Assembly: GCF_013201545.1 (NCBI RefSeq)
Contig: NZ_CP053746.1
Span: 5,160,501 to 5,224,500, forward strand
Direction of reading: 5' to 3'
DNA length: 64,000 nt
Source: Pseudomonas graminis
GTDB taxonomy: Bacteria > Pseudomonadota > Gammaproteobacteria > Pseudomonadales > Pseudomonadaceae
Shown here: piece after piece, positions 1 through 64,000 of the stretch
Layout of the letters: every line of letters begins with the position of its first letter
How positions within the stretch are numbered: position 1 is the first letter of the stretch
Notes under the pieces: model-generated
What the model saw: the letters and a program-made list of their open reading frames with translations, nothing else
Told to the model about the DNA's origin: nothing
Database searches by the model: none
Program-made: the position numbers and the translations under genes

Positions 1-294
1 CACGCTGAACGCGGTTTCCACCTTCAGGTGCAGACCGCTCTGCTCGGAGCGCGCCAGCACGTAGGTGCCTTTGCCCTGATGGGTTTCGACCAGCCCGGAC
101 GCCTGCAATTTGGAAATCGCCTCGCGCACCACCGTGCGGCTCACGCCATGCTCGCGGACGATCTCGCTCTCCGAGGGCAACTTCGCACCGGGCGCAATGG
201 TGCCCATAAGGATTCGCTGGCTGAGGTCGGTGACCAGGTCCGTCGCCAGGCTGTGCTGGCGTCGCTTGGGTGGCAAGGGTCCGGTGCTGTTCAA
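1..294 (-). CDS. GntR/FadR-family regulator, N-terminal part (probable glucarate regulator)
   Basis: Only the first 98 codons are in the window; the gene runs off the left edge. The visible part is a winged helix-turn-helix: TDLVTDLSQRI, then APGAKLPSESEIVREHGVS, then RTVVREAISKLQASGLVETH and the wing GKGTYVL, typical of the FadR subfamily. No in-frame ATG was found. I chose TTG at 294 because AGGA lies 8 nt upstream (303-306); this start is inferred. The gene is divergent from the permease and gudD, and three similar TTGT-type sites lie in the shared intergenic region. A role as glucarate/galactarate-responsive repressor is inferred from position only. The ligand domain lies outside the window. 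Confidence 0.8.
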   Translation of the reverse strand, partial: MNSTGPLPPKRRQHSLATDLVTDLSQRILMGTIAPGAKLPSESEIVREHGVSRTVVREAISKLQASGLVETHQGKGTYVLARSEQSGLHLKVETAFSV

Positions 295-470
295 AAAGGT
301 TGTCCTGTAAGTACTGAAAAGAACGGCGGCCGCCAAGGCCTGCCCTCCACTTGTATTTTCCTGACGGTGAAGTCTCGACGCACACCCCCACTCACCCGCT
401 TGATGCACAACCAACCCCGGCCAAAGCCCCGAAAACAGAGCTACCCAGCAGTGCACCCCACTCATTCAAC

Positions 471-592
471 TTGTCAGACAGGCGAGCCTATCCTGACGAA
501 ATACTTCCCGCAACACCTGTAAATCCGGTTGCCATAGCGATCGTTACTTGTATGATGACTGGCAACAGGGCTACACACCTTGTCATACACAA
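471..592. promoter_or_regulatory. Candidate operators for the divergent FadR-type regulator
   Basis: The 343-nt gap between the regulator and the permease holds no convincing gene. It contains three related sites: TTGTCAGACAGG (471-482), TTGTATGATGAC (548-559) and TTGTCATACACAA (580-592). The last two start 32 nt apart, about three helical turns. FadR-type GntR proteins commonly bind short TTGT/ACAA palindromes, so these are plausible operators. This is inference from spacing and similarity. Confidence 0.4.
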
Positions 593-637
593 CGTGCTTA
601 ACCACCCGCATAAAAATAATCAGTGGGAGTTACCAGA

Positions 638-1987
638 GTGAACACATCCTCAACACGGGCGGATGACGCCTCCGATTCCGTTCTGCAATCGGCGGTCTCG
701 AAAGTCAAACGACACATCCTGCCGCTCTTCGTCATCATGTTCATCGTCAACTACATCGACCGGGTCAACATCGGCTTCGTACGTAGTCACATGGAACATG
801 ATCTGGGTATCGGCGCAGCCGCCTACGGCTTCGGTGCCGGCCTGTTCTTCATCGCGTATGCGATGTTCGAAGTCCCCTCCAACATCCTTCTGCAGAAAGT
901 CGGCGCGCGCATCTGGCTGACCCGCATCATGCTGACCTGGGGCATCGTCGCCGCCTGCATGGCGTTCATCCAGACCGAAACCCACTTCTATATCCTGCGC
1001 TTCCTGCTGGGCGTGGCCGAAGCCGGGTTCTTCCCGGGCGTCATCTACTACTTCACTCGCTGGTTGCCCGGGGTCGAGCGTGGCAAGGCTATCGCCATCT
1101 TCCTCAGCGGCTCGGCCTTTGCGTCGGTGATCTCCGGCCCGCTCTCCGGCCTGCTGTTGCAGATTGACGCGTTGGGCTTCCACGGCTGGCAGTGGATGTA
1201 CTTCATCGAAGGCATGTTCTCCGTCGGCCTGTGCTTCTTCGTCTGGTTCTGGCTCGACTCCAAGCCCCACGACGCCAAATGGCTGACCGAGGCCGAGAAA
1301 GACGCCCTGGTCAACGCCATCGACGCCGAACAAAAGGCTCGCGAGGCGGCCAATCCGGTCAAGCTTTCCATCGGCAAGTTGCTAAAAGACCCGCAGATCA
1401 TCCTGTTCTGCCTGATGTACTTCTTCATCCAGCTGACGATCTACGCGGCGACGTTCTGGCTGCCGAGCATCATCAAGAAGATGGGCGACCTCACCGACTT
1501 CCAGGTCGGCCTGTTCAACTCGATCCCGTGGTTCATCGCCATCGTTTGCATGTACGGTTTTGCCTCGCTGTCGGCGAAGTGGAAGCACCAGCAAGCGTGG
1601 GTCGCCGTCGCGTTGTTGATCGCAGCAGCAGGGATGTTCATGTCGACCACGGGCGGTCCGGTGTTTGCCTTTGTTGCGATCTGCTTCGCGGCGATGGGCT
1701 TCAAATCGGCGTCATCGCTGTTCTGGCCGATCCCCCAGGGCTATCTGGATGCAAGGATCGCCGCGGGCGTTATCGCCCTGATCAACTCGGTGGGCAACCT
1801 GGGCGGTTTTGTTGCGCCGACCACCTTCGGCATCCTCGAACAGCAGACCGGTTCGATCCAGGGCGGGTTGTATGGCCTGACCGTCACCTCGATCATCGCC
1901 GCGATTCTGGTGTTCACCGTGCGCACGACGCCCAAGCCCGGCGCGGTGCCGGTGGCCAAGGTCGACGTCACACCCAGCCACACTTGA
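638..1987 (+). CDS. MFS transporter, ACS (anion:cation symporter) family, probable glucarate/galactarate permease
   Basis: A 449-residue polytopic inner-membrane protein with about twelve hydrophobic segments. The first segment carries NYIDRVNIGF, the hallmark of the ACS branch (tartrate, galactonate and glucarate permeases). The loop GVERGKAIAIF and a long central cytoplasmic loop near residues 215-250 also fit. The start is GTG at 638 because GGGAG sits 8 nt upstream (625-629); an upstream in-frame GTG at 623 lacks such a site. It is 86 nt before gudD in the same direction and divergent from a FadR-type regulator, so it probably imports D-glucarate or galactarate. It resembles TtuB-type carriers more than E. 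coli GudP, so the exact substrate is uncertain. Confidence 0.85.
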   Translation: MNTSSTRADDASDSVLQSAVSKVKRHILPLFVIMFIVNYIDRVNIGFVRSHMEHDLGIGAAAYGFGAGLFFIAYAMFEVPSNILLQKVGARIWLTRIMLTWGIVAACMAFIQTETHFYILRFLLGVAEAGFFPGVIYYFTRWLPGVERGKAIAIFLSGSAFASVISGPLSGLLLQIDALGFHGWQWMYFIEGMFSVGLCFFVWFWLDSKPHDAKWLTEAEKDALVNAIDAEQKAREAANPVKLSIGKLLKDPQIILFCLMYFFIQLTIYAATFWLPSIIKKMGDLTDFQVGLFNSIPWFIAIVCMYGFASLSAKWKHQQAWVAVALLIAAAGMFMSTTGGPVFAFVAICFAAMGFKSASSLFWPIPQGYLDARIAAGVIALINSVGNLGGFVAPTTFGILEQQTGSIQGGLYGLTVTSIIAAILVFTVRTTPKPGAVPVAKVDVTPSHT

Positions 1988-2007
1988 GCCAGGCGCTTGG
2001 GCCCTGA

Positions 2008-3417
<1,410 letters not shown>

Positions 3418-3493
3418 AACCACCGATTCAAATCGGTCACGCCCGCCGCTGTAAAAAGCGGCCGGTCACGCCGACAAAACAGGTCCACGTTAA

Positions 3494-4255
<762 letters not shown>

Positions 4256-4360
4256 GGTATGGCGCCTGATCCGGCGCCAAATGGACTTCCAGACAGTCCC
4301 GCTCGGGCGTACTGTGAGCGCCATAAAATCCAACATCGCTGCTGAACGAGGCCTCGCTTA

Positions 4361-5326
4361 ATGACCCAGGATTCCGGGCTGAAGATTGCCGTACTCGACG
4401 ACTGGCAATCGGTTGCCGAAAAGGTTGTGGACTGGACCGTGTTGCAACCGATCGGTGAGGTCAGTTTTCTGCATGATTACCCTGCTGACACAGACGCCAT
4501 GGTCGCCCGCCTCAAGGACTTCCAGATCCTCTGCGTGATGCGCGAGCGCACGGTTTTCGATGACGCCCTGCTCAGTCAGCTGCCAAACCTGAAGCTGCTG
4601 GTCACCGGCGGCATGCGCAACGCGGCGCTGGACCTCAAGGCCGCCGCGCGCCTGGGCATCACTGTGGTCGGCACCGACAGCTACAAGTACGCGGCGCCGG
4701 AACTGACCTGGGCGCTGATCATGGGCGTGACCCGCAATCTGGTGGACGAAGCCAATTCCCTGCGCGCGGGCGACTGGCAGATCGGCATCGGCAGCGACTT
4801 GTACGGAAAGACCCTGGGCATCGTCGGGCTGGGCAGCATCGGCCAGAAGATCGCCCGTTACGGCAAGGCCTTCGACATGAACGTGATTGCCTGGAGCGAG
4901 AACCTCACTGCTGAACGCGCTGCCGAGCATGGCGTGACCTGTGTCAGCAAGCAGGAGCTGTTCGAGCAATCGGACGTGGTTTCAGTGAACCTGGTGCTCA
5001 GCGAGCGCAGCCGCGGGCTGGTGGATGCCGAGTCGCTGAACCGGATGAAGTCGACGGCGTATCTGGTGAACACCGCCCGCGGGCCGATCGTCGACGAAGA
5101 CGCGCTGATCGAGGTGCTCAGGCAGAAGAAAATCGCCGGCGCCGCGCTGGATGTTTACAGCGTCGAGCCGTTGCCGGCCGATCACCCGTTCCGCACGCTG
5201 CCGAACGTCCTGGCCACGCCCCACGTGGGCTACGTGACCGAGAACAACTACCGGATGTTCTTCAGCCAGATGATCGAGGACATTCAGGCCTGGCACGCTG
5301 GCGCGCCGATCCGCGTGTTTGCCTGA
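4361..5326 (+). CDS. D-2-hydroxyacid dehydrogenase family protein
   Basis: A 321-residue NAD(P)-dependent dehydrogenase of the D-isomer-specific 2-hydroxyacid family (phosphoglycerate/glycerate/hydroxypyruvate type). The Rossmann motif is GLGSIG at 156-161. The catalytic set is present: R240 in NTARG, E269 in SVEPLP, and H288 in TPHVG. The substrate cannot be read from sequence; this subgroup is usually annotated only as D-2-hydroxyacid dehydrogenase. A GAGG site lies about 9 nt before ATG 4361. pncA follows 47 nt later in the same direction, so co-transcription is possible. Confidence 0.9.
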   Translation: MTQDSGLKIAVLDDWQSVAEKVVDWTVLQPIGEVSFLHDYPADTDAMVARLKDFQILCVMRERTVFDDALLSQLPNLKLLVTGGMRNAALDLKAAARLGITVVGTDSYKYAAPELTWALIMGVTRNLVDEANSLRAGDWQIGIGSDLYGKTLGIVGLGSIGQKIARYGKAFDMNVIAWSENLTAERAAEHGVTCVSKQELFEQSDVVSVNLVLSERSRGLVDAESLNRMKSTAYLVNTARGPIVDEDALIEVLRQKKIAGAALDVYSVEPLPADHPFRTLPNVLATPHVGYVTENNYRMFFSQMIEDIQAWHAGAPIRVFA

Positions 5327-5373
5327 TCGAGAACCGACTCATTGCCCCAGGACTCACTGCAACAAGGACTCAA

Positions 5374-6027
5374 ATGATGACCACGCCGCTTTCCCGATTG
5401 CCCTCCGACCCGCGCGCCGCGTTGCTGGTGATCGACATGCAATACGACTTCATGCCCGGCGGCGCGCTGGCCGTGGCCGAAGGCGACGCGCTGGTGCCAC
5501 TGATCAACCGCCTCGGCGCGCAGTTTCGCAACGTGGTCATGGCCCAGGACTGGCACCCGCGCGGGCATGTGTCGTTTGCGTCGAGCCACGCCGGGCGCGC
5601 GCCGTTCGACAGCATCACCCTGCCCTACGGCGCGCAGACGCTCTGGCCCGATCACTGCGTTCAGGGCAGCCCCGGCGCTCAGTTGCATGCCGATCTGCAC
5701 ATCCCCCACGCGCAGTTGATCCTGCGAAAGGGCTGCAACGCCGGCATCGATAGCTACTCCGCCTTCGTCGAAGCCGACCGCACGACCCGCACCGGGCTGG
5801 CCGGTTACCTGAGCGAGCGTGGCATCGACAGCGTGTTCGTGGTCGGTCTGGCCCTGGATTACTGCGTGGCCTGGACCGCGCTGGACGCCAGGGCGGCGGG
5901 TTTCAACACGTGGGTGATCGCCGATGCCTGCAAGGCCATCGACCTGAACGGCTCGCTGGACCAGGCGTGGAAAGACATGAGCCTCGCGGGGGTCAACCGG
6001 ATCGAGAGCGCCGAGCTGACTGACTGA
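5374..6027 (+). CDS. pncA: Nicotinamidase
   Basis: A 217-residue isochorismatase-fold hydrolase that converts nicotinamide to nicotinate for NAD salvage. The catalytic triad is visible: D21 in VIDMQYDF, K119 in RKGCN, and the nucleophile C164 in ALDYCVAWTA. Metal ligands D59, H61 and H94 (QDWHPRGH, WPDHCVQG) are also present. The length matches bacterial PncA. The start has two adjacent ATG codons preceded by AAGGA, and either could be used. It follows the dehydrogenase by 47 nt and converges on the acetyltransferase, with only 4 nt between the stop codons. Confidence 0.95.
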   Translation: MMTTPLSRLPSDPRAALLVIDMQYDFMPGGALAVAEGDALVPLINRLGAQFRNVVMAQDWHPRGHVSFASSHAGRAPFDSITLPYGAQTLWPDHCVQGSPGAQLHADLHIPHAQLILRKGCNAGIDSYSAFVEADRTTRTGLAGYLSERGIDSVFVVGLALDYCVAWTALDARAAGFNTWVIADACKAIDLNGSLDQAWKDMSLAGVNRIESAELTD

Positions 6028-6031
6028 TGCC

Positions 6032-6532
6032 TCAATCCTGCGCCAGTGCAAAGCGCTCCAACCCTTCCCCCTCCATCCGGTAGCGCACCCACTCATCCTG
6101 GGGCTCGGCGCCGATTGATTTGTAGAAGTCGATCGCCGGCTGGTTCCAGTCCAGCACGCTCCACTCCAGACGACCGCAGCCGCTGTCATGGGCGATCCGC
6201 GCCAGATGGCGCAACAGCTTCTTGCCGGCGCCGACGCCCCGTTGGCCGGCGGACACGTACAAATCCTCAAGGTACAGGCCCTTGCGGCCCAGCCAGGTGG
6301 AGTAGCTGAGGAAGTACACCGCGAAACCAACAGGCTGGCCGTCCAGCAGGCAGATCAGCGCCTTGGCCGGCGAGGCTTCGTCGAACAGGCTGCGCTCGAT
6401 ATCGGCGACGCTGGCCTTGACCTCGTGCTCGGCTTTTTCATAGATCGCAAGCTCGGTGATGAAGCCCAGGATGACGGCGGCGTCGGCACGGGTGGCGTCG
6501 CGAATGTGAAGGGTCAAAAGAGGTTCTCCCAC
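6032..6532 (-). CDS. GNAT-family N-acetyltransferase (SSAT/thialysine-acetyltransferase-like)
   Basis: A 166-residue acyltransferase with the GNAT fold. The conserved core is FLSYSTWLGRKGLYLEDLYV followed by the acetyl-CoA loop QRGVGAGKKLLRHLA. The segment EWSVLDWNQPAIDFYKSIGA, with the catalytic Tyr near the end, is characteristic of the spermidine/spermine or thialysine N-acetyltransferase subgroup. A small-amine substrate is therefore likely but unproven. It is monocistronic, converging on pncA and divergent from the FNT gene. Confidence 0.88.
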   Translation of the reverse strand: MGEPLLTLHIRDATRADAAVILGFITELAIYEKAEHEVKASVADIERSLFDEASPAKALICLLDGQPVGFAVYFLSYSTWLGRKGLYLEDLYVSAGQRGVGAGKKLLRHLARIAHDSGCGRLEWSVLDWNQPAIDFYKSIGAEPQDEWVRYRMEGEGLERFALAQD

Positions 6533-6692
6533 GTCAATGAAAAGGCTGCCGCCGTTGGCGAACGACGGGTAACGGATTGTGTCTCAAGCAGCAGTGTCGC
6601 GCAGCAAGCATGTGCAAGCCAGCCGCCGCCTTCCTCGAACATCTCAAACAGAATGCTCTGCCAAAGAGCACTGAATCATCCAAAGGATCACC

Positions 6693-7616
6693 ATGGAAAA
6701 CCAACCAGACGGCAAGACCCCCGGTCTGACGCCGGAAGAAGAACGCGATATCGACGAAAATCAGCCACCTCGCGCCGCCGTCCTCCACGAGACGATCCGC
6801 ATGCAGGGCGATCAGGAACTGGAACGCAACGTCGCTGCGCTGTTCTGGTCGGCCCTCGCAGCCGGCTTGACCATGGGCCTGTCATTGATGGCGATGGGGC
6901 TGTTGAACTCTCGCCTGCCCGATGCCGAAGGCTTCAAAGTCATCGCCAGCTTCGGCTACTGCGCAGGCTTTCTGGCGGTGATTCTCGCCCGTCAGCAACT
7001 GTTCACCGAAAACACCCTGACCGCCGTGTTGCCGGTGATGAGCAAGCCGACGCTGAACAACGTCGTCCGCCTGTTGCGGCTGTGGACCGTGGTGCTGGTA
7101 GGTAACCTGTGCGGCACGCTGCTGGTGGCCTACGTGATGCTGCACCTGCCGATCTTTGACACCAAGACCGACCAGGCCTTCCTCGAAATCGGCCGCAAAG
7201 TGATGGAGAACGACAGCGGGCAGATGTTCGCCAAGGGCATTATCTCCGGCTGGATGATCGCCACCATGGTGTGGATGATCCCGTCCATGGAATCGGCCAA
7301 GGTCGCCATCATCGTGATGATCACCTACCTGATGGCATTGGGGGATTTCACCCACATCGTGGTCGGATCGGCGGAAGTCTCGTACCTGGTGTTCGCCGGC
7401 GAACTGCCGTGGAAAGATTTCTGGCTCACATTTGCAGGCCCGACCCTGGGTGGCAACATCATTGGGGGCAGCTTCATCTTCGCGTTGATCAGCCATGCGC
7501 AGATCCGCAGCGAAGGCGAAACGCCGGAAAAGAAGGGCAAAAAGAAAGCGCTGGACGAAAAGCTGAAGCAAGAGCTGCGTCAGCCAGACGCTGAATCCGA
7601 ACGCAAAGGCGCTTGA
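6693..7616 (+). CDS. yfdC: Formate/nitrite transporter family channel, YfdC-like
   Basis: A 307-residue inner-membrane protein. An acidic N-terminal cytoplasmic tail (about 50 residues) is followed by six hydrophobic segments. Conserved blocks recalled from E. coli YfdC include ARQQLFTENTLTAVLPVM, IISGWMIATMVWM, LGDFTHIVVGS, and GGSFIFALISHAQIR at the end of the last helix. The lysine-rich C-terminal tail also matches. FNT proteins form pentameric anion channels for formate, nitrite or hydrosulfide, but the substrate of YfdC is not established. It is not next to any formate or nitrite enzyme here. The start ATG has AAAGGA upstream. Confidence 0.92.
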   Translation: MENQPDGKTPGLTPEEERDIDENQPPRAAVLHETIRMQGDQELERNVAALFWSALAAGLTMGLSLMAMGLLNSRLPDAEGFKVIASFGYCAGFLAVILARQQLFTENTLTAVLPVMSKPTLNNVVRLLRLWTVVLVGNLCGTLLVAYVMLHLPIFDTKTDQAFLEIGRKVMENDSGQMFAKGIISGWMIATMVWMIPSMESAKVAIIVMITYLMALGDFTHIVVGSAEVSYLVFAGELPWKDFWLTFAGPTLGGNIIGGSFIFALISHAQIRSEGETPEKKGKKKALDEKLKQELRQPDAESERKGA

Positions 7617-7627
7617 AGCTGCAGGAA

Positions 7628-7811
7628 ATGTGGCAGTGACCGGTGTGCTTGTAGTCTGACACGGGTCATGTGGGAGTGACCGGTGTACCTGAGTCTGACA
7701 CAGGTCATGTGGGAGTGAGCTTGCTCACGAAGGCGTCGGACCTGACAGTCAAGGGTCGCCTGATACAACGCATTCGCGAGCGAGGTGGAGCACCACCCCG
7801 GTCGCTCCCAC
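7628..7811. repeat. 40-bp direct duplication merging into a class 1 REP pair
   Basis: The 360-nt gap between the FNT gene and the response regulator has no gene. Two adjacent units (7628-7667 and 7668-7706) share ATGTGGGAGTGACCGGTGT and AGTCTGACAC with few differences. The second runs directly into a class 1 REP (GTGGGAGTGAGCTTGCTCAC, 7709-7731). An inverted partner with an enlarged stem-loop ends at 7811. The remainder up to the next gene is AT-richer and probably carries the promoter of the two-component operon. Confidence 0.75.
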
Positions 7812-7976
7812 ACTGATCGCTGACCTATCAGGAATCGAGCTCCTGCCCCCTCCCCCCGGCGCGCTGGCTAGCACCAAAAAGCCCCTCATGCCCTTCTTAA
7901 ATTATTTTTAAGAAATCCCGACTACGTTTAAAGGCAAAATGCAGGCTTCTGTCCTCTCACGTGGTCCTGACCTCAC

Positions 7977-8660
7977 ATGACGCGAATTCTGACAATCGAA
8001 GACGACGCCGTCACCGCGAAGGAGATCGTTGCCGAACTGAGCAGCCACGGTCTCCAGGTGGACTGGGTCGACAACGGTCGCGAGGGCCTGGTCCGCGCGG
8101 TCAGCGGCGATTACGACCTGATCACCCTTGATCGCATGCTGCCGGAAGTCGACGGTCTGGCGATTGTCACCACCATGCGCGCCTTGGGCATCGCTACGCC
8201 GATCCTGATGATCAGCGCGCTGTCGGACGTCGATGAGCGTGTGCGCGGGTTGCGGGCCGGTGGGGACGACTATCTGTCCAAGCCCTTTGCCTCCGACGAA
8301 ATGGCCGCGCGAGTGGAAGTCCTGCTGCGCCGCAGCAACCCGGGTACCCAGGCCGAGACCATGCTCAAGGTTGCCGACCTCGAACTCAATCTGATCACCC
8401 GTGAAGCCACCCGCGCCGGTCAACCGCTTAACCTGCTGCCGACCGAATACAAGCTGCTCGAATTCCTGATGCGCAACTGCGGGCAGATCATCACCCGCAT
8501 GATGATTTTCGAAGAAGTCTGGGGCTACCACTTCGACCCCGGCACCAACCTGATCGACGTACACATCGGTCGCTTGCGCAAGAAAATCGATCCCCCTACC
8601 CTGACGCCGCTGATACGTACCGTTCGAGGCTCAGGTTATGTCATTGCCGAACCCGTCTAA
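7977..8660 (+). CDS. OmpR/PhoB-family response regulator
   Basis: A 227-residue two-domain regulator. The receiver domain (1-120) has the acidic pair D9/D10, phosphoacceptor D52 in ITLDRMLPEVDG, and K102 in LSKPF. The C-terminal winged helix (about 135-225) has LLPTEYKLLEFLMRN and IDVHIGRLRKKID. It overlaps the following sensor kinase by 23 nt, so the two are co-translated partners. Subfamily resemblance is to QseB/TctD/CopR-like regulators, but I cannot assign the signal. Its target promoters are not apparent in this window. Confidence 0.93.
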   Translation: MTRILTIEDDAVTAKEIVAELSSHGLQVDWVDNGREGLVRAVSGDYDLITLDRMLPEVDGLAIVTTMRALGIATPILMISALSDVDERVRGLRAGGDDYLSKPFASDEMAARVEVLLRRSNPGTQAETMLKVADLELNLITREATRAGQPLNLLPTEYKLLEFLMRNCGQIITRMMIFEEVWGYHFDPGTNLIDVHIGRLRKKIDPPTLTPLIRTVRGSGYVIAEPV

Positions 8661-10029
8661 GGGCTGGCGCTCCTCCAGCAGCCGGCTGCTGGCGCTGTAC
8701 AGTTTTCTGTTTGTGGCCTGGAGCAGCATCCTCATGGGGGTGCTGTACTGGGAAGTCACCAGTTACCTCAACACCCTCGCCCGCCACTCGCTGATGCAAC
8801 GTCAGCAGCTGTTCTCGCGCTTTGAAGGCGCGCAGCTGGACGACGCATTGCGCTCCAGCGACAAATTCGACATACGCTCGGTCGACGCGTACGGCTTGTT
8901 CGACAAGGACATGAAGCCCATCAGCGGCCCGATCCAGACCGTTCCCGACGGCCTCAAGCTGACCGGGGAGATCCAGGAGCTGGACACCTGCATCGACTCC
9001 GACGACCCGGACCTGCCCAGCTCGGGCTGCGACGCCGTGGCCATTCATACGCTCGATGATCGCTGGCTGATCCTGGTGCGCGACAACGGTTCGCTGTTCG
9101 CCGTGACCACGCTGATTCTGCGCGCGCTGCTGTGGGGCATTTCGCTGACGATCATTCCGGGTATCGCCGGCTGGCACTTGCTGGGACGCCGCCCGCTGCG
9201 ACGCATCCGGGCGATTCAGGCCAGCGCAGAGGCCATCGTCACCGGCGACCTGGCCCGCCGCCTGCCGGTCTCGGACCGTCGCGATGAGTTGGACATGCTC
9301 GCCGACATCGTCAACGCCATGCTCGACCGCATCGAGCGCCTGATGAACGAGGTCAAGGGCGTCTGCGACAACATCGCCCACGACCTGCGCACCCCGCTTA
9401 CCCGGCTGCGCGCCCAGCTCTATCGAATCCAGCAGCAGTCGCCGGAAGATTCGGCGCTGGGCGAGCAGATGGCCCAGGTGATCGCCGACGCCGACACGCT
9501 GATGGCGCGCTTTCGCGGACTGCTGCGGATCTCCGAACTCGAAGATCACCAGCGGCGTTCGGCCTTCGGTCAGCTCGATCCGCAGCCGCTATTGCAGGAG
9601 CTGCACGATTTCTATCTGCCACTGGCCGAAGAAGGCCGCGTCTCGTTGCAGCTGAAAGTCGCCGAGCACCTGCCGCCGCTGGTGGGTGACCGCGCGCTGC
9701 TGTTTGAGGCGCTGTCGAATCTGCTCAGCAACTCGATCAAATTCACCCCACCGGGCGGCCAAGTGCTGCTCATCGCCCGCGCCGAAGGAAACACCACGTT
9801 CATCGAAGTCCAGGACACCGGCCCCGGCATCCCCGATGCCGAACGCGAAGCCGTGTTCAAGCGCTTCTATCGCAGCGAAAACGGTAATCAGCAAAGCGGC
9901 TTCGGCCTGGGATTGTCCATCGTCGCCGCGATCGTCAACCTGCACGGCTTCAAACTGCGCATCGGCAGCAGCCCGTCCGGCGGCGCAAGTCTGGTGCTGG
10001 AGTGTCGACGGGTGCTGGCATTGGGGTGA
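8638..10029 (+). CDS. Membrane sensor histidine kinase
   Basis: A 463-residue EnvZ/QseC-type kinase. A first transmembrane helix (about 17-40) is followed by a periplasmic sensor domain to about 155 containing two cysteines (C118, C131). A second membrane helix (about 155-180), a HAMP linker, and the dimerisation domain with H248 in NIAHDLRTPLTRL come next. The catalytic domain has SNLLSNSIKFTPP, DTGPGIPD, and GFGLGLSIV. It overlaps the response regulator by 23 nt. The two periplasmic cysteines could form a disulfide or bind metal, which is inference. Its stop lies 17 nt before a 147-bp heptamer array and 172 nt before a bidirectional terminator. Confidence 0.93.
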   Translation: MSLPNPSKGWRSSSSRLLALYSFLFVAWSSILMGVLYWEVTSYLNTLARHSLMQRQQLFSRFEGAQLDDALRSSDKFDIRSVDAYGLFDKDMKPISGPIQTVPDGLKLTGEIQELDTCIDSDDPDLPSSGCDAVAIHTLDDRWLILVRDNGSLFAVTTLILRALLWGISLTIIPGIAGWHLLGRRPLRRIRAIQASAEAIVTGDLARRLPVSDRRDELDMLADIVNAMLDRIERLMNEVKGVCDNIAHDLRTPLTRLRAQLYRIQQQSPEDSALGEQMAQVIADADTLMARFRGLLRISELEDHQRRSAFGQLDPQPLLQELHDFYLPLAEEGRVSLQLKVAEHLPPLVGDRALLFEALSNLLSNSIKFTPPGGQVLLIARAEGNTTFIEVQDTGPGIPDAEREAVFKRFYRSENGNQQSGFGLGLSIVAAIVNLHGFKLRIGSSPSGGASLVLECRRVLALG

Positions 10030-10046
10030 AGGGGTGGGGTCTTTGG

Positions 10047-10193
10047 GCTGCAAGCTGCAAGCTGCAAGCTGCAAGCTGCAAGCTGCAAGCTGCAAGCTGC
10101 AAGCTGCAAGCTGCAAGCTGCAAGCTGCAAGCTGCAAGCTGCAAGCTGCAAGCTGCAAGCTGCAAGCTGCAAGCTGCAAGCTGCAAGCTGCAA
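10047..10193. repeat. Heptanucleotide satellite (GCTGCAA) x 21
   Basis: Twenty-one perfect tandem copies of GCTGCAA fill 147 bp between the kinase stop codon (10029) and the terminator at 10202. Seven is not a multiple of three, so all frames read through as LQAASCK/LQLAACS repeats; these are not real proteins. The array lies in the 3' untranslated part of the kinase transcript and downstream of the opposing small ORF. The absence of any mismatch suggests recent expansion by slippage. Confidence 0.98.
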
Positions 10194-10201
10194 GCAAAGA
10201 C

Positions 10202-10230
10202 GACAAAGCCGCCTCAAGGGCGGCTTTGTC
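10202..10230. terminator. Bidirectional terminator between kinase and toxin operon
   Basis: GACAAAGCCGCC (10202-10213) pairs perfectly with GGCGGCTTTGTC (10219-10230) around a 5-nt loop. The A/T-rich stem ends suit termination of both the kinase transcript and the opposing small-ORF transcript, whose stop is at 10242. Confidence 0.8.
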
Positions 10231-10241
10231 TATTGGGGGCC

Positions 10242-10400
10242 TTACATTTTTCGGGCTTGTTCTATGATCTTTTCCTGCCGCGCCCAGGCTTTCTCCATGA
10301 CCTCCAGATAAACGCGCTCCTTCTCTTCGAAGGTGGCGTTGCGGACGAAGTCGGAAAACGGCGTCGACTTCACTGTTTTGAGTTTTTGCGGAGCAGCCAT
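10242..10400 (-). CDS. 52-aa basic helical protein, overlapping partner of the zeta-toxin gene
   Basis: Its ATG (10400-10398) overlaps the stop of the upstream zeta-toxin gene as TAATG, a translational-coupling arrangement. The protein begins MAAPQKLKTVKSTPFSDFVR. Its second half (FEEKERVYLEVMEKAWARQE and on to the C-terminus) is charged and predicted helical. I do not recognise the family. Its tight coupling to a zeta-type kinase makes a toxin-associated role such as antitoxin or activity modulator plausible, although classical epsilon antitoxins are encoded upstream. It is intact even though the toxin gene is interrupted. It ends just before the terminator at 10202-10230. Confidence 0.75.
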   Translation of the reverse strand: MAAPQKLKTVKSTPFSDFVRNATFEEKERVYLEVMEKAWARQEKIIEQARKM

Positions 10401-11116
10401 TATTCAAACCTACTGGAATTCAGCCTGCGTTCAAGCGAAGCCCGATCATAGGTTTCGGGTATGTGAGTGTCAATTTGCTGGATGTTCTGGTGGTAAGACT
10501 TGGTAGAACCGTCATGATTCTTGATAAAAATATCAACGGTCACTGCATGGCCGAACTCGTATTTCAAACGATTCACCACTTCCCGAGCGGCAAAGTATTG
10601 ATTCACGAAGCCATGCATTGGGATATTCCGGCCCTCCACTTTTTCTCGCGCCTGAACAAACTCCCAGGCTCTCTCGGGATTCTGATAAACATAAAGCACC
10701 AGCACGAACCGACCTCGCTTGAGCGAGCGCCGAATGTTGAGTGAAGCGGTGTCGAAATTCGATGCTGTGCCATCCAGCAGAAAAGATTGCTGCATCCGCA
10801 GCGCTTCATCGTGAACGGCAGACACTAATACTGAAACCGCCCGTTGAAAGAGCGAAGAATTGCTGCCCGTGTATCCGGGCAATTCGGCGCGATAGGTGTC
10901 TGGGTCGATGCGCAACACAGAGCCGCCGAATCGGCCGAGAAACTCCAGGGATGCTTCAGTTTTACCTGCCCCAGGTGAGCCCGCCATAAACACCGATACG
11001 GGCGAATCCTCTTATAGGTATACCGAAGGATCCGTCAGCCTCTTCGCAATCTCCTTCCTGTTCGCCTTGGCAAACACCACTGCCTCGTCTGATATCCGTC
11101 GATCATCCGTATCCAA
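10400..11116 (-). pseudogene. Zeta-toxin-family kinase gene interrupted by an in-frame TAA
   Basis: The reading frame is continuous from TTG 11116 (AAGGA 7 nt upstream) to 10400 except for TAA at 11014-11012, codon 35. Before the stop it reads ISDEAVVFAKANRKEIAKRL then TDPSVYL. Immediately after, it resumes in the same frame as EDSPVSVFMAGSPGAGKTEA. The downstream part holds the zeta/PezT signature: Walker A GSPGAGKT, catalytic Asp in LRIDPDTYR, and DGTASNFDTA. Zeta toxins phosphorylate UDP-N-acetylglucosamine and poison cell-wall synthesis. A shortened protein could start at GTG 10993, keeping the P-loop but losing the first helices. The stop may be a real inactivating mutation or a sequencing error. 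The start codon choice is inferred. Confidence 0.8.
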
Positions 11117-11321
11117 GTCACCATCCTTTTATGAGGTCTCGACAATCAAGCGCCGCGCAGTATTCACGGGCGCTTCGACTGCGCCTATCCGACGTCACAA
11201 AGAGAAACAGGATGCGTTGCTGAGCATTCACGGATGCGGATTCGTACCGCGATGTCGCGCAACAAACACGAGGCCGCGGGAACACGCGATGACTCGATAT
11301 CTCGGCCAGTTCGGAAGACCT

Positions 11322-11411
11322 GTGGGAGTGAGCTTACTCACGAAGAGGCGGGGCATTCAGCCACTTGCTCGGGGTCTGAAAGTCAACCTTCGCGAGCAAG
11401 CTCGCTCCCAC
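11322..11411. repeat. Class 1 REP pair (REPIN) upstream of the RAYT
   Basis: Two inverted class 1 REPs flank a short spacer: GTGGGAGTGAGCTTACTCAC at the left and CGCGAGCAAGCTCGCTCCCA at the right end. The same pair occurs twice downstream of the RAYT. The rest of the 400-nt gap between the toxin gene and the RAYT holds no gene I can support. Confidence 0.9.
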
Positions 11412-11518
11412 GTTCGGGTGTTCGCGGGCCAACAGAACACACCGCGTAATACACCCCCATCGGTGTGGTTCATGAAGAGGCTAACGTGGTTTGTGCACCC
11501 AAACCCGAGGTAAACAGC

Positions 11519-12082
11519 ATGGCCACGAAAGCTCGTTCCCATAGCTTGCGCACAGGGCGGTATTCAGAGAAAGGGAGGATCTATCTGGTGACCTCCCGGC
11601 TCGACCGTATGAGAAATGACTTCAGGGACTGGCGCGTAGGCCGGCTGCTCGTCAAGGAAATGCGAGAAATGGATAAGTGCGGATTCACAAGAACGCTGGC
11701 ATGGGTGGTGATGCCCGACCATTTTCACTGGTTAATGCAGCTTCAACATGGCTCGCTTGCGGGCATTGTTCAGCGGGTCAAGTCCAAGACCGCCATTTCA
11801 GTGAATAGGCTCACCGGCAAACAGGGTCGACTTTGGCAGTCTGGATATCACGATGCAGCTGCACGCCATGAGGATGATCTCATTCACTTCGCCCGCTACA
11901 TCGTGGCCAATCCACTGCGGGCAGGGTTAGCCAGTCGGGCGGGAGATTATCCGCTGTGGGACGCGACTTGGTTATCGGGTTCAGGGGTAGAGTTCGAGGC
12001 GTCTGGAAATGAATCGTTTGATGTGCTGCCAACACCCAGCAATGACCTGCCTGACTCATTGCCCATCAGGCAGCCTTCGTGA
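11519..12082 (+). CDS. REP-associated tyrosine transposase (RAYT)
   Basis: A 187-residue Y1/IS200-like HUH-family nuclease. The metal-binding HUH motif is H68 and H70 in MPDHFHWL, and the likely catalytic tyrosine is Y110 in LWQSGYHDAA. The family block VKSKTAISVNRLTG and the later FARYIVANPLRAGL are typical of TnpA-REP proteins. I start at ATG 11519 because GAGG lies 8 nt upstream; the longer frame from 11465 adds a non-conserved stretch. It is flanked by class 1 REP pairs on both sides (11322-11411, 12143-12233, 12277-12366), the usual arrangement in which the RAYT mobilises its own REPs. The length is slightly long for the family, with a divergent C-terminal tail. Confidence 0.92.
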   Translation: MATKARSHSLRTGRYSEKGRIYLVTSRLDRMRNDFRDWRVGRLLVKEMREMDKCGFTRTLAWVVMPDHFHWLMQLQHGSLAGIVQRVKSKTAISVNRLTGKQGRLWQSGYHDAAARHEDDLIHFARYIVANPLRAGLASRAGDYPLWDATWLSGSGVEFEASGNESFDVLPTPSNDLPDSLPIRQPS

Positions 12083-12142
12083 GCAAGCCCACCTCCCACC
12101 GGCAGGTGGTTCGGCTCGGGATTTTCAGCTGTCGCAGCACTT

Positions 12143-12233
12143 GTGGGAGTGAGCTTGCTCACGAAAAGGCCGGGGCATTCAGTCACTTTCTCGGGGACTG
12201 AAAGTCAGCCTTCGCGAGCAAGCTCGCTCCCAC
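12143..12233. repeat. Class 1 REP pair (REPIN) downstream of the RAYT
   Basis: GTGGGAGTGAGCTTGCTCAC (from 12143) and its inverted partner ending CTCGCTCCCAC (12233) enclose about 45 nt. The following spacer (CACGGATCGTGGGCTGCC and on) recurs in part at 14051-14087, beyond the IS element, showing that a longer unit was amplified here. Confidence 0.9.
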
Positions 12234-12276
12234 GGATCGTGGGCTGCCTCGATATTTCGGCCAGTTCGGAGGACCT

Positions 12277-12366
12277 GTGGGAGTGAGCTTGCTGACGAAG
12301 AGGCCGGGGCATTGAGCCACTTGCTCGGGGACTGAAAGTCAGCCTTCGCGAGCAAGCTCGCTCTCA
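12277..12366. repeat. Class 1 REP pair split by the IS110 element
   Basis: The left REP (12277-12299) is intact apart from one change. The right REP reads CGCGAGCAAGCTCGCTC and then stops matching at 12364. The missing end, CTCCCACG, is found at 13858-13865 on the other side of the IS. Joining the two sides restores a canonical class 1 REP, which places the insertion precisely. Confidence 0.85.
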
Positions 12367-12403
12367 TCAAACAAAAAATAAGTCTCTGATTTCGTTACAC
12401 AAT

Positions 12404-13735
12404 TCAAGAAGCCTTTACCAAGTCCAGCCCCAGTTTCCGGGCCTTGCGCAGCAAGGCCCGGTACTGCTTTTCCTTGCTCCGTTCTTCAAACGCTTCGATC
12501 CCCTGCTCAACATAGGGCTGCCCCTTGGTCAGCATGGCGTAGATCAAGCGTGCAAGTTGGTGAGCCGTGGCCTTGATGGCGCAACTGGTATCCATCCGCG
12601 CCAGCCGAGCCCTGTGGCTGGCGCCGATAAAGCTTTTGTCATTTCGCGCGTTGGACGCCGCTTGCTTGAGTGCCTGGGCTGCGTTGTTGAGGGTTTTCTG
12701 ACTTTTACCCGACAGTTGGCGACCACCCGAAATCCGTGTCGGTGGCGCCACACCTAGCCATGAGCAGAAATGCTCCATCGTAGGAAATCGGGACAAATCC
12801 GGGCCAATTTCGCCGGCAATGATCAGGGCCGTATCGACGCCTATGGTTGGTATGGCGGTGAGATCAACGCCCATGACGCGCCAAAGTGACTGATGTAGGG
12901 CCGCCTGATCTGCTGCGCAGCGGTGAGGGCTACGCAGGATTTTTCGTGAGGGTTGCGGGGCCTCCTCGCGCTCGGGCAATTGACTCAGCGCATCCGTAAT
13001 AGCCTTGTCGCATGCCCCAATCTGCTGTTCAAAGAAGTCATAGCATTGCACTTCTTGTTCGAGCGCATGCAGGTGCTCTAAACGCCAATTACCGTGGAGG
13101 CTGCGGGCTACAGTCTCTTTGCTGGCCTTGATCCGCCGATCAATCAGGTCGGCCAGAACAGACGGATCGCGCTCGCCGGCAATGATTGCGCGAAGGATTT
13201 TCATACCGGTCACGCCCGAAATATCGCTGATCACGTTGGCGAGTTGGATGTTCATCTGGCTCAGCGCTTTCTGCATACGGTTCAAGGTTTGAGCTTGGTT
13301 ACGAACTTTGCTGGCTCGTTGGCGAATGAGCGCCCGCATAGAACAAATCGCATCGTCAGGGCGAAATGCTCCGCGCAACAGGCCATGGCTCATCAGTTGC
13401 CATATCCACTGGCAATCGAGGACATCGGATTTACGGCCGGAAATCTGCCGCGTTGCGCGTGAGTTGACCAAATAGACCTTGAAGCCACGCGCATCAAGAA
13501 GCTCAAACAGTGGAATCCAGTAGACGCCAGTGGCTTCCATGGCCACGACCTCGATCTTCAGCGCTTCAAGCCAATCGGCCAGCTTGACGAGGTCGTCGGT
13601 GAAGGTGGAAAAGCTGCGTACCGGTTGCTCGTGGTCACGATCAACGGCGACCCAATGCTCACGGCTGCCGATGTCGATACCGGCACAATGGGGATGGACC
13701 AGCTCAAAACGCTGTCTGGATTGCTTGCGCGCCAT
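12404..13735 (-). CDS. IS110-family transposase (DEDD recombinase)
   Basis: A 443-residue recombinase. The N-terminal RuvC-like DEDD domain shows D21 in AGIDIGSREHWVAVD, E67 in VAMEATGVYW, and D104/D107 in RKSDVLDCQW. The C-terminal Transposase_20 domain has IPTIGVDTALIIAGEIG and FCSWLGVAPPTRISGG, which includes the serine expected to form the covalent DNA link. The start is ATG 13735 with GAGGAA upstream; an upstream in-frame start at 13771 would extend into the leader. The frame is intact, so the element may be active. Confidence 0.95.
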   Translation of the reverse strand: MARKQSRQRFELVHPHCAGIDIGSREHWVAVDRDHEQPVRSFSTFTDDLVKLADWLEALKIEVVAMEATGVYWIPLFELLDARGFKVYLVNSRATRQISGRKSDVLDCQWIWQLMSHGLLRGAFRPDDAICSMRALIRQRASKVRNQAQTLNRMQKALSQMNIQLANVISDISGVTGMKILRAIIAGERDPSVLADLIDRRIKASKETVARSLHGNWRLEHLHALEQEVQCYDFFEQQIGACDKAITDALSQLPEREEAPQPSRKILRSPHRCAADQAALHQSLWRVMGVDLTAIPTIGVDTALIIAGEIGPDLSRFPTMEHFCSWLGVAPPTRISGGRQLSGKSQKTLNNAAQALKQAASNARNDKSFIGASHRARLARMDTSCAIKATAHQLARLIYAMLTKGQPYVEQGIEAFEERSKEKQYRALLRKARKLGLDLVKAS

Positions 13736-13857
13736 GCTGTTTCCTCGCAGGATGATGGGCGCGCGGGGCACACGGTGGCGAAAGGGTTCACTCTCTCATA
13801 CGTGGTCACGGCTAGCCGTGCCGACAAGGACTCTACGCCGATACCGTGCGGGCCACT
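13736..13857 (-). ncRNA. IS110 left-end leader, candidate bridge RNA region
   Basis: IS110-group elements encode a structured bridge RNA in the non-coding end upstream of the recombinase. This 122-nt leader contains a perfect 14-nt palindrome (CACGGCTAGCCGTG, 13807-13820). It also contains CACTCTCTCAT (13789-13799), identical to the sequence that would span the joined ends of the excised circle (LE end CCACTCTC joined to TCATCAAAC of the RE). A copy of the donor junction inside the leader is what a donor-binding loop would need. Boundaries and fold of the RNA are inferred. Confidence 0.55.
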
Positions 13858-13932
13858 CTCCCACGCGGGTGCTGTCACACCAATGTGAGTACCGGCCTCT
13901 GTCCCGCGCTCCTCAATCCTAGCAAAGCAAAA

Positions 13933-13960
13933 AGCGGCTGCCCCTGACGGGGCAGCCGCT
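13933..13960. terminator. Strong hairpin terminator near the IS element
   Basis: AGCGGCTGCCCC (13933-13944) pairs with GGGGCAGCCGCT (13949-13960), with a TGAC loop, flanked by A-rich sequence on the left and CTTTT on the right. It could work in both directions. No gene now ends next to it, so it may be a remnant of the locus before insertion and rearrangement. Confidence 0.65.
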
Positions 13961-14132
13961 CTGTGCTTTTCAAAGTGTCAGCGTCACAACAGGGATGAGT
14001 CGAGCACCCTGTTTGCTGCGCGACAGCGCGGCGCGTAGCGGCGGGACGGCTCCCACGGATCGTGGGTCGCCTGGATGTTTCTGCCAGGTCTCTTGATGTG
14101 CGGGACCGGGTGGGTGGCAGCTAGCCCCTGCG

Positions 14133-14171
14133 CAATAGACAACGCCTCCACAAGGGAGGCGTTGTCTATTG
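14133..14171 (-). terminator. Terminator of katG
   Basis: A perfect 17-bp stem: CAATAGACAACGCCTCC (14133-14149) and its complement (14155-14171) with loop ACAAG. It begins 28 nt after the katG stop codon. The A/T-rich stem base provides the U-rich 3' side on the minus strand. Confidence 0.75.
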
Positions 14172-14198
14172 CAGCTTGAGGGCTAAGAGGCACGCGCC

Positions 14199-16472
<2,274 letters not shown>

Positions 16473-16570
16473 CTACTCACCTTCTTGTTTGCTTTTTACT
16501 TTTTCGGCCATCAGCGAGACAGCCCAGGCTAGCACTCGCACAAGACTAGACGACTCAGGCCAGCCGTCTA

Positions 16571-16610
16571 ATAGGCAAATGTTTGGGCGACGATAGAGTG
16601 GTTCTGTTGG
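16571..16610. promoter_or_regulatory. Possible OxyR-type site upstream of katG
   Basis: ATAG at 16571 and ATAG at 16593 lie exactly 22 bp apart, the half-site period of OxyR tetramer sites, about 100 bp upstream of the katG start. The remaining consensus positions match poorly, so this is a weak call based on spacing and on the known OxyR control of katG. Confidence 0.3.
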
Positions 16611-16715
16611 CGGAGTATTTAACGGAGGTGCTTGTATTTTCTGGCGCTTGAGCTCAACTCTAACAACAGCATCAAGTGCAGAGCCGGCGTCGACCGGCGT
16701 CTTGATCACCGTGGC

Positions 16716-16730
16716 AATCTCCAGGAGATT
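16716..16730 (+). promoter_or_regulatory. Shine-Dalgarno-sequestering hairpin of the Hsp20 gene
   Basis: AATCTCCAGGAGATT is a palindrome 6 nt before the start codon. Its right half contains the ribosome site AGGAG, so folding would hide it. Many small heat-shock genes use RNA thermometers of this sort; here the stem is short and the function is inferred. Confidence 0.45.
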
Positions 16731-16735
16731 CAGGC

Positions 16736-17197
16736 ATGGCCACCACCGCTTCACTGGCCCCGTTGTTCCGGCAATCAGTGGGCTTTGATCGCTTCAACGA
16801 TTTTTTTGAATCTGCCTTGCACAGCGAAATAAACGCCAGCGCCCCCCCTCACAACGTCGAACGATACGGCACCGATCATTACCGAATCGTGATCGCCACA
16901 GCCGGGCTTGCGGCCGCTGACCTCGACCTGACCCTGGAAAGAAACGTGCTCACCGTTTGCGGGGCTGAAGCCCACACCGATGGCGGCGTGACGTACCTGC
17001 ATCAGGGCATCGCCCATGGGCCGTTCCGGCTGGTCTTCCATCTGGCCGATCACATCGAGGTGCAGGGCGCGACCTTCAAGAATGGTTTGCTGATTGTCTT
17101 CCTGCTGCGGGTCGAACCCCAGGGGGCCAAGGCCCGCAGGATCAGCATTCACAGCCCCGGGGACGATCCCGACCGGCCGCACATCAGCCGGCCTTGA
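16736..17197 (+). CDS. Hsp20/alpha-crystallin-family small heat-shock protein (IbpA-like)
   Basis: A 153-residue holdase chaperone. The N-terminal RFNDFFESAL is followed by the alpha-crystallin domain from about residue 40: NVERYGTDHYRIVIATAGL, then LERNVLTV, and the signature FKNGLLIVFLLRVEP near 120. The C-terminal tail is longer than in E. coli IbpA and lacks an obvious I-x-I motif apart from RRISIHS. The start at 16736 follows AGGAG, which lies inside a palindrome. It is divergent from katG and convergent with the amidohydrolase gene, with a 32-nt gap. Confidence 0.9.
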   Translation: MATTASLAPLFRQSVGFDRFNDFFESALHSEINASAPPHNVERYGTDHYRIVIATAGLAAADLDLTLERNVLTVCGAEAHTDGGVTYLHQGIAHGPFRLVFHLADHIEVQGATFKNGLLIVFLLRVEPQGAKARRISIHSPGDDPDRPHISRP

Positions 17198-17229
17198 TCA
17201 ACGGCGAGAAACGCGCGCCTGAAGCCGGA

Positions 17230-18093
17230 TCAGGCCTCGGTCGGCGGGAAATCAAACAGCACCTGGGGTGCGTCGATGAGCAACGAGCGCATCAATGGCG
17301 CGGTGCAGCCCAGCGCCTGCAACTGCTCGACCACCGAGCCGTAGCTGACACTGCTTTCATGCTGGGTATGGGGCCAATCACTGCCCCAGACCAGCCGCTG
17401 CGGGCCGAACGTTTCCACCAGCAACGACAGCGCGTCACGGGCGAAATCGAGGTTTTCCTGAGCACTGCCTTCCAGACGGTAAATGCCCGAAACCTTCATC
17501 CACAGCTGTCCGCTCCGGCCCAGCTCCAACATCTGGAGAAAGCCGGGCTGTTCTAGGCCCAGCCGGGCGTCAGGCCGACCGAAGTGGTCGATCACGATCT
17601 TCACGCCGAACGGCATCAGACCGGCCAGCAATGCCGGCATGTCAGCGACCTGGCGGTGCACTTCTACATGCCAGTCGAGCGCCGCGATGTGGTCGAAAAA
17701 CACCTGCCACTGCGGCTCGGAAAAGTCCGGCAGCGCCTTGCCCATCAGGTTCAGACGCACGCCGACGACGCCCAGCCGATCCATCTCCTCAAGGGCCGCC
17801 CGGCTGATGTCGCGCTCAACCACCACCACGCCGCGCAGTTGATCCGGCGCCTGCTGAAGGGCATCGAGCAAATAGCGGTTATCGGTCCCGAGGAAGCTCG
17901 GTTGCACCAGCACGCCATGAGTCAGGCCATGCCGATGAAGTTGATCCTGGTACATCGCCAGCGTGGCGTCGTAGTCCGGTGAATAGCGTCGTGCCGATGT
18001 CTGGTCCAGCTCCCTGCTGAAGACGTGTGCGTGGCCGTCGATGCCAAGGATCGACGGGGGGGAGACGGAAAAGAGGTCGGACATGGATCTCAT
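17230..18093 (-). CDS. Amidohydrolase-2 family metal-dependent hydrolase (PDC-lactonase-like)
   Basis: A 287-residue TIM-barrel hydrolase. Visible features are DGHAHVF near the N-terminus (strand-1 metal site), VEVHRQ, IDHFGRP and LVWGSDWPHTQHE near the C-terminus, the arrangement seen in 2-pyrone-4,6-dicarboxylate lactonase and related lactonases. The start may be ATG 18093 or ATG 18084, and neither has a strong ribosome site. It is the last gene of a GntR-MFS-hydrolase series on the minus strand, 46 nt after the transporter. It therefore probably opens a lactone or hydrolyses a carboxylate brought in by that carrier. The substrate is not deducible. Confidence 0.85.
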   Translation of the reverse strand: MRSMSDLFSVSPPSILGIDGHAHVFSRELDQTSARRYSPDYDATLAMYQDQLHRHGLTHGVLVQPSFLGTDNRYLLDALQQAPDQLRGVVVVERDISRAALEEMDRLGVVGVRLNLMGKALPDFSEPQWQVFFDHIAALDWHVEVHRQVADMPALLAGLMPFGVKIVIDHFGRPDARLGLEQPGFLQMLELGRSGQLWMKVSGIYRLEGSAQENLDFARDALSLLVETFGPQRLVWGSDWPHTQHESSVSYGSVVEQLQALGCTAPLMRSLLIDAPQVLFDFPPTEA

Positions 18094-18139
18094 CTATCAG
18101 AAGATGCGCGACGCAAAAGGCATCGCGCGGAAGGGGAAA

Positions 18140-19429
18140 TCAGGCGCGGGCGGTTTCGCTGGGTGCGTCTGCGGCGGCGCTTGCAGTGGGGCCGGCTTCC
18201 AGGCTGCGACCGCGGGTTTCCGGCAGGCACAATGCGGCAATCACCGCGACGCCGTAGGCGATTCCGGCGTCGATGCCGATGGCGGAACCCAGCGACATCG
18301 ATTCGCTCATGTGGCCCACCAGGAAAGGGAAGACCGAGGACAGCACACGGCCGAAGTTGTAGCAGAAGCCCACCCCTGCCCCGCGCACGTCAGCCGGATA
18401 GAGCTCGTTGAACAGCGCACCGAGGCTGGCCGGAATGCCGGCGGCAAAGAAGCCCAGCGGGAAACCGAGGAACAGCATTTGTGTGTTGGTCAGCGGCAGG
18501 AACACGTAGCACTGCACGGTGATGACGCAGCACAGGGCGAACAGCACGATGTTCAGTCGGCGGCCGATGCGGTCGATGAGAAAGCCGCTGGCAATACAGC
18601 CGCACCAGAAGGCGACGATGATCACCGCCAGGTAGCCGCCGGAGTTGAGCACCGACAGGTTGCGTTCGGTTTTCAGGAACGTCGGCAGCCAGGTCATCAC
18701 CGCGTGGTAGCCGCCGTGGGCGCCGAGGCCGAGCAAGCCGCCGAGCAGCGTCACGCGGATCAGTTCCGGGCGGAAGATGCCGGCCAGTGATTTGAAAAAG
18801 CTCTGCGGGATGGCATTGTCTTTTTGCAGGCGCTGGAAGCTGTCGGGCTCCTCGACGTTGCGACGCACCCAGATGATCAGCAGCGACGGCAGCAGCCCGA
18901 CCAGAAACATCACCCGCCAGGCCATGTCCTGGGGCACGAACGAATAGATCAAGGTAAACACGCCGACCGCCAGGCCCCAGCCCACCGCCCACGCGCTCTG
19001 CACGGTGCCCATGACCTTGCCACGGTATTTCGGGTTGATGGTCTCAGCCATCAGCACCGCGCCTGCCGCCCACTCGCCACCGATGCCGAAGCCCTGCAGC
19101 GCCTTGACGATCAGCAGCGAGCTGAAGCCGGTGACAAACGCCGACAGAAAGGTGAAAAACGAGAACCAGAGGATCATCCACTGCAGCGTGCGCACCCGGC
19201 CGTAGCGGTCGGACAGCGTGCCGCCGACCCATCCACCCAGCGCCGAGGTGATCAGCGTCACGCCACTGATCAGGCCGGCGTCACCCTTGGTCAACGCGAA
19301 GGCGGCGATCAGCGCCGGAATCGCCAGGCCGAACATCTGAACTTCGAGGGCGTCCAGCGACCATCCGCCGAAGCAGGCCCAGAAGGTTTTGCGCTCCCGA
19401 GGAGTGACTTGGCGATACCAATTGAACAT
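18140..19429 (-). CDS. MFS transporter, aromatic acid:H+ symporter-like
   Basis: A 429-residue carrier with twelve hydrophobic segments. GGWSLDALEVQMFGLAIPAL in helix 1, GGTLSDRYGRVRTL after helix 2, GFGIGGEWAAGAVLMAE in helix 4, and RGKVMGTVQSAWAVGWGLA identify the AAHS/SHS branch that imports organic and aromatic acids. The acidic residue in helix 1 is conserved in this group. It lies between the GntR-UTRA regulator (92 nt upstream) and the amidohydrolase (46 nt downstream), all in one direction, suggesting a catabolic operon for a carboxylate. Confidence 0.9.
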   Translation of the reverse strand: MFNWYRQVTPRERKTFWACFGGWSLDALEVQMFGLAIPALIAAFALTKGDAGLISGVTLITSALGGWVGGTLSDRYGRVRTLQWMILWFSFFTFLSAFVTGFSSLLIVKALQGFGIGGEWAAGAVLMAETINPKYRGKVMGTVQSAWAVGWGLAVGVFTLIYSFVPQDMAWRVMFLVGLLPSLLIIWVRRNVEEPDSFQRLQKDNAIPQSFFKSLAGIFRPELIRVTLLGGLLGLGAHGGYHAVMTWLPTFLKTERNLSVLNSGGYLAVIIVAFWCGCIASGFLIDRIGRRLNIVLFALCCVITVQCYVFLPLTNTQMLFLGFPLGFFAAGIPASLGALFNELYPADVRGAGVGFCYNFGRVLSSVFPFLVGHMSESMSLGSAIGIDAGIAYGVAVIAALCLPETRGRSLEAGPTASAAADAPSETARA

Positions 19430-19521
19430 GTTTTTGTCCTTATGAAGTGACGCGGCAGGTGGTGTAGAGCCCGTTCTGAGTGACAGGCTTGGGTGCAGAA
19501 TTCGGGCTTCTCAGGCGGGGT

Positions 19522-20253
19522 TCAGCGGATGTCGACGCTGTAGCGGAAGTGGCTGGCATGGCCGCGCGAGCGGCGCCATTCCAGCGGCTCGCCGGCGTAA
19601 TTGCGCGCCAGGCGCTCGATCACCACCACCGGGCTATTGACCGGCACTTGCAGCAGCCGCGCGTGGGTCTCGTTAATGGCTTCGGCAGTCAGGGTTTCTT
19701 CGGCGTAGGCCACGACCTGGCCGCATTGCTCTTCGTAGATCGGATAGAGCAGCGGGCCCTGGCGGCTGAGGTCGATTTCCAGCAGGGTCTGAAACTGCAC
19801 CTGGGGCAACCAGATTTCTTCGGCGAGCACAGGCTGAGCGTCGAGCAGACGCAGGCGGATCAGGCGAATCACCGGCGCGTCCAGCGACAGACCGAGGGCG
19901 TGGGAAACGGCCGAGGGCGCGGTGACGGCTTCGATGGAGAGGATGCGGCTTTCCGGCACCTGGCGTTCGCCCGAGACGCTTTGAAAGCGGAAGAAGCGGA
20001 ACAGCGAGGACTGGAACTGCGGCCGGCGAATGAAGGTGCCGCGGCCCTGTTGGCGTTCGAGGATGTTTTCGTTGACCAGCATGTCGATGGCTTTGCGCAC
20101 GGTGCCAGTAGACAGGCAGTACTCACTGGAAAGCGCGGCTTCGGTGGGGATGGCTTCGCCCGGCCGCCAGCGGTTATGGGCAATCTGCTCGGCGAGCTGG
20201 TCTCGCAGGCGTTGATAGAGCGGCAAGCGGACATCGCTGGAGAGTCGGTTCAT
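19522..20253 (-). CDS. GntR-family regulator with UTRA domain (HutC subfamily)
   Basis: A 243-residue repressor. The N-terminal winged helix reads PLYQRLRDQLAEQI, then IPTEAALSSEYCLSTGTVRK, then QQGRGTFIRRP (about residues 10-75). The UTRA effector domain follows (about 95-235), with PVIRLIRLRLLDAQPVLAEE and RLARNYAGEPLEWRRSRG. UTRA domains sense small organic molecules. It is first in a series with the MFS and the amidohydrolase and probably controls them and itself. An AT-rich stretch at 20270-20295 upstream is the likely promoter/operator zone. Confidence 0.92.
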   Translation of the reverse strand: MNRLSSDVRLPLYQRLRDQLAEQIAHNRWRPGEAIPTEAALSSEYCLSTGTVRKAIDMLVNENILERQQGRGTFIRRPQFQSSLFRFFRFQSVSGERQVPESRILSIEAVTAPSAVSHALGLSLDAPVIRLIRLRLLDAQPVLAEEIWLPQVQFQTLLEIDLSRQGPLLYPIYEEQCGQVVAYAEETLTAEAINETHARLLQVPVNSPVVVIERLARNYAGEPLEWRRSRGHASHFRYSVDIR

Positions 20254-20456
20254 GGAGGCGCTTCGCTGTTGTAGTTATGTAGTCATCTATATGAATCTGC
20301 GCTGAGTATTGTCCCGTTACAAATAGGCGTCAAGAGTGAGGATTGGGGTTGGCGGATGAATGGCGTTTGAGGGTTTTGGATTTAACGTTTTTTTCAGGGG
20401 AACGCGGAAACGGCAGAGTAGTGTCTGCCGTCAGGTTGCGGGGGAGCGCGGGGGGA

Positions 20457-20540
20457 TCAGGTCGGGGAGATTGTGGCGAGCGCACCGATCATGAGGGTCA
20501 GGGCGAGAAAGCCGAACAGGAAAATGGCGAGCTTGGCCAT
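20457..20540 (-). CDS. 27-aa single-pass membrane peptide
   Basis: A short frame with strong start signals: TAGGAG lies 7 nt before ATG 20540. The peptide begins MAKLAIFLFGFLALTLMIGA and ends LATISPT. It has a basic N-terminus, one hydrophobic helix and no other domain. I do not recognise a family. The good ribosome site and clean hydrophobic pattern argue that it is translated. It lies alone in a 940-nt intergenic region and is not obviously in an operon. Possible roles include a regulator of a membrane complex or a type I toxin-like peptide, both speculation. Confidence 0.6.
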   Translation of the reverse strand: MAKLAIFLFGFLALTLMIGALATISPT

Positions 20541-20719
20541 GGGTTTCTCCTACGCAAGTAAGTAGTACTGAGGATTCGGGCCGGATGATGGGGACCGGTG
20601 GGGCTTGATCGGTCTGCCGGGAGTGAGGTGATTTTGGGGGTTGCATCTGTTTCAGTACAGATTCAGGTATGGCTTATAAATACGGATCAGATGAGAGGTG
20701 CCAGATGGTTAGATCAAGA

Positions 20720-20948
20720 GCATCTGCCTAACGGCAGATCGTTTCTGCCTTCGGCGAGTTACTTGATAAAACCCAAGTAACCAAGGGCTTGTGCTCCTGG
20801 TTGGGCCCTTCCTCCGTCAGGGTTCCTTCACTCCGGTCTCGCTCCGTGGGCCCGCGCCGTCTGCGTTCAGCCTGCACCCAAGTCGCGATTTGTGTCGTCT
20901 GAACTATCTGCGTATGAAGATCAAAAGCGCTTTTAGAGCAGATCAAGA
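20720..20948 (-). repeat. Large structured intergenic repeat, copy A
   Basis: Read on the minus strand this matches 53276-53560 (copy B). Shared blocks include ATCGCGACTTGGGTGCAGGC, GGCGCGGGCCCACGGAGCGA and GGAAGGGCCCAACCAGGAGC. It ends in two hairpins: GTTACTTG/CAAGTAAC (20758-20781) and ATCTGCC/GGCAGAT (20722-20739). The stems differ in sequence from copy B but keep pairing. It adjoins a class 2 REP at 20951. Short ORFs across it in any frame look spurious. Confidence 0.85.
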
Positions 20949-20950
20949 GC

Positions 20951-21125
20951 TTCCCGGCTAAAGCCAGTCCTACGGTAGGGGGTCTCCACCGCTTTCACTG
21001 ATGCACCCGCTGCTGTTAGTGGGACCCGCTTCAGCCGGGAAGAGGCCGGCATGAGCGTCACAAGATGTCCGATCGTTCCCATGCTCCGCATGGGAATACA
21101 TCCTGTGACGCTCCGCGTCACCCTG
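20951..21125. repeat. Class 2 REP pair followed by class 3 hairpin pair
   Basis: A class 2 REP pair occupies 20951-20973 (TTCCCGGCTAAAGCCAGTCC) and 21019-21041 (inverted). Next to it at about 21070-21125, read on the minus strand, is a class 3 unit of two hairpins with CGGAG loops: GTGACG-CGGAG-CGTCAC and CCCATG-CGGAG-CATGGG followed by AACGATC. The remainder of this 940-nt gap holds only the 27-aa ORF. Confidence 0.85.
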
Positions 21126-21194
21126 CGGCCGACATGACACCCCACCAATCGCGCTGCTACGCTCCCTGCCCTCTCTCCACTTCAGGCGCCAGCC

Positions 21195-21629
21195 ATGCCC
21201 ATCATCCGCCCCATGACCGTTGATGATTACGACGCCATCACCCAACTCATGCGTGACACGCCGGGTATTTCCTTGCGTGACGCGGACTCCCGCGAGTCCA
21301 CTGAGCGGTATCTGCTGCGCAACCCTGGACTGAGTTTTGTGGCGGAGGACGGTTCACTCATCTGCGGGTGTGTGATGTCGGGCCATGATGGCCGGCGCGG
21401 GTATTTGCAGCATTTGCTGGTGCTGCCTGAGTATCGGCGGCAGGGAATCGGGAAGGCGCTGGTCGACCGCTGTCTGGTCAGTCTGGAGGCGGAAGGCATT
21501 CACAAATGCCATATCGACGTGCTCAAGACCAACCCGGCCGCAGCAACCTATTGGGCGAATCAGGGCTGGCAGTTGCGGGTTGATATCCACCGTTTTTCCT
21601 TCACCCGTCCGGGCAATGAAAACGCCTGA
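21195..21629 (+). CDS. GNAT-family N-acetyltransferase
   Basis: A 144-residue acetyltransferase. The N-terminal IRPMTVDDYDAITQLM, the central GYLQHLLVLPEYRRQGIGKALVDR (beta-4 and the acetyl-CoA pyrophosphate loop) and the later KTNPAAATYWANQGWQLR are the standard GNAT motifs. The layout resembles YpeA-type GNATs of unknown substrate. It converges on an EamA exporter gene, with an 18-nt gap. No operon partner suggests its target. Confidence 0.88.
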   Translation: MPIIRPMTVDDYDAITQLMRDTPGISLRDADSRESTERYLLRNPGLSFVAEDGSLICGCVMSGHDGRRGYLQHLLVLPEYRRQGIGKALVDRCLVSLEAEGIHKCHIDVLKTNPAAATYWANQGWQLRVDIHRFSFTRPGNENA

Positions 21630-21647
21630 CACTCAGATAGGTCCTGA

Positions 21648-22535
21648 TCAGACCTGACTGACAGGCGCCACGGGTTGGCGTCTGGCGTATACCAGCAGAC
21701 CGCTGAGGAAGATAAGCCCGATGCCGAACATCGACGCCGTGCCCGGGTAGTTGCCGAACAGCAGAATTCCGTAAGCGACCGCGAAGATGATCTGCAGATA
21801 GCCCAACGGCGCAAGGACGGACGAGGACGCGTAGCGATAAGACTTCGCCATCAGAAAGTGCGCGCACAAACCCAGACCGCCGAGCACGAGCAACAAGCCC
21901 AACTGCAGCCAATCGGGATCGGCCCAGTAGAACGGCACGATGGCGCTGAGAATCAGGGTGCAGAACACGCCGACGTAGAAGCTGCACACCGAGGGGCTGT
22001 CGGTCTCCCCCGCCAGTTGCGTCAGCATCTGATACAGCGCGAAGAACAGCGCAGTCGCGAGGGGAAACAGCATCCACAGTGAGAAGGCATCGCTGGCCGG
22101 GTTGATGATCACCAGCACGCCGATGAAGCCCAGCACCACCGACAGCCACTGCCAGCGATCGGCCTTGATGCCGAACATCAGAGGCGACAGGATCGTGACG
22201 AATGCCGGGGCAAGGAAAACCAGCGCCGTAGACTCGGCAATCGGCACGTGGGTCAGGCCGAACAGGAACGAGAGGCTGTCGGCGAGCAGGACCACCGCGC
22301 GCAGCAGGTGCAGCCAGGGCCGCCGGGTGTGGAAGACTTTCGCGCCGCCATTGCGCAGCAGCACAGTGGTCACCAGCGTCGAGTGGACGAGGTAGCGGGC
22401 CCACGCGACGAAGATCACCGGCAGGGAATAGATCAGCGTCTTGGAAATCGCATCATGACTGGCGAACATCAGCGCCACGCCCGCCATCAACCACATGCCG
22501 ATGACTTGCCGGTGCGCGCCGTGATGGGGAGTCAT
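21648..22535 (-). CDS. EamA/DMT-superfamily transporter
   Basis: An inner-membrane protein of 295 residues with ten hydrophobic segments arranged as two EamA repeats. Recognisable stretches are WLMAGVALMFASHDAISK (helix 1), IAESTALVFLAPAFVTILS, and SVLAPLGYLQIIFAVAYGILLFG in the second repeat. This is the RhaT/YdcZ-like group that exports amino acids or other metabolites. I prefer ATG 22535 (MTPHHG) over the in-frame GTG at 22550 because CAGG lies at a proper distance. The substrate is unknown. Confidence 0.88.
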   Translation of the reverse strand: MTPHHGAHRQVIGMWLMAGVALMFASHDAISKTLIYSLPVIFVAWARYLVHSTLVTTVLLRNGGAKVFHTRRPWLHLLRAVVLLADSLSFLFGLTHVPIAESTALVFLAPAFVTILSPLMFGIKADRWQWLSVVLGFIGVLVIINPASDAFSLWMLFPLATALFFALYQMLTQLAGETDSPSVCSFYVGVFCTLILSAIVPFYWADPDWLQLGLLLVLGGLGLCAHFLMAKSYRYASSSVLAPLGYLQIIFAVAYGILLFGNYPGTASMFGIGLIFLSGLLVYARRQPVAPVSQV

Positions 22536-23066
22536 TGCAAAACCTGCCACAGAAAAAATGATGCGCAGGAGTTAACCACAGAAGTCGTGCCAAGCGGCCA
22601 GCGCACTTTCCTGCGGCCAATAAAAAACCCGCCTGAGCGGGTTCTTTTCTATCAACACCATTCCAACATCCTGTCAGTAGCCGTCCCGGCAAATGGTGGA
22701 TCATCCATGACCTTCGAAGCACATCCAGCGCCTCGGTTGATGGATCCAAGGTTGCGCTTGTGGCGCTTCGCTGTACAGGGCGACATTGCCCGACGACGTG
22801 TAAGCCTTTCGCCATAGCGCGTGTCCGGCGACCGTCGCACGTCCTGCGTGGGTAGGGTCATGAGCCCCGGCGCACGCCTCGCGACAAACACATGACGTAG
22901 GCATAATGTGCGTCACACGAATACGCCTGCCGACCTGAGCCGCGTTGCCCACCCACGCCTCAGTCGGCTCAAAACCAGTCCGGCCCTGCCGCGCAACGGG
23001 AAGCGATATGCCAATTCTTGTTCACACGCCCTGCTCTCTACTCTCCGGCCTACGGTCGTCGCAGTC
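22536..23066. other. Intergenic region with an orphan minus-strand terminator
   Basis: A textbook terminator, AACCCGC-CTGA-GCGGGTT (22626-22643), has its T-run on the minus-strand side. It would end a transcript coming from about 22650-22900, but no gene there is convincing: the minus-strand frames (79-83 codons) have no recognisable motif and no good ribosome site. A small RNA or a decayed gene is possible. The rest up to the amidase shows nothing I can name. Confidence 0.5.
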
Positions 23067-24779
23067 ATGATCGAAGTCACCGAAGTCTCCATCGCGCAGT
23101 TGCGCTCAGCCCTTGAAGCGGGCCAGACCACCGCCGTCGAACTGGTCCAGGCGTACCTCGCCAGAATCGACGCCTATGACGGCACCGACACCGCCACCGC
23201 CCTCAACGCCGTGGTCGTGCGCAATCCCCAGGCCTTGGAAGAAGCGCAGGCTTCCGATGACCGTCGTGCGCGAGGCGAAACCCTCGGCCCCCTCGACGGC
23301 ATTCCTTACACCGCCAAAGATAGCTACCTGGTCAAAGGCCTTACGGCCGCGTCGGGCAGCCCGGCGTTTGCCGAACTGGTCGCCCACCGCGACGCCTTCA
23401 CCATCGAGCGGCTGCGTGGCGCCGGCGCGATCTGTCTGGGCAAGACCAACATGCCGCCGATGGCCAATGGCGGCATGCAGCGCGGCGTGTACGGCCGCGC
23501 CGAAAGCCCCTACAACGCAGATTTCCTGACAGCGCCGTTTGCCTCTGGATCGTCCAACGGCGCCGGCACTGCAACAGCGGCGAGTTTCGCGGCGTTCGGG
23601 CTGGCTGAAGAAACCTGGTCGAGCGGCCGTGGCCCTGCGTCGAACAACGGTCTGTGCGCCTACACGCCGTCGCGCGGGGTGATTTCGGTGCGCGGCAACT
23701 GGCCGCTGACGCCGACCATGGACGTGGTCGTGCCCTTCGCCCGGACCATGGTCGACCTGCTCGAAGTGCTGGACGTGGTGGTCGCCGAAGACCCCGACAC
23801 TCGCGGCGACCTGTGGCGCTTGCAGCCGTGGGTGCCCATTCCCGCCGTCGACTCCGTACGCCCGGCGTCCTACGCCGAGCTCGCCGCCAGCCCGCAAACA
23901 CTGGCCGGTAAACGCTTTGGCGTGCCGCGGATGTACATCAATGCCGACCCTGGAGCGGGTACGTCCGAAGCGCCCGGCATTGGCGGCCCTACCGGCCAGC
24001 GCATCATCACCCGCGCTTCGGTGATCGACCTGTGGGAACAGGCGCGCCGGGCACTCGAAGCCCAGGGCGCTGAAGTCATCGAGGTGGATTTCCCGCTGGT
24101 GTCCAACTGCGAGGGCGATCGCCCCGGCGCGCCGACGGTGTACAACCGCGGCATCGTCTCCAAAGAGTTTCTGCACCACGAACTGTGGGACCTGACTGCC
24201 TGGGCCTTCGATGATTTCCTGCAGGCCAACGGCGACCCGAAACTGAACCGCCTGGCCGACGTCAACGGCCCGCTGATCTTCCCCCACGACCCCGGCACCC
24301 TGCCCAACCGCGAGGGCGATCTCGCCGCCGGCATGGACGAATACGTGAAGATGGCCCAGCGCGGCATCACGCCGTGGGACCGGATCGACACACTGGCGGA
24401 CGGCTTGCGCGGACTGGAACACACACGCCGCATTGACCTCGAAGACTGGATGCAGCAGCTTGGGCTGGATGCGGTGCTGTTCCCGACCGTGGCCGACGTG
24501 GCCCCGGCCGATGCCGACGTCAACCCGGTGTCGGCGGACATCGCCTGGAGTAACGGCGTCTGGGTGGCCAACGGCAACCTCGCGATCCGCCACCTTGGCG
24601 TCCCCACTGTCACTGTGCCAATGGGCGTGATGGCCGACATTGGCATGCCCGTCGGCCTGACCTTCGCCGGCCGGGCGTACGACGATTCCGCCCTGCTGCG
24701 TTTCGCTTCAGCGTTCGAAGCCATCGGCAGCCGGCGCCAGATTCCGCCGCGCACGCCGCCGTTGTCTTCTGCTCGATAA
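23067..24779 (+). CDS. Amidase-signature family hydrolase
   Basis: A 570-residue amidase-signature protein. The Ser-cisSer-Lys triad can be placed as K84 in PYTAKDSYLVKG, the cis-Ser near 162-163 in ASGSSNGAGTAT, and the nucleophile near S186 in EETWSSGRGPASNNG. The last region departs from the usual GTDTGGSIR pattern, a feature of this subgroup. I start at ATG 23067 (MIEVTEVSI); the frame is open upstream to 22908 but that extension looks non-coding. The YghU-type transferase follows 72 nt later and may be co-transcribed. The natural amide is unknown. Confidence 0.85.
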   Translation: MIEVTEVSIAQLRSALEAGQTTAVELVQAYLARIDAYDGTDTATALNAVVVRNPQALEEAQASDDRRARGETLGPLDGIPYTAKDSYLVKGLTAASGSPAFAELVAHRDAFTIERLRGAGAICLGKTNMPPMANGGMQRGVYGRAESPYNADFLTAPFASGSSNGAGTATAASFAAFGLAEETWSSGRGPASNNGLCAYTPSRGVISVRGNWPLTPTMDVVVPFARTMVDLLEVLDVVVAEDPDTRGDLWRLQPWVPIPAVDSVRPASYAELAASPQTLAGKRFGVPRMYINADPGAGTSEAPGIGGPTGQRIITRASVIDLWEQARRALEAQGAEVIEVDFPLVSNCEGDRPGAPTVYNRGIVSKEFLHHELWDLTAWAFDDFLQANGDPKLNRLADVNGPLIFPHDPGTLPNREGDLAAGMDEYVKMAQRGITPWDRIDTLADGLRGLEHTRRIDLEDWMQQLGLDAVLFPTVADVAPADADVNPVSADIAWSNGVWVANGNLAIRHLGVPTVTVPMGVMADIGMPVGLTFAGRAYDDSALLRFASAFEAIGSRRQIPPRTPPLSSAR

Positions 24780-24851
24780 ACAGTGTTAAAGGGTCGAGGC
24801 CAGCGCGCCTCGATCCCTCCCGCTAAAACTGACCCTCAGGAGAAGTGTTCA

Positions 24852-25691
24852 ATGAGCAAGGCACCTTACGTCCCGCCTACCGTGTGGAAACACGAAGCGC
24901 CCTCCGGCGGCCAGTTCGCCAGCATCAACCGCCCGACGGCCGGGCCGACCCACGAAAAGGTCCTGCCGGTCGGCAAGCATCCGCTGCAGCTTTATTCCCT
25001 GGCCACGCCCAACGGCGTCAAGGTGACGATTCTGCTTGAGGAGCTGCTTGCCCTCGGCCACAGCGGCGCCGAATACGACGCCTGGCTGATTCGCATTGGC
25101 GAGGGGGATCAGTTCGGCAGCGGCTTCGTCGACATCAACCCCAATTCCAAGATTCCCGCGCTGCTGGACCGCAGCGTTGAACCGGGCATTCGCGTGTTCG
25201 AATCCGGCTCGATCCTGCTGTACCTGGCGGAGAAGTTTGGCGAGTTGCTGCCCAAGGACCTGGCCGGCCGCACCGAAACCCTGAACTGGCTGTTCTGGCA
25301 GATGGGCGCTGCGCCCTATCTCGGCGGCGGCTTCGGGCACTTTTATGTGTACGCGCCGGAGAAGTTCGAATACGCGATCGACCGCTTCACCATGGAAGCC
25401 AAGCGTCAGCTCGACGTGCTGAATCGGCGCCTGAGCGAAAGCGCCTATCTGGCCGGCGACAGCTACACGATTGCGGACATCGCCGTGTGGTCGTGGTACG
25501 GGCAAGTGGTGCGCAACACCGTGTACGGCGCCGCCGAATTTCTCGCCGCCCACGAATACACCCACGTGCAACGCTGGGCCGAAACCATTGCACAACGGCC
25601 GGCGGTCATTCGGGGCATGCGCGTCAACCGCACCTGGGGCGATGAAGCCACGCAAGTGCCGGAACGGCATGATGCGTCGGACCTGGATTGA
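24852..25691 (+). CDS. yghU: YghU-type glutathione transferase / disulfide-bond oxidoreductase
   Basis: A 279-residue Nu-class glutathione transferase homologue. An N-terminal extension (YVPPTVWKHEAPSGGQFASI) precedes the thioredoxin-like domain with LATPNGVKVTILLEEL, where the Asn contacts glutathione. NPNSKIPALLDR and FESGSILLYLAEKFG follow. The helical C-terminal domain has WLFWQMGAAPYLGGGFGHF and YTIADIAVWSWYG. YghU reduces disulfides using two glutathiones rather than one. ATG 24852 has AGGAGAAG upstream. It is 72 nt after the amidase. Confidence 0.93.
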   Translation: MSKAPYVPPTVWKHEAPSGGQFASINRPTAGPTHEKVLPVGKHPLQLYSLATPNGVKVTILLEELLALGHSGAEYDAWLIRIGEGDQFGSGFVDINPNSKIPALLDRSVEPGIRVFESGSILLYLAEKFGELLPKDLAGRTETLNWLFWQMGAAPYLGGGFGHFYVYAPEKFEYAIDRFTMEAKRQLDVLNRRLSESAYLAGDSYTIADIAVWSWYGQVVRNTVYGAAEFLAAHEYTHVQRWAETIAQRPAVIRGMRVNRTWGDEATQVPERHDASDLD

Positions 25692-25749
25692 GGCAATCCC
25701 CGGCAGTCAGTGAGGCTCTCCAGTCTCACTGACACATCGCAGATCCCCT

Positions 25750-25842
25750 GTGGGACCGGCTTCAGCCGGGAAGGCGTCGGTCGTCATACCGCAAAATTGT
25801 TGGTGCTCACTCCGGCCTCTTCCCGGCTAAAGCCGGTCCCAC
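25750..25842. repeat. Class 2 REP pair
   Basis: GTGGGACCGGCTTCAGCCGG (from 25750) and inverted TTCCCGGCTAAAGCCGGTCC (from 25820) enclose about 47 nt. It lies between the converging yghU and aldo/keto reductase genes and could protect or terminate both transcripts. Confidence 0.9.
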
Positions 25843-25910
25843 TGAAAGCATGCATTCCTCCAGTGGCCCCCCATGCGCCAGACGTAGGGCCGGCGCATGC
25901 CGAGACAGCT

Positions 25911-26777
25911 TCAGGCGCCCTGCCCGTCGAGTTCGGCAAGCATGTCTTGCGGGATTACCAGATCGGCGGCAGCGAGGTTTTCGTGCAAGTGCGCCACCGA
26001 CGAGGTGCCCGGGATCAACAGCAGGTTGGGCGCACGCTGCAGCAGCCACGCCAGCGCGACGCACATCGGCGAAGTTTCAAGGCGCTTGGCGACATCTGAC
26101 AGGGTCTGCGACTGCAGAGGCGTAAATCCACCCAATGGAAAGAACGGCACGTAAGCGATTCCCTGTTTGCCAAGCTCGGCGATCAGCTGCTCGTCATCCC
26201 GGTGCGCCAGGTTGTAGTGGTTCTGCACGCAGACCACCTCGGCAATGCGCTGCGCTTCGGTGACCTGTTTTGCACTGACGTTACTCAGGCCCAGATGCTG
26301 AATCAGCCCCTGTCGCTGCAACTCGGCCAGCGCGCTGAACGGTTCGGCAATCGACGCTTCATCCGGTGAATGCCCGGTGCCCCACGCCCTGAAGTTCACC
26401 ACGTGCAACGCATCCACGCCGAGATTGCGCAGGTTGTCGTGCACCGCGCTTACCAGTTCTGCCGGGCTGTTGGCGGGATTCCATGAAGCGTCGGAACCTC
26501 GGGACGCGCCGACCTTGGTGACAATCAGCAGCTCATCAGCGTACGGGTGCAGGGCTTCGCGGATCAGCCGATTGGTGACGTGAGGGCCATAGAAGTCGGC
26601 TGTGTCAATGTGGTTAACCCCGGAAGCGACCGCTTCGCGCAACACGGCAATCGCGGTCGCGGGATCTTTCGCCGGTCCGTATACGCCCGGTCCCGCCAGC
26701 TGCATGGCGCCGTAGCCCATGCGATTGACGGTGCGACCGCCGAATGAAAACTGTCCTGCCTTGCTGGCCTGGCTCAT
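25911..26777 (-). CDS. Aldo/keto reductase family oxidoreductase
   Basis: A 288-residue TIM-barrel oxidoreductase. Catalytic D58 and Y63 are in NHIDTADFYGP and K88 is in LIVTKVG. NADPH-site features LGLSNVSAKQV, NHYNLAHRDDE and IPGTSSVAHLHENL are present. The usual catalytic histidine position reads VVNFRAWG, so it appears to be Asn, as I recall for some members of this subgroup. It is divergent from a LysR regulator with 100 nt between them, which suggests LysR control. The substrate is unknown. Confidence 0.9.
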   Translation of the reverse strand: MSQASKAGQFSFGGRTVNRMGYGAMQLAGPGVYGPAKDPATAIAVLREAVASGVNHIDTADFYGPHVTNRLIREALHPYADELLIVTKVGASRGSDASWNPANSPAELVSAVHDNLRNLGVDALHVVNFRAWGTGHSPDEASIAEPFSALAELQRQGLIQHLGLSNVSAKQVTEAQRIAEVVCVQNHYNLAHRDDEQLIAELGKQGIAYVPFFPLGGFTPLQSQTLSDVAKRLETSPMCVALAWLLQRAPNLLLIPGTSSVAHLHENLAAADLVIPQDMLAELDGQGA

Positions 26778-26831
26778 GGGTGACGCCTCTTGATCAAGTG
26801 TGTGCAGCGACTATAGGCGTTGACCGATGCG

Positions 26832-26842
26832 CTGATAATCAG
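26832..26842. promoter_or_regulatory. Palindrome in the aldo/keto reductase-LysR intergenic region
   Basis: CTGATAATCAG is a perfect 5-bp inverted repeat around one base, 36 nt before the LysR start and 55 nt before the reductase start. It has the form of a short LysR box. Function is inferred from position. Confidence 0.35.
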
Positions 26843-26877
26843 GTGCAATCGGCACGGGTTGTACGAGTGAGCGGACA

Positions 26878-27777
26878 ATGGCGACAGAAATTCAGGATTT
26901 GCTGGCCTTCGTGGCCGTGGTCAACGCAGGCGGCTTTCGTGAAGGGGCGCGGTTGAGTGGCAAGTCGGCATCCAGCCTCAGCGACGCCGTTCGACGCATG
27001 GAGTCGCGCCTCGGCGTGCGCCTGCTCAACCGCACCACCCGCAGCGTCGTGCCGACGGAAGCCGGCGCGCGGCTGATGGAACGGATTGTCCCGGCGCTTG
27101 GGGAAGTCGAATCGGCGCTGGACGTGGTCAATGATTTCCGCGACCGCCCTTCCGGCACCCTGCGGCTAAACGTACCGGTCAGCGCCGCTCGCCTGATACT
27201 GCCGGCAATCATCACCCCGTTCTTGCAAGCGCACCCGGACATCCGCATGGAAGTGGTCACTGAGGAAAGCTTCGTCGACATGCTCGCGGCCGGTTGCGAT
27301 GCTGGCATCCGCTACGACGACCGCCTGGAACAGGACATGATCGCCGTGCCCATCGGCCGGCGCGTTCAGCGTTTCGCGACCGCTGCATCGCCGGCGTACC
27401 TCAATGCCCGGGGCCGACCCGAGCATCCGCGGGATCTCCTCAATCACAGTTGCCTGCGTGGCAAATTCCCCAGCGGGTCGGTACCGCTCTGGGAATACGA
27501 GCGGGACGGCGAAAACCTTCGTGTCGACCCGACCGGCCCATTGACCGTTCGGATTGGTGGCGCAGTCGATCTTGCCGTGCAAACCGCCATCGACGGCCTG
27601 GGCATCGTCTCGTTGTTCGAAGACTGGTTGCGCCCCCATCTGGACAGCGGCGCGCTGGAGCCGGTGCTCGAAAAATGGTGGCCAAGTTTCAGCGGACCGT
27701 TTCTGTATTACCCGGGGCGGCGCTATGTGCCATCGCCCTTGAGAGCGTTTCTGGACTTCATCCAGCGGCAGGCATGA
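26878..27777 (+). CDS. LysR-family transcriptional regulator
   Basis: A 299-residue regulator. The N-terminal helix-turn-helix (LLAFVAVVNAGGFREGARLS, then LSDAVRRMESRLGVRLLNRT) is followed by the periplasmic-binding-like effector domain from about residue 90 (GTLRLNVPVSAARLILPAII and on). This is the CrgA/DmlR-like group often divergent from a single oxidoreductase. It is divergent from the aldo/keto reductase gene, its probable target. Confidence 0.93.
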   Translation: MATEIQDLLAFVAVVNAGGFREGARLSGKSASSLSDAVRRMESRLGVRLLNRTTRSVVPTEAGARLMERIVPALGEVESALDVVNDFRDRPSGTLRLNVPVSAARLILPAIITPFLQAHPDIRMEVVTEESFVDMLAAGCDAGIRYDDRLEQDMIAVPIGRRVQRFATAASPAYLNARGRPEHPRDLLNHSCLRGKFPSGSVPLWEYERDGENLRVDPTGPLTVRIGGAVDLAVQTAIDGLGIVSLFEDWLRPHLDSGALEPVLEKWWPSFSGPFLYYPGRRYVPSPLRAFLDFIQRQA

Positions 27778-27886
27778 TGCTTATCCACGCCAAGGCATAA
27801 ATGAGGCATTTAAATAAATCGGCCGCCAGCGCTAGTTCATGCCGACACAAACAGCGAGATGTTCCAATAAAATAGTCAGGCAAAAA

Positions 27887-27914
27887 AAAACGCTGCATTC
27901 AATGCAGCGTTTCT
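27887..27914. terminator. Bidirectional terminator after LysR and DUF2790 genes
   Basis: CGCTGCATT (27891-27899) and AATGCAGCG (27901-27909) form a stem, preceded by a run of nine A and followed by TTTC. It serves both converging genes. Confidence 0.85.
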
Positions 27915-27954
27915 TTTGTAGCGTTTGTAGTTGAAGCCGCCAGGGCACTGGCGA

Positions 27955-28227
27955 TCAACCATTTTGACGGCCATAGCCCATGATGGTGTAGTCGAGGGTG
28001 TGGGTCACGCCGGCATGGTCAACATAAACCATGGTGGATTGCACCGGACCATCAACTTTCTGCGGGTCCTGGGCATTTTTGATGCTGATCACTTCAGCGA
28101 CGTCGATACCTTTGTGACGGTTGTATTGTTCAACCTGGGTCGAGTGCTGTTGGCTGGTGGCCGGGAGTTCGCCTGCAGCGGCAAATACACTGACGAGGGA
28201 CAGGGCAGCGAAGGCTAATACTTTCAT
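27955..28227 (-). CDS. DUF2790 small exported protein
   Basis: A 90-residue protein with a clear Sec signal (MKVLAFAALSLVSVFAAAGE) and a mature part carrying IDVAEVISI and VDHAGVTHTLDYTIMGYGR. This matches the DUF2790 family, which is multicopy in Pseudomonas and mostly uncharacterised; some members respond to copper or stress. The start ATG 28227 has GGAGA 7 nt upstream. Upstream sequence is AT-rich. It has no operon partner. Confidence 0.88.
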   Translation of the reverse strand: MKVLAFAALSLVSVFAAAGELPATSQQHSTQVEQYNRHKGIDVAEVISIKNAQDPQKVDGPVQSTMVYVDHAGVTHTLDYTIMGYGRQNG

Positions 28228-28744
28228 GGTCGTTCTCCAGAAGTTCATCAAGTAGTAAGGGAGCAAAGCGCTTGTCGTTTGCTTCTGGGGCCATTCTGTT
28301 CGTGATCGGCGCAGATGATAAATACTTAAAATCGATAAAGCCCATCACCGTCATCGATGCCCGAATTGATTACATCAATTCTCGTAATAGACCGTTGTAT
28401 ATCCTGTTAGCCCGCAACTTTTCATGCATCTACCAAACCCAGGTAAACGCCCTTTTTGGTGCGGCATATCGAGGGACTGCACTTTCACGGAGCGCGTCAT
28501 GTTGTCGCGAGGGTATTTAACTGTCCCCGAGAAATATTTTCAGTGCAATCAAACATTTCCAATGACGAACGTACTACCATTCGTCCCGCTGGCTCGTCCC
28601 GAACCCCAAGATGTCCGAGCAGACCTCTAAAAAGCGCTGGCCACTGGCACGGCGCTAATTGTTAAAACAAACCGAAGCCTTGATGCCGCCTCACGACCTG
28701 ATCGTGGCGCAGTGCGTCAACCGTGATGACCGTCTGAGGTTGCA
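28228..28744. other. Intergenic region, no gene recognised
   Basis: A 517-nt AT-richer stretch between the divergent DUF2790 gene and the molybdenum hydroxylase operon. It must hold promoters of both, but I see no convincing ORF, repeat or operator. Short plus-strand frames of 68-82 codons lack ribosome sites. Confidence 0.5.
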
Positions 28745-29197
28745 ATGCAGAAATTGATGATTAACGGCCAGGAGCACGACCTGGATGTCGCCGACGACAT
28801 GCCATTGTTGTGGGTCCTGCGTGACGTGATGGGCCTGACCGGCACCAAATACGGTTGCGGCATTGCCCAGTGCGGCGTGTGCACCGTGCACCTGGATGGC
28901 CAGGCCGTGCGTTCATGCGTGCTGCCGGTCAGCGCCGTGGCGGGCCGCAAGGTCACCACCATCGAAGCAGTCGGCGAGCAGGCCGTGGGTCAGGCGGTAC
29001 AGAAAGCCTGGCTGGACCATGAAGTCGTGCAATGCGGCTACTGCCAGTCGGGGCAGATCATGTCCGCCGTCGCGCTGTTGCAGGAACACCCCAAAGCCAA
29101 CGACGAACAGATCGTCAACGCCATGTCGGGCAACCTCTGCCGCTGCGCCACTTACACCCGCATTCGCGCCGCCATCAAAAGCGTCAGCCAGGCCTGA
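28745..29197 (+). CDS. Molybdenum hydroxylase, [2Fe-2S] small subunit (IorA-like)
   Basis: A 150-residue iron-sulfur subunit of the xanthine-oxidase family. The N-terminal plant-type [2Fe-2S] cluster motif is [12 protein letters not shown] near residues 37-48, with the fourth Cys in VRSCVLP. The second cluster is in [11 protein letters not shown] and [13 protein letters not shown]. It is the electron-transfer subunit for the following Moco subunit, 11 nt downstream. With the triheme cytochrome it forms a three-gene operon of the isoquinoline-1-oxidoreductase/aldehyde-dehydrogenase/nicotinate-hydroxylase type. The substrate is not determinable. Confidence 0.94.
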
Positions 29198-29208
29198 AGG
29201 AAGTCATC

Positions 29209-31401
29209 ATGTCCGAATCACAATCATCTGCCGCGATGCTCTCGCGTCGTGGATTGCTCAAAGGCAGTGCGCTGCTGGGCGGGCTGGTCATCGGCACCTA
29301 CCTGCCGGCGTCAGTCACCCGTAGCTTCGCCGCCGACCTGGTCCAAGGCGCGAGCCTGGGCGACAACGCCGAACAAGGCTATGGCGCGTTTGTGCGCATT
29401 GACCACAGCGGCGCCGTTACGCTGATTTCGCCGAAGATCGAAATGGGCCAGGGCGTGCAGACCGGCATTGCCATGATGGTCGCCGAAGAGCTCGAAGTGC
29501 CGCTGAGCCAGATCACCATCACCGAAGCGCCGCCCAATGCAGCGCTGTACACCGATGCGTTGCTGAGCTTCCAGGCCACCGGCGGCTCGACCTCCACCCG
29601 CTACAGCTGGGAGCCCCTGCGCAAGGCCGGCGCCGGCGCGCGCATTGTGCTGATCCAGGCCGCGGCCATGCGCTGGAAAGTCGCGCCGAGCCAATGCCAC
29701 GCCGAGAACGGCCGGGTCATCGGCCCGAACGGTCAAAGTGCCGGCTACGGCGAGCTGGTTGACGCCGCCGCGAAGTTGCCACTGCCGACCGAGATCCCGC
29801 TCAAAGCCGTCAGCGAATTCAAGCTGCTGGGCAAACCGGTTCAGCGCCTGGACACCCCGAACAAGGTCAACGGCACCGCGAAATTCACCATCGACCTGCA
29901 AGTGCCCGGGATGCTGATTGCCTCCACCCTCACCTGCCCGGTTCACGGCGGCACGCTGCGCGGCGTGAAGAACGAAGACGCTGCGCGCAAGGTCCCCGGG
30001 GTGCGCGACATCGTGCGCCTGGACAACGCGGTGGCGGTGACGGCGAGCAATTTCTGGTCCTGTCAGCAAGCGCTCAAGGCCCTCGACATCGATTGGGACC
30101 TTGGCCCCCATGCCGCTCTGGATTCAGCGCAGCTGGACAAATCGCTGTTCGAGGCCAGCGCAGGCGACGGTGTGTTCGCACACCAATCCGGTGACATCGC
30201 CGGCGCACTGAAAAACGCTTCCAGCCGCTTCGAAGCCATCTACGAACAACCTTTCCTGTCCCACTCCCCACTGGAGCCGATGACCTGCGTCGCCCATGTG
30301 CGCGCCGACGCGTGCGAGTTGTGGGTCGGCTGCCAGGCGCCGGGGATGGCCCAGGCGGGCGCTGCCAAAGTCTGCGGCATGCCGGTGGAAAAAGTGGTGA
30401 TCCACAACCAGCTGATCGGCGGCGGTTTTGGCCGTCGTCTGGAATCCGACTTCATCTTCCAGGCCGTGGACATCGCGCGCCAGTTGAGCTACCCGATCAA
30501 GCTGATCTGGAGCCGTGAAGAAGACATGACCCACGACCGTTATCGTCCGCACTACGTCGATCGCCTCAACGCGGCGCTGGACAAAGACCTGCGTCCGGTG
30601 GGCTGGGAGCATCGGATCGCCGGTGCCTCGGTCGTCGCGGCCTACATCGGCGCGTTGCCGGCCGACGGCGTCGATGGCGATGCCGTCGAAGTGGCGAAAG
30701 ACCCGATCTACACCCTGCCCAACCTGCAGGTGCGCTACATCCGTCACGACCCCGAGGTGATCCCGGTTTCGTGGTGGCGTGGCGTCGGGCCGCTACGCAG
30801 CACCTATGCCATCGAAAGCTTCATCGACGAGCTGGCGCACAACGCCAAGGTCGATCCGGTGAAATACCGCCTGGCGCTGATGCAGTCGCAACCCCGCGCC
30901 CAGGCAGTGCTGACCAAAGCGGCGGAACTGGTGGAGTGGGACAAACCGCTGCCTGCCGGTTCCGGCCGTGGCGTGGCGGTGACGGCGGTGTTCGGCAGCT
31001 TCGTTGCGACCATCGTCGAGCTGGAGAAGCAAGGCGACAAAGGCCTGCGCATCAAGCGGCTGGTGACGGCCATCGACTGCGGCTTCGCGACCAACCCGAC
31101 CTCCGTAGCGTCGCAGATGGAAGGCGGCACGCTGTTCGGTCTGTCGGCCGCGTTGTTCAACGAAATCCTCATCGAGAAGGGTCAAGTGCAGCAGACCAAC
31201 TTCCACGAATATCGGCAGATCCGCATGAGCGACGCGCCACCGGTGGAGGTGCACATCGTCGACAGCGTCGAGACCCCTGGCGGTGTTGGTGAAACCGGTG
31301 CCGTGCCGGCCGCAGCCGCGCTGGTCAATGCGGTGTACGCCGCGACCGGTGTGCGTGAGCGTCGTTTGCCGTTGAGCCGCTTTGGCTATTTCACTGTTTG
31401 A
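29209..31401 (+). CDS. Molybdenum hydroxylase, Moco-binding large subunit (IorB-like, Tat-exported)
   Basis: A 730-residue catalytic subunit. The N-terminus has a twin-arginine signal, SRRGLLKGSALLGGLVIG, so the complex is likely periplasmic. Moco-domain motifs include IEMGQGVQTGIAMMVAEELE, QLIGGGFGRRLESDF, SWWRGVGPLRSTYAIESFID and, near the C-terminus, GGVGETGAVPAAAALVNA with the catalytic Glu. I start at ATG 29209 (GGAAG upstream), because the longer frame overlaps the small subunit. FAD and CO-dehydrogenase M subunits are absent, as in IorAB. Its stop is 10 nt before the cytochrome start. Confidence 0.94.
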   Translation: MSESQSSAAMLSRRGLLKGSALLGGLVIGTYLPASVTRSFAADLVQGASLGDNAEQGYGAFVRIDHSGAVTLISPKIEMGQGVQTGIAMMVAEELEVPLSQITITEAPPNAALYTDALLSFQATGGSTSTRYSWEPLRKAGAGARIVLIQAAAMRWKVAPSQCHAENGRVIGPNGQSAGYGELVDAAAKLPLPTEIPLKAVSEFKLLGKPVQRLDTPNKVNGTAKFTIDLQVPGMLIASTLTCPVHGGTLRGVKNEDAARKVPGVRDIVRLDNAVAVTASNFWSCQQALKALDIDWDLGPHAALDSAQLDKSLFEASAGDGVFAHQSGDIAGALKNASSRFEAIYEQPFLSHSPLEPMTCVAHVRADACELWVGCQAPGMAQAGAAKVCGMPVEKVVIHNQLIGGGFGRRLESDFIFQAVDIARQLSYPIKLIWSREEDMTHDRYRPHYVDRLNAALDKDLRPVGWEHRIAGASVVAAYIGALPADGVDGDAVEVAKDPIYTLPNLQVRYIRHDPEVIPVSWWRGVGPLRSTYAIESFIDELAHNAKVDPVKYRLALMQSQPRAQAVLTKAAELVEWDKPLPAGSGRGVAVTAVFGSFVATIVELEKQGDKGLRIKRLVTAIDCGFATNPTSVASQMEGGTLFGLSAALFNEILIEKGQVQQTNFHEYRQIRMSDAPPVEVHIVDSVETPGGVGETGAVPAAAALVNAVYAATGVRERRLPLSRFGYFTV

Positions 31402-31411
31402 GGAGCGCGTC

Positions 31412-32629
31412 ATGAACGTTTTCAACACTGCGCTCGGACTTGTGGCCGGTTTGCTGGCCAGCACCGTTTACGCGAGCGACACCCCGGCGATGAGCAAGGG
31501 CGAATACCTGACCCGCGCCGCTGATTGCGTGGCCTGCCACGTCGTGCCGGGCGGCAAGCCGTACGCCGGCGGGCTGGAATTCAAGTTGCCGTTCGGCAGC
31601 CTGTATTCCCCTAACATCACCCCGGACAAAGAAACCGGGATCGGCAACTGGACCGACGACGAGTTCGTCGATGCGCTGCAGAAGGGCGTGGGCAAGGACG
31701 GCAAGCATTACTACCCGGCCTTCCCTTACACCTCGTACACGCTGATGTCCCGCGAAGACATTCTGGCGATCAAGGGCTATCTGTTCAGTCTGGAACCGGT
31801 GAAGCAGATGCCGCCTGAGAACAAGATCTCGTTCCCGTTCAATCAGCGCTGGGGAATGATGTTCTGGAACGCGATTTTCGCCGGCAACGAACGCTTCGTC
31901 CCGGACAGCAAGCAATCGGCCGAATGGAACCGTGGCGCGTATCTGGTGCAGGGCCCAGGCCATTGCGGCGAATGCCACACCCCACGCAACATCTTCCAGG
32001 CAATGAGCTCCGGCAATTCCTTGGCCGGTGCTGAACTGGGCAACTGGATGGCCTACAACATCAGCTCCGACGCCAAATACGGCATCGGCGCCTGGCCGGA
32101 AGACGCCATCGTCAGCTACCTGTCCAAGGGCTACGCGGCCGGTTTCGGCGGTGCGGGCGGGCCGATGGGTGACGCGGTCGAGCACAGCCTGCGCTATCTC
32201 GATCCGGCGGACCTGAAAGCCATCGCGGTGTACCTAAAGAGCACGCCGGCCAGAAGCGAAGGCATCCCCCGCCCAACCATGGCGGTGAACGACGCCGCGC
32301 TGCAAAAGGGGCTCGGCCAGAAGCTGTTCAACGACACCTGCGTGGCCTGTCACCAGATCGACGGTAGCGGGCGGCAATCATCGGCGGGTGGGTTGGCCGG
32401 CTTGAAAACCGTCAACGACCCCAAAGGCCGAAACGTGATGGCGACGCTGCTGGAAGGTCACACGCCAACGGCGGCACGGGTCGACCAGCGCATGCCTGAC
32501 TTCGCCCGCAGCTACAGCGACGCTGAACTGGCGGCCGTGAGCACCTTCGTGCTGCGTCGGTTCGGTCAGAGCGACGGCGAGGTCAAAGCCGAAGACGTCG
32601 CGAAGAACCGCGCCAGCGCGTTGCATTGA
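31412..32629 (+). CDS. Triheme cytochrome c, electron acceptor of the molybdenum hydroxylase
   Basis: A 405-residue protein with a Sec signal (MNVFNTALGLVAGLLASTVYA) and three CxxCH haem sites: CVACHVV near residue 38, CGECHTPRN in the middle, and CVACHQID near 305. This three-domain layout matches the cytochrome subunits of membrane alcohol and aldehyde dehydrogenases, which pass electrons to ubiquinone or the oxidases. GAGGAG overlaps the stop of the preceding gene, indicating translational coupling. There is no obvious C-terminal membrane anchor. Confidence 0.94.
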   Translation: MNVFNTALGLVAGLLASTVYASDTPAMSKGEYLTRAADCVACHVVPGGKPYAGGLEFKLPFGSLYSPNITPDKETGIGNWTDDEFVDALQKGVGKDGKHYYPAFPYTSYTLMSREDILAIKGYLFSLEPVKQMPPENKISFPFNQRWGMMFWNAIFAGNERFVPDSKQSAEWNRGAYLVQGPGHCGECHTPRNIFQAMSSGNSLAGAELGNWMAYNISSDAKYGIGAWPEDAIVSYLSKGYAAGFGGAGGPMGDAVEHSLRYLDPADLKAIAVYLKSTPARSEGIPRPTMAVNDAALQKGLGQKLFNDTCVACHQIDGSGRQSSAGGLAGLKTVNDPKGRNVMATLLEGHTPTAARVDQRMPDFARSYSDAELAAVSTFVLRRFGQSDGEVKAEDVAKNRASALH

Positions 32630-32690
32630 TGGAGGGGTGGCGCCGCTGATTCTCCTCTGAGTCAGCCGCGCTGCCAGGCCATTCGGCGGT

Positions 32691-33086
32691 TCAGGGCTTC
32701 GGCACCTGCGCCGCCACCGCCGCCTTGTCGATCACCGACTCGACGTTGACGATACGCCCCGCCTCAAACGTGTAGAACACGTTCTCCGTAAACCTTACCC
32801 TCCTCCCGTTCACCGGCACATCGAACAGCTCGCCCACCGGCGTGCAGTCGAACATAAGCCGCGCGGCAATGTACGGTGGTTCTGCGATCAGCCGATCAAT
32901 AACGAACCGCAGGTCGGGAATGGCGCGGAAATCCTGCTCCAGCATTTGCCGATAGCCGGCCAGCCCAACGCGTTCGCCGTTGTAATACACGTCCTCGCCC
33001 ACGAAGTCGCCCAACGAAGGCCAGTCCTGGCGATTGAGGCAGGCGATATAGCCGGTGTAGAGGTCTTTGAGTGTCAGGTGGTCCAT
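32691..33086 (-). CDS. SnoaL/NTF2-like ester-cyclase family protein
   Basis: A 131-residue cone-fold protein. NLRQ-type features are replaced by YTGYIACLNRQDWPSLGDFV, then YRQMLEQDFRAIPDLRFVID and VRFTENVFYTFEAGRIVNVE, the arrangement of SnoaL-like polyketide cyclases and bacterial relatives. The catalytic Asp/His pair of true cyclases is not obvious, so an enzymatic role is uncertain. It is 24 nt downstream of the LysR gene in the same direction and probably co-transcribed. Confidence 0.82.
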   Translation of the reverse strand: MDHLTLKDLYTGYIACLNRQDWPSLGDFVGEDVYYNGERVGLAGYRQMLEQDFRAIPDLRFVIDRLIAEPPYIAARLMFDCTPVGELFDVPVNGRRVRFTENVFYTFEAGRIVNVESVIDKAAVAAQVPKP

Positions 33087-33110
33087 GGTGTCACCCGGTG
33101 TGGAAGGGCG

Positions 33111-34028
33111 TTATTCGAACGCCGTCGTGGTTTTCATCTGCGCGAACAGTTCAACCAGCCAGTCGATGAACACCCTGACCCGATGGTTGAGGTAGCGGTT
33201 GGGTGCGTAAACCACATTGAACGGATAGCCCTCGGGGCGCCAGTCTTCCAGCACCGGCACCAGCGCACCCGTGCGCAAATGCTCGGCGACGGTGTAGTGG
33301 AACGTGTGGATGATTCCCAGCCCTGCCAGCCCAGCTGCCACGTGGGCATTGCTCTCGTTGACGTCGAATATCCCGCCACCGGAAATGTCCAGTCGTTGGT
33401 CACCCTTGCCGAATCGCGCCGGGAGGATGCGCCCGGTGCGCGCGGACAGGTAATTGACCACGGGGAAATCGTTGATCAGTTGCCGAGGATGGGTCGGTGT
33501 GCCAAAGCGCTGAAGATACGCCGGGGACGCGCAGGTGGCCCAGCGCGCCTGACCGAGTGAGCGCGCGGCCAGTGAGAGGTCGCCCAGTTCACCGCCGCGA
33601 ATGCTGCAATCGACGTTATCGGTGATCAGGTCAATGGGCCGGTCGGCCACGCTGACTTCAATCTTGATGTCGGGGTAGCGGGCGTAGAACAGCGGGAGTG
33701 CGGGGATGATCAGCTCGGTGGCCACCGATGATCCGATGTCGACTTTCAAACGGCCTCGAGGACTGAGTTGGGCTGAGCGGAAACTGCCGTCGACTTCTTC
33801 CAGATCCCGGAGCAGCCGGGCCGTCTGCTCGTAATAGGCCGCCCCCTCAGCGGTGACCGCAACATTGCGCGTGGTGCGCTGCAGCAGCTGGACGTTCAAA
33901 TATGCCTCCAGCTCGCGCACCAGTTTGCTGACCGTGGTGGTGGGCATGGCCAGGGAGTCTGCCGCTTTGGTGAATGAGCCGACTTCCACCACACGGGCGA
34001 ATGAGCGAATGGCGAGCAATTGATCCAA
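33111..34028 (-). CDS. LysR-family transcriptional regulator
   Basis: A 305-residue regulator. The helix-turn-helix reads AIRSFARVVEVGSFTKAADSLAM followed by TTTVSKLVRELEAYLNVQLL. The effector domain runs from about residue 90 (GRLKVDIGSSVATELIIPAL). It is divergent from an SDR gene and is followed by the SnoaL-like gene. A perfect inverted repeat (34064-34083) in the divergent promoter region is the likely operator. Control of the SDR gene is inferred. Confidence 0.93.
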   Translation of the reverse strand: MDQLLAIRSFARVVEVGSFTKAADSLAMPTTTVSKLVRELEAYLNVQLLQRTTRNVAVTAEGAAYYEQTARLLRDLEEVDGSFRSAQLSPRGRLKVDIGSSVATELIIPALPLFYARYPDIKIEVSVADRPIDLITDNVDCSIRGGELGDLSLAARSLGQARWATCASPAYLQRFGTPTHPRQLINDFPVVNYLSARTGRILPARFGKGDQRLDISGGGIFDVNESNAHVAAGLAGLGIIHTFHYTVAEHLRTGALVPVLEDWRPEGYPFNVVYAPNRYLNHRVRVFIDWLVELFAQMKTTTAFE

Positions 34029-34063
34029 GGGGCCTCTCCGAAACAGGTGTGCTGCAACTGGGT

Positions 34064-34083
34064 TTGTGCACGTGTATGCACAA
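34064..34083. promoter_or_regulatory. Perfect inverted repeat between LysR and SDR genes
   Basis: TTGTGCA (34064-34070), six bases, then TGCACAA (34077-34083). This 7-bp perfect inverted repeat lies 36 nt before the LysR start and about 100 nt before the SDR start. It contains the T-N11-A spacing of LysR boxes and is the best operator candidate for this pair. Confidence 0.55.
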
Positions 34084-34179
34084 TGTAGGTGGTAAATCGC
34101 TATTTTTCAGCAAATTCCCTGGGCCTAGAGTGGCTTCACCGGCCCGATCGGGCCCACTCACTGAACCGGAGCACTGGAA

Positions 34180-34929
34180 ATGACTGACAAACTTGCAGGC
34201 AAAATCGCACTGATCACCGGCGCCACCAGCGGCATCGGCCTGGCTTCCGCCAAGGCATTCGCCGCACAGGGCGCCACGGTATTCGTTACCGGGCGCCGTC
34301 AGGCCGAACTCGATGCAGCGGTGGCGGCAATCGGCAGCGCGGCGACCGGCATTCAGGGCGACATTGCCAAGGCCGAGGACCTGGAGCGGATCTACGCGCA
34401 GATCAAACGACAGGCCGGCCACCTCGATATTCTTTTCGCTAACGCCGGCGGCGGCGACATGATGCCGCTGGACGCCATCACCGAGGAGCACTTTGACCGG
34501 ATCTTCGGCATCAACGTCAGGGGCACGCTGTTCACCGTGCAGAAAGCACTGCCCCTGCTCAAGGACGGCAGCTCGATCATCCTCACCGGGTCGACCACCT
34601 CGGTACAGGGTACCGCGAATTTCAGCGTCTACAGCGCCAGCAAGGCGGCCGTGCGCAACTTCGCGCGTTCGTGGCTGCTCGACCTGCAACCACGCAACAT
34701 CCGCGTGAACGTCATCAGCCCCGGCCCGGTGCGCACGGCAGGTCTGGGTGATCTGGTGCCGGCCGACCAGACCCAGGGCCTGCTCGATCACCTCGCCTCG
34801 CTGGTGCCGATCAAACGCCTGGGCGAGCCCGAAGAAATCGCCAAAGTGGCCGTGTTCCTGGGCTCCGATGACAGTACGTTCATCAACGGGATCGAGCTCT
34901 TTGTGGATGGCGGGATCGCGCAGATCTGA
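34180..34929 (+). CDS. Short-chain dehydrogenase/reductase (SDR)
   Basis: A 249-residue classical SDR. The cofactor motif is TGATSGIG (13-20), the structural motif ANAGGGD is near 88-93, and the catalytic set is S138, Y151 and K155 in STTSVQGTANFSVYSASKAA. The C-terminal SDDSTFINGIELFVDGG is typical. The arginines after beta-2 (VTGRRQAEL) suggest NADPH preference. It is divergent from a LysR regulator. The substrate is unknown. Confidence 0.93.
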   Translation: MTDKLAGKIALITGATSGIGLASAKAFAAQGATVFVTGRRQAELDAAVAAIGSAATGIQGDIAKAEDLERIYAQIKRQAGHLDILFANAGGGDMMPLDAITEEHFDRIFGINVRGTLFTVQKALPLLKDGSSIILTGSTTSVQGTANFSVYSASKAAVRNFARSWLLDLQPRNIRVNVISPGPVRTAGLGDLVPADQTQGLLDHLASLVPIKRLGEPEEIAKVAVFLGSDDSTFINGIELFVDGGIAQI

Positions 34930-34970
34930 GGACGTCATTCGGACTACGTTAACCCCACTGGAGGCCTTCT

Positions 34971-35491
34971 AGTGGGACTGGCTTTAGCCGGGAATACGCC
35001 AGTGGGAACACCCTCAAATTTGCAGTGTGACGACTGACGCTTTCCCGGCTAAAGCCGGTCCCACTGGATGACTGCGGTGTGTCAGTTACATCGGGACACC
35101 ATCAGTGCCGCTGGATACACGCGACGCTTTTAGTGGACCGGCTTTAGCCGGGAAAAGGCCAGTGTGAACACCATCACTTTTGCAGTGTGACCGCTGACGC
35201 CTTCCCGGCTGAAGCCGGTCCCACTGGATGACTGCGGTGTGGCAGTTTCATCTGGGACACACCGACTGCGCTGGATGCATACATGTTTGTGTAGGACTGG
35301 CTTCAGCCGGGAAGAGGCCTGCGTAAACACCATCAATTCTGCAGTGTGACGACTGACGTTTTCCCGGCTGAAGCCGGTCCTAGAAGATGAGCGCGCTTTC
35401 GTAGGACCGGCTTTAGCCGGGAAAAAGCCAGTGTGAACCCCATCAAATTCGCAGTGTGACCGCTGACGCCTTCCCGGCTGAAGCCGGTCCT
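34971..35491. repeat. Tandem array of four class 2 REP pairs
   Basis: Four REP pairs start near 34972, 35133, 35291 and 35401. Each has the form GGACCGGCTTTAGCCGGGAA, then CAGTGTGACNGCTGACGC, then the inverted REP. The first three are about 160 nt apart and share the spacer CACTGGATGACTGCGGTGTG; the fourth is 110 nt away. This fills the 659-nt gap between the SDR and Nudix genes and was probably built by unequal duplication. No gene is present in it. Confidence 0.9.
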
Positions 35492-35588
35492 CCCAGGTTT
35501 ACTGCGGCGTGTCAGTCCCCTTGGCTGCAGGCGATGCCTCAGCCAGGAAGTGCTAGGTTATCCGCACTGACTCACTCAAGGCGCAATC

Positions 35589-36014
35589 ATGTCCACTCAC
35601 CCTCCTTTCTCCGGCGCGAAAGTGGCGATTCTGTGCAACGGGACATTGCTCACTTACCAGCGCGATGACAAGCCGGAGATCCCGTGGCCGAATCTGTGGG
35701 ACCTGCCCGGCGGTGGCCGTGAGGGTGACGAGACGCCGGAAGAGTGCGCCGTGCGGGAGACGCTGGAGGAGTTCGGCATCATTCTCGACCCCGCTTCGTT
35801 CATCTACAAACGGGTCTATCCCGGTCAGGGCCTCAGCGGGCTCGACACCTGGTTCTTCGTCGCTGAAGTGGCAGAAGGCTTATTCGATCAGGTGGTATTT
35901 GGCGATGAAGGCCAGCGCTGGCAGGTGATGACAGTCGACGGTTTTTTAGCAATGGACAACGCCGTGGACCGCCTGCAACACCGCTTGCGGCAGTTCATGA
36001 CTCAGCCGGACTGA
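35589..36014 (+). CDS. Nudix hydrolase
   Basis: A 141-residue pyrophosphohydrolase. The Nudix box runs from GGGREGDETPEECAVRETLE to EFGI (about residues 41-64) and holds the expected RExxEE metal ligands, here RETLEE. It hydrolyses a nucleoside diphosphate linked to another group; the specific substrate cannot be read. The sequence preceding the box (EIPWPNLWDLP) resembles the MutT/NUDT group. It stands alone between the REP array and the PQQ-dehydrogenase promoter. Confidence 0.92.
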   Translation: MSTHPPFSGAKVAILCNGTLLTYQRDDKPEIPWPNLWDLPGGGREGDETPEECAVRETLEEFGIILDPASFIYKRVYPGQGLSGLDTWFFVAEVAEGLFDQVVFGDEGQRWQVMTVDGFLAMDNAVDRLQHRLRQFMTQPD

Positions 36015-36065
36015 GGCATCAGCGCGCGGCAAGCGGCTGCAAGAAACACTGCAGTGCGAGACAAA

Positions 36066-36124
36066 TTGACGCAGCGCGTCCTTTTTTTGCTATCGTCGCC
36101 GGAATTAACTAACCGGTTAACTAA
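36066..36124 (+). promoter_or_regulatory. Promoter and operator of the membrane PQQ dehydrogenase
   Basis: A sigma-70-like -35 TTGACG (36066-36071) and -10 TGCTAT (36088-36093) have 16-nt spacing. Just downstream, where a repressor would block initiation, is TTAACTAACCGGTTAACTAA (36105-36124), with a perfect 10-bp core palindrome TAACCGGTTA. The core resembles LacI-family operators such as PtxS, but the match is not specific. Confidence 0.5.
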
Positions 36125-36238
36125 GCATTAGATCGTGCCGTGCATTCGGCTACACCACAACGACGATGCGTTAAACCTTTGCTCTCACCTCACTTGATCG
36201 GTCCCCCCGACCCTTCATCGCGTCCGCAGGAATGCCTC

Positions 36239-38662
36239 ATGAATCACTCACAACCTTCGGCAGCCGTCAGCCGCTGGCCCATTCGGGTCGTCGCGCTGGG
36301 CGTGCTGGTTTTCGGATTACTTTTTGCAGCGGGCGGCGGCTATCTCGTCACGCTGGGCGGCAGCGCGTATTTCCTGCTGGCCGGACTTGGCCTGATTCTC
36401 TCCGCCGTTCAGCTGTTCCGGCGTCGCCTGTCAGGCGCCTGGCTGTTTGCAGCGGTGATGCTGCTCACGCTGATCTGGGCGCTGGTGGATGCCGGGCTGG
36501 TGTTCTGGCCGCTGGTTTCCCGCCTGTTTGCCCTCGGCGTGCTGAGCCTGCTGGTCGCGCTGATTTACCCTTCCCTGCGCAAGGCTAACGGGCTGGCAGC
36601 CGGTCGCGGCGGTTACCTCGTTGGCGGTGTGTTGGCGGTCGCGATGGTCGCCGGGTTCTGGGGGATGTTCCAGCCCCACGCCTCGGTGTCGCCGACAGGG
36701 GATGGTCCGGCGCTGACCAAGGTCGATCCTGCCCACGCGCAGAAAGACTGGGCCCATTACGGCAACGATGAAGGCGGCAGCCGCTTTGCCGCCCTGGACC
36801 AGATCAACCGCGACAACGTCAGCAAGCTGGTGCCGGCCTGGACCTACCACACCGGCGATGTCGCCATCAGCGACGGCAATGGCGCCGAAGACCAGATGAC
36901 GCCGCTGCAGGTCGGCGACAAGGTATTCATCTGCACGCCCCACAACAACGTCATCGCACTGGACGCCGACACCGGCAAGCAGTTGTGGAAGAACGACATC
37001 AATGCCAAATCCGCCGTATGGCAACGCTGCCGCGGACTGGCCTACTTCGACGCCAGCGCAGCCGTAGTGCCACCCACCGACGGCAGCACGCCTGCGGCAT
37101 CGGTCGCAGTGCCTGCCGGCGCCAACTGCCAGCGTCGTCTGCTCACCAACACCGTCGATGCGCGCCTGATTGCCGTGGACGCCGACACTGGCGAGTTCTG
37201 CCAGAGCTTCGGCAACAATGGCCAGGTCGACCTTAAAGCCGGTCTGGGCAACGTGCCGGATTCCTACTATCAACTGTCATCGGCGCCGCTGATGGCCGGG
37301 ACCACCGTGGTCGTCGGCGGTCGTGTGGCCGACAACGTCCAGGCCGACATGCCGGGCGGCGTAATCCGTGGCTTTGACGTGGTCACCGGGCAGATGCGCT
37401 GGGCGTTCGACCCTGGCAATCCCGAAGACAAGCAGGCGCCTGCCGCTGACAAAACCTATGTGCGCAGCACGCCGAACAGTTGGGCGCCGATGTCCTACGA
37501 CCCGGCGATGAACACGCTGTTCCTGCCGATGGGCAGTTCGTCCACGGACATTTATGGCGTCAAGCGCAGCGAGCTCGATCACACCTACGGCGCCTCGGTG
37601 CTGGCATTGAACGCCACTACCGGCGTGCAAAAGTGGGTGTATCAGACGGTCCATAACGACCTCTGGGATTTCGACCTGCCGATGCAGCCGAGCCTGATCG
37701 ACTTCGCCAAACCTGATGGCAGCAAGGTGCCCGCGCTGGTCATCGGCACCAAGGCCGGACAGATTTTCGTCCTCGATCGCCACACCGGCCAGCCACTGAC
37801 CGAGGTCAAGGAAGTCCCGGTCAAGGCGTCTAACATTCCCAACGAACCCTACTCGCCGACCCAGCCGAAATCCGTGGGCATGCCGCAGATCGGCGCGCAG
37901 ACACTGACCGAATCGGACATGTGGGGCGCGACGCCGTTCGACCAGCTGCTGTGCCGGATCTCGTTCAAGAAGATGCGTTACGACGGCCTGTTCACCGCGC
38001 CGGGCACCGACATTTCGCTGAGTTTCCCGGGCTCGCTGGGCGGGATGAACTGGGGCAGCCTGTCGACTGACCCGGTCCACGGTTTCATCTTCGTCAATGA
38101 CATGCGCCTGGGTCTGTGGATTCAGATGGTGCCGCAGTTGAAGGACGCTATAGCTGCGTCCGGCGGTGAAGCGCTGAACACCGGCATGGGCGCCGTGCCG
38201 CTGAAAGGCACGCCGTACGCTGTCAACAAGAACCGCTTCCTGTCGGTGGCGGGTATCCCGTGCCAGGCACCGCCGTTTGGCACGCTGACGGCGATCGACA
38301 TGAAAACCCAGAAGATTGCCTGGCAAGTACCGGTAGGCACCGTGCAGGACACTGGCCCGATGGGCATCAAAATGCACTTGCCGCTGCCAATCGGCATGCC
38401 GACGCTGGGGGGCACGCTGTCGACACAGGGCGGTCTGGTGTTCATCGCCGGCACTCAGGATTACTACCTGCGCGCGTTCAATAGCGCCAATGGCGAAGAG
38501 GCCTGGAAGGCCCGCTTGCCAGTCGGCAGCCAGGGCGGTCCGATGACGTACGTTTCACCGAAGACCGGCAAGCAGTACATCGTCATCACCGCCGGCGGCG
38601 CACGCCAGTCGGCGGATCGCGGTGATTATGTGATTGCCTACGCGTTGCCTGACGGCAAGTAA
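36239..38662 (+). CDS. gcd: Membrane-bound PQQ-dependent dehydrogenase, glucose/quinate/shikimate family (probable glucose dehydrogenase)
   Basis: An 807-residue protein. About 150 N-terminal residues form five hydrophobic segments that anchor it and bind ubiquinone. The rest is an eight-bladed periplasmic PQQ propeller with WAHYGNDEGGSRFAALDQI, QRCRGLAYFD, the active-site NDLWDFDLPMQPSLIDF, and repeated W-motifs (TGVQKWVY, NGEEAWKA). It would oxidise aldoses such as glucose to the lactone in the periplasm. Glucose rather than quinate is favoured by length but not proven. ATG 36239 has AGGA upstream. It is followed by a strong terminator and preceded by a palindromic operator. Confidence 0.88.
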   Translation: MNHSQPSAAVSRWPIRVVALGVLVFGLLFAAGGGYLVTLGGSAYFLLAGLGLILSAVQLFRRRLSGAWLFAAVMLLTLIWALVDAGLVFWPLVSRLFALGVLSLLVALIYPSLRKANGLAAGRGGYLVGGVLAVAMVAGFWGMFQPHASVSPTGDGPALTKVDPAHAQKDWAHYGNDEGGSRFAALDQINRDNVSKLVPAWTYHTGDVAISDGNGAEDQMTPLQVGDKVFICTPHNNVIALDADTGKQLWKNDINAKSAVWQRCRGLAYFDASAAVVPPTDGSTPAASVAVPAGANCQRRLLTNTVDARLIAVDADTGEFCQSFGNNGQVDLKAGLGNVPDSYYQLSSAPLMAGTTVVVGGRVADNVQADMPGGVIRGFDVVTGQMRWAFDPGNPEDKQAPAADKTYVRSTPNSWAPMSYDPAMNTLFLPMGSSSTDIYGVKRSELDHTYGASVLALNATTGVQKWVYQTVHNDLWDFDLPMQPSLIDFAKPDGSKVPALVIGTKAGQIFVLDRHTGQPLTEVKEVPVKASNIPNEPYSPTQPKSVGMPQIGAQTLTESDMWGATPFDQLLCRISFKKMRYDGLFTAPGTDISLSFPGSLGGMNWGSLSTDPVHGFIFVNDMRLGLWIQMVPQLKDAIAASGGEALNTGMGAVPLKGTPYAVNKNRFLSVAGIPCQAPPFGTLTAIDMKTQKIAWQVPVGTVQDTGPMGIKMHLPLPIGMPTLGGTLSTQGGLVFIAGTQDYYLRAFNSANGEEAWKARLPVGSQGGPMTYVSPKTGKQYIVITAGGARQSADRGDYVIAYALPDGK

Positions 38663-38672
38663 CAGCCGCATT

Positions 38673-38716
38673 AAAAAACCGCTGCTGCCTTGATGAGGGG
38701 CGCAGCGGTTTTTTTT
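38673..38716 (+). terminator. Terminator of the PQQ dehydrogenase
   Basis: AAAAAACCGCTGC and GCAGCGGTTTTTTTT form a long stem 11 nt after the stop codon, with a T-run on the plus strand. Confidence 0.88.
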
Positions 38717-38768
38717 GCATCAGGGGAAAGGCTCAGGCCGGATTCACCTTGGGAACTGCGTTTACCTT

Positions 38769-38861
38769 GTGGGACCGGCTTCAGCCGGGAAGGCGTCAGG
38801 TGTCACGCTGCAAAATCGAGGGCGATTACACCGGCCTCTTCCCGGCTAAAGCCGGTCCCAC
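38769..38861. repeat. Class 2 REP pair
   Basis: GTGGGACCGGCTTCAGCCGG starts at 38769 and the inverted copy ends at 38861. The internal spacer (AAGGCGTCAGGTGTCAC and on) resembles that of the pairs at 25750 and 53006. Confidence 0.9.
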
Positions 38862-38892
38862 TGTCGAACCGCGCTCGCCCTGTAGATTGCAA

Positions 38893-39582
38893 TCAATTAC
38901 TCGCCACTTCCGCGGAGTTACCAGTGGTCACCAACGCTTTCAGCGAAGCATCAAATTGCCTCAGGGCGTTGATCTGCAGGTCGCGCTGCTGGTTGATCTG
39001 CGCAGCAATCTCCGGGGCGGCCTTATCGTGGACCCACACCGAGGTCAGCTCTTTGGCACCGAGGCCTTCAGCCTTGCCGATGTATTGCAGGTTCGAGTCG
39101 TAGAATTTCGCAATGAAGCGCGCTTCCACTTGGGAGTTACGCTGGGACACCAGCTGGCTATAGGTGTCGAGCATGACCACCACTTCCGGCCGCGCCTGCA
39201 TCAGCGCGTCAAGGTTGTCATACACGGTCACCGACGCGAACTGCTTCTGCAACGAACCCTTCAGCCAGTCCATTGCCAGTTTCGGATCGGAGCTGCTGAC
39301 GAACGCCTCGCGAATGCGCGAATCCAGCCCGCCGTTCTTGACGCCCTTCAACGCCACCGCGTGATAACGCTCAAGGTATTCGAGGGTGTTGACCGTGTTT
39401 TCGCTGTAGAGCACACCAACGCTTTGAGAAGACTGCAATGCCACGCGGCTTTCCACCACCGGCAGCAAATGGCACGCCTCGGCGTCCGCCGCCGAAACAG
39501 TGACTGCTGCAGCAGCAGGACCCGACGCGACGAAACCGCTGGACAGCACGGCGACAAGCGTCAGCAGGGTTGAAATTTTCAT
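38893..39582 (-). CDS. Exported protein of unknown function
   Basis: A 229-residue protein with a Sec signal (MKISTLLTLVAVLSSGFVAS, cleavage probably after GPAAAA). The mature part holds HLLPVVESRVALQSSQSVGV, LYSENTVNTLEYLERYHAVA, MVVMLDTYSQL-like segments and a charged helical C-terminus. I do not recognise the family. The mention of a single Cys in the mature region (AEACHLL) argues against a disulfide. It lies between two PQQ-dependent dehydrogenase genes but on its own transcript, so a link to PQQ metabolism is only positional. Confidence 0.75.
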   Translation of the reverse strand: MKISTLLTLVAVLSSGFVASGPAAAAVTVSAADAEACHLLPVVESRVALQSSQSVGVLYSENTVNTLEYLERYHAVALKGVKNGGLDSRIREAFVSSSDPKLAMDWLKGSLQKQFASVTVYDNLDALMQARPEVVVMLDTYSQLVSQRNSQVEARFIAKFYDSNLQYIGKAEGLGAKELTSVWVHDKAAPEIAAQINQQRDLQINALRQFDASLKALVTTGNSAEVASN

Positions 39583-39842
39583 CGCGTGGCGTCCTTCTAA
39601 AGCAAGTTCGGTATGGACGCCATCCTCCTCTCTTCCGGGAAAAAGAGAACTCGCCTACCGTGATGGTCACTATCGATTTCAGGAATGGTAGGCGGAGTGA
39701 GAAACACCTTTACCGATGCTTCAACAAAGCCTGAGCGTTCCATAGAGGCGCCGCCCTATAGAAAATACGACGCCAGGTAGTGGGTGACGTTCAACCTTAT
39801 TTGCTCCCCTTGGGCGAAAGGTAGAAAGCTGCCCTCGAACGG

Positions 39843-39871
39843 AAAATGCCGGTGATCATCACCGGCATTTT
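39843..39871 (-). terminator. Terminator of the sorbosone-dehydrogenase-type gene
   Basis: AAAATGCCGGTGA and TCACCGGCATTTT form a long perfect stem with a 3-nt centre, 20 nt downstream of the minus-strand stop at 39891. The rest of the 308-nt gap to the exported-protein gene has no gene. Confidence 0.8.
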
Positions 39872-39890
39872 TCATTTCATCACTAAGCCA

Positions 39891-41228
39891 TCACTTGGCC
39901 TGACTGACGCGCCAGACCTTGTTGCCCACATCGTCTGCGACCAGCAACGCGCCCTGCTTGTCGAGGATGACGCCGACCGGACGGCCTTGTGCGTCGCCAT
40001 CGGCGTTAAGGAAACCGGTCAGGACATCCACCGGCAGGCCGGTCGGGCGGCCATCCTGGAAACCGACGAACACGACTTTGTAGCCGGACTGCGGGTTGCG
40101 GTTCCACGAGCCGTGCTCGCCGACGAATACGCCGTCGGCAAACTTGGCCGGCATGCCGCGCGGGTCGGACCAGGTCAGGCCCAGCGGCGCGACGTGGGTG
40201 CCGAGGGCGTAATCCGGGGCGATGGCCTTGGCGACCATGTCCGGGCGCGGCGGCTGCAAGCGGCTGTCGACGTGGTTGCCGTAGTAGCTCCACGGCCAGC
40301 CGTAGAAGGCGCCGTCCTTGACCGAGGTCAGGTAATCCGGCACCAAGTCGCTGCCGATTTCGTCGCGTTCGTTGACCACCGTCCACAGCTCATTGCTGCC
40401 CGGCTTCCAGGCCAGCCCGTTGGGGTTGCGCAGGCCGCTGGCGAACAGGCGTTTCTGCCCGGTTTTGACGTCCACTTCCCAGACCGCCGCGCGGCCTTCT
40501 TCGGCCTCCAGACCGTTCTCGGCCACGTTGCTGTTCGAGCCAACGGTGACGTACAGCTTGGTGCCTTCGCGGTTGGCGATGATGTTCTTGGTCCAGTGGT
40601 GATTGATCCCCGCCGGCAGGTCGGTGACTTTCACCGGTTTGGCCGTGCTTTCAGTCTGGCCGTCGTTGTACGGGACCTTGACCACGGCATCGGCGTTGGC
40701 GATGAACAACTCGTTGCCGACCAGCACCATGCCGAATGGCGAGGTCAGGCCGCTGATGAACACCTTCTTCATTTCAGCCCGGCCATCGCCGTCGGCGTCG
40801 CGCAGGATGCTGATGCGGTTGGCGCTCTCGGCTTCGGCGCCGACCCGGCTCATGACGATCCCGGTGGCGGTGCGCTTGATCCAGGCCATGAAGCCCGGGC
40901 CGCCGTCCTTCGCGCCTTCAGGCTTGGGCGGCTTGTTGCTTTCGGCGACCAGGATGTCGCCGTTGGGCAGGCTGTACAGCCAGCGCGGGTGATCGAGGTC
41001 CTCCGCCAGCGCGCTGACCTTGAAGCCTTCGGCAGCCTTGGGCGTCTCGGCGCCCTTCCAGCCGACGGCCTTGGACACCTTGACGGTGGGAATCAGGGTG
41101 CTGTTGGGCTCGGGCAGTTGCGGCTGCGCGCCGACGCCGGCCTGAAACGGCAGCTTGGCGGTTTCGCCGCAGGCACTGAGCATCGCAGCAGTGGTCATCA
41201 GCAGTGCAAATCGGTGCATGGCAATCAT
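39891..41228 (-). CDS. Sorbosone-dehydrogenase-family PQQ-dependent lipoprotein
   Basis: A 445-residue beta-propeller protein exported as a lipoprotein (lipobox LSAC, Cys near residue 20). Diagnostic stretches are DLDHPRWLYSLPNGDILVAE, INHHWTKNIIANREGTKLYV, SGLRNPNGLAWKPGSNELWT, and FVGEHGSWNRNP near the C-terminus, as in soluble aldose-sugar/sorbosone dehydrogenases that use PQQ. The actual sugar substrate is unknown. ATG 41228 has GAGG 7 nt upstream. It lies about 1.2 kb from the membrane PQQ dehydrogenase, so the region carries two separate PQQ enzymes. Confidence 0.9.
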   Translation of the reverse strand: MIAMHRFALLMTTAAMLSACGETAKLPFQAGVGAQPQLPEPNSTLIPTVKVSKAVGWKGAETPKAAEGFKVSALAEDLDHPRWLYSLPNGDILVAESNKPPKPEGAKDGGPGFMAWIKRTATGIVMSRVGAEAESANRISILRDADGDGRAEMKKVFISGLTSPFGMVLVGNELFIANADAVVKVPYNDGQTESTAKPVKVTDLPAGINHHWTKNIIANREGTKLYVTVGSNSNVAENGLEAEEGRAAVWEVDVKTGQKRLFASGLRNPNGLAWKPGSNELWTVVNERDEIGSDLVPDYLTSVKDGAFYGWPWSYYGNHVDSRLQPPRPDMVAKAIAPDYALGTHVAPLGLTWSDPRGMPAKFADGVFVGEHGSWNRNPQSGYKVVFVGFQDGRPTGLPVDVLTGFLNADGDAQGRPVGVILDKQGALLVADDVGNKVWRVSQAK

Positions 41229-41517
41229 CGTTCAACCTCGCGGCGGCCATCCGTGGGCCCATTGTTTTGAGAATCAGGAGACAGGAGAAGCAAATGCTTC
41301 GAGAGACACAGGGCTGACAAGTATCGCCCTGTCGACCGACAGCAAACAGCTCATCGGACGCAAATGACATGTGCCGTTCAGGCATCAATAAAACGACCAC
41401 CGTGTGAGTGTCAGGGTTCAATAATCTGCGCCGACACTTCGCTTGGGGGACTGAGGGGTTAGCCATGTCCGCCGATTTTAGATACGCTGCCCTCCCAGTA
41501 CCCCAGAGCCAGATCCG

Positions 41518-42708
41518 ATGACCCGCCCAGAGTTTGCTTTGGATGTTGAGGCGATCAGTGCGATCCCGGCCGTGCCCGTCATTCTGAGCATGGTCAAGCA
41601 CCTCACCGGCATGCGCTTTGCGGCGATCGCCAGGGTCACGGAGCGTCACTGGGTGGCCTGCGCCGTTGATGACTCGATCAATTTCGGCCTCAAGCCGGGC
41701 GGCGAACTGGTGCTGGAGACGACCATCTGCCACGAGATCAGGCAGCATCAGCAGCCGGTGGTATTTGGTCACGCCAGCGCCGACCCGCAGTTCGCCACCC
41801 ATCACACGCCCCTCACCTACGGGCTGGAAAGCTACATCTCGATCCCCATCGTTCTGCCGGACGACCGCTTTTTCGGCACGCTGTGCGCGATCGATTCGGT
41901 GCCGGCAGACCTCAGCGATCCTGCCATCGTCAAGACGCTGACCCTTTTCGCGCAATTGATCGCCATGAGCCTGGACACCCAGGGTCACCTGGAGAGCGCC
42001 CGGGCCGAACTGACCGACGCCAACGAACACGGCCGGCTGCGCGAGCAATTCATGGCGGTGCTGGGCCATGACCTGCGCACACCGCTGAGCGCGATCCGCA
42101 TGAGCGCCGACCTGCTGGCGACCAAAACCGAAGACAAGCGCTCGCTGGGGCTGGTCTCGGCCATACGCCAGAGCTCGATCCGCATGGGCGCGCTGATCGA
42201 AAACGTGCTGGACTTTGCCCGGGGCCGAATGGGCGGCGGGATTCCGGTGAAGCGCCACATCACCGACGATCTTTCCGACGTCCTGAAAGCGACGGTAGAC
42301 GAGATCCGCGCGTCGCACCCGCAGGCGAGCTTGATCGAGTCCATCCACCTCGGCGGCAACGTCTATTGCGATCCGCTGCGCATCAGTCAGCTGCTGTCCA
42401 ATCTGCTGGGCAACGCGGTCACTCACGGTTCACCCACGTCGCCGATCCATCTGCACATCTGGCAGGAATGCGATCAGGTCATCATTTCCGTCATGAACCG
42501 CGGCACGCCCATTTCGCCACGGCTGCTGCCGCTGCTGTTCGAGCCTTTCACCCGCTCAGAAGCCGGTGGTCGCGGAGAAGGCCTGGGACTGGGGCTGTAT
42601 ATCGCCTCACAGATCGCCACGGCCCATGACGGCATTCTGACAGTGAGTTCATCGGCCGAGCTGGGCACCTGTTTCATTGCGCGTTTCCCGGCCGTGCCAC
42701 CCGCTTGA
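41518..42708 (+). CDS. Soluble GAF-domain histidine kinase
   Basis: A 396-residue kinase with no membrane segment. An N-terminal GAF domain (about 15-155; LTGMRFAAIARVTERHWVAC, then CHEIRQHQQPVVFG) is followed by HisKA with H184 in VLGHDLRTPLSAI. The ATPase domain has LLSNLLGNAVTHGSP, a G1 box altered to MNRGTPISP where DxGxG is usual, and GLGLGLYIASQIA. The missing Asp/Gly pattern in the G1 box resembles bacteriophytochrome-like or CheA-distant kinases and may affect ATP binding. No response regulator is adjacent. The signal is unknown. Confidence 0.88.
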   Translation: MTRPEFALDVEAISAIPAVPVILSMVKHLTGMRFAAIARVTERHWVACAVDDSINFGLKPGGELVLETTICHEIRQHQQPVVFGHASADPQFATHHTPLTYGLESYISIPIVLPDDRFFGTLCAIDSVPADLSDPAIVKTLTLFAQLIAMSLDTQGHLESARAELTDANEHGRLREQFMAVLGHDLRTPLSAIRMSADLLATKTEDKRSLGLVSAIRQSSIRMGALIENVLDFARGRMGGGIPVKRHITDDLSDVLKATVDEIRASHPQASLIESIHLGGNVYCDPLRISQLLSNLLGNAVTHGSPTSPIHLHIWQECDQVIISVMNRGTPISPRLLPLLFEPFTRSEAGGRGEGLGLGLYIASQIATAHDGILTVSSSAELGTCFIARFPAVPPA

Positions 42709-42804
42709 GCGCCGACTTCGGCGCGTCAAACCGGTGCCGCGCGTCAAGATTCTTCGCTATAACCCGGCTTTCTCAAGCCCACTTCCCTGAGGAGAGCACC
42801 TGAC

Positions 42805-43554
42805 ATGCTTCTGCACCAGTCCACGTGGATCGAGATCGAGCAGTTTCTCAAACGCAGCCGCACGATCGTCGTGCCCATCGGCTCGAACGAACAACACGGG
42901 CCCACCGGCTTGCTCGGCACGGACTGGATGTGCCCGCAGATCATCGCCCACGAAGCGCAGAAGAGCGCCGATATCCTGATTGCCCCGACTTTCAACATTG
43001 GCATGGCGCAACACCACCTGGGCTTTCCCGGGACGATCTCGCTGCGCCCCTCGACGTTCATCGCCGCCATCGGTGACTGGGCGCGCTCGCTGGCGGGTCA
43101 CGGCTTCGAAAAGATCCTCTTCCTCAACGGTCATGGCGGTAACGTCGCGTCGATCGAGGCGGCGTTTTCCGAGCTGTACGCTGAGGCCAGTTTCGCCGGG
43201 CGTTCTGCCGGCTTCGCCCTGAAGCTGATCAACTGGTGGGACCTGGAAGGCGTCGGCGAACTGGCCCACCGGCAGTTTCCGGTAGGCCACGGTTCACACG
43301 CGACGCCGTCCGAGATCGCGGTGACCCAGTGGGCCTACCCGGACTCGATCAAGTCGGCGGACTACTCGCCGCAGATCGCACCGTCCGGGCCGATCCGGGA
43401 GGCGAAGGACTTCCGTGCGCGCTTCCCCGATGGGCGCATGGGCTCCGACCCCGCGTTGGCGACTCCGGAAAAAGGCGCCGAGCTGGTGGCGCTGGCGTCC
43501 AGGGGCCTGGTGCGTGCGGTGGATGCGTTCAGTCGTGAGCCGACGCTGCGCTGA
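42805..43554 (+). CDS. Creatininase-family amidohydrolase
   Basis: A 249-residue metal-dependent hydrolase of the creatininase/MftE fold. Metal ligands are E29 and H31 in PIGSNEQHGPTG, D40 in LGTDWMCP, the His in LFLNGHGGN, and a later acidic residue in HATPSEIAV. The family acts on creatinine, formamidopyrimidines or cyclic amides; this member cannot be assigned. It follows the GAF kinase by 96 nt in the same direction, and a functional link is possible but not shown. After its stop is a short threefold repeat. Confidence 0.9.
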   Translation: MLLHQSTWIEIEQFLKRSRTIVVPIGSNEQHGPTGLLGTDWMCPQIIAHEAQKSADILIAPTFNIGMAQHHLGFPGTISLRPSTFIAAIGDWARSLAGHGFEKILFLNGHGGNVASIEAAFSELYAEASFAGRSAGFALKLINWWDLEGVGELAHRQFPVGHGSHATPSEIAVTQWAYPDSIKSADYSPQIAPSGPIREAKDFRARFPDGRMGSDPALATPEKGAELVALASRGLVRAVDAFSREPTLR

Positions 43555-43598
43555 CGTCGCTGCGTTGAGGTCGATGCGTTAACGTCGCTGCGTTGACG
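43554..43598. repeat. Short threefold imperfect repeat
   Basis: GTCGCTGCGTTGAG, GTCGATGCGTTAAC and GTCGCTGCGTTGAC lie in tandem just after the creatininase stop codon. Unit length is about 14 nt and function is unknown. Confidence 0.6.
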
Positions 43599-43747
43599 GG
43601 GCTTAGCCGTGCGGCAATAGCGCGCGGGCGTTGAACTCGTCAGCCAAACGGCGGCCATAGTGGTGTGCGCTTTATGAAACGGTTCGGGATCTGGGGCAGT
43701 CAGCAGCGCAACGACCTCGCCCGGTCCCCTTGGCTGACAGGTGATAT

Positions 43748-44113
43748 GTGAATACTTTTATCCCACTGGACAAAATTGAAGAAATTGACCTGCAGGATTA
43801 CCACGAGGTCTGGCTGACCACGTCGGAAACCTGGCCTCAAGACCCCGCAACGGTTCACCGCAAGTGCCTGTGGCGCCAGGACCGCGAAATGACCGCCGAT
43901 GTGGAAATCGACGGCGTGTATTTTGAAAACCTCCCGCACCTGTGGCTGCGTGTGGACGATCTCGATGATCAACAGGACATCGACCTGGTCATCGAAAAAC
44001 TAAAGGCGCGCATCGCCGCACTGAATCTAAAGGGTGAGTTCTACCCTGCCGAGCTGCCGAAAGCGCCGCCTCACAAGGACGAAGACGAGATCAACAAGGA
44101 CCTGCGCAGCTAA
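43748..44113 (+). CDS. Acidic 121-aa protein of unknown function
   Basis: A soluble, acidic protein beginning MNTFIPLDKIEEIDLQDYHE, with a central LPHLWLRVDDLDDQQDIDLV and a C-terminus rich in Lys, Asp and Glu. I do not recognise a domain. The start is GTG 43748, with AGGTG closely upstream (short spacing, so weak). Coding character is supported by codon bias and by the strong terminator at 44141-44176 after it. It stands alone. Confidence 0.75.
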   Translation: MNTFIPLDKIEEIDLQDYHEVWLTTSETWPQDPATVHRKCLWRQDREMTADVEIDGVYFENLPHLWLRVDDLDDQQDIDLVIEKLKARIAALNLKGEFYPAELPKAPPHKDEDEINKDLRS

Positions 44114-44140
44114 TTTGCTTCACCCCCGCCTCTCAGACGT

Positions 44141-44176
44141 GCGCCGTTGCTGATGTTCAGCACGGCGCCGTTTTTG
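44141..44176 (+). terminator. Terminator after the 121-aa protein gene
   Basis: GCGCCGTTGCTGA pairs with TCAGCACGGCGC (one bulged T) around a TGT loop and is followed by CGTTTTTGTTT. Confidence 0.8.
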
Positions 44177-44394
44177 TTTCTGCTGCACGGATTCCCTGGC
44201 TGAGGCCTCTATACGTAAAACCGACTGGCGTCCCTCACAGCCTATCGTCTCCTTAACGGAAACAATGTGTCTCTAATCAGGCCAATTGTTCCACTCATGG
44301 CAACACCGTACAGTGTGGTCCAAGCCAGCCGGAAAGCGCTCGATGCGCTAAGCCGGCTCATTTGATTCCCGTGCCAATCCATGTGAGCGCCATC

Positions 44395-45414
44395 ATGAAT
44401 ACTCTGACAAAAGCCCTGACCGCTACCCTCCTCGCTCTCTCCGTCAGCCAGGCTTTCGCCGCTGAAACCGCCGTGCCTGAACACCAGACCCAGGCGTTCC
44501 TCAATGCGCTGGCCGCCGGGGGTGGCAAGCCACTGGAACAGCTCAGCCCGAAAGACGCCCGTGCGGTGCTGACCGGCGCGCAGAATTCGGTGAAGGTGGA
44601 TTTGAGCGGGACTCAAGTCAGCGAGAAAACCATCAAGGCCGATGGCCAGAACATCAAGCTGACCATCGTGCGCCCGGCCAACGTCAAGGGTGCGCTGCCG
44701 GTGTTCATGTTCTTCCACGGTGGCGGCTGGGTGCTGGGTGACTACCCGACTCACGCCCGATTGATTCACGATCTGGTGGTGGGCTCGGGGGCTGTCGCGG
44801 TGTACGTGGATTACACGCCCTCACCCGAAGCGCATTACCCGACGGCGATCAATCAGGCCTACGCCGCGACCCAATGGGTGGCCGAACATGGCAAGGAGAT
44901 CAATGTCGACGGCTCGCGTCTGGCCGTGGCCGGCAACAGCGTCGGCGGCAACATGGCAGCCGTGGTAGCGCTGATGGCCAAGGAGCACAACACGCCCAAG
45001 CTGCGCTTCCAGTTACTGTTATGGCCGGTGACCGATGCGACGTTCGACACTGGCTCATACCAGCAATACGCCGAGGGGCATTTCCTGACCAAAAACATGA
45101 TGACCTGGTTCTGGGACAGCTATACCACCGACGCCAACCAGCGCGCCGACATTCATGCCTCGCCGCTGCGCGCCAGCACCGAACAGCTCAAGGGCCTGCC
45201 GCCTGCGCTGGTGCAAACCGCCGCCCTGGACGTGCTGCGTGATGAAGGCGAAGCCTACGCCCGCAAGCTGGATGCCGCCGGTGTCGACGTCACCGCCGTG
45301 CGCTACAACGGTATGGTCCACGACTACGGCCTGCTCAACCCGCTGAGCAACATTCCCGAAGTCAAAGCAGCCATGCGCCAGGCCGCGGGCGAGCTGAAGG
45401 CTCACCTGAACTGA
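44395..45414 (+). CDS. Secreted alpha/beta-hydrolase, hormone-sensitive-lipase family
   Basis: A 339-residue esterase. A Sec signal (MNTLTKALTATLLALSVSQA) precedes the mature enzyme. Oxyanion-hole HGGGW is at 108-112, the nucleophile is S182 in VAGNSVGGNM, the acid lies in ALDVLRDEGE, and the base is in GMVHDYGLL. This is family IV (HSL-type) acting on short-chain esters, probably in the periplasm or outside. I start at ATG 44395; the upstream frame from 44362 would disrupt the signal. It has no operon partner. Confidence 0.92.
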   Translation: MNTLTKALTATLLALSVSQAFAAETAVPEHQTQAFLNALAAGGGKPLEQLSPKDARAVLTGAQNSVKVDLSGTQVSEKTIKADGQNIKLTIVRPANVKGALPVFMFFHGGGWVLGDYPTHARLIHDLVVGSGAVAVYVDYTPSPEAHYPTAINQAYAATQWVAEHGKEINVDGSRLAVAGNSVGGNMAAVVALMAKEHNTPKLRFQLLLWPVTDATFDTGSYQQYAEGHFLTKNMMTWFWDSYTTDANQRADIHASPLRASTEQLKGLPPALVQTAALDVLRDEGEAYARKLDAAGVDVTAVRYNGMVHDYGLLNPLSNIPEVKAAMRQAAGELKAHLN

Positions 45415-45457
45415 GGCCATCGGAGGCTACCCGTCTTGCGGTATGGCCTCCGACGTC

Positions 45458-45546
45458 TTCCCGGCTGAAGCCGGTTCCACAAGGAGCCTGCGTGCACCAG
45501 CGGAACGGGCTGTGACCTCGACCGTGGGACCGGCTTTAGCCGGGAA
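45458..45546. repeat. Class 2 REP pair, reverse order
   Basis: TTCCCGGCTGAAGCCGGTTC (from 45458) comes first and GGGACCGGCTTTAGCCGGGA (to 45546) second, so the tails face inward, opposite to most pairs in the window. Confidence 0.88.
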
Positions 45547-45642
45547 GGGGCCAGTGTGAACACCCTCAAACGCACATCGGTACAAGCCCACTCCACCCCT
45601 CTCTCTTAATGTCACCCATCTGATCCCTGCGAGGCGCTTCGA

Positions 45643-46851
45643 ATGAATCACACCCACACGACATGGAGCAGGCAGACCAGCTTCTGGGTCGCGGCCGCCG
45701 TGGTGGTCCATACGCTGTGGACCAGCGCCGCGCCCGCCATGATGTACCCGCTTTACGCCCATCAATGGCAACTGACGCCAACCGTGACCACGCTGATTTT
45801 CGCGGTGTTCCCGGTGTTCGTGGTGGCGACGCTGATTGCCCTGGGCGACCTCTCTGATTACATCGGGCGCCGTGCGGCGATGTTGCTCGGTGTCGGCGCT
45901 TCACTGATCGGCGTGCTGTTGTTTGCCGTCGCCCCCGATGTCACCTGGCTGTTGATCGGCCGGGCATTCATGGGCATCGGCGTCGGGCTGTCGGCAGGTC
46001 CTTCGGCGGCTGCGGTGGTCGAGTTCAGTGCGCCGGGCAAGGCGAAACTTGCCGGCGCCATCACCACCGCCGCGCAGGCCTCGGGCCTTGCCGCCGCCCT
46101 GATCATCGGCGGTGGCCTGATCCAGTACGCGCCGTTCCCCACGCGCCTGAGTTTCTGGGTGTTGATCGTCGTGCTCGGCGCTACGCTGTTCGGCGTCTGG
46201 CGACTGCCCCGGCACACCCCGGCGGAGAGCAAAAAGCCATGGTCGCTGAAGGTGCCGCACATTCATCCGCCACTGCGCCGCACATTTCTGGTGTCAGTCA
46301 GCGCGGTGCTTAGCGCGTATTCGGTCGGGGCGACGATGCTGTCGCTGGGCTCGCAGATCGCCCACGACCTGATCGGCTCCAGCAACGCGCTGGTCAACGG
46401 CGGCGCCATTTCGCTGTTCGCCATCGTGCTCGGCATCACCGGCATCGTCGGCAAACGCTTCGGCTCAAGGCTGTCGATCATCGCCGGCGCGAGCGTTTCC
46501 ATCGTCAGCCTGTTGCTGCTCATGCTCGCGACCAAGACCCACGCCCTACCGGTGTTCCTGCTTTCCAGCGCGGCCAGCGGCGCCTGCTACAGCCTGCTGT
46601 TCATGGGCGGCCTCAATCTGATCAACGCCCACGCGCCGATGCATCACCGGGCCGGGACCCTGTCGGCGCTGTTTCTGGTGGCGTACCTGATGCAGGGCGT
46701 TGTCGCTCTGTTGCTGGGCCGCGCCGCCACCGCATGGGGCCTGGATCTGGCGATTGATGTGGGCTCGCTGGCCCTAGCGGCCTTGAGCCTCGGCGCGATG
46801 TTGCTGGCGATTTACGTGCGCCAGCCGCCTTCTAAAGCCGACGCGGGGTAG
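45643..46851 (+). CDS. MFS transporter
   Basis: A 402-residue carrier with twelve hydrophobic segments. ALGDLSDYIGRRAAMLLGV is the loop 2-3 signature and RAFMGIGVGLSAGPSAAAVV is helix 4. The second half begins after the PHIHPPLRRTF linker. It looks like a drug/metabolite exporter-type MFS rather than a sugar importer, but specificity cannot be assigned. ATG 45643 lies downstream of a class 2 REP. It precedes the glyoxalase-fold gene by 57 nt in the same direction. Confidence 0.88.
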   Translation: MNHTHTTWSRQTSFWVAAAVVVHTLWTSAAPAMMYPLYAHQWQLTPTVTTLIFAVFPVFVVATLIALGDLSDYIGRRAAMLLGVGASLIGVLLFAVAPDVTWLLIGRAFMGIGVGLSAGPSAAAVVEFSAPGKAKLAGAITTAAQASGLAAALIIGGGLIQYAPFPTRLSFWVLIVVLGATLFGVWRLPRHTPAESKKPWSLKVPHIHPPLRRTFLVSVSAVLSAYSVGATMLSLGSQIAHDLIGSSNALVNGGAISLFAIVLGITGIVGKRFGSRLSIIAGASVSIVSLLLLMLATKTHALPVFLLSSAASGACYSLLFMGGLNLINAHAPMHHRAGTLSALFLVAYLMQGVVALLLGRAATAWGLDLAIDVGSLALAALSLGAMLLAIYVRQPPSKADAG

Positions 46852-46908
46852 CCGCCGGACCACTCTGGGCTAGAATCGCTCGCTCAGACCATCAAGGAGT
46901 GACCCCCT

Positions 46909-47274
46909 GTGCAGATGTCCCCGGCGATACCGCTGATTCGTATCTTTTCCGAAGCCAAGGCGAAAGAGTTCTATATGGATTTTCTCGGCTTCAGCCTGGA
47001 GTGGGAGCACCGCTTTGAACCGGGTCTGCCGCTGTATGCCCAGGCCCGCCGCGACCAACTGGTCATCCACCTGACCGAACACCATGGCGACGCCACGCCA
47101 GGCTCGACGCTCTTCGTGCCGGTCAGCGACATCGCCGAATTGCAGCGCGAACTGCTGGCAAAAAACTACGGCTACTCACGCCCCGGCATCCAGGACCTCG
47201 ACTGGGGCAAGGTCATGGAAATCGCCGACCCGTTCGGCAATCGGCTGCGCTTCTGCGAGCGCTCCGAGGACTGA
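46909..47274 (+). CDS. Glyoxalase/bleomycin-resistance superfamily protein
   Basis: A 121-residue VOC-fold protein. IPLIRIFSEAKAKEFYMDFL is the first module and LVIHLTEHHGD with VMEIADPFGNRLRFCE the metal-site regions. The N-terminal RIFSEAKAKEFY form matches bleomycin-binding-protein-like members. The start is GTG 46909 with AAGGAG 9 nt upstream. It ends 12 nt before a convergent LysR stop. The ligand is unknown. Confidence 0.88.
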   Translation: MQMSPAIPLIRIFSEAKAKEFYMDFLGFSLEWEHRFEPGLPLYAQARRDQLVIHLTEHHGDATPGSTLFVPVSDIAELQRELLAKNYGYSRPGIQDLDWGKVMEIADPFGNRLRFCERSED

Positions 47275-47286
47275 CCCGCGGCGCCC

Positions 47287-48141
47287 TCAAAGCCGGAAAT
47301 ACTGCCCGATCGCCCGACGCAGCAGGTCCACGGCGTCATCCCCGTGGGAAGCTGAGGAGCGCACGACGATGATGTCGTGGTCAGCGATCGGCGGCAGGCC
47401 GTCGAGAATGCGCATGCCGTCGGTGACCCGGGCGCGGTCGATGACGCTGATCCCCAGGCCTGCTTGGACGCAGGCCTTGACCGCCTGATTGGACGAGCTC
47501 TCGAGCACGATGCGCATGCGCAGGCCGCTGCGCTTGAGCGACTCGATCATCGCTTGCCGGTACGAGCATTGCGCGGCATGCACGGCCAGGGGCAACGGGT
47601 CCGGCATATCCCCCGGAAGATGCGCGGCGCCGACCCACACCGGCGTTGTCGGCACCAGCAATTGATCGTCCGCGCCCAGCTGGCCTTCCGGCTGGGCGAT
47701 GACCGCCACCTGAAGACGACCCCGCCGCACCTGATCGCGAAGCGTGAAGCTGGGCGCGGTCTTCAGCTCCAGAACGATGTTCGGCCAGGCGGCGGTGAAA
47801 ATCGGCAGCACGTCGCGAATCAGGTGCGTGGCGTATTCGTCCGGCACCCCGAGAGTGATGCGCCCCGCCAGCTGCGTGCCCTGCAGCTCGGCCAGCACTT
47901 GATCGTGGGTGCTCAGCAGCGCAGCGGTGGAGGTCAGAAAACGCTTGCCCAGCGGCGTCAGCGACACCGACTGATTGTCACGATTGAGCAGTCGCCCGCC
48001 CGCCAGCGCTTCCAGCCGCTGCACGTGCACGCTGACCGCCGCCGGGCTTTTGTGCAGCTGTTCCGCCGCCGCACTGAACTTGCCGATGCGCGCCACGGCG
48101 TGAAAGGTGCGGACCTGTTCGATATCCAGAATGGCGCTCAT
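47287..48141 (-). CDS. LysR-family transcriptional regulator
   Basis: A 284-residue regulator. The helix-turn-helix (TFHAVARIGKFSAAAEQLHK, then AAVSVHVQRLEALAGGRLLN) is followed by the effector domain with GRITLGVPDEYATHLIRDVL. It resembles the IlvR/NodD-like group controlling exporters. It is divergent from the EamA transporter with 74 nt between starts, the common regulator-exporter arrangement, so control of that transporter is inferred. Confidence 0.93.
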   Translation of the reverse strand: MSAILDIEQVRTFHAVARIGKFSAAAEQLHKSPAAVSVHVQRLEALAGGRLLNRDNQSVSLTPLGKRFLTSTAALLSTHDQVLAELQGTQLAGRITLGVPDEYATHLIRDVLPIFTAAWPNIVLELKTAPSFTLRDQVRRGRLQVAVIAQPEGQLGADDQLLVPTTPVWVGAAHLPGDMPDPLPLAVHAAQCSYRQAMIESLKRSGLRMRIVLESSSNQAVKACVQAGLGISVIDRARVTDGMRILDGLPPIADHDIIVVRSSASHGDDAVDLLRRAIGQYFRL

Positions 48142-48215
48142 GGTTCACTGATCCCGAAGCACTGCTGTCGTTTATTTTGATTTATTAGATTACGGCGGTT
48201 GGGTACGTTGGGTCC

Positions 48216-49163
48216 ATGAACACTTCAAACGAACTGACCAACGTGAGCCTCCCTCTTCCGTCCCGGCGCCGGGCGTTCCCCTTGCCGATGCTCGAAGCCG
48301 GGCTGGTGGTCATCTGGAGCTCGGGCTTCATCGGCGCGCGCTTCTCCATCGATTACGCGCCGGCGTCGCTGGTGGTGTTCTGGCGTTGCATCCTGGTCAC
48401 GTTTCTTCTGTTTCCCTTCGTCGCCCGGCCACTGCGCCAGACGCCGCCCGCGGTGCTGCTGAAAAACGCCGGCATCGGCCTGCTGGCCATGGCCGGTTAT
48501 CTGTTCGGTGTGACCGAAGGGATTGCCCTGGGTGTGCCCGCCGGGCTGGCGGCGCTGTTTGCCGATCTCTTGCCGATCGGCATGGCCATGCTGGCGGCCG
48601 TGGTGCTCCGCCAGCGATTGACCCGAGGCGTATGGGCCGGGTTGCTGATCGGCCTGGCGGGCGTGATGCTGGCGACCCACGACGCGCTGGCCTGGGGCAG
48701 CGCACCGCCATGGGCCTATGCCCTGCCGGTGCTGGGCATGCTGTCGCTGGCGGTCGCCACGCTGTGGCAAAAACACTCCCCGGACCCGAAGGCGCTGGGT
48801 CTGCTGCCCAACCTGTGGTTGCAGTGCTTCGTCTCGACCTTCGTGTTTGCTGTCGTTGCCGGACTGCACGGGAGTCTCGCGCCCGTCCCCAATGCAGGCT
48901 TCGCGATGAGTGTGCTGTGGACGTCGGTGTCGACGGTCGGCGGTTACGGCCTGTACTGGATGTGCCTGCGCCGGGCCACGCCGACGCGGGTTGCCAGCGT
49001 GCTTTACCTGAGTCCGCCACTGACCCTCCTGCTGGCCTGGGCCATGTTCGACGAACCGCTGTCGTGGCTTATGGCCCTGGGCATGGCGGTCTCCGGTGTC
49101 GGCATTGGTCTGGTGATACGCGGCGAGGCGAGGCAAGTTGCGCAGCACGGGCAGCACAGGTAG
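48216..49163 (+). CDS. EamA/DMT-family transporter
   Basis: A 315-residue inner-membrane protein with ten hydrophobic segments in two EamA repeats: LEAGLVVIWSSGFIGARFSI in helix 1, GIALGVPAGLAALFADLLPI in the first repeat, and RRATPTRVASVLYLSPPLTL near the end. The type resembles YdcZ/RhtA-like exporters of amino acids or purines. It is divergent from a LysR regulator. The ATG used lies 74 nt from that regulator. Confidence 0.9.
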   Translation: MNTSNELTNVSLPLPSRRRAFPLPMLEAGLVVIWSSGFIGARFSIDYAPASLVVFWRCILVTFLLFPFVARPLRQTPPAVLLKNAGIGLLAMAGYLFGVTEGIALGVPAGLAALFADLLPIGMAMLAAVVLRQRLTRGVWAGLLIGLAGVMLATHDALAWGSAPPWAYALPVLGMLSLAVATLWQKHSPDPKALGLLPNLWLQCFVSTFVFAVVAGLHGSLAPVPNAGFAMSVLWTSVSTVGGYGLYWMCLRRATPTRVASVLYLSPPLTLLLAWAMFDEPLSWLMALGMAVSGVGIGLVIRGEARQVAQHGQHR

Positions 49164-49314
49164 TACTCGGGCACGTGCAATGGCCGGGCACGGTTCTAGA
49201 GCGGCGCGGTCCCATCCTTCAGGAAGGTGAGCTGCACAGGTCGTGAACGATCCTGCTCGCCCCGCGTGGCGCTCTCTCGCGCCGTACTCCCTTGGTCTAC
49301 TGGAGCGTACCCCC

Positions 49315-50187
49315 ATGAAAATCGGCTTTTTGGGCCTCGGCAATATGGGTCAGGCCGTGGCTGGCAATCTGTTGAAAGGCGGTCATGAACTGCTGGTCTG
49401 GAACCGTTCTGCCGATGCCGCGCAGCCACTGGTCGAGCAAGGTGCCACGGCGGTCACCGAGCCTGCCCAGGCGTTCGCCGCCGACGTGGTATTCAGCATG
49501 CTCGCCGACGACAACGCGTTGCGCACCGTGCTGCTGGATTCCGGCCTGCTCAAACAACTCAAGGGCCCGCTGATTCACGTCAACATGGCGACCATCTCCG
49601 TGGCCTTCGCCGATGAACTGGCCGAGCTGCACGCCGCACAAGGCATCGACTACATCGCCGCGCCCGTGATGGGCCGCCCCAACATGGCCGCCGCCGCGAA
49701 GCTGAACATCATGGCGGCCGGCTCCGCTGAAGCCATCGAGCGGGTGCAGCCGTTGTTCGACCTGATCGGCAGCAAGACCTGGCCCATGGGCGACAAGCCC
49801 TCCAGCGCCAACGCGATGAAACTGGCGATGAATTTCATGCTGGTTTCGGCCATCGAGGCGATGAGCGAAGCCGCCGTGCTGGTCACCCGTCACGGTCTGA
49901 AATCCGCCGATCTGGTGCAGCTGGCGGCGGGGACGATCTTTCCCGGCCCGGTGTACGCCGGTTATGGCGCGCTGATTGGCGAACGCACGTACGAGCCGGC
50001 GGCGTTCAAGGCGGTGCTGGGGCTCAAGGATGTGGACCTGGTCTTGGCCGCGGCCAGCCAGGTGTCGGTAGAAATGCCAAGCGCCGAGATGATTCGCGCC
50101 CACTTGCAGGACGCCATCGACCACGGTCAGGGCGACATGGACCTGGCGGTGTTGGCCGAAGTGACGGAGCGCCGCAATCCGCGCTGA
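49315..50187 (+). CDS. NAD(P)-dependent beta-hydroxyacid dehydrogenase (HIBADH family)
   Basis: A 290-residue two-domain oxidoreductase. The Rossmann motif GLGNMG is at 7-12, the substrate-site AAPVMGRPNMAA is near 116, and the catalytic K169 is in SSANAMKLAMNFM. The N-terminal lysine/arginine pair (NRSADA) suggests NADPH, as in GLYR/tartronate-semialdehyde reductase relatives. I start at ATG 49315 (MKIGFLG); the frame upstream to 49243 is spurious. It converges on the GntR gene, with about 43 nt between stops. Confidence 0.9.
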   Translation: MKIGFLGLGNMGQAVAGNLLKGGHELLVWNRSADAAQPLVEQGATAVTEPAQAFAADVVFSMLADDNALRTVLLDSGLLKQLKGPLIHVNMATISVAFADELAELHAAQGIDYIAAPVMGRPNMAAAAKLNIMAAGSAEAIERVQPLFDLIGSKTWPMGDKPSSANAMKLAMNFMLVSAIEAMSEAAVLVTRHGLKSADLVQLAAGTIFPGPVYAGYGALIGERTYEPAAFKAVLGLKDVDLVLAAASQVSVEMPSAEMIRAHLQDAIDHGQGDMDLAVLAEVTERRNPR

Positions 50188-50229
50188 GAGGTCTTTGATT
50201 TGTGGGCGATGCGAGGTGCCGACGTCAGC

Positions 50230-50964
50230 TCAAGGCCGGGCGACGTGAAGCCGGTGCAGGGTGATCTTGCGCACTTCCTGCTTGCTGATCTCGATGTGCT
50301 GCGTGAGCAACTGCTGCGCATGCCGGGTCTGGCGATCGAGCACGGCGCCAAGAATCTGCGCGTGCTCGTCGTAGGTCGCCTCGATGCGCGCCGCCTGGGT
50401 GAAATCCAGGCGGCGAATGATGCGGATCTTCTCAGTGATCTCCAGGTGCAGCCGCGCCATCTCGGTGTTGCCTGCCGCTTCCAGCAATGCGCAATGGAAA
50501 CGCTCGTCCAAGGCTGACACTTGCTGGGCGTCTTGCAGGCGTTCGGAGGGGGTGACGAGCCAGGTGTGTTTCAGTTCATCGATGACCGGGTGTTGCTCCA
50601 GATCCAGCGCTTCAAGACGAGTCAGAGCTGCGCACTCCAGCACGATGCGCACGTCGTAAAGCTCTTCGAAATAGTTGAAATCGAACGCCCTCACCCGCCA
50701 GCCGCTGCGGAAATACACCTCCAGATAGCCTTCGCGCTCTAGCCGATACAGCGCCTGCCGCACCGGCGTGCGGCTGGCCTGCACGCGTTCGGCCACCTCG
50801 CCTTCGCTGAAGCGATCTCCCGGCAGCAGGCGGAACTCGAAGATGTCCTCCTTGAGCTGCTGATAGATGCGCTCGGCCAGGTTGTCCGGGCGCAGTTTGG
50901 GTTTTTGATGAGGGATGATGGCCTGCGTGCTCCGACTCGGGATGGTTAGACGTGACGTGGCTTT
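50230..50964 (-). CDS. GntR-family regulator (FCD domain), start uncertain
   Basis: The protein from about residue 25 is a clear FCD-type GntR: LRPDNLAERIYQQLKEDIFE, SEGEVAERVQASRTPVRQAL, REGYLEVYFRSGWRV, then the helical effector domain with DERFHCALLEAAGNTEMARL. No ATG, GTG or TTG occurs in frame between the atzF stop region and the helix-turn-helix. The true start may be a rare codon, lie within atzF, or reflect a sequence error. I give an approximate boundary at 50964, just after atzF. It is downstream of atzF in the same direction and probably controls it. Confidence 0.8.
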   Translation of the reverse strand, partial: KATSRLTIPSRSTQAIIPHQKPKLRPDNLAERIYQQLKEDIFEFRLLPGDRFSEGEVAERVQASRTPVRQALYRLEREGYLEVYFRSGWRVRAFDFNYFEELYDVRIVLECAALTRLEALDLEQHPVIDELKHTWLVTPSERLQDAQQVSALDERFHCALLEAAGNTEMARLHLEITEKIRIIRRLDFTQAARIEATYDEHAQILGAVLDRQTRHAQQLLTQHIEISKQEVRKITLHRLHVARP

Positions 50965-51002
50965 ATGCTGTGCATGGTGCGCCGGCCGCGTCAGGCGTTG
51001 GG

Positions 51003-52832
51003 TCAGGCTTTCTTCAGGCTGGCGATGTACGCGCGCCAGCCACCGAAAGGTGTGATGTCCAGCGCGCCGTCGATCGCCCAGGGTTCGCAGATGAAGCCCT
51101 TGACGCTGCGACCGTCCTTCAGCGTCAGGTTGCCGATGCCCAGCGGCGCGGGGATCTCGGCAACGAACTCGCCAAAGCGCGCCATCGGGAGGTCCCACAG
51201 CTCAACGATGATGGACGTACCGCCTGGGGATTTGACCAGACCCGGTTTGGGTGGAACGGTGCCGGGCAGCGCGTAGAGCCGGTAATCGGCCGCCGTCAGG
51301 GTTTGTTCGACGAGCACGGCATCACGACTCGTGAGCTGGACGTTGAGCGGCATGCCGGTCAGGTGCGCACCCACCACGGCAACCCGCACGCTGCCGCGCG
51401 GTGCAACGGCTGGCGAAGGTGGCGAAGCGGGCAGTGAGCGACCGGTTGCGCCCAGCGGCAAGCCGACGCTTTCCTGCCAGCGCTGGCCAAACCGGGCGAG
51501 CGCGGTATCGTGCCACGCCGGTGCAATCAGGGTGATGCCCGACGGCAAGCCATCCGCACGCATACCGGCAGGCAATGCCAGGGCCGAGAGGTCCGCCAGG
51601 TTGGTGAAGTTGGTGTAGAAGCCGAACTGCGAGTTGTACAGCACCGGCTCCGCGGCCATTTCCGCCTGGGTGCGCAAGGTCGCGGAGGTGGGCACGACCA
51701 GTGCGTCGAAGCCGGCCAGCGCCTCGTTGATCTGGCGGCTCAGCGTAGCGCGCAGGTACTCGGCGCGGTAGGCGTCACAGGCGCTGTAAGCCAGGCCGCT
51801 TTCGACGATGCCGCGCACCACCGGGTTGATGGCGTCGGGGTTGGTTTCCAGCATCGCGGTTAAAGCGACTGCGCGTTCCGCCACCCACGGGCCGTAATAG
51901 AGCTGCTCGGCCAGGGCCTTGAACGGGGCAAAGTCGATGCGGGTGATCTCGGCGCCCATGTCGCTCAAACGATGCAGCGCCTGTTCGAACACGGCCTGAT
52001 TGTGCGTATCGCCGAAGAACTCCAAAGTGTCCGGCACCGCCAGCTTCATCGCGACGCGAAAGCCCACCGGCGCCGTGCCCGGATTGTGGCGGGAATAGGC
52101 GTCATCGCTATCAAATCCCTCGGCCAGGCCGGCGACTTTGTGCGCGTCTTCAACGGTCAGCGCGAAGATCGAAATGCAGTCCACGGTCTTGCACGCCGGC
52201 ACCAGCCCGGTGTTGGGCAATCGGCCCTTGGTGGGCTTCAGGCCGACGATGTTGTTGAACCCGGCGGGCACCCGACCCGAACCTGCGGTGTCAGTGCCTA
52301 ACGAAAACGCCACCAGGCCCCGCGCCACCACCGACGCCGAGCCAGAGCTGGAGCCGCCACTGACATAATCAGGATTAAAGCTGTTGGGCACGGCGCCGTA
52401 GGGCGAACGCGTACCGACCAGGCCGGTGGCGAACTGATCAAGGTTGGTCTTGCCCATCAGAATCGCCCCCGCTGCGCGCAGTCGAGCCACCACAGTCGCG
52501 TCCTTGCTTGCGGTGTAGGCAAATTCGGGACACGCCGCCGTCGTCGGCCAGCCGGCGGCATCGATATTGTCCTTGATCGCGAACGGCACGCCGTACAACG
52601 GCAGTTGGGTGATGTCGCCGTTCAACGCCGCGAGCCGTTCGGCGAGGGCTTCGAGCTGCTCGCTGATCTGCGCCTCACTGGCACGGGCGATCCATGCGGT
52701 GTCGGATTCCGGGTAAGCGCTGGGGAGCGTGAGCAGGACTTCCGGGGACAACTGCCCGGCCTGATAGGCCGTTAGCCACTCGTTAATTGTCCAGCCGAAA
52801 TGCGGGTTGTGGAGGTCGTGCATGGGAGGCAT
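51003..52832 (-). CDS. atzF: Allophanate hydrolase
   Basis: A 609-residue enzyme that splits allophanate to ammonia and CO2, the last step of urea amidolyase or cyanurate-type pathways. The amidase-signature domain has K87 in VPFAIKDNIDAAG, the cis-Ser in SGGSSSGSASVV and the nucleophile near S185 in LGTDTAGSGRVPAG. The C-terminal domain carries GGTSIIVELWDLPMARFGEF and LGIGNLTLKDGRSVKGF, which decides allophanate hydrolase over other amidases. ATG 52832 or 52823 is the start. Urea carboxylase is not in the window. A 10-bp inverted repeat overlaps the start region and a GntR gene follows. Confidence 0.92.
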   Translation of the reverse strand: MPPMHDLHNPHFGWTINEWLTAYQAGQLSPEVLLTLPSAYPESDTAWIARASEAQISEQLEALAERLAALNGDITQLPLYGVPFAIKDNIDAAGWPTTAACPEFAYTASKDATVVARLRAAGAILMGKTNLDQFATGLVGTRSPYGAVPNSFNPDYVSGGSSSGSASVVARGLVAFSLGTDTAGSGRVPAGFNNIVGLKPTKGRLPNTGLVPACKTVDCISIFALTVEDAHKVAGLAEGFDSDDAYSRHNPGTAPVGFRVAMKLAVPDTLEFFGDTHNQAVFEQALHRLSDMGAEITRIDFAPFKALAEQLYYGPWVAERAVALTAMLETNPDAINPVVRGIVESGLAYSACDAYRAEYLRATLSRQINEALAGFDALVVPTSATLRTQAEMAAEPVLYNSQFGFYTNFTNLADLSALALPAGMRADGLPSGITLIAPAWHDTALARFGQRWQESVGLPLGATGRSLPASPPSPAVAPRGSVRVAVVGAHLTGMPLNVQLTSRDAVLVEQTLTAADYRLYALPGTVPPKPGLVKSPGGTSIIVELWDLPMARFGEFVAEIPAPLGIGNLTLKDGRSVKGFICEPWAIDGALDITPFGGWRAYIASLKKA

Positions 52833-52837
52833 CCATC

Positions 52838-52859
52838 TTGTATCCAAGTTTGGATTCAA
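52838..52859. promoter_or_regulatory. Inverted repeat at the atzF start, candidate GntR operator
   Basis: TTGTATCCAA, then GT, then TTGGATTCAA: a nearly perfect inverted repeat with core ATCCAAGTTTGGAT, ending 6 nt before ATG 52832. The form suits an FCD-GntR dimer and the GntR gene lies just beyond atzF. Confidence 0.5.
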
Positions 52860-53005
52860 CGAAAGCAAAAGCCGGGCCACGGGGGTGAAAGCCCCGGCCT
52901 GCCTGGGTGGATGGTTTCTTACTCACTGTTGAAAGAGCCTGCGCTCGCCTTAAAAAAGCACACCGTGCAGGGTTTTGGTGCCAGTTGGCACACCGCGATC
53001 ACCTA

Positions 53006-53098
53006 GTGGGACCGGCTTCAGCCGGGAAGGCGTCGGGTGGCATACCGCGAAAGTGATGGCGAACACACCGGCCTCTTCCCGGCTAAAGCCGGTCCCAC
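53006..53098. repeat. Class 2 REP pair
   Basis: A GGACCGGCTTCAGCCGGGAA-type REP starts at 53006 and its inverted partner ends at 53098. The spacer resembles those at 25750 and 38769. Confidence 0.9.
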
Positions 53099-53125
53099 AA
53101 TGAGTACTCGTTCCTTCAGCCAGAC

Positions 53126-53275
53126 CGGTGACGCAAAGCGTCAGGGGATGCATTCCCACGCGGAGCGTGAGGAACGATCAAAAGAGTGGTGGCGATCACG
53201 CCGGCCTCTTCCCGGCTAAAGCCAGTCCTAAAAAAAGCATCGCGTGCATCCAGTAGGACCGGCTTCAGCCGGGAA
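53126..53275. repeat. Class 3 hairpin pair and class 2 REP pair
   Basis: The class 3 unit (about 53126-53177) has GTGACG-CAAAG-CGTCA and CCCACG-CGGAG-CGTG followed by AACGATC. A reverse-order class 2 pair follows at 53209-53230 and 53253-53275. Together with copy B of the large repeat they fill the 754-nt gap between atzF and the dienelactone-hydrolase gene. Confidence 0.85.
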
Positions 53276-53560
53276 GCTTTTGATCTGCTTTTGATCTTCG
53301 GGCCCGGGAAGTCCAGACGACACCTATCGCGACTTGGGTGCAGGCTGAACGCAGGTCTCGCGCAGTGGGCCGAGCCGCATGGATGCGGCGAGAGCGCCGT
53401 CAGGACATGGATGTCCGTTCGGCGCGGGCCCACGGAGCGAGACCGGAGTGAAGGAACCCTGACGAAGGAAGGGCCCAACCAGGAGCAGGCACTTTTGCTT
53501 ACTTTTGGTGCTTTTCAAAAGTAAGTCGCCGAAGGCGAAATGTCTGCCCTTAGGCAGACC
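53276..53560 (+). repeat. Large structured intergenic repeat, copy B
   Basis: Matches copy A (20720-20948, minus strand) over about 220 nt. It carries an extra block of about 65 nt with two hairpins (GCCGCAT-GG-ATGCGGC 53374-53389; GGACAT-GG-ATGTCC 53403-53416), the second inside an outer stem GCGCCG/CGGCGC. The terminal hairpins are CTTACTTTTG/CAAAAGTAAG (53498-53525) and GTCTGCC/GGCAGAC (53542-53559). It adjoins a class 2 REP, like copy A. Confidence 0.85.
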
Positions 53561-53586
53561 CCTCTCAGCCGCACTGCCGTTTCCAG

Positions 53587-54474
53587 TCAGACCAAGTATT
53601 TCCTGAACCAATCCACCGTCCGGTTCCACGCCAATGTCGCGGCGGCATCGTCATACCGCGGCGTCGAATCGTTATGAAAACCGTGGTTGGCGCCCTTATA
53701 AATATGCGCCTCATAGGTCTTCCCCGCCGCCTTCAACGCCGCTTCATACGCCGGCCAGCCGTCAGTGATCGGCTTATCCAGCTCAGCGTAATGCAACAAC
53801 AACGGCGCCTTGATCCGGCTCACATCATCGGCCCTGGGCTGACGGCCATAAAACGGCACCGCCGCCGCCAGCTCCGGGTAGGCCACTGCGGCCGCATTCG
53901 AGACACCCCCGCCATAACAAAACCCGGTGATCCCGACTTTTCCGGTGGAGGCGTGATGAGCCATCAGCCATTCGATGCCCGCAAAGAAATCGTTCATCAG
54001 CTTTTCCGGGTCGACTTTCTGCTGCAGCTCGCGGCCCTTGTCGTCATTGCCCGGATAGCCCCCGACCGACGTCAGACCGTCAGGCGCCAAGGCAATGAAA
54101 CCGGCTTTGGCCACACGGCGGGCGACGTCTTCGATGTAGGGATTCAGACCGCGGTTCTCATGCACCACCAGCACCGACGCGACTTTGGCATCGGCCTTCG
54201 CTGGCCGCACCAGATACCCGCGCACCTGACCATGGCCCTTGGGCGACGGATACGTGATGTACTCGGCGATGATGTCCGGGTCGGTAAACTCGACCTGCTC
54301 GGCCAGCGCATAGTTGGGGCTCAATGAGGCCAGAATCGTCGTCGCCGCCAGCCCGCCCACGGCAAATACCGCCGCGCGATCGAGAAACTCCCGGCGATTG
54401 ATCTTGCCGTGAACATAGTGGTCATAGAGCTCAAGCAATTCCGGGGCGAAGTCTTTGGCGGTGAGACGGGTCAT
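53587..54474 (-). CDS. Dienelactone-hydrolase-family protein, Tat-exported (YghX-like)
   Basis: A 295-residue alpha/beta-hydrolase. [19 protein letters not shown] near residues 27-45 looks like a twin-arginine export signal preceded by a long N-region. The hydrolase core has [20 protein letters not shown], the nucleophile C186 in [10 protein letters not shown], an acid in [10 protein letters not shown], and His in [10 protein letters not shown]. This is the carboxymethylenebutenolidase family; the physiological substrate is unknown. It is divergent from the NTF2-like gene, with 263 nt between starts. Confidence 0.9.
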
Positions 54475-54655
54475 CTGTGCGCATCCTCATCGGTGGTTCA
54501 ACGGCCATAGGCGCGATAGCGAGCGTCTGAACGTGCCGCAGCGAGTCCTCAGTAAAGCAGTATTTTGCCAGCCTGTATCAAGACGCGCGGCGGCTCCCCG
54601 CTTTCAAACACTCCCTTTCCAACACGCCCGTTGTGGGCTAGCCTGAGCGGCGCAG

Positions 54656-54673
54656 TTGTACGACGACGTACAA
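54656..54673. promoter_or_regulatory. Perfect inverted repeat upstream of the NTF2-like gene
   Basis: TTGTACG, four bases, CGTACAA form a 7-bp perfect palindromic site 64 nt before ATG 54738. It is a plausible repressor or TetR-like operator; no dedicated regulator adjoins it. Confidence 0.45.
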
Positions 54674-54737
54674 AAGCCACTTTTATCCAGATGGCCCCTG
54701 CCTTACGCTTCCATCAACAATAAAAAAGGATGCACCC

Positions 54738-55169
54738 ATGACCAGACTCAAACTGACCCTCGGCTTCCTGTGCCTGTTTTCAGGCTTCGTTGCCGCTGCT
54801 CCCTCTGCCGATGAGCAAGACGTCGCCAAAGCGGTCGACAAAATGACCCAGGCGATGCTGCACAAGGACATCCCCGGCCTCAAAGCCCTGACATCCGACA
54901 ACGTCACCTACGGCCACTCCAGCGGCAAAGTGCAGAACAAGGATGAGTTCATCGCCGACATCGAAACCGGTCGCAGCGGCTTCAATACCCTTGAGATGAA
55001 AAACCAGAAAATCAACATGAACGGCGACACTGCCCTGGTGCGCAATCACTTCTCTGCAGAAGCTGTGAACAGTGGCAAGGTCGTGCCGACCGAGATCGAA
55101 AACTTTCAGGTCTGGCAGAAACAGAAAGGCCAATGGCTGCTGATCGGGCGCCAGGCGTTCAAATTCTGA
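54738..55169 (+). CDS. Secreted NTF2-like (DUF4440) protein
   Basis: A 143-residue protein with a Sec signal (MTRLKLTLGFLCLFSGFVAA) and a cone-fold domain (VDKMTQAMLHKDIPGLKALT, TYGHSSGKVQNKDEFI, EIENFQVWQKQKGQWLLIGR). Periplasmic DUF4440 proteins are common; catalytic residues are not evident and the function is unknown. ATG 54738 has AAAAGGA upstream. It converges on a LysR gene. Confidence 0.88.
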   Translation: MTRLKLTLGFLCLFSGFVAAAPSADEQDVAKAVDKMTQAMLHKDIPGLKALTSDNVTYGHSSGKVQNKDEFIADIETGRSGFNTLEMKNQKINMNGDTALVRNHFSAEAVNSGKVVPTEIENFQVWQKQKGQWLLIGRQAFKF

Positions 55170-55255
55170 TGGCATGACAGCCACGCTGTAACCGACCGGG
55201 CGCCTGACAGGATCACGCACCGGTCGGCTACACGTCTGCTTTACCACCCCTTGAG

Positions 55256-56140
55256 CTATAACGCCTCCAGCTCCTGCAACACCTCCAGCACAAACCCGGT
55301 CGAGCGTTCGACGCTTCCCGCCCGGTGCGCAATGCCCAATTCCCGCCACAACGCCGGCTGCAACGGACGCATGACAATGCGGTTCTCGGGCGCTGGCGTG
55401 GATGCTTCGTGGGGCAATAAGGTCGCGCCATAGCCCGCCCCCACCAGACTCTTGATCGCGTCGTTGTAATTGAGCTGAATGCGCGGCGTCGGCTGGGGCC
55501 CCTCGCCCGCAAACCACTCCGCCACCTGGCGGGACAGCCGCGTGGTGGCGTCGTTGAGAATCAGCGGCTGACTGGCGAGCCATGACGGCGTTATCACTGG
55601 CGGAGAGTCCCAGCGAGCCGGCAGGAACGCCATCACCGGGTCGCGCCGCCACGGCTGAATCGACAGTCCCTTTACCGGCGCTTGGGGCAATGCAATCACC
55701 CCGATGTCCAGGCTGCCGTCCGCGAGCTTTTGCAGCGTCTGTTGTGACGTCAGCACGGCAACCTGCACGTCGATGCCAGGGTGCACCTGCTCCAGGGTTT
55801 CCAGCGCCTGGGGCAGCAATTGCGCGATGACACCGGTTGACGCACCCAGCCGCACCCGCCCGGCCAGTCCCTGAACCTGACGCTCGACATCTTCCAGCGC
55901 CTGCTCGGCATCGGCCAACAGGCGTCGCGCGCGCGCTATCAGGGTGTCGCCGATGGCCGAAGGCTGAACCCGTCCGCGAGTGCGCGACAGCAAGACGCCG
56001 CCCACCCGTTGCTCCAGATCGGCAATGTGCAGGCTGACCGTCGGCGGCGCGAGGTTCAGGACTCGCGCCGCTTCAGCGAACGACCCCTGATCGGCGATGG
56101 CCACTAACGTGCGCAACCGATCCAGACTGATTTCCCGCAT
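55256..56140 (-). CDS. LysR-family transcriptional regulator
   Basis: A 294-residue regulator. The helix-turn-helix (LRTLVAIADQGSFAEAARVL, TVSLHIADLEQRVGG) is followed by an effector domain with GRVRLGASTGVIAQLLPQAL. It is divergent from argC with about 116 nt between starts. A short palindrome at 56154-56170 lies between them, so control of argC or autoregulation is possible. Confidence 0.93.
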   Translation of the reverse strand: MREISLDRLRTLVAIADQGSFAEAARVLNLAPPTVSLHIADLEQRVGGVLLSRTRGRVQPSAIGDTLIARARRLLADAEQALEDVERQVQGLAGRVRLGASTGVIAQLLPQALETLEQVHPGIDVQVAVLTSQQTLQKLADGSLDIGVIALPQAPVKGLSIQPWRRDPVMAFLPARWDSPPVITPSWLASQPLILNDATTRLSRQVAEWFAGEGPQPTPRIQLNYNDAIKSLVGAGYGATLLPHEASTPAPENRIVMRPLQPALWRELGIAHRAGSVERSTGFVLEVLQELEAL

Positions 56141-56153
56141 CGCACGGCCCCCT

Positions 56154-56170
56154 CTTCAGAAAAACTGAAG
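56154..56170. promoter_or_regulatory. Short palindrome between LysR and argC
   Basis: CTTCAG, five A, CTGAAG. It lies 14 nt before the LysR start and 87 nt before argC, in the usual place of a LysR operator. Confidence 0.4.
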
Positions 56171-56256
56171 TCTACCGTCAATAAATTCAACTTTCTCTAT
56201 CCACGAGTGGATTGGAAGATGGCGTCCATTGACGACCTTTTTGCGGAATCGAACCC

Positions 56257-57180
56257 ATGCCTCTCCCTATTGTTTTCATCGACGGCGACCAAGGCACCAC
56301 CGGCCTGCAAATTCACCAGCGCCTGCAAGGCCGCACCGACCTGCATGTGGTCACCCTGCCGGCCGAGCATCGCAAGAACCCTGTGAGCCGAGCTGCCGCG
56401 ATCAATGCGTGTGACATCGCCGTGCTGTGCCTGCCGGACGATGCCGCGCGCGATGCGGCCGCGAGCATCACCAATCCGGACGTGCGGGTCATCGATGCCA
56501 GCTCTGCGCATCGTACCCACCCCGACTGGGTCTACGGTTTTGCGCAGATGAGTGACGCGCAGAAACAAAGCATCGCCAGCGCCCGCCGGGTGAGCAATCC
56601 GGGCTGCTACCCCACCGGGGCGATCGGTCTCTTGCGGCCGTTGCTGGAGGCGGGCCTGCTGCCCCGCGACTACCCGATCAGCATCAACGCGGTGTCAGGC
56701 TATTCGGGCAAAGGCCGCGCCGGGGTCGATGAATTCGAAGGGCCTGACGCGGCCCAGTCGATTCCGTTTCAAGTCTACGGTCTGAGTCTCGCGCACAAGC
56801 ACGTCCCGGAAATCCAGCAGTACAGCGGGCTGAGCGAGCGGCCGGTGTTCGTTCCGGCGTATGGCGCGTTTCGTCAGGGCATCGTGCTAACCATCGCGCT
56901 GCAAACGCGCCTGCTGCCCCACGGCGTGACGGGCACGACGCTGCATACCGCGCTGGCAAAGCATTATCAGGGCAGCGGGTACGTCGATGTGATGCCGATG
57001 GAGCAGTCGCGCGCGCTGACAGGGATCGACCCGCGCCAGCTCAATGGCACCGATAACCTGCGGCTGATGGTGTTCGAGAACGATGGTCACGTGCTGCTCG
57101 CGGCCGTGTTCGACAACCTCGGCAAAGGCGCAGCCGGGGCGGCGGTGCAGAACCTGGATGTGATGATTGCGGGTGGCTGA
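56257..57180 (+). CDS. argC: N-acetyl-gamma-glutamyl-phosphate reductase, type 2
   Basis: A 307-residue arginine-biosynthesis enzyme that reduces N-acetyl-glutamyl phosphate to the semialdehyde. The short type-2 form is recognised by [17 protein letters not shown] at the N-terminus, the nucleophile C117 in [26 protein letters not shown], and [11 protein letters not shown] with the catalytic His. ATG 56257 follows a weak ribosome site. Being next to a LysR gene rather than in an arg operon suggests a second, regulated copy; the main argC is presumably elsewhere. Confidence 0.93.
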
Positions 57181-57202
57181 CTGACGTTCGACCCGTCGCG
57201 CG

Positions 57203-58621
57203 TTACAGCCATTTCGCGTCGACGCTGCCCAATGCGCACGCCGGTAAATCCCAGTGGGTCGGCGTGCCGTCGATCTGCCCGGCGGGTTTGAGGCGCAGCG
57301 CCGGGCCCCAGGCGGTGTGCTCGATGGCGTCGGAATAATCGCTCGGATTCAGCGGTAGCAGCGCTGAAGGCTGCGCCTCGGTTGGGGCAAACGACATCAG
57401 CGATAACGCGGTACGCGCCAGGGATGCCTGCACTTGCACGCCCTGCCCGGTGGTCAGTCGCTCGGTCAGTCCGCGCACGGCTGCCGCCGCCATCAAATAC
57501 CCCGTGGCGTGATCCAGCGCCTGCACCGGCAGCGGCACGGGGCGATCACTTCCCGCTGCGACCATGCCCGCATCGGCGATGCCGCAACCCATCTGTACCA
57601 GGCTGTCGAAACCGCGTCGCTCGCGCCACGGGCCGGTCCAGCCGTAGGCGTTGAGCGATACATCCACCAGACCGGGATTGAGCTGGCGGCGGCGTTCGGC
57701 ACTGAGGCCCAGCCGCGCAAGGGCGTCGGCGCGGTAGCCGTGAACCATCACGTCCGCTTCGCTGATCAGGCCCTCCAGCACTGCGCGATCGGCAGGGTCG
57801 CGCAGGTCCAGCCGCGCACAGCGTTTGCCCAGCGCCACCTCCGGCACGGTGCCGGGCTCGTCCCAGCCAGGGGGGTCGATGCGCAGCACCTCGGCGCCGA
57901 AACCGGCAAGAAACCGCGTCGCCACCGGGCCGGCCAGGATGCGCGTGAGGTCGAGCACGCGAATGCCCTGCAAAGGACGTTCGCGCGGGACGATCCATTC
58001 GGGTCGTGCAGGGTTTGGCTGATGCGCTGCAGCCGGTGCCGCTGGGGCCCGCGTGCGATGGAGCAAGGGTTCGGCGGCGACGGCGCGGCCCTGGGGATGT
58101 TCGCGCCAGGCCGAAGCGCTACGCATCGCGGCAGCACACCCCTGATTGTCGACCACCGCGCTTTCCAGCTCACTGGCCTTCCAGCGCAGTACAGACTGAC
58201 TGACCGCGTCGCGCTCGGCGGCGGTCTCCAGCACGGCGAGCGCGGCCTGACGATGGTGCGGCGCGTTGGTGTGTAAACGAATCCAGCCATCCGCCGCGCG
58301 ATAGTCCCCCGCCACCGCGTCCCACTGCGCCGGCAGTGACCAGCCCTGGGGCTGAAGGGACGTTGAGAACCAGAACGAGGCCAGGCGCCGATCGACCGTG
58401 ATCGCAGGCGAGGTGCCGTGGGCCTGATCAATCAGTTCGCCCACCGCCAGATGCGCGGCAGCGATGGCGGCGGTGGCGAAATCGGTGACCGGAAATACCG
58501 ACGCCAGCGCGCCTTCGCCAGTGAGCTGGAGATGATCGAGGTAGCGAGGCTCGCCGCCGAGGGCCAGCCAGAATTCACGAAGGAAATGCCTGGCGGCAGT
58601 GTCGGAATGGGCAGTGGGCAT
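57203..58621 (-). CDS. CoA-transferase family III (CaiB/BaiF) protein
   Basis: A 472-residue protein. The family-III core sits in the second half: LQGIRVLDLTRILAGPVATRFL, then FLAGFGAEVLRIDPPGWDEP, SRADVMVHGYRADALA-type region, and the later LVQMGCGIADAGM. The first 200 residues are an extra alpha-helical region with LFREFWLALGGEP-type sequence typical of this long subgroup. The catalytic Asp region is not clear. It transfers CoA between carboxylates; the substrate is unknown. I start at ATG 58621 (MPTAHSD) with a GAGAG site upstream. Confidence 0.85.
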   Translation of the reverse strand: MPTAHSDTAARHFLREFWLALGGEPRYLDHLQLTGEGALASVFPVTDFATAAIAAAHLAVGELIDQAHGTSPAITVDRRLASFWFSTSLQPQGWSLPAQWDAVAGDYRAADGWIRLHTNAPHHRQAALAVLETAAERDAVSQSVLRWKASELESAVVDNQGCAAAMRSASAWREHPQGRAVAAEPLLHRTRAPAAPAAAHQPNPARPEWIVPRERPLQGIRVLDLTRILAGPVATRFLAGFGAEVLRIDPPGWDEPGTVPEVALGKRCARLDLRDPADRAVLEGLISEADVMVHGYRADALARLGLSAERRRQLNPGLVDVSLNAYGWTGPWRERRGFDSLVQMGCGIADAGMVAAGSDRPVPLPVQALDHATGYLMAAAAVRGLTERLTTGQGVQVQASLARTALSLMSFAPTEAQPSALLPLNPSDYSDAIEHTAWGPALRLKPAGQIDGTPTHWDLPACALGSVDAKWL

Positions 58622-58695
58622 GGGGCAGCGCTCTCGGGAGTGGTGGGAGCAGCCTAGCAAATGAATCTGGAAAGCGGGCTGACACCGCGCAGCTC

Positions 58696-58810
58696 GTAGG
58701 ACCGGCTTTAGCCGGGAAGGCGTCGGAAAAGACGCCAGATATTTCCAGCCCTGCAAAGGTGACGCGGAGCGTCACGGGAGGCATGTCCACGCAGAGCGTG
58801 GGCACGATCA
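58696..58810. repeat. Class 2 REP and class 3 hairpin pair
   Basis: A single class 2 REP (GGACCGGCTTTAGCCGGGAA region, 58696-58718) is followed by a class 3 unit at about 58757-58810: GTGACG-CGGAG-CGTCAC and CCACG-CAGAG-CGTGG followed by CACGATC. Confidence 0.85.
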
Positions 58811-58829
58811 TCTGGGCTGGCTTGGTTCA

Positions 58830-59648
58830 TCATCCACCCAGCAAGAAATTTCCCGGCCGGCTGCCCTCGTCGGCTTCCAGTACCGGCACTTGTGCGTCGT
58901 CTTTAAGATTCACGCCGGACAGTTGCCGGCGCCAGGCTTCGCGCATCAGGTACAGCAACTTGTGCGCTGCCATGGCGTAGCTCATGCCCTCGAGGCGCAC
59001 GTTGGAAATGCAGTTGCGCGCCGCGTCGTTCAGGCCCACCCGCGGTGCGTAGGTGAAGTACAGGCCGAGGCTGTCCGGCGAGCTGAGGCCTGGCCGCTCG
59101 CCGATCAGGATCACCACCATGCGCGCCTTGAGCAGTGCACCAATTTCATCGGCAACGGCGACCCGGCCCTGTTCCACCAGCACCACCGGTGCCAGGCTCC
59201 AGCCCTCCGCTGCCGCCATTTCGTCAATGCGCTCCAGCATTGCCGGGCTGTGGCGCTGCACCGCCAGCGCAGACAACCCGTCTGCGACCACCAGCGCCAG
59301 ATCAAATCCTTCAGGATGGGCAGCTGCGTAATCCTTCAGCTGAGCAGCCGACGCCTCGGACAAACGCCGCCCAAGATCAGGCCGTTGCAGGTACATATGG
59401 CGGTCGGCTGCCGAGCTTTGCAGGGTCAACGTCTCGCGGGAGCGGCCCGCCAGTTGCTCGGCCAGCGCCCCGTGATCGAACGCCAGATGCACCGCGTCGC
59501 GAGCCTGGGCATGGGCGAACTGGAAATCCAGCTGCGCCGCCGTCGGCAGGCTGGTGCCGGCATGCCCGAGGGCAATCCGCGCCGACGTCAGCGATCGCAA
59601 CTGCTGCCAGGCATCGGCGTGTGCGGGTGATTTCTTGTCATCGCTCAT
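58830..59648 (-). CDS. eutC: Ethanolamine ammonia-lyase, small subunit
   Basis: A 272-residue beta subunit. [20 protein letters not shown] and [15 protein letters not shown] are typical of EutC, as are [20 protein letters not shown] near the end (cobalamin/dimer interface) and [18 protein letters not shown]. With EutB it splits ethanolamine to acetaldehyde and ammonia using adenosylcobalamin. It is 49 nt downstream of eutB and is the last gene of the eat-eutB-eutC operon. Confidence 0.96.
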
Positions 59649-59697
59649 GGCTCATGCCCTTCTCTCGACTGCTGATCACGCCGGTCATTCAATTCGC

Positions 59698-61089
59698 CTA
59701 ATTCAGTTGCGCCAGCGCCTTGCGGAACAGCGGCGGCACGCCCTGCCCCAGCCGCACGCCGCCGTCATCCTGGCGCAGGATGTCCATGCGCGTCAGCCAT
59801 TCCTCAAACTCCGGCGCCGGGCGCAGGCCGAGGGTCTTGCGTGCATACAAAGCGTCGTGAAACGAGGTGGTCTGGTAATTGAGCATCACGTCGTCGGACC
59901 CCGGAATGCCCATGATGAAATTGATCCCCGCGACGCCGAGCAAGGTCAGCAGCACGTCCATGTCGTCCTGATCGGCTTCGGCATGGTTGGTATAGCAGAT
60001 GTCGCAGCCCATGGGCACGCCGAGCAGCTTGCCGCAAAAGTGGTCTTCCAGCCCCGCGCGAATGATCTGCTTGCCGTTGTAGAGGTATTCCGGGCCGATG
60101 AAGCCGACCACGGTGTTGACCAGAAACGGATTGAAATGCCGCGCGACGGCGTAGGCGCGGGCCTCGCAGGTCTGTTGATCGACGCCGTGGTGAGCGTTGG
60201 CCGACAACGCGCTGCCCTGCCCGGTTTCGAAGTACATCAGGTTGTCGCCCAGCGGCCCGCGCTTCAGGCTCAGCCCGGCTTCGTAGCCCTCGCGGAGGAT
60301 TTCCAAGCTGATGCCGAAACCGCTGTTGGCCGCTTCGGTGCCGGCGATGGACTGGAACACCAGGTCCAGCGGCACGCCCTTTTCGATGGCCGCAACCGAA
60401 GACGTGACGTGGGTCAGCACGCAGGACTGGGTGGGAATCTCGTAATGACGAATGACGCCGTCGAGCATTTTCAGCAGTTCGCTGATGGCGCTGACGCTGT
60501 CGGTGGCCGGGTTGATGCCGATCATGGCGTCGCCGTTGCCATACAGCAGGCCGTCGAGCACGCTGGCGGCGATGCCGGCCGGGTCGTCGGTGGGGTGATT
60601 GGGTTGCAGCCGGGTGGACATGCGCCCACGCAGGCCGACGGTGTTGCGAAAGCGGGTGACGACGCGAATCTTCTGGGACACCAGCACCAGATCCTGCACC
60701 CGCATGATCTTCGACACCGCCGCGACCATCTCCGGGGTCAGCCCCGGCGCCAGTTCCTTGAGGCTGGCCTCGGTGGCGTCGTCCCCCAGCAGCCAGTCGC
60801 GGAAGCCGCCAACCGTGAGATGGCTGACCGCGGCAAAGGCCGCGCGGTCATGGCTGTCGACGATCAAGCGGGTGATTTCATCCTCTTCGTAAGGAATCAG
60901 CGCTTCGGTGAGGAACTGCTTGAGCGGCACGTCGGCCAAGGCCATTTGCGCCGCCGCACGCTCGGCATCGCTGCTCGCGGCCACTTCGGCCAGGAAGTCG
61001 CCGGAGCGCGCGGGGCTGGCCTTGGCCATGAGTTCCCGCAGGCTGTCGAAGCGCCAGACCATGCCACCGATGCTGTGGGAAAAGCTCAT
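59698..61089 (-). CDS. eutB: Ethanolamine ammonia-lyase, large subunit
   Basis: A 463-residue catalytic subunit with the TIM barrel. MSFSHSIGGMVWRFDSLREL is the usual N-terminus. Later signatures are RMSTRLQPNHPTDDP, GINPATDSVSAI, SVAAIEKGVPLDLVFQSIAG and ICYTNHAEADQDDMDVLLTL. I start at ATG 61089 after AGAGG; the GTG at 61095 is less likely. No eutL/K/M/N/S shell genes and no acetaldehyde dehydrogenase are in the window, so this is the compartment-free version typical of pseudomonads. It is 27 nt downstream of eat. Confidence 0.96.
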   Translation of the reverse strand: MSFSHSIGGMVWRFDSLRELMAKASPARSGDFLAEVAASSDAERAAAQMALADVPLKQFLTEALIPYEEDEITRLIVDSHDRAAFAAVSHLTVGGFRDWLLGDDATEASLKELAPGLTPEMVAAVSKIMRVQDLVLVSQKIRVVTRFRNTVGLRGRMSTRLQPNHPTDDPAGIAASVLDGLLYGNGDAMIGINPATDSVSAISELLKMLDGVIRHYEIPTQSCVLTHVTSSVAAIEKGVPLDLVFQSIAGTEAANSGFGISLEILREGYEAGLSLKRGPLGDNLMYFETGQGSALSANAHHGVDQQTCEARAYAVARHFNPFLVNTVVGFIGPEYLYNGKQIIRAGLEDHFCGKLLGVPMGCDICYTNHAEADQDDMDVLLTLLGVAGINFIMGIPGSDDVMLNYQTTSFHDALYARKTLGLRPAPEFEEWLTRMDILRQDDGGVRLGQGVPPLFRKALAQLN

Positions 61090-61116
61090 GCACACCTCTT
61101 TTATCGAACCGCGTTA

Positions 61117-62469
61117 TTAACCGGTGACCGCGACCGCCGCGCTGCGTCCGCGGACCATTTTGCAGAACAGCGCGCCAACGGCCATCAGGCAGATGAATAT
61201 GGCGCAGATCAGCAGGTTGAACCAGACCATGGCGACGAGGCACACCACCGCCAGCACCAGGGCGATCCCCGGCACGACCGGGTAACCCGGCGCGCGGAAG
61301 CTGCGCTCAAGGTTCGGTTCGCTGCGGCGCAACTTGAACAGGCTGAGCATGCTGATGATGTACATCACGATAGCGCCAAACACCGACATGGTGATCATCG
61401 CGGCGGTCAGCGTCATGCCCTGCAGATTGATCACACCATCGCTGAGAATCGCGATGATGCCGATCACACCGCCCGCGAGGATGGCGCGGTGGGGCGTCTG
61501 GAAGCGCGACAGTTTCGCCAGGCTCGGCGGCAGAAAGCCCGCCCGCGCCAGGGCAAAGAACTGCCGCGAGTAACCGAGAATGATGCCGTGGAAACTGGCC
61601 ACCAGCCCGAACAGGCCAATCCACACCAGCATGTGCATCCAGTTCGAATTGCCGCCGACCACGGCCTTCATTGCCTGGGGCAGCGGGTCATTGATGTTCG
61701 ACAGCGTGCGCCAGTCGCCCACGCCGCCGGCGAAGATCATCACGCCGATCGCCAGCACCACCAAGGTCAGAATGCCCGCCACATAGGCCCGCGGGATGGT
61801 GCGTTTCGGGTCCTTGGCTTCTTCGGCCGCCATGGCCGCGCCTTCGATGGCGAGGAAGAACCAGATGGCAAACGGGATCGCCGCGAACATGCCGCTGATG
61901 GCCGGCAGGCCAAAGGTGTCGGAACCCGCCCAGCCGCCCAGCACGAAATTGCTGAAGCTGAAGCCCGGCGCGACAACGCCCATGAACACCAGCAGTTCAG
62001 CCACCGCCAGGACGGTGACCACCAGTTCGAAGGTCGCGGCGATGCTCACGCCCAAAATGTTCAGGGTCATGAATACGAAGTACGCGCCGATGGCCGCAAC
62101 CCTTGGGTCAAGGGACGGGTACTGCACGTTGAGGTAGGCGCCGATGGCCATGGCGATGGCCGGTGGGGCGAAGACGAATTCGATCAGTGTCGCCAGCCCC
62201 GCGATCATCCCGCCGGTGACGCCGAAGGCGCGCAAGCTGTAGGCAAACGGCCCGCCTGCGTTGGGAATCGCGGTGGTCAGCTCGGTGAAACTGAAGATGA
62301 AACAGGTGTACATCACCGCGACCATCAGCGTGGTCACCAGAAAGCCCAGCGTCCCGGCGGTGCCCCAGCCGTAACTCCAGCCGAAGTATTCGCCGGAAAT
62401 CACCAGGCCCACGGCCAGTCCCCACAAGTGCAGGGTTCCCAAGGTCGGTTTGAGTTGTGAAGCAGTCAT
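61117..62469 (-). CDS. eat: Ethanolamine permease
   Basis: A 450-residue APC-superfamily transporter with about twelve membrane segments. LWGLAVGLVISGEYFGWSYG (segment 1), PNAGGPFAYSLRAFGVTGGM, EEAKDPKRTIPRAYVAGILT, and SSFHGIILGYSRQFFALARA-type region identify the Eat (ethanolamine) group. It is first in the eat-eutBC transcript. I start at ATG 62469 (MTASQL); the frame upstream is open but has no family similarity. It is divergent from an AraC regulator 447 nt away. Confidence 0.93.
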   Translation of the reverse strand: MTASQLKPTLGTLHLWGLAVGLVISGEYFGWSYGWGTAGTLGFLVTTLMVAVMYTCFIFSFTELTTAIPNAGGPFAYSLRAFGVTGGMIAGLATLIEFVFAPPAIAMAIGAYLNVQYPSLDPRVAAIGAYFVFMTLNILGVSIAATFELVVTVLAVAELLVFMGVVAPGFSFSNFVLGGWAGSDTFGLPAISGMFAAIPFAIWFFLAIEGAAMAAEEAKDPKRTIPRAYVAGILTLVVLAIGVMIFAGGVGDWRTLSNINDPLPQAMKAVVGGNSNWMHMLVWIGLFGLVASFHGIILGYSRQFFALARAGFLPPSLAKLSRFQTPHRAILAGGVIGIIAILSDGVINLQGMTLTAAMITMSVFGAIVMYIISMLSLFKLRRSEPNLERSFRAPGYPVVPGIALVLAVVCLVAMVWFNLLICAIFICLMAVGALFCKMVRGRSAAVAVTG

Positions 62470-62916
62470 GAGCGTGTACCCCGGTAGCCAGGCGACGGTA
62501 TTTGTCTGCCGTCGAGCATAGTCACAGCGCGCCGGCCATGGCTTGACACTGCGTTGCACCGTATGTCGTCTGCGGTCAAGTTTTCCGGGTATCTGCCGAC
62601 GGTGCGCCACGCTGGCGCGTGAAAACGGCCCGGTGCTTTATCGGGGGTCACTATTGAAGTCAGTGTAAGGCTGTGTTTCCGGGTCAGCGTGGCACCGTAC
62701 TTCCCAAAACTACGGTTGCCGGATGAGTCGCCGGGTAGCACCGCGCCTCTTGTGGGAGCGAGCTTGCTCGCGAAGACGTCCGCCCAGCCGAGATGCGATC
62801 AAGCCTCCACAGCTGAATGGCAGGCCGGCGCGTGGGTGCCGGAAGGTGTGCTCAAGCCATGAAGGTATGACATTTGCTAGCACACATTGCCTACACACCG
62901 TCAGAGCCGTCCCCCC
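62470..62916. other. Divergent control region of eat-eutBC and the AraC gene
   Basis: This 447-nt gap must hold both promoters. The recognisable feature is one class 1 REP (GTGGGAGCGAGCTTGCTC, 62753-62776) near the AraC side. I found no clean sigma-54 -24/-12 element; TGGCACCGTACTTCCC near 62690 lacks the GC of the -12 part. No gene is evident. Confidence 0.5.
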
Positions 62917-63993
62917 ATGCTCCCGACCCTTGTCCCCGCCGCCGCATCGAACATGCCCGCCGCCAGCAATCGCGGCGTGCTGTCGGCTGCGGCCAATGGG
63001 CTCGACGGGTTTATCCTGCAGCACGGCGGTGATCTGGACCGCGTATTCGGGCGGTCCGGGATCGACCCCGAGCAATTGCTGCACCCGACCCTGAGCCTGC
63101 CGCTGACCAACTACTGCAAAGTGCTGGAAGAAGCCGCGAGCCAGACCGGCTGCGACAACTTCGGCCTGCGTTACGGCCAGCAATTCCGGCCTCAGGCACT
63201 GGGCCTGCTGGGCTACATTGGTCTGTGCTCGGCGACGCTGGAAGACGCGCTGATCAACTTTTCCGCCGCCTTCCCCTTCCACCAGCACAGCACGCTGATC
63301 GAACTGGTCGATCAAGGCGAGTGCTACCGGTTTGATTATCAGGTCCGCCACGGCGCGATCAACGAACGCCGCCAGGACGCCGAATTGACCATGGGCATGG
63401 CGCTGAACCTCGTGCGCCACGTGCTCGGCCCGGACTGGGCACCTCGGCAAGTGGCCTTCGAACACGCCCAACCCCAAGGCTGGCACGAGCACCGCGACGT
63501 CTTCCGCGCTGATGTGTGTTTCGGGCAGGGCTGCAATTCACTGCTGATTCCCAAGGGCGATGTCGTCGGCAAGGCCATGCCGGGCAGCGATCCGATTCTG
63601 CTGATGCTGATCAAGGACGCGATCCGTCAGTTGGGCGAGAACGGCAGCAGCACGGGCAACCGCCACGAAGCGACGCTCCTTGACCGCGCCCGGCAGACCA
63701 TCGTCGCCACCCTGCACCTGGGCGAACCGGCGCTGGAGGACATCGCCCAGACCCTGGGCCTGTCCGAATGGACCCTGCAGCGCAAGCTGCGTGAATACGG
63801 CATCAGCTTCACGCAACTGGTCGACCAGATCCGCCAGGACTCGGCCCTGAGCCACCTGAAACAGCAGGACCTCAGCATTACCCAACTCGCCTCGCTGCTG
63901 GGCTACTCGGAGACCAGCGCATTCTCGCGGGCGTTCAAGCGATGGTTCGGGGTGAGTCCGAAGCAGTGGCGGGGTGGTGACTGGCGCCGTTGA
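62917..63993 (+). CDS. AraC-family regulator, probable ethanolamine activator
   Basis: A 358-residue regulator with an N-terminal Arabinose_bd-like domain (FGLRYGQQFRPQALGLLGYI and following) and a C-terminal pair of helix-turn-helices (LEDIAQTLGLSEWTLQRKLR, then ITQLASLLGYSETSAFSRAF with RWFGVSPKQWR). It is the OruR/ArgR-like type. It is divergent from eat-eutBC, so an ethanolamine-responsive activator is a reasonable inference; it is not a sequence-proven EutR. I start at ATG 62917; the 10-residue upstream extension lacks support. It ends 7 nt from the window edge. Confidence 0.88.
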   Translation: MLPTLVPAAASNMPAASNRGVLSAAANGLDGFILQHGGDLDRVFGRSGIDPEQLLHPTLSLPLTNYCKVLEEAASQTGCDNFGLRYGQQFRPQALGLLGYIGLCSATLEDALINFSAAFPFHQHSTLIELVDQGECYRFDYQVRHGAINERRQDAELTMGMALNLVRHVLGPDWAPRQVAFEHAQPQGWHEHRDVFRADVCFGQGCNSLLIPKGDVVGKAMPGSDPILLMLIKDAIRQLGENGSSTGNRHEATLLDRARQTIVATLHLGEPALEDIAQTLGLSEWTLQRKLREYGISFTQLVDQIRQDSALSHLKQQDLSITQLASLLGYSETSAFSRAFKRWFGVSPKQWRGGDWRR

Positions 63994-64000
63994 TAGCCCA

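Follow-up and report, generated by a model that had tools for sequence, protein, structure and literature searches.

The window analysed here, a 64,000-nucleotide stretch of the Pseudomonas graminis genome, contains a REP/RAYT cluster, then a minus-strand IS110-family transposase gene, and then a gene that, from its sequence, we take to be katG. REPs lie at 11322, 11401, 12143, 12223 and 12277 around a RAYT-type Y1_Tnp gene (11519..12082, plus strand; PF01797, E 4.3e-7), which stands beside the target REP and outside the element described below. Eight REP-like words with at most one mismatch are found in the window against 1.9 expected, a number reached by none of 100 shuffles. The transposase/recombinase gene (12404..13735, minus strand) encodes 443 aa from its ATG and has both the DEDD_Tnp_IS110 and Transposase_20 domains (PF01548, E 1.9e-26; PF02371, E 1.2e-11; both above cut-off). 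By eye, its acidic motifs align with those of IS621, and the alignment of the C-terminal serine is uncertain. Elsewhere in the window, the 7-base unit GCTGCAA is repeated perfectly in tandem, in 21.3 copies, over 10047-10195, which is intergenic according to the ORF list.

The element interrupts the REP pair that begins at 12277. The partner REP occupies 12277..12287 (plus strand, REP word scan), and the right REP breaks off at 12363, as the initial annotation had stated: one REP fragment (12340..12363, plus strand) ends with the core CT(C) at 12361-12363, and the other, CTCCCACGG (14050..14058, plus strand), starts with the core copy CT(C) at 14050-14052. The initial annotation was also right to call this the precise insertion of an IS110-family element in a REP, given the PF01548/PF02371 transposase on the minus strand, and its CTC shared by both junctions holds for these real junctions. 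Its far end at 13860, and with it an extent of 12364-13860 (1,497 bp), gives way to 12361..14049 (minus strand; 1,689 bp with one core copy counted), as defined by the unbroken alignment of four genomic copies. The genome (5.52 Mb, one contig) has eight PF01548 genes, of which four belong to the window kind (the window copy and L001-L003, with about 92% identity to the window copy) and four to a second kind. In transposase orientation, the four-copy alignment is unbroken from GTGGGAG|[C/T]CGTCCCG to TTTGATGAG|AG[C/T]GAGC; it runs past 13860 and stops at CTCCCAC (14050-14056), and the flanks diverge just beyond 14056. When the window flanks are joined at 12360/14050, they spell GCAAGCTCG|CTCCCACGGATCGTGGG, which equals the end of the neighbouring intact REP (12219-12243).

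The reading in which the element ends at 13860 and 13861-14049 is flanking DNA appeals to the REP-like GCTCGCTCCCACG that is spelled when 12363 is joined to 13861. The continuation of this join is CGGGTGCTGTCACACC, which is common to the copies (with a one-base insertion in copy L003). Moreover, 13861-14049 is shared by all four genomic copies at different sites and is largely present in the related loci L009, L010 and L022. Its presence in all four copies refutes an element end at 13860, and we leave that reading practically no credence. Comparison of other copies, suggested with the original prediction as its check, thus gave two results: the same REP position is interrupted around the AG core in four of four genomic copies, and the ends of these copies differ from the predicted 13860 end, an outcome that had been named in advance as speaking against the prediction. 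No inverted repeats are seen by eye at the very ends, and a short core is present at both junctions. The covariation of the predicted guides, described below, points to a core of 2 bp, AG on the transposase strand. Copy L003 appears by eye to be a mosaic, with a window-like left end and middle stretch and a remainder like L001/L002, a pattern that recombination between copies could produce.

We also evaluated the link between this insertion and the neighbouring RAYT. The Y1_Tnp gene does adjoin the element, as the initial annotation had noted, while the special tie that it drew is unsupported: only one of the four copies lies beside a Y1_Tnp gene. That this copy lies 278 bp from the RAYT-type gene could be taken as a sign that a functional partnership with the RAYT underlies the insertion into a REP. 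However, the genome has two Y1_Tnp genes and 228 exact REP words, and by our own estimate, which takes six REPs at the RAYT, chance alone would yield about 0.1 such insertion in four (a figure that uses exact REPs and would be lowered by near-exact ones). In addition, only one of 397 other genus genomes has a DNA match to the RAYT gene at E 1e-40 (G386, 83%). We therefore consider such a partnership highly improbable, and the adjacency is compatible with chance. A search by DNA with the RAYT gene found no clean empty site among these 397 genomes. In G386 (L127/L130), the RAYT lies beside katG in the orientation opposite to that in the window, and the REP array on its far side is uninterrupted; this genome thus has intact REPs at the RAYT, yet no clean empty site. 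In G020, labelled as the same species, katG is 78-81% identical and such a RAYT is absent.

The transposase gene starts at 13735, and the predicted guides lie upstream of it, at 13793-13890, whereas only 43 bp of the element follow the gene. Two words in this upstream region stand in similar contexts, CACCCG-CGTGGGAG-AGTGG and CACG-TATGAGAG-AGTG. The first, CGTGGGAG (13858..13865, minus strand), is the predicted left target guide (LTG); it matches its own left flank at 8/8 positions and covaries with the flank over relatives. The second, TATGAGAG (13793..13800, minus strand), is the predicted left donor guide (LDG) and matches the element's right terminus, GATGAGAG, at 7/8 positions. The word 'CTCCCACG' at 13858, which had been read as the missing half of the REP, is real, but it is internal to every copy, and the REP resumes at 14050. 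More probably, this word is the left-target guide of an RNA of the element, and the initial annotation took a guide for a target.

To evaluate this covariation, guides were picked by motif anchors alone, and flanks and ends were left unused. The anchor model fits 62 of 96 loci, which represent 44 distinct guide sets; among the 34 loci that misfit, record titles assign 22 to Bacteroidota, and three have fewer than 100 bases upstream. When the anchors were drawn, 29 of the 44 guide sets had already been viewed, and the other 15 serve as an unseen test. The LTG was scored against the upstream flank and the LDG against the 160 bases after the transposase gene. The results show that the LTG matches its own left flank at 7/8 positions or better in 30 of 42 sets, compared to 10.3% for swapped guides (mean 6.86 vs 5.66 +- 0.11), and the remaining 12 left flanks have no LTG match of 7/8. 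The LDG matches its own right terminus at this level in 41 of 42 sets, compared to 12.6% for swapped guides (mean 7.14 vs 5.72 +- 0.11). In the 15 unseen sets, the LDG matches in 14 (z 7.6) and the LTG in 12 (z 6.2), with 11% for swapped guides in each case. Both guides end in AG in the 41 sets outside group B, a set of loci (L103-L111) with 41-43% identity, and in AA in the three sets of group B. In group B, the script finds a 7/8 match for the LDG in three of three sets and for the LTG in one of three; group B is counted in all-set figures. The nine group B loci, each in a genus genome, are copies inserted at an A-run, and eight of the nine lie by eye beside IS3-type-like transposase genes.

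Covariation of this kind, for both LTG and LDG, is the hallmark of a bridge RNA/seekRNA, as far as sequence comparison can tell. A different reading is that the guide-like words are leftovers of REP capture beside an older insertion and that the protein alone chooses the target; in the P. graminis genome, guide and target are indeed both REP-like. Against it, the covariation persists outside the Pseudomonas group, where the LDG matches in 28 of 29 sets (z 11.0) and the LTG in 20 of 30 (z 9.8), and the right-target guide described below covaries there as well (z 5.7). Capture of a target also fails to account for the covariation of the guides that match the right terminus of the element itself, and we consider this reading very unlikely.

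We next sought a guide for the right side of the target. The right flank was placed by the LDG, and its complementarity to the upstream region was scored over 198 offsets, with 200 whole-region permutations as the control. A single peak (z 6.6) falls on the five bases that immediately precede a CANTGG-like anchor, on the 5' side of the LTG and about 20 nt away from it, compared to 3.8 for the next-best offset and 4.0 for the largest value among the 200 permutations. In a separate scan, the peak reaches z 7.2 in 36 sets (which omit group B, L010 and L012) and 6.7 in 41 sets, and the best value elsewhere is 4.1. The signal recurs in the unseen sets (z 3.5, n=14, p 0.001) and outside Pseudomonas (z 5.7, n=28), and it is weak in the Pseudomonas, Rhodanobacter and group B sets taken together (z 1.7, n=13). 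In the window, the offset scans place the predicted right target guide (RTG) at ACTCA (13886..13890, minus strand), which is complementary at 4/5 positions to the right half TGAGC of the three sister copies and at 3/5 to the window's own CGAGC. The pairing of the RTG is loose, because only 9 of 41 sets reach at least 4/5 Watson-Crick pairs, and in group B the right-target guides misfit (1-3 of 6). Over the clade, the RTG lies 5' of the LTG, an order that is weak within Pseudomonas alone. The opposite, IS621-like order, with the LTG first, was rejected: downstream of the LTG, the best z is 4.1 (16 nt after the LTG start, 36 sets) versus 7.2 at the RTG, and outside the RTG peak (z 6.6) no offset of the 198-offset scan exceeds the 3.8 given above. 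A right-donor guide (RDG) was not found at the scanned offsets (best z 3.9, n=27).

The predicted RNA also has conserved structure around the guides. The helix closing the target-binding loop has a 5' arm GGCC (13894..13897) and a 3' arm GGCC (13851..13854), both on the minus strand; all 4 bp of this covarying helix are present in 40 of 41 guide sets, with pairs of the GC, AT, CG and GU types, and its sole miss, in L022, is by eye due to the placement rule. The consensus fold contains a hairpin GGTG...CACC between the RTG and the LTG (13868..13881, minus strand) and, for the donor-binding loop, a hairpin GGCACGGCTAGCCGTGACC before the LDG (13804..13822, minus strand). Subterminal inverted repeats are present at CAGCAAACA (left, 14010..14018, minus strand) and TGTTTGATG (right, 12365..12373, minus strand), which are complementary to each other at 8/9 positions by eye. 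Over 41 sets, the mean longest exact repeat is 7.12, compared to 5.44 +- 0.17; in 34 of the 41 sets, the start of the subterminal word is 5-7 nt inside the right end, and in 25 of those 34 the word lies 31-38 nt into the left region searched. In the other seven sets (the window, L010, L038, L043 and the three of group B), the longest exact repeat lies elsewhere.

The long left ends of the P. graminis copies, L009, L010 and L022 have an extra hairpin stretch that the shorter relatives lack. In the window copy, it contains a terminator-like hairpin upstream of the guide RNA (13931..13962, minus strand), from a scan that found three sites versus 2.0 expected from shuffles. A scan of the linear sequence, as integrated, over 12300-14100 detected no sigma-70-like promoter. 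Four weak Rfam matches, all below gathering, are taken as chance; the one over the left end is BcKCsr2 (23.3 bits vs 40, E 0.024).

We considered whether the functional RNA could instead be an antisense regulator like Asr9 of ISPpu9, with the guide resemblance secondary. ISPpu9 has an antisense sRNA over its transposase leader (PMC8450116), and the consensus folds of the two strands are near-equal (-56.5 and -54.1 kcal/mol). Only the sense strand, however, would put the core at the 3' ends of the target guides, as in IS621, and by this reasoning antisense action was rejected as the main reading; we regard it as unlikely, though somewhat less so than REP capture. An antisense RNA may exist besides the sense guide RNA. 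Taken together, the sequence data argue strongly for the reading that this IS110-family element finds REPs via a predicted guide RNA, for which the left end of the element, ahead of the transposase gene, is the template.

By analogy with work on IS621, ISEc21 and IS1111, the excised element would form a circle whose junction joins TTTGATGAG-AG to CCGTCCCG, and the RNA would be transcribed across the joined ends. As in the published systems, the RNA would then bind the recombinase and pair both with a REP and with the joined ends, and strand exchange would occur at the AG core.

The targeting of REPs by IS110 elements has been in print since 2006 (PMC1525189). In P. putida KT2440, seven of seven copies of ISPpu9 and of ISPpu10 lie in a REP at one insertion point (PMC1525189, PMC8450116), and ISPpu9 has a 2-bp direct repeat, AG (PMC1525189, PMC8450116). 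Compared by description only, both resemble the window element in being IS110-family elements with REP insertion and a 2-bp repeat, and ISPpu9 also in its long upstream leader. Five of seven ISPpu9 copies have a downstream Ssr9 (PMC8450116), whereas the window element has only the short stretch after its transposase gene, and the window element differs from ISPpu9 and ISPpu10 in aiming at GTGGGAG REPs. IS621 shares REP targeting, a left-end RNA, target and donor loops and a 2-bp core with the window element (PMC11208160), but its LTG occupies the 5' side of the loop (PMC11208160, PMC11208158) and that of the window element the 3' side, and the resemblance of its recombinase to the window transposase is remote (E 1.3e-8). 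ISEc21 has its RNA encoded in the upstream non-coding region, as does the window element; its bottom-strand match comes before the top-strand match (PMC11187229), the reverse of the window element, and its BLASTP match to the window transposase is no better than chance (E 7.9). The LTG thus comes first in both IS621 and ISEc21 (PMC11208160, PMC11187229, PMC11208158). The tested IS1111 members have the top-strand guide in first place and their RNA downstream of the transposase gene (PMC11187229). The IS1111 group (IS4321, ISPa11, ISEc11) is like the window element in having the top-strand guide first and subterminal inverted repeats, and ISPa11 also in targeting REPs (PMC11187229). It differs in the side of the RNA, which in the window element is upstream, and in its repeats, which lie 7 bp inside the end (PMC11187229) versus 31-38 nt for the left repeat in most of the window clade. 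ISMtsp17, with an upstream NCR, and ISHvo10/ISAcp5, with NCRs on both sides, are reported exceptions from within or near the IS1111 group that resemble the window element in NCR position (PMC11187229). As controls, we recovered the published order of ISEc21, where the RTG is an exact 8-letter word and the LTG only a 5-letter word by eye, with none of at least six letters, and, by eye, the published IS1111 order of IS4321.

In a 40-row tree, a branch at 100/99 separates the window clade (14 rows) from all other rows, and together with three plasmid rows it is sister to 12 IS1111-like rows (90/91). These 12 rows are themselves one side of a branch at 100/100, with the window clade outside them; five ISEc21-type rows stand apart on a long branch, and IS621, a fragment, is weakly placed. 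This tree leaves out L022, L053 and the Bacteroidota rows L064, L080 and L085, which an earlier tree had inside the clade; L064, L080 and L085 misfit the guide model. The plasmid rows L117 and L118, just outside the clade, have the same guide arrangement by eye, L118 with G-U pairs. These results suggest, with moderate confidence, that the window clade represents a third bridge-RNA arrangement, sister to IS1111, with a left-end RNA, the RTG before the LTG and subterminal inverted repeats. Literature searches found no description of an upstream RNA with the IS1111 guide order; their coverage did not extend to the ISPpu10 drawing in Extended Data Fig. 10 of PMC11208160. In the papers cited here, such elements fall into two kinds, in which RNA side and guide order coincided. 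A clade that combines a trait from each kind, spread over several phyla by record titles, raises the question of which of the two traits goes with the protein, and it offers new starting points for programmable recombinases. If the third arrangement is true, guide order would follow recombinase ancestry and not RNA side, and the clade would be an intermediate for the move of the RNA between the two ends. For the P. graminis genome itself, the analysis corrects the extent of the element and gives a reason for its internal REP-like word.

The close Pseudomonas relatives have transposases 70-84% identical to the window's and guides for different REP classes, a series of retargetings that arose naturally. 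A GAGGGAG guide goes with the left target GCGAGGGAG in seven P. zanjanensis loci and in L019, L102 has GAGGGAG in both, and L010 and L023 have GTAGGAG in guide and left target. The donor side varies as well: the right terminus is GATAGGAG in L011/L012, with the donor guide TATAGGAG, and GATAAGAG in L019/L020, with the donor guide TATAAGAG. Judged from these sequences, guide/target pairs that change together among close relatives are natural retargeting. By eye, L012 and L026 are tandem insertions, in which the element abuts the end of a second element of the same kind; the target guide of L026 is identical to its donor guide.

We also compared the guides with the supply of REPs. The counts of GTGGGAGYGRGCTTGC / GCGAGGGAGCTTGCTCCC are 228/0 in the P. 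graminis genome (exact REP words of the GTGGGAG and GAGGGAG types, respectively), 916/628 in G205, 1102/901 in G298 and 339/39 in G314. The guides are GTGGGAG in P. graminis and G314 and GAGGGAG in G205 and G298. Each guide is aimed at an abundant REP class, which is not always the commonest. The second IS110 kind in the P. graminis genome (L005-L008; 331 aa from ATG) has CCCGGCTRAAGCCGGT at the left end in three of its four copies, and the fourth lies inside the transposase gene of another copy, at a similar word. CCCGGCTRAAGCCGGT has 457 exact genomic copies and none in the reversed control. Set beside the REP targets of the window kind, this word indicates that the genome has two IS110 kinds, each of which uses a different repeat class.
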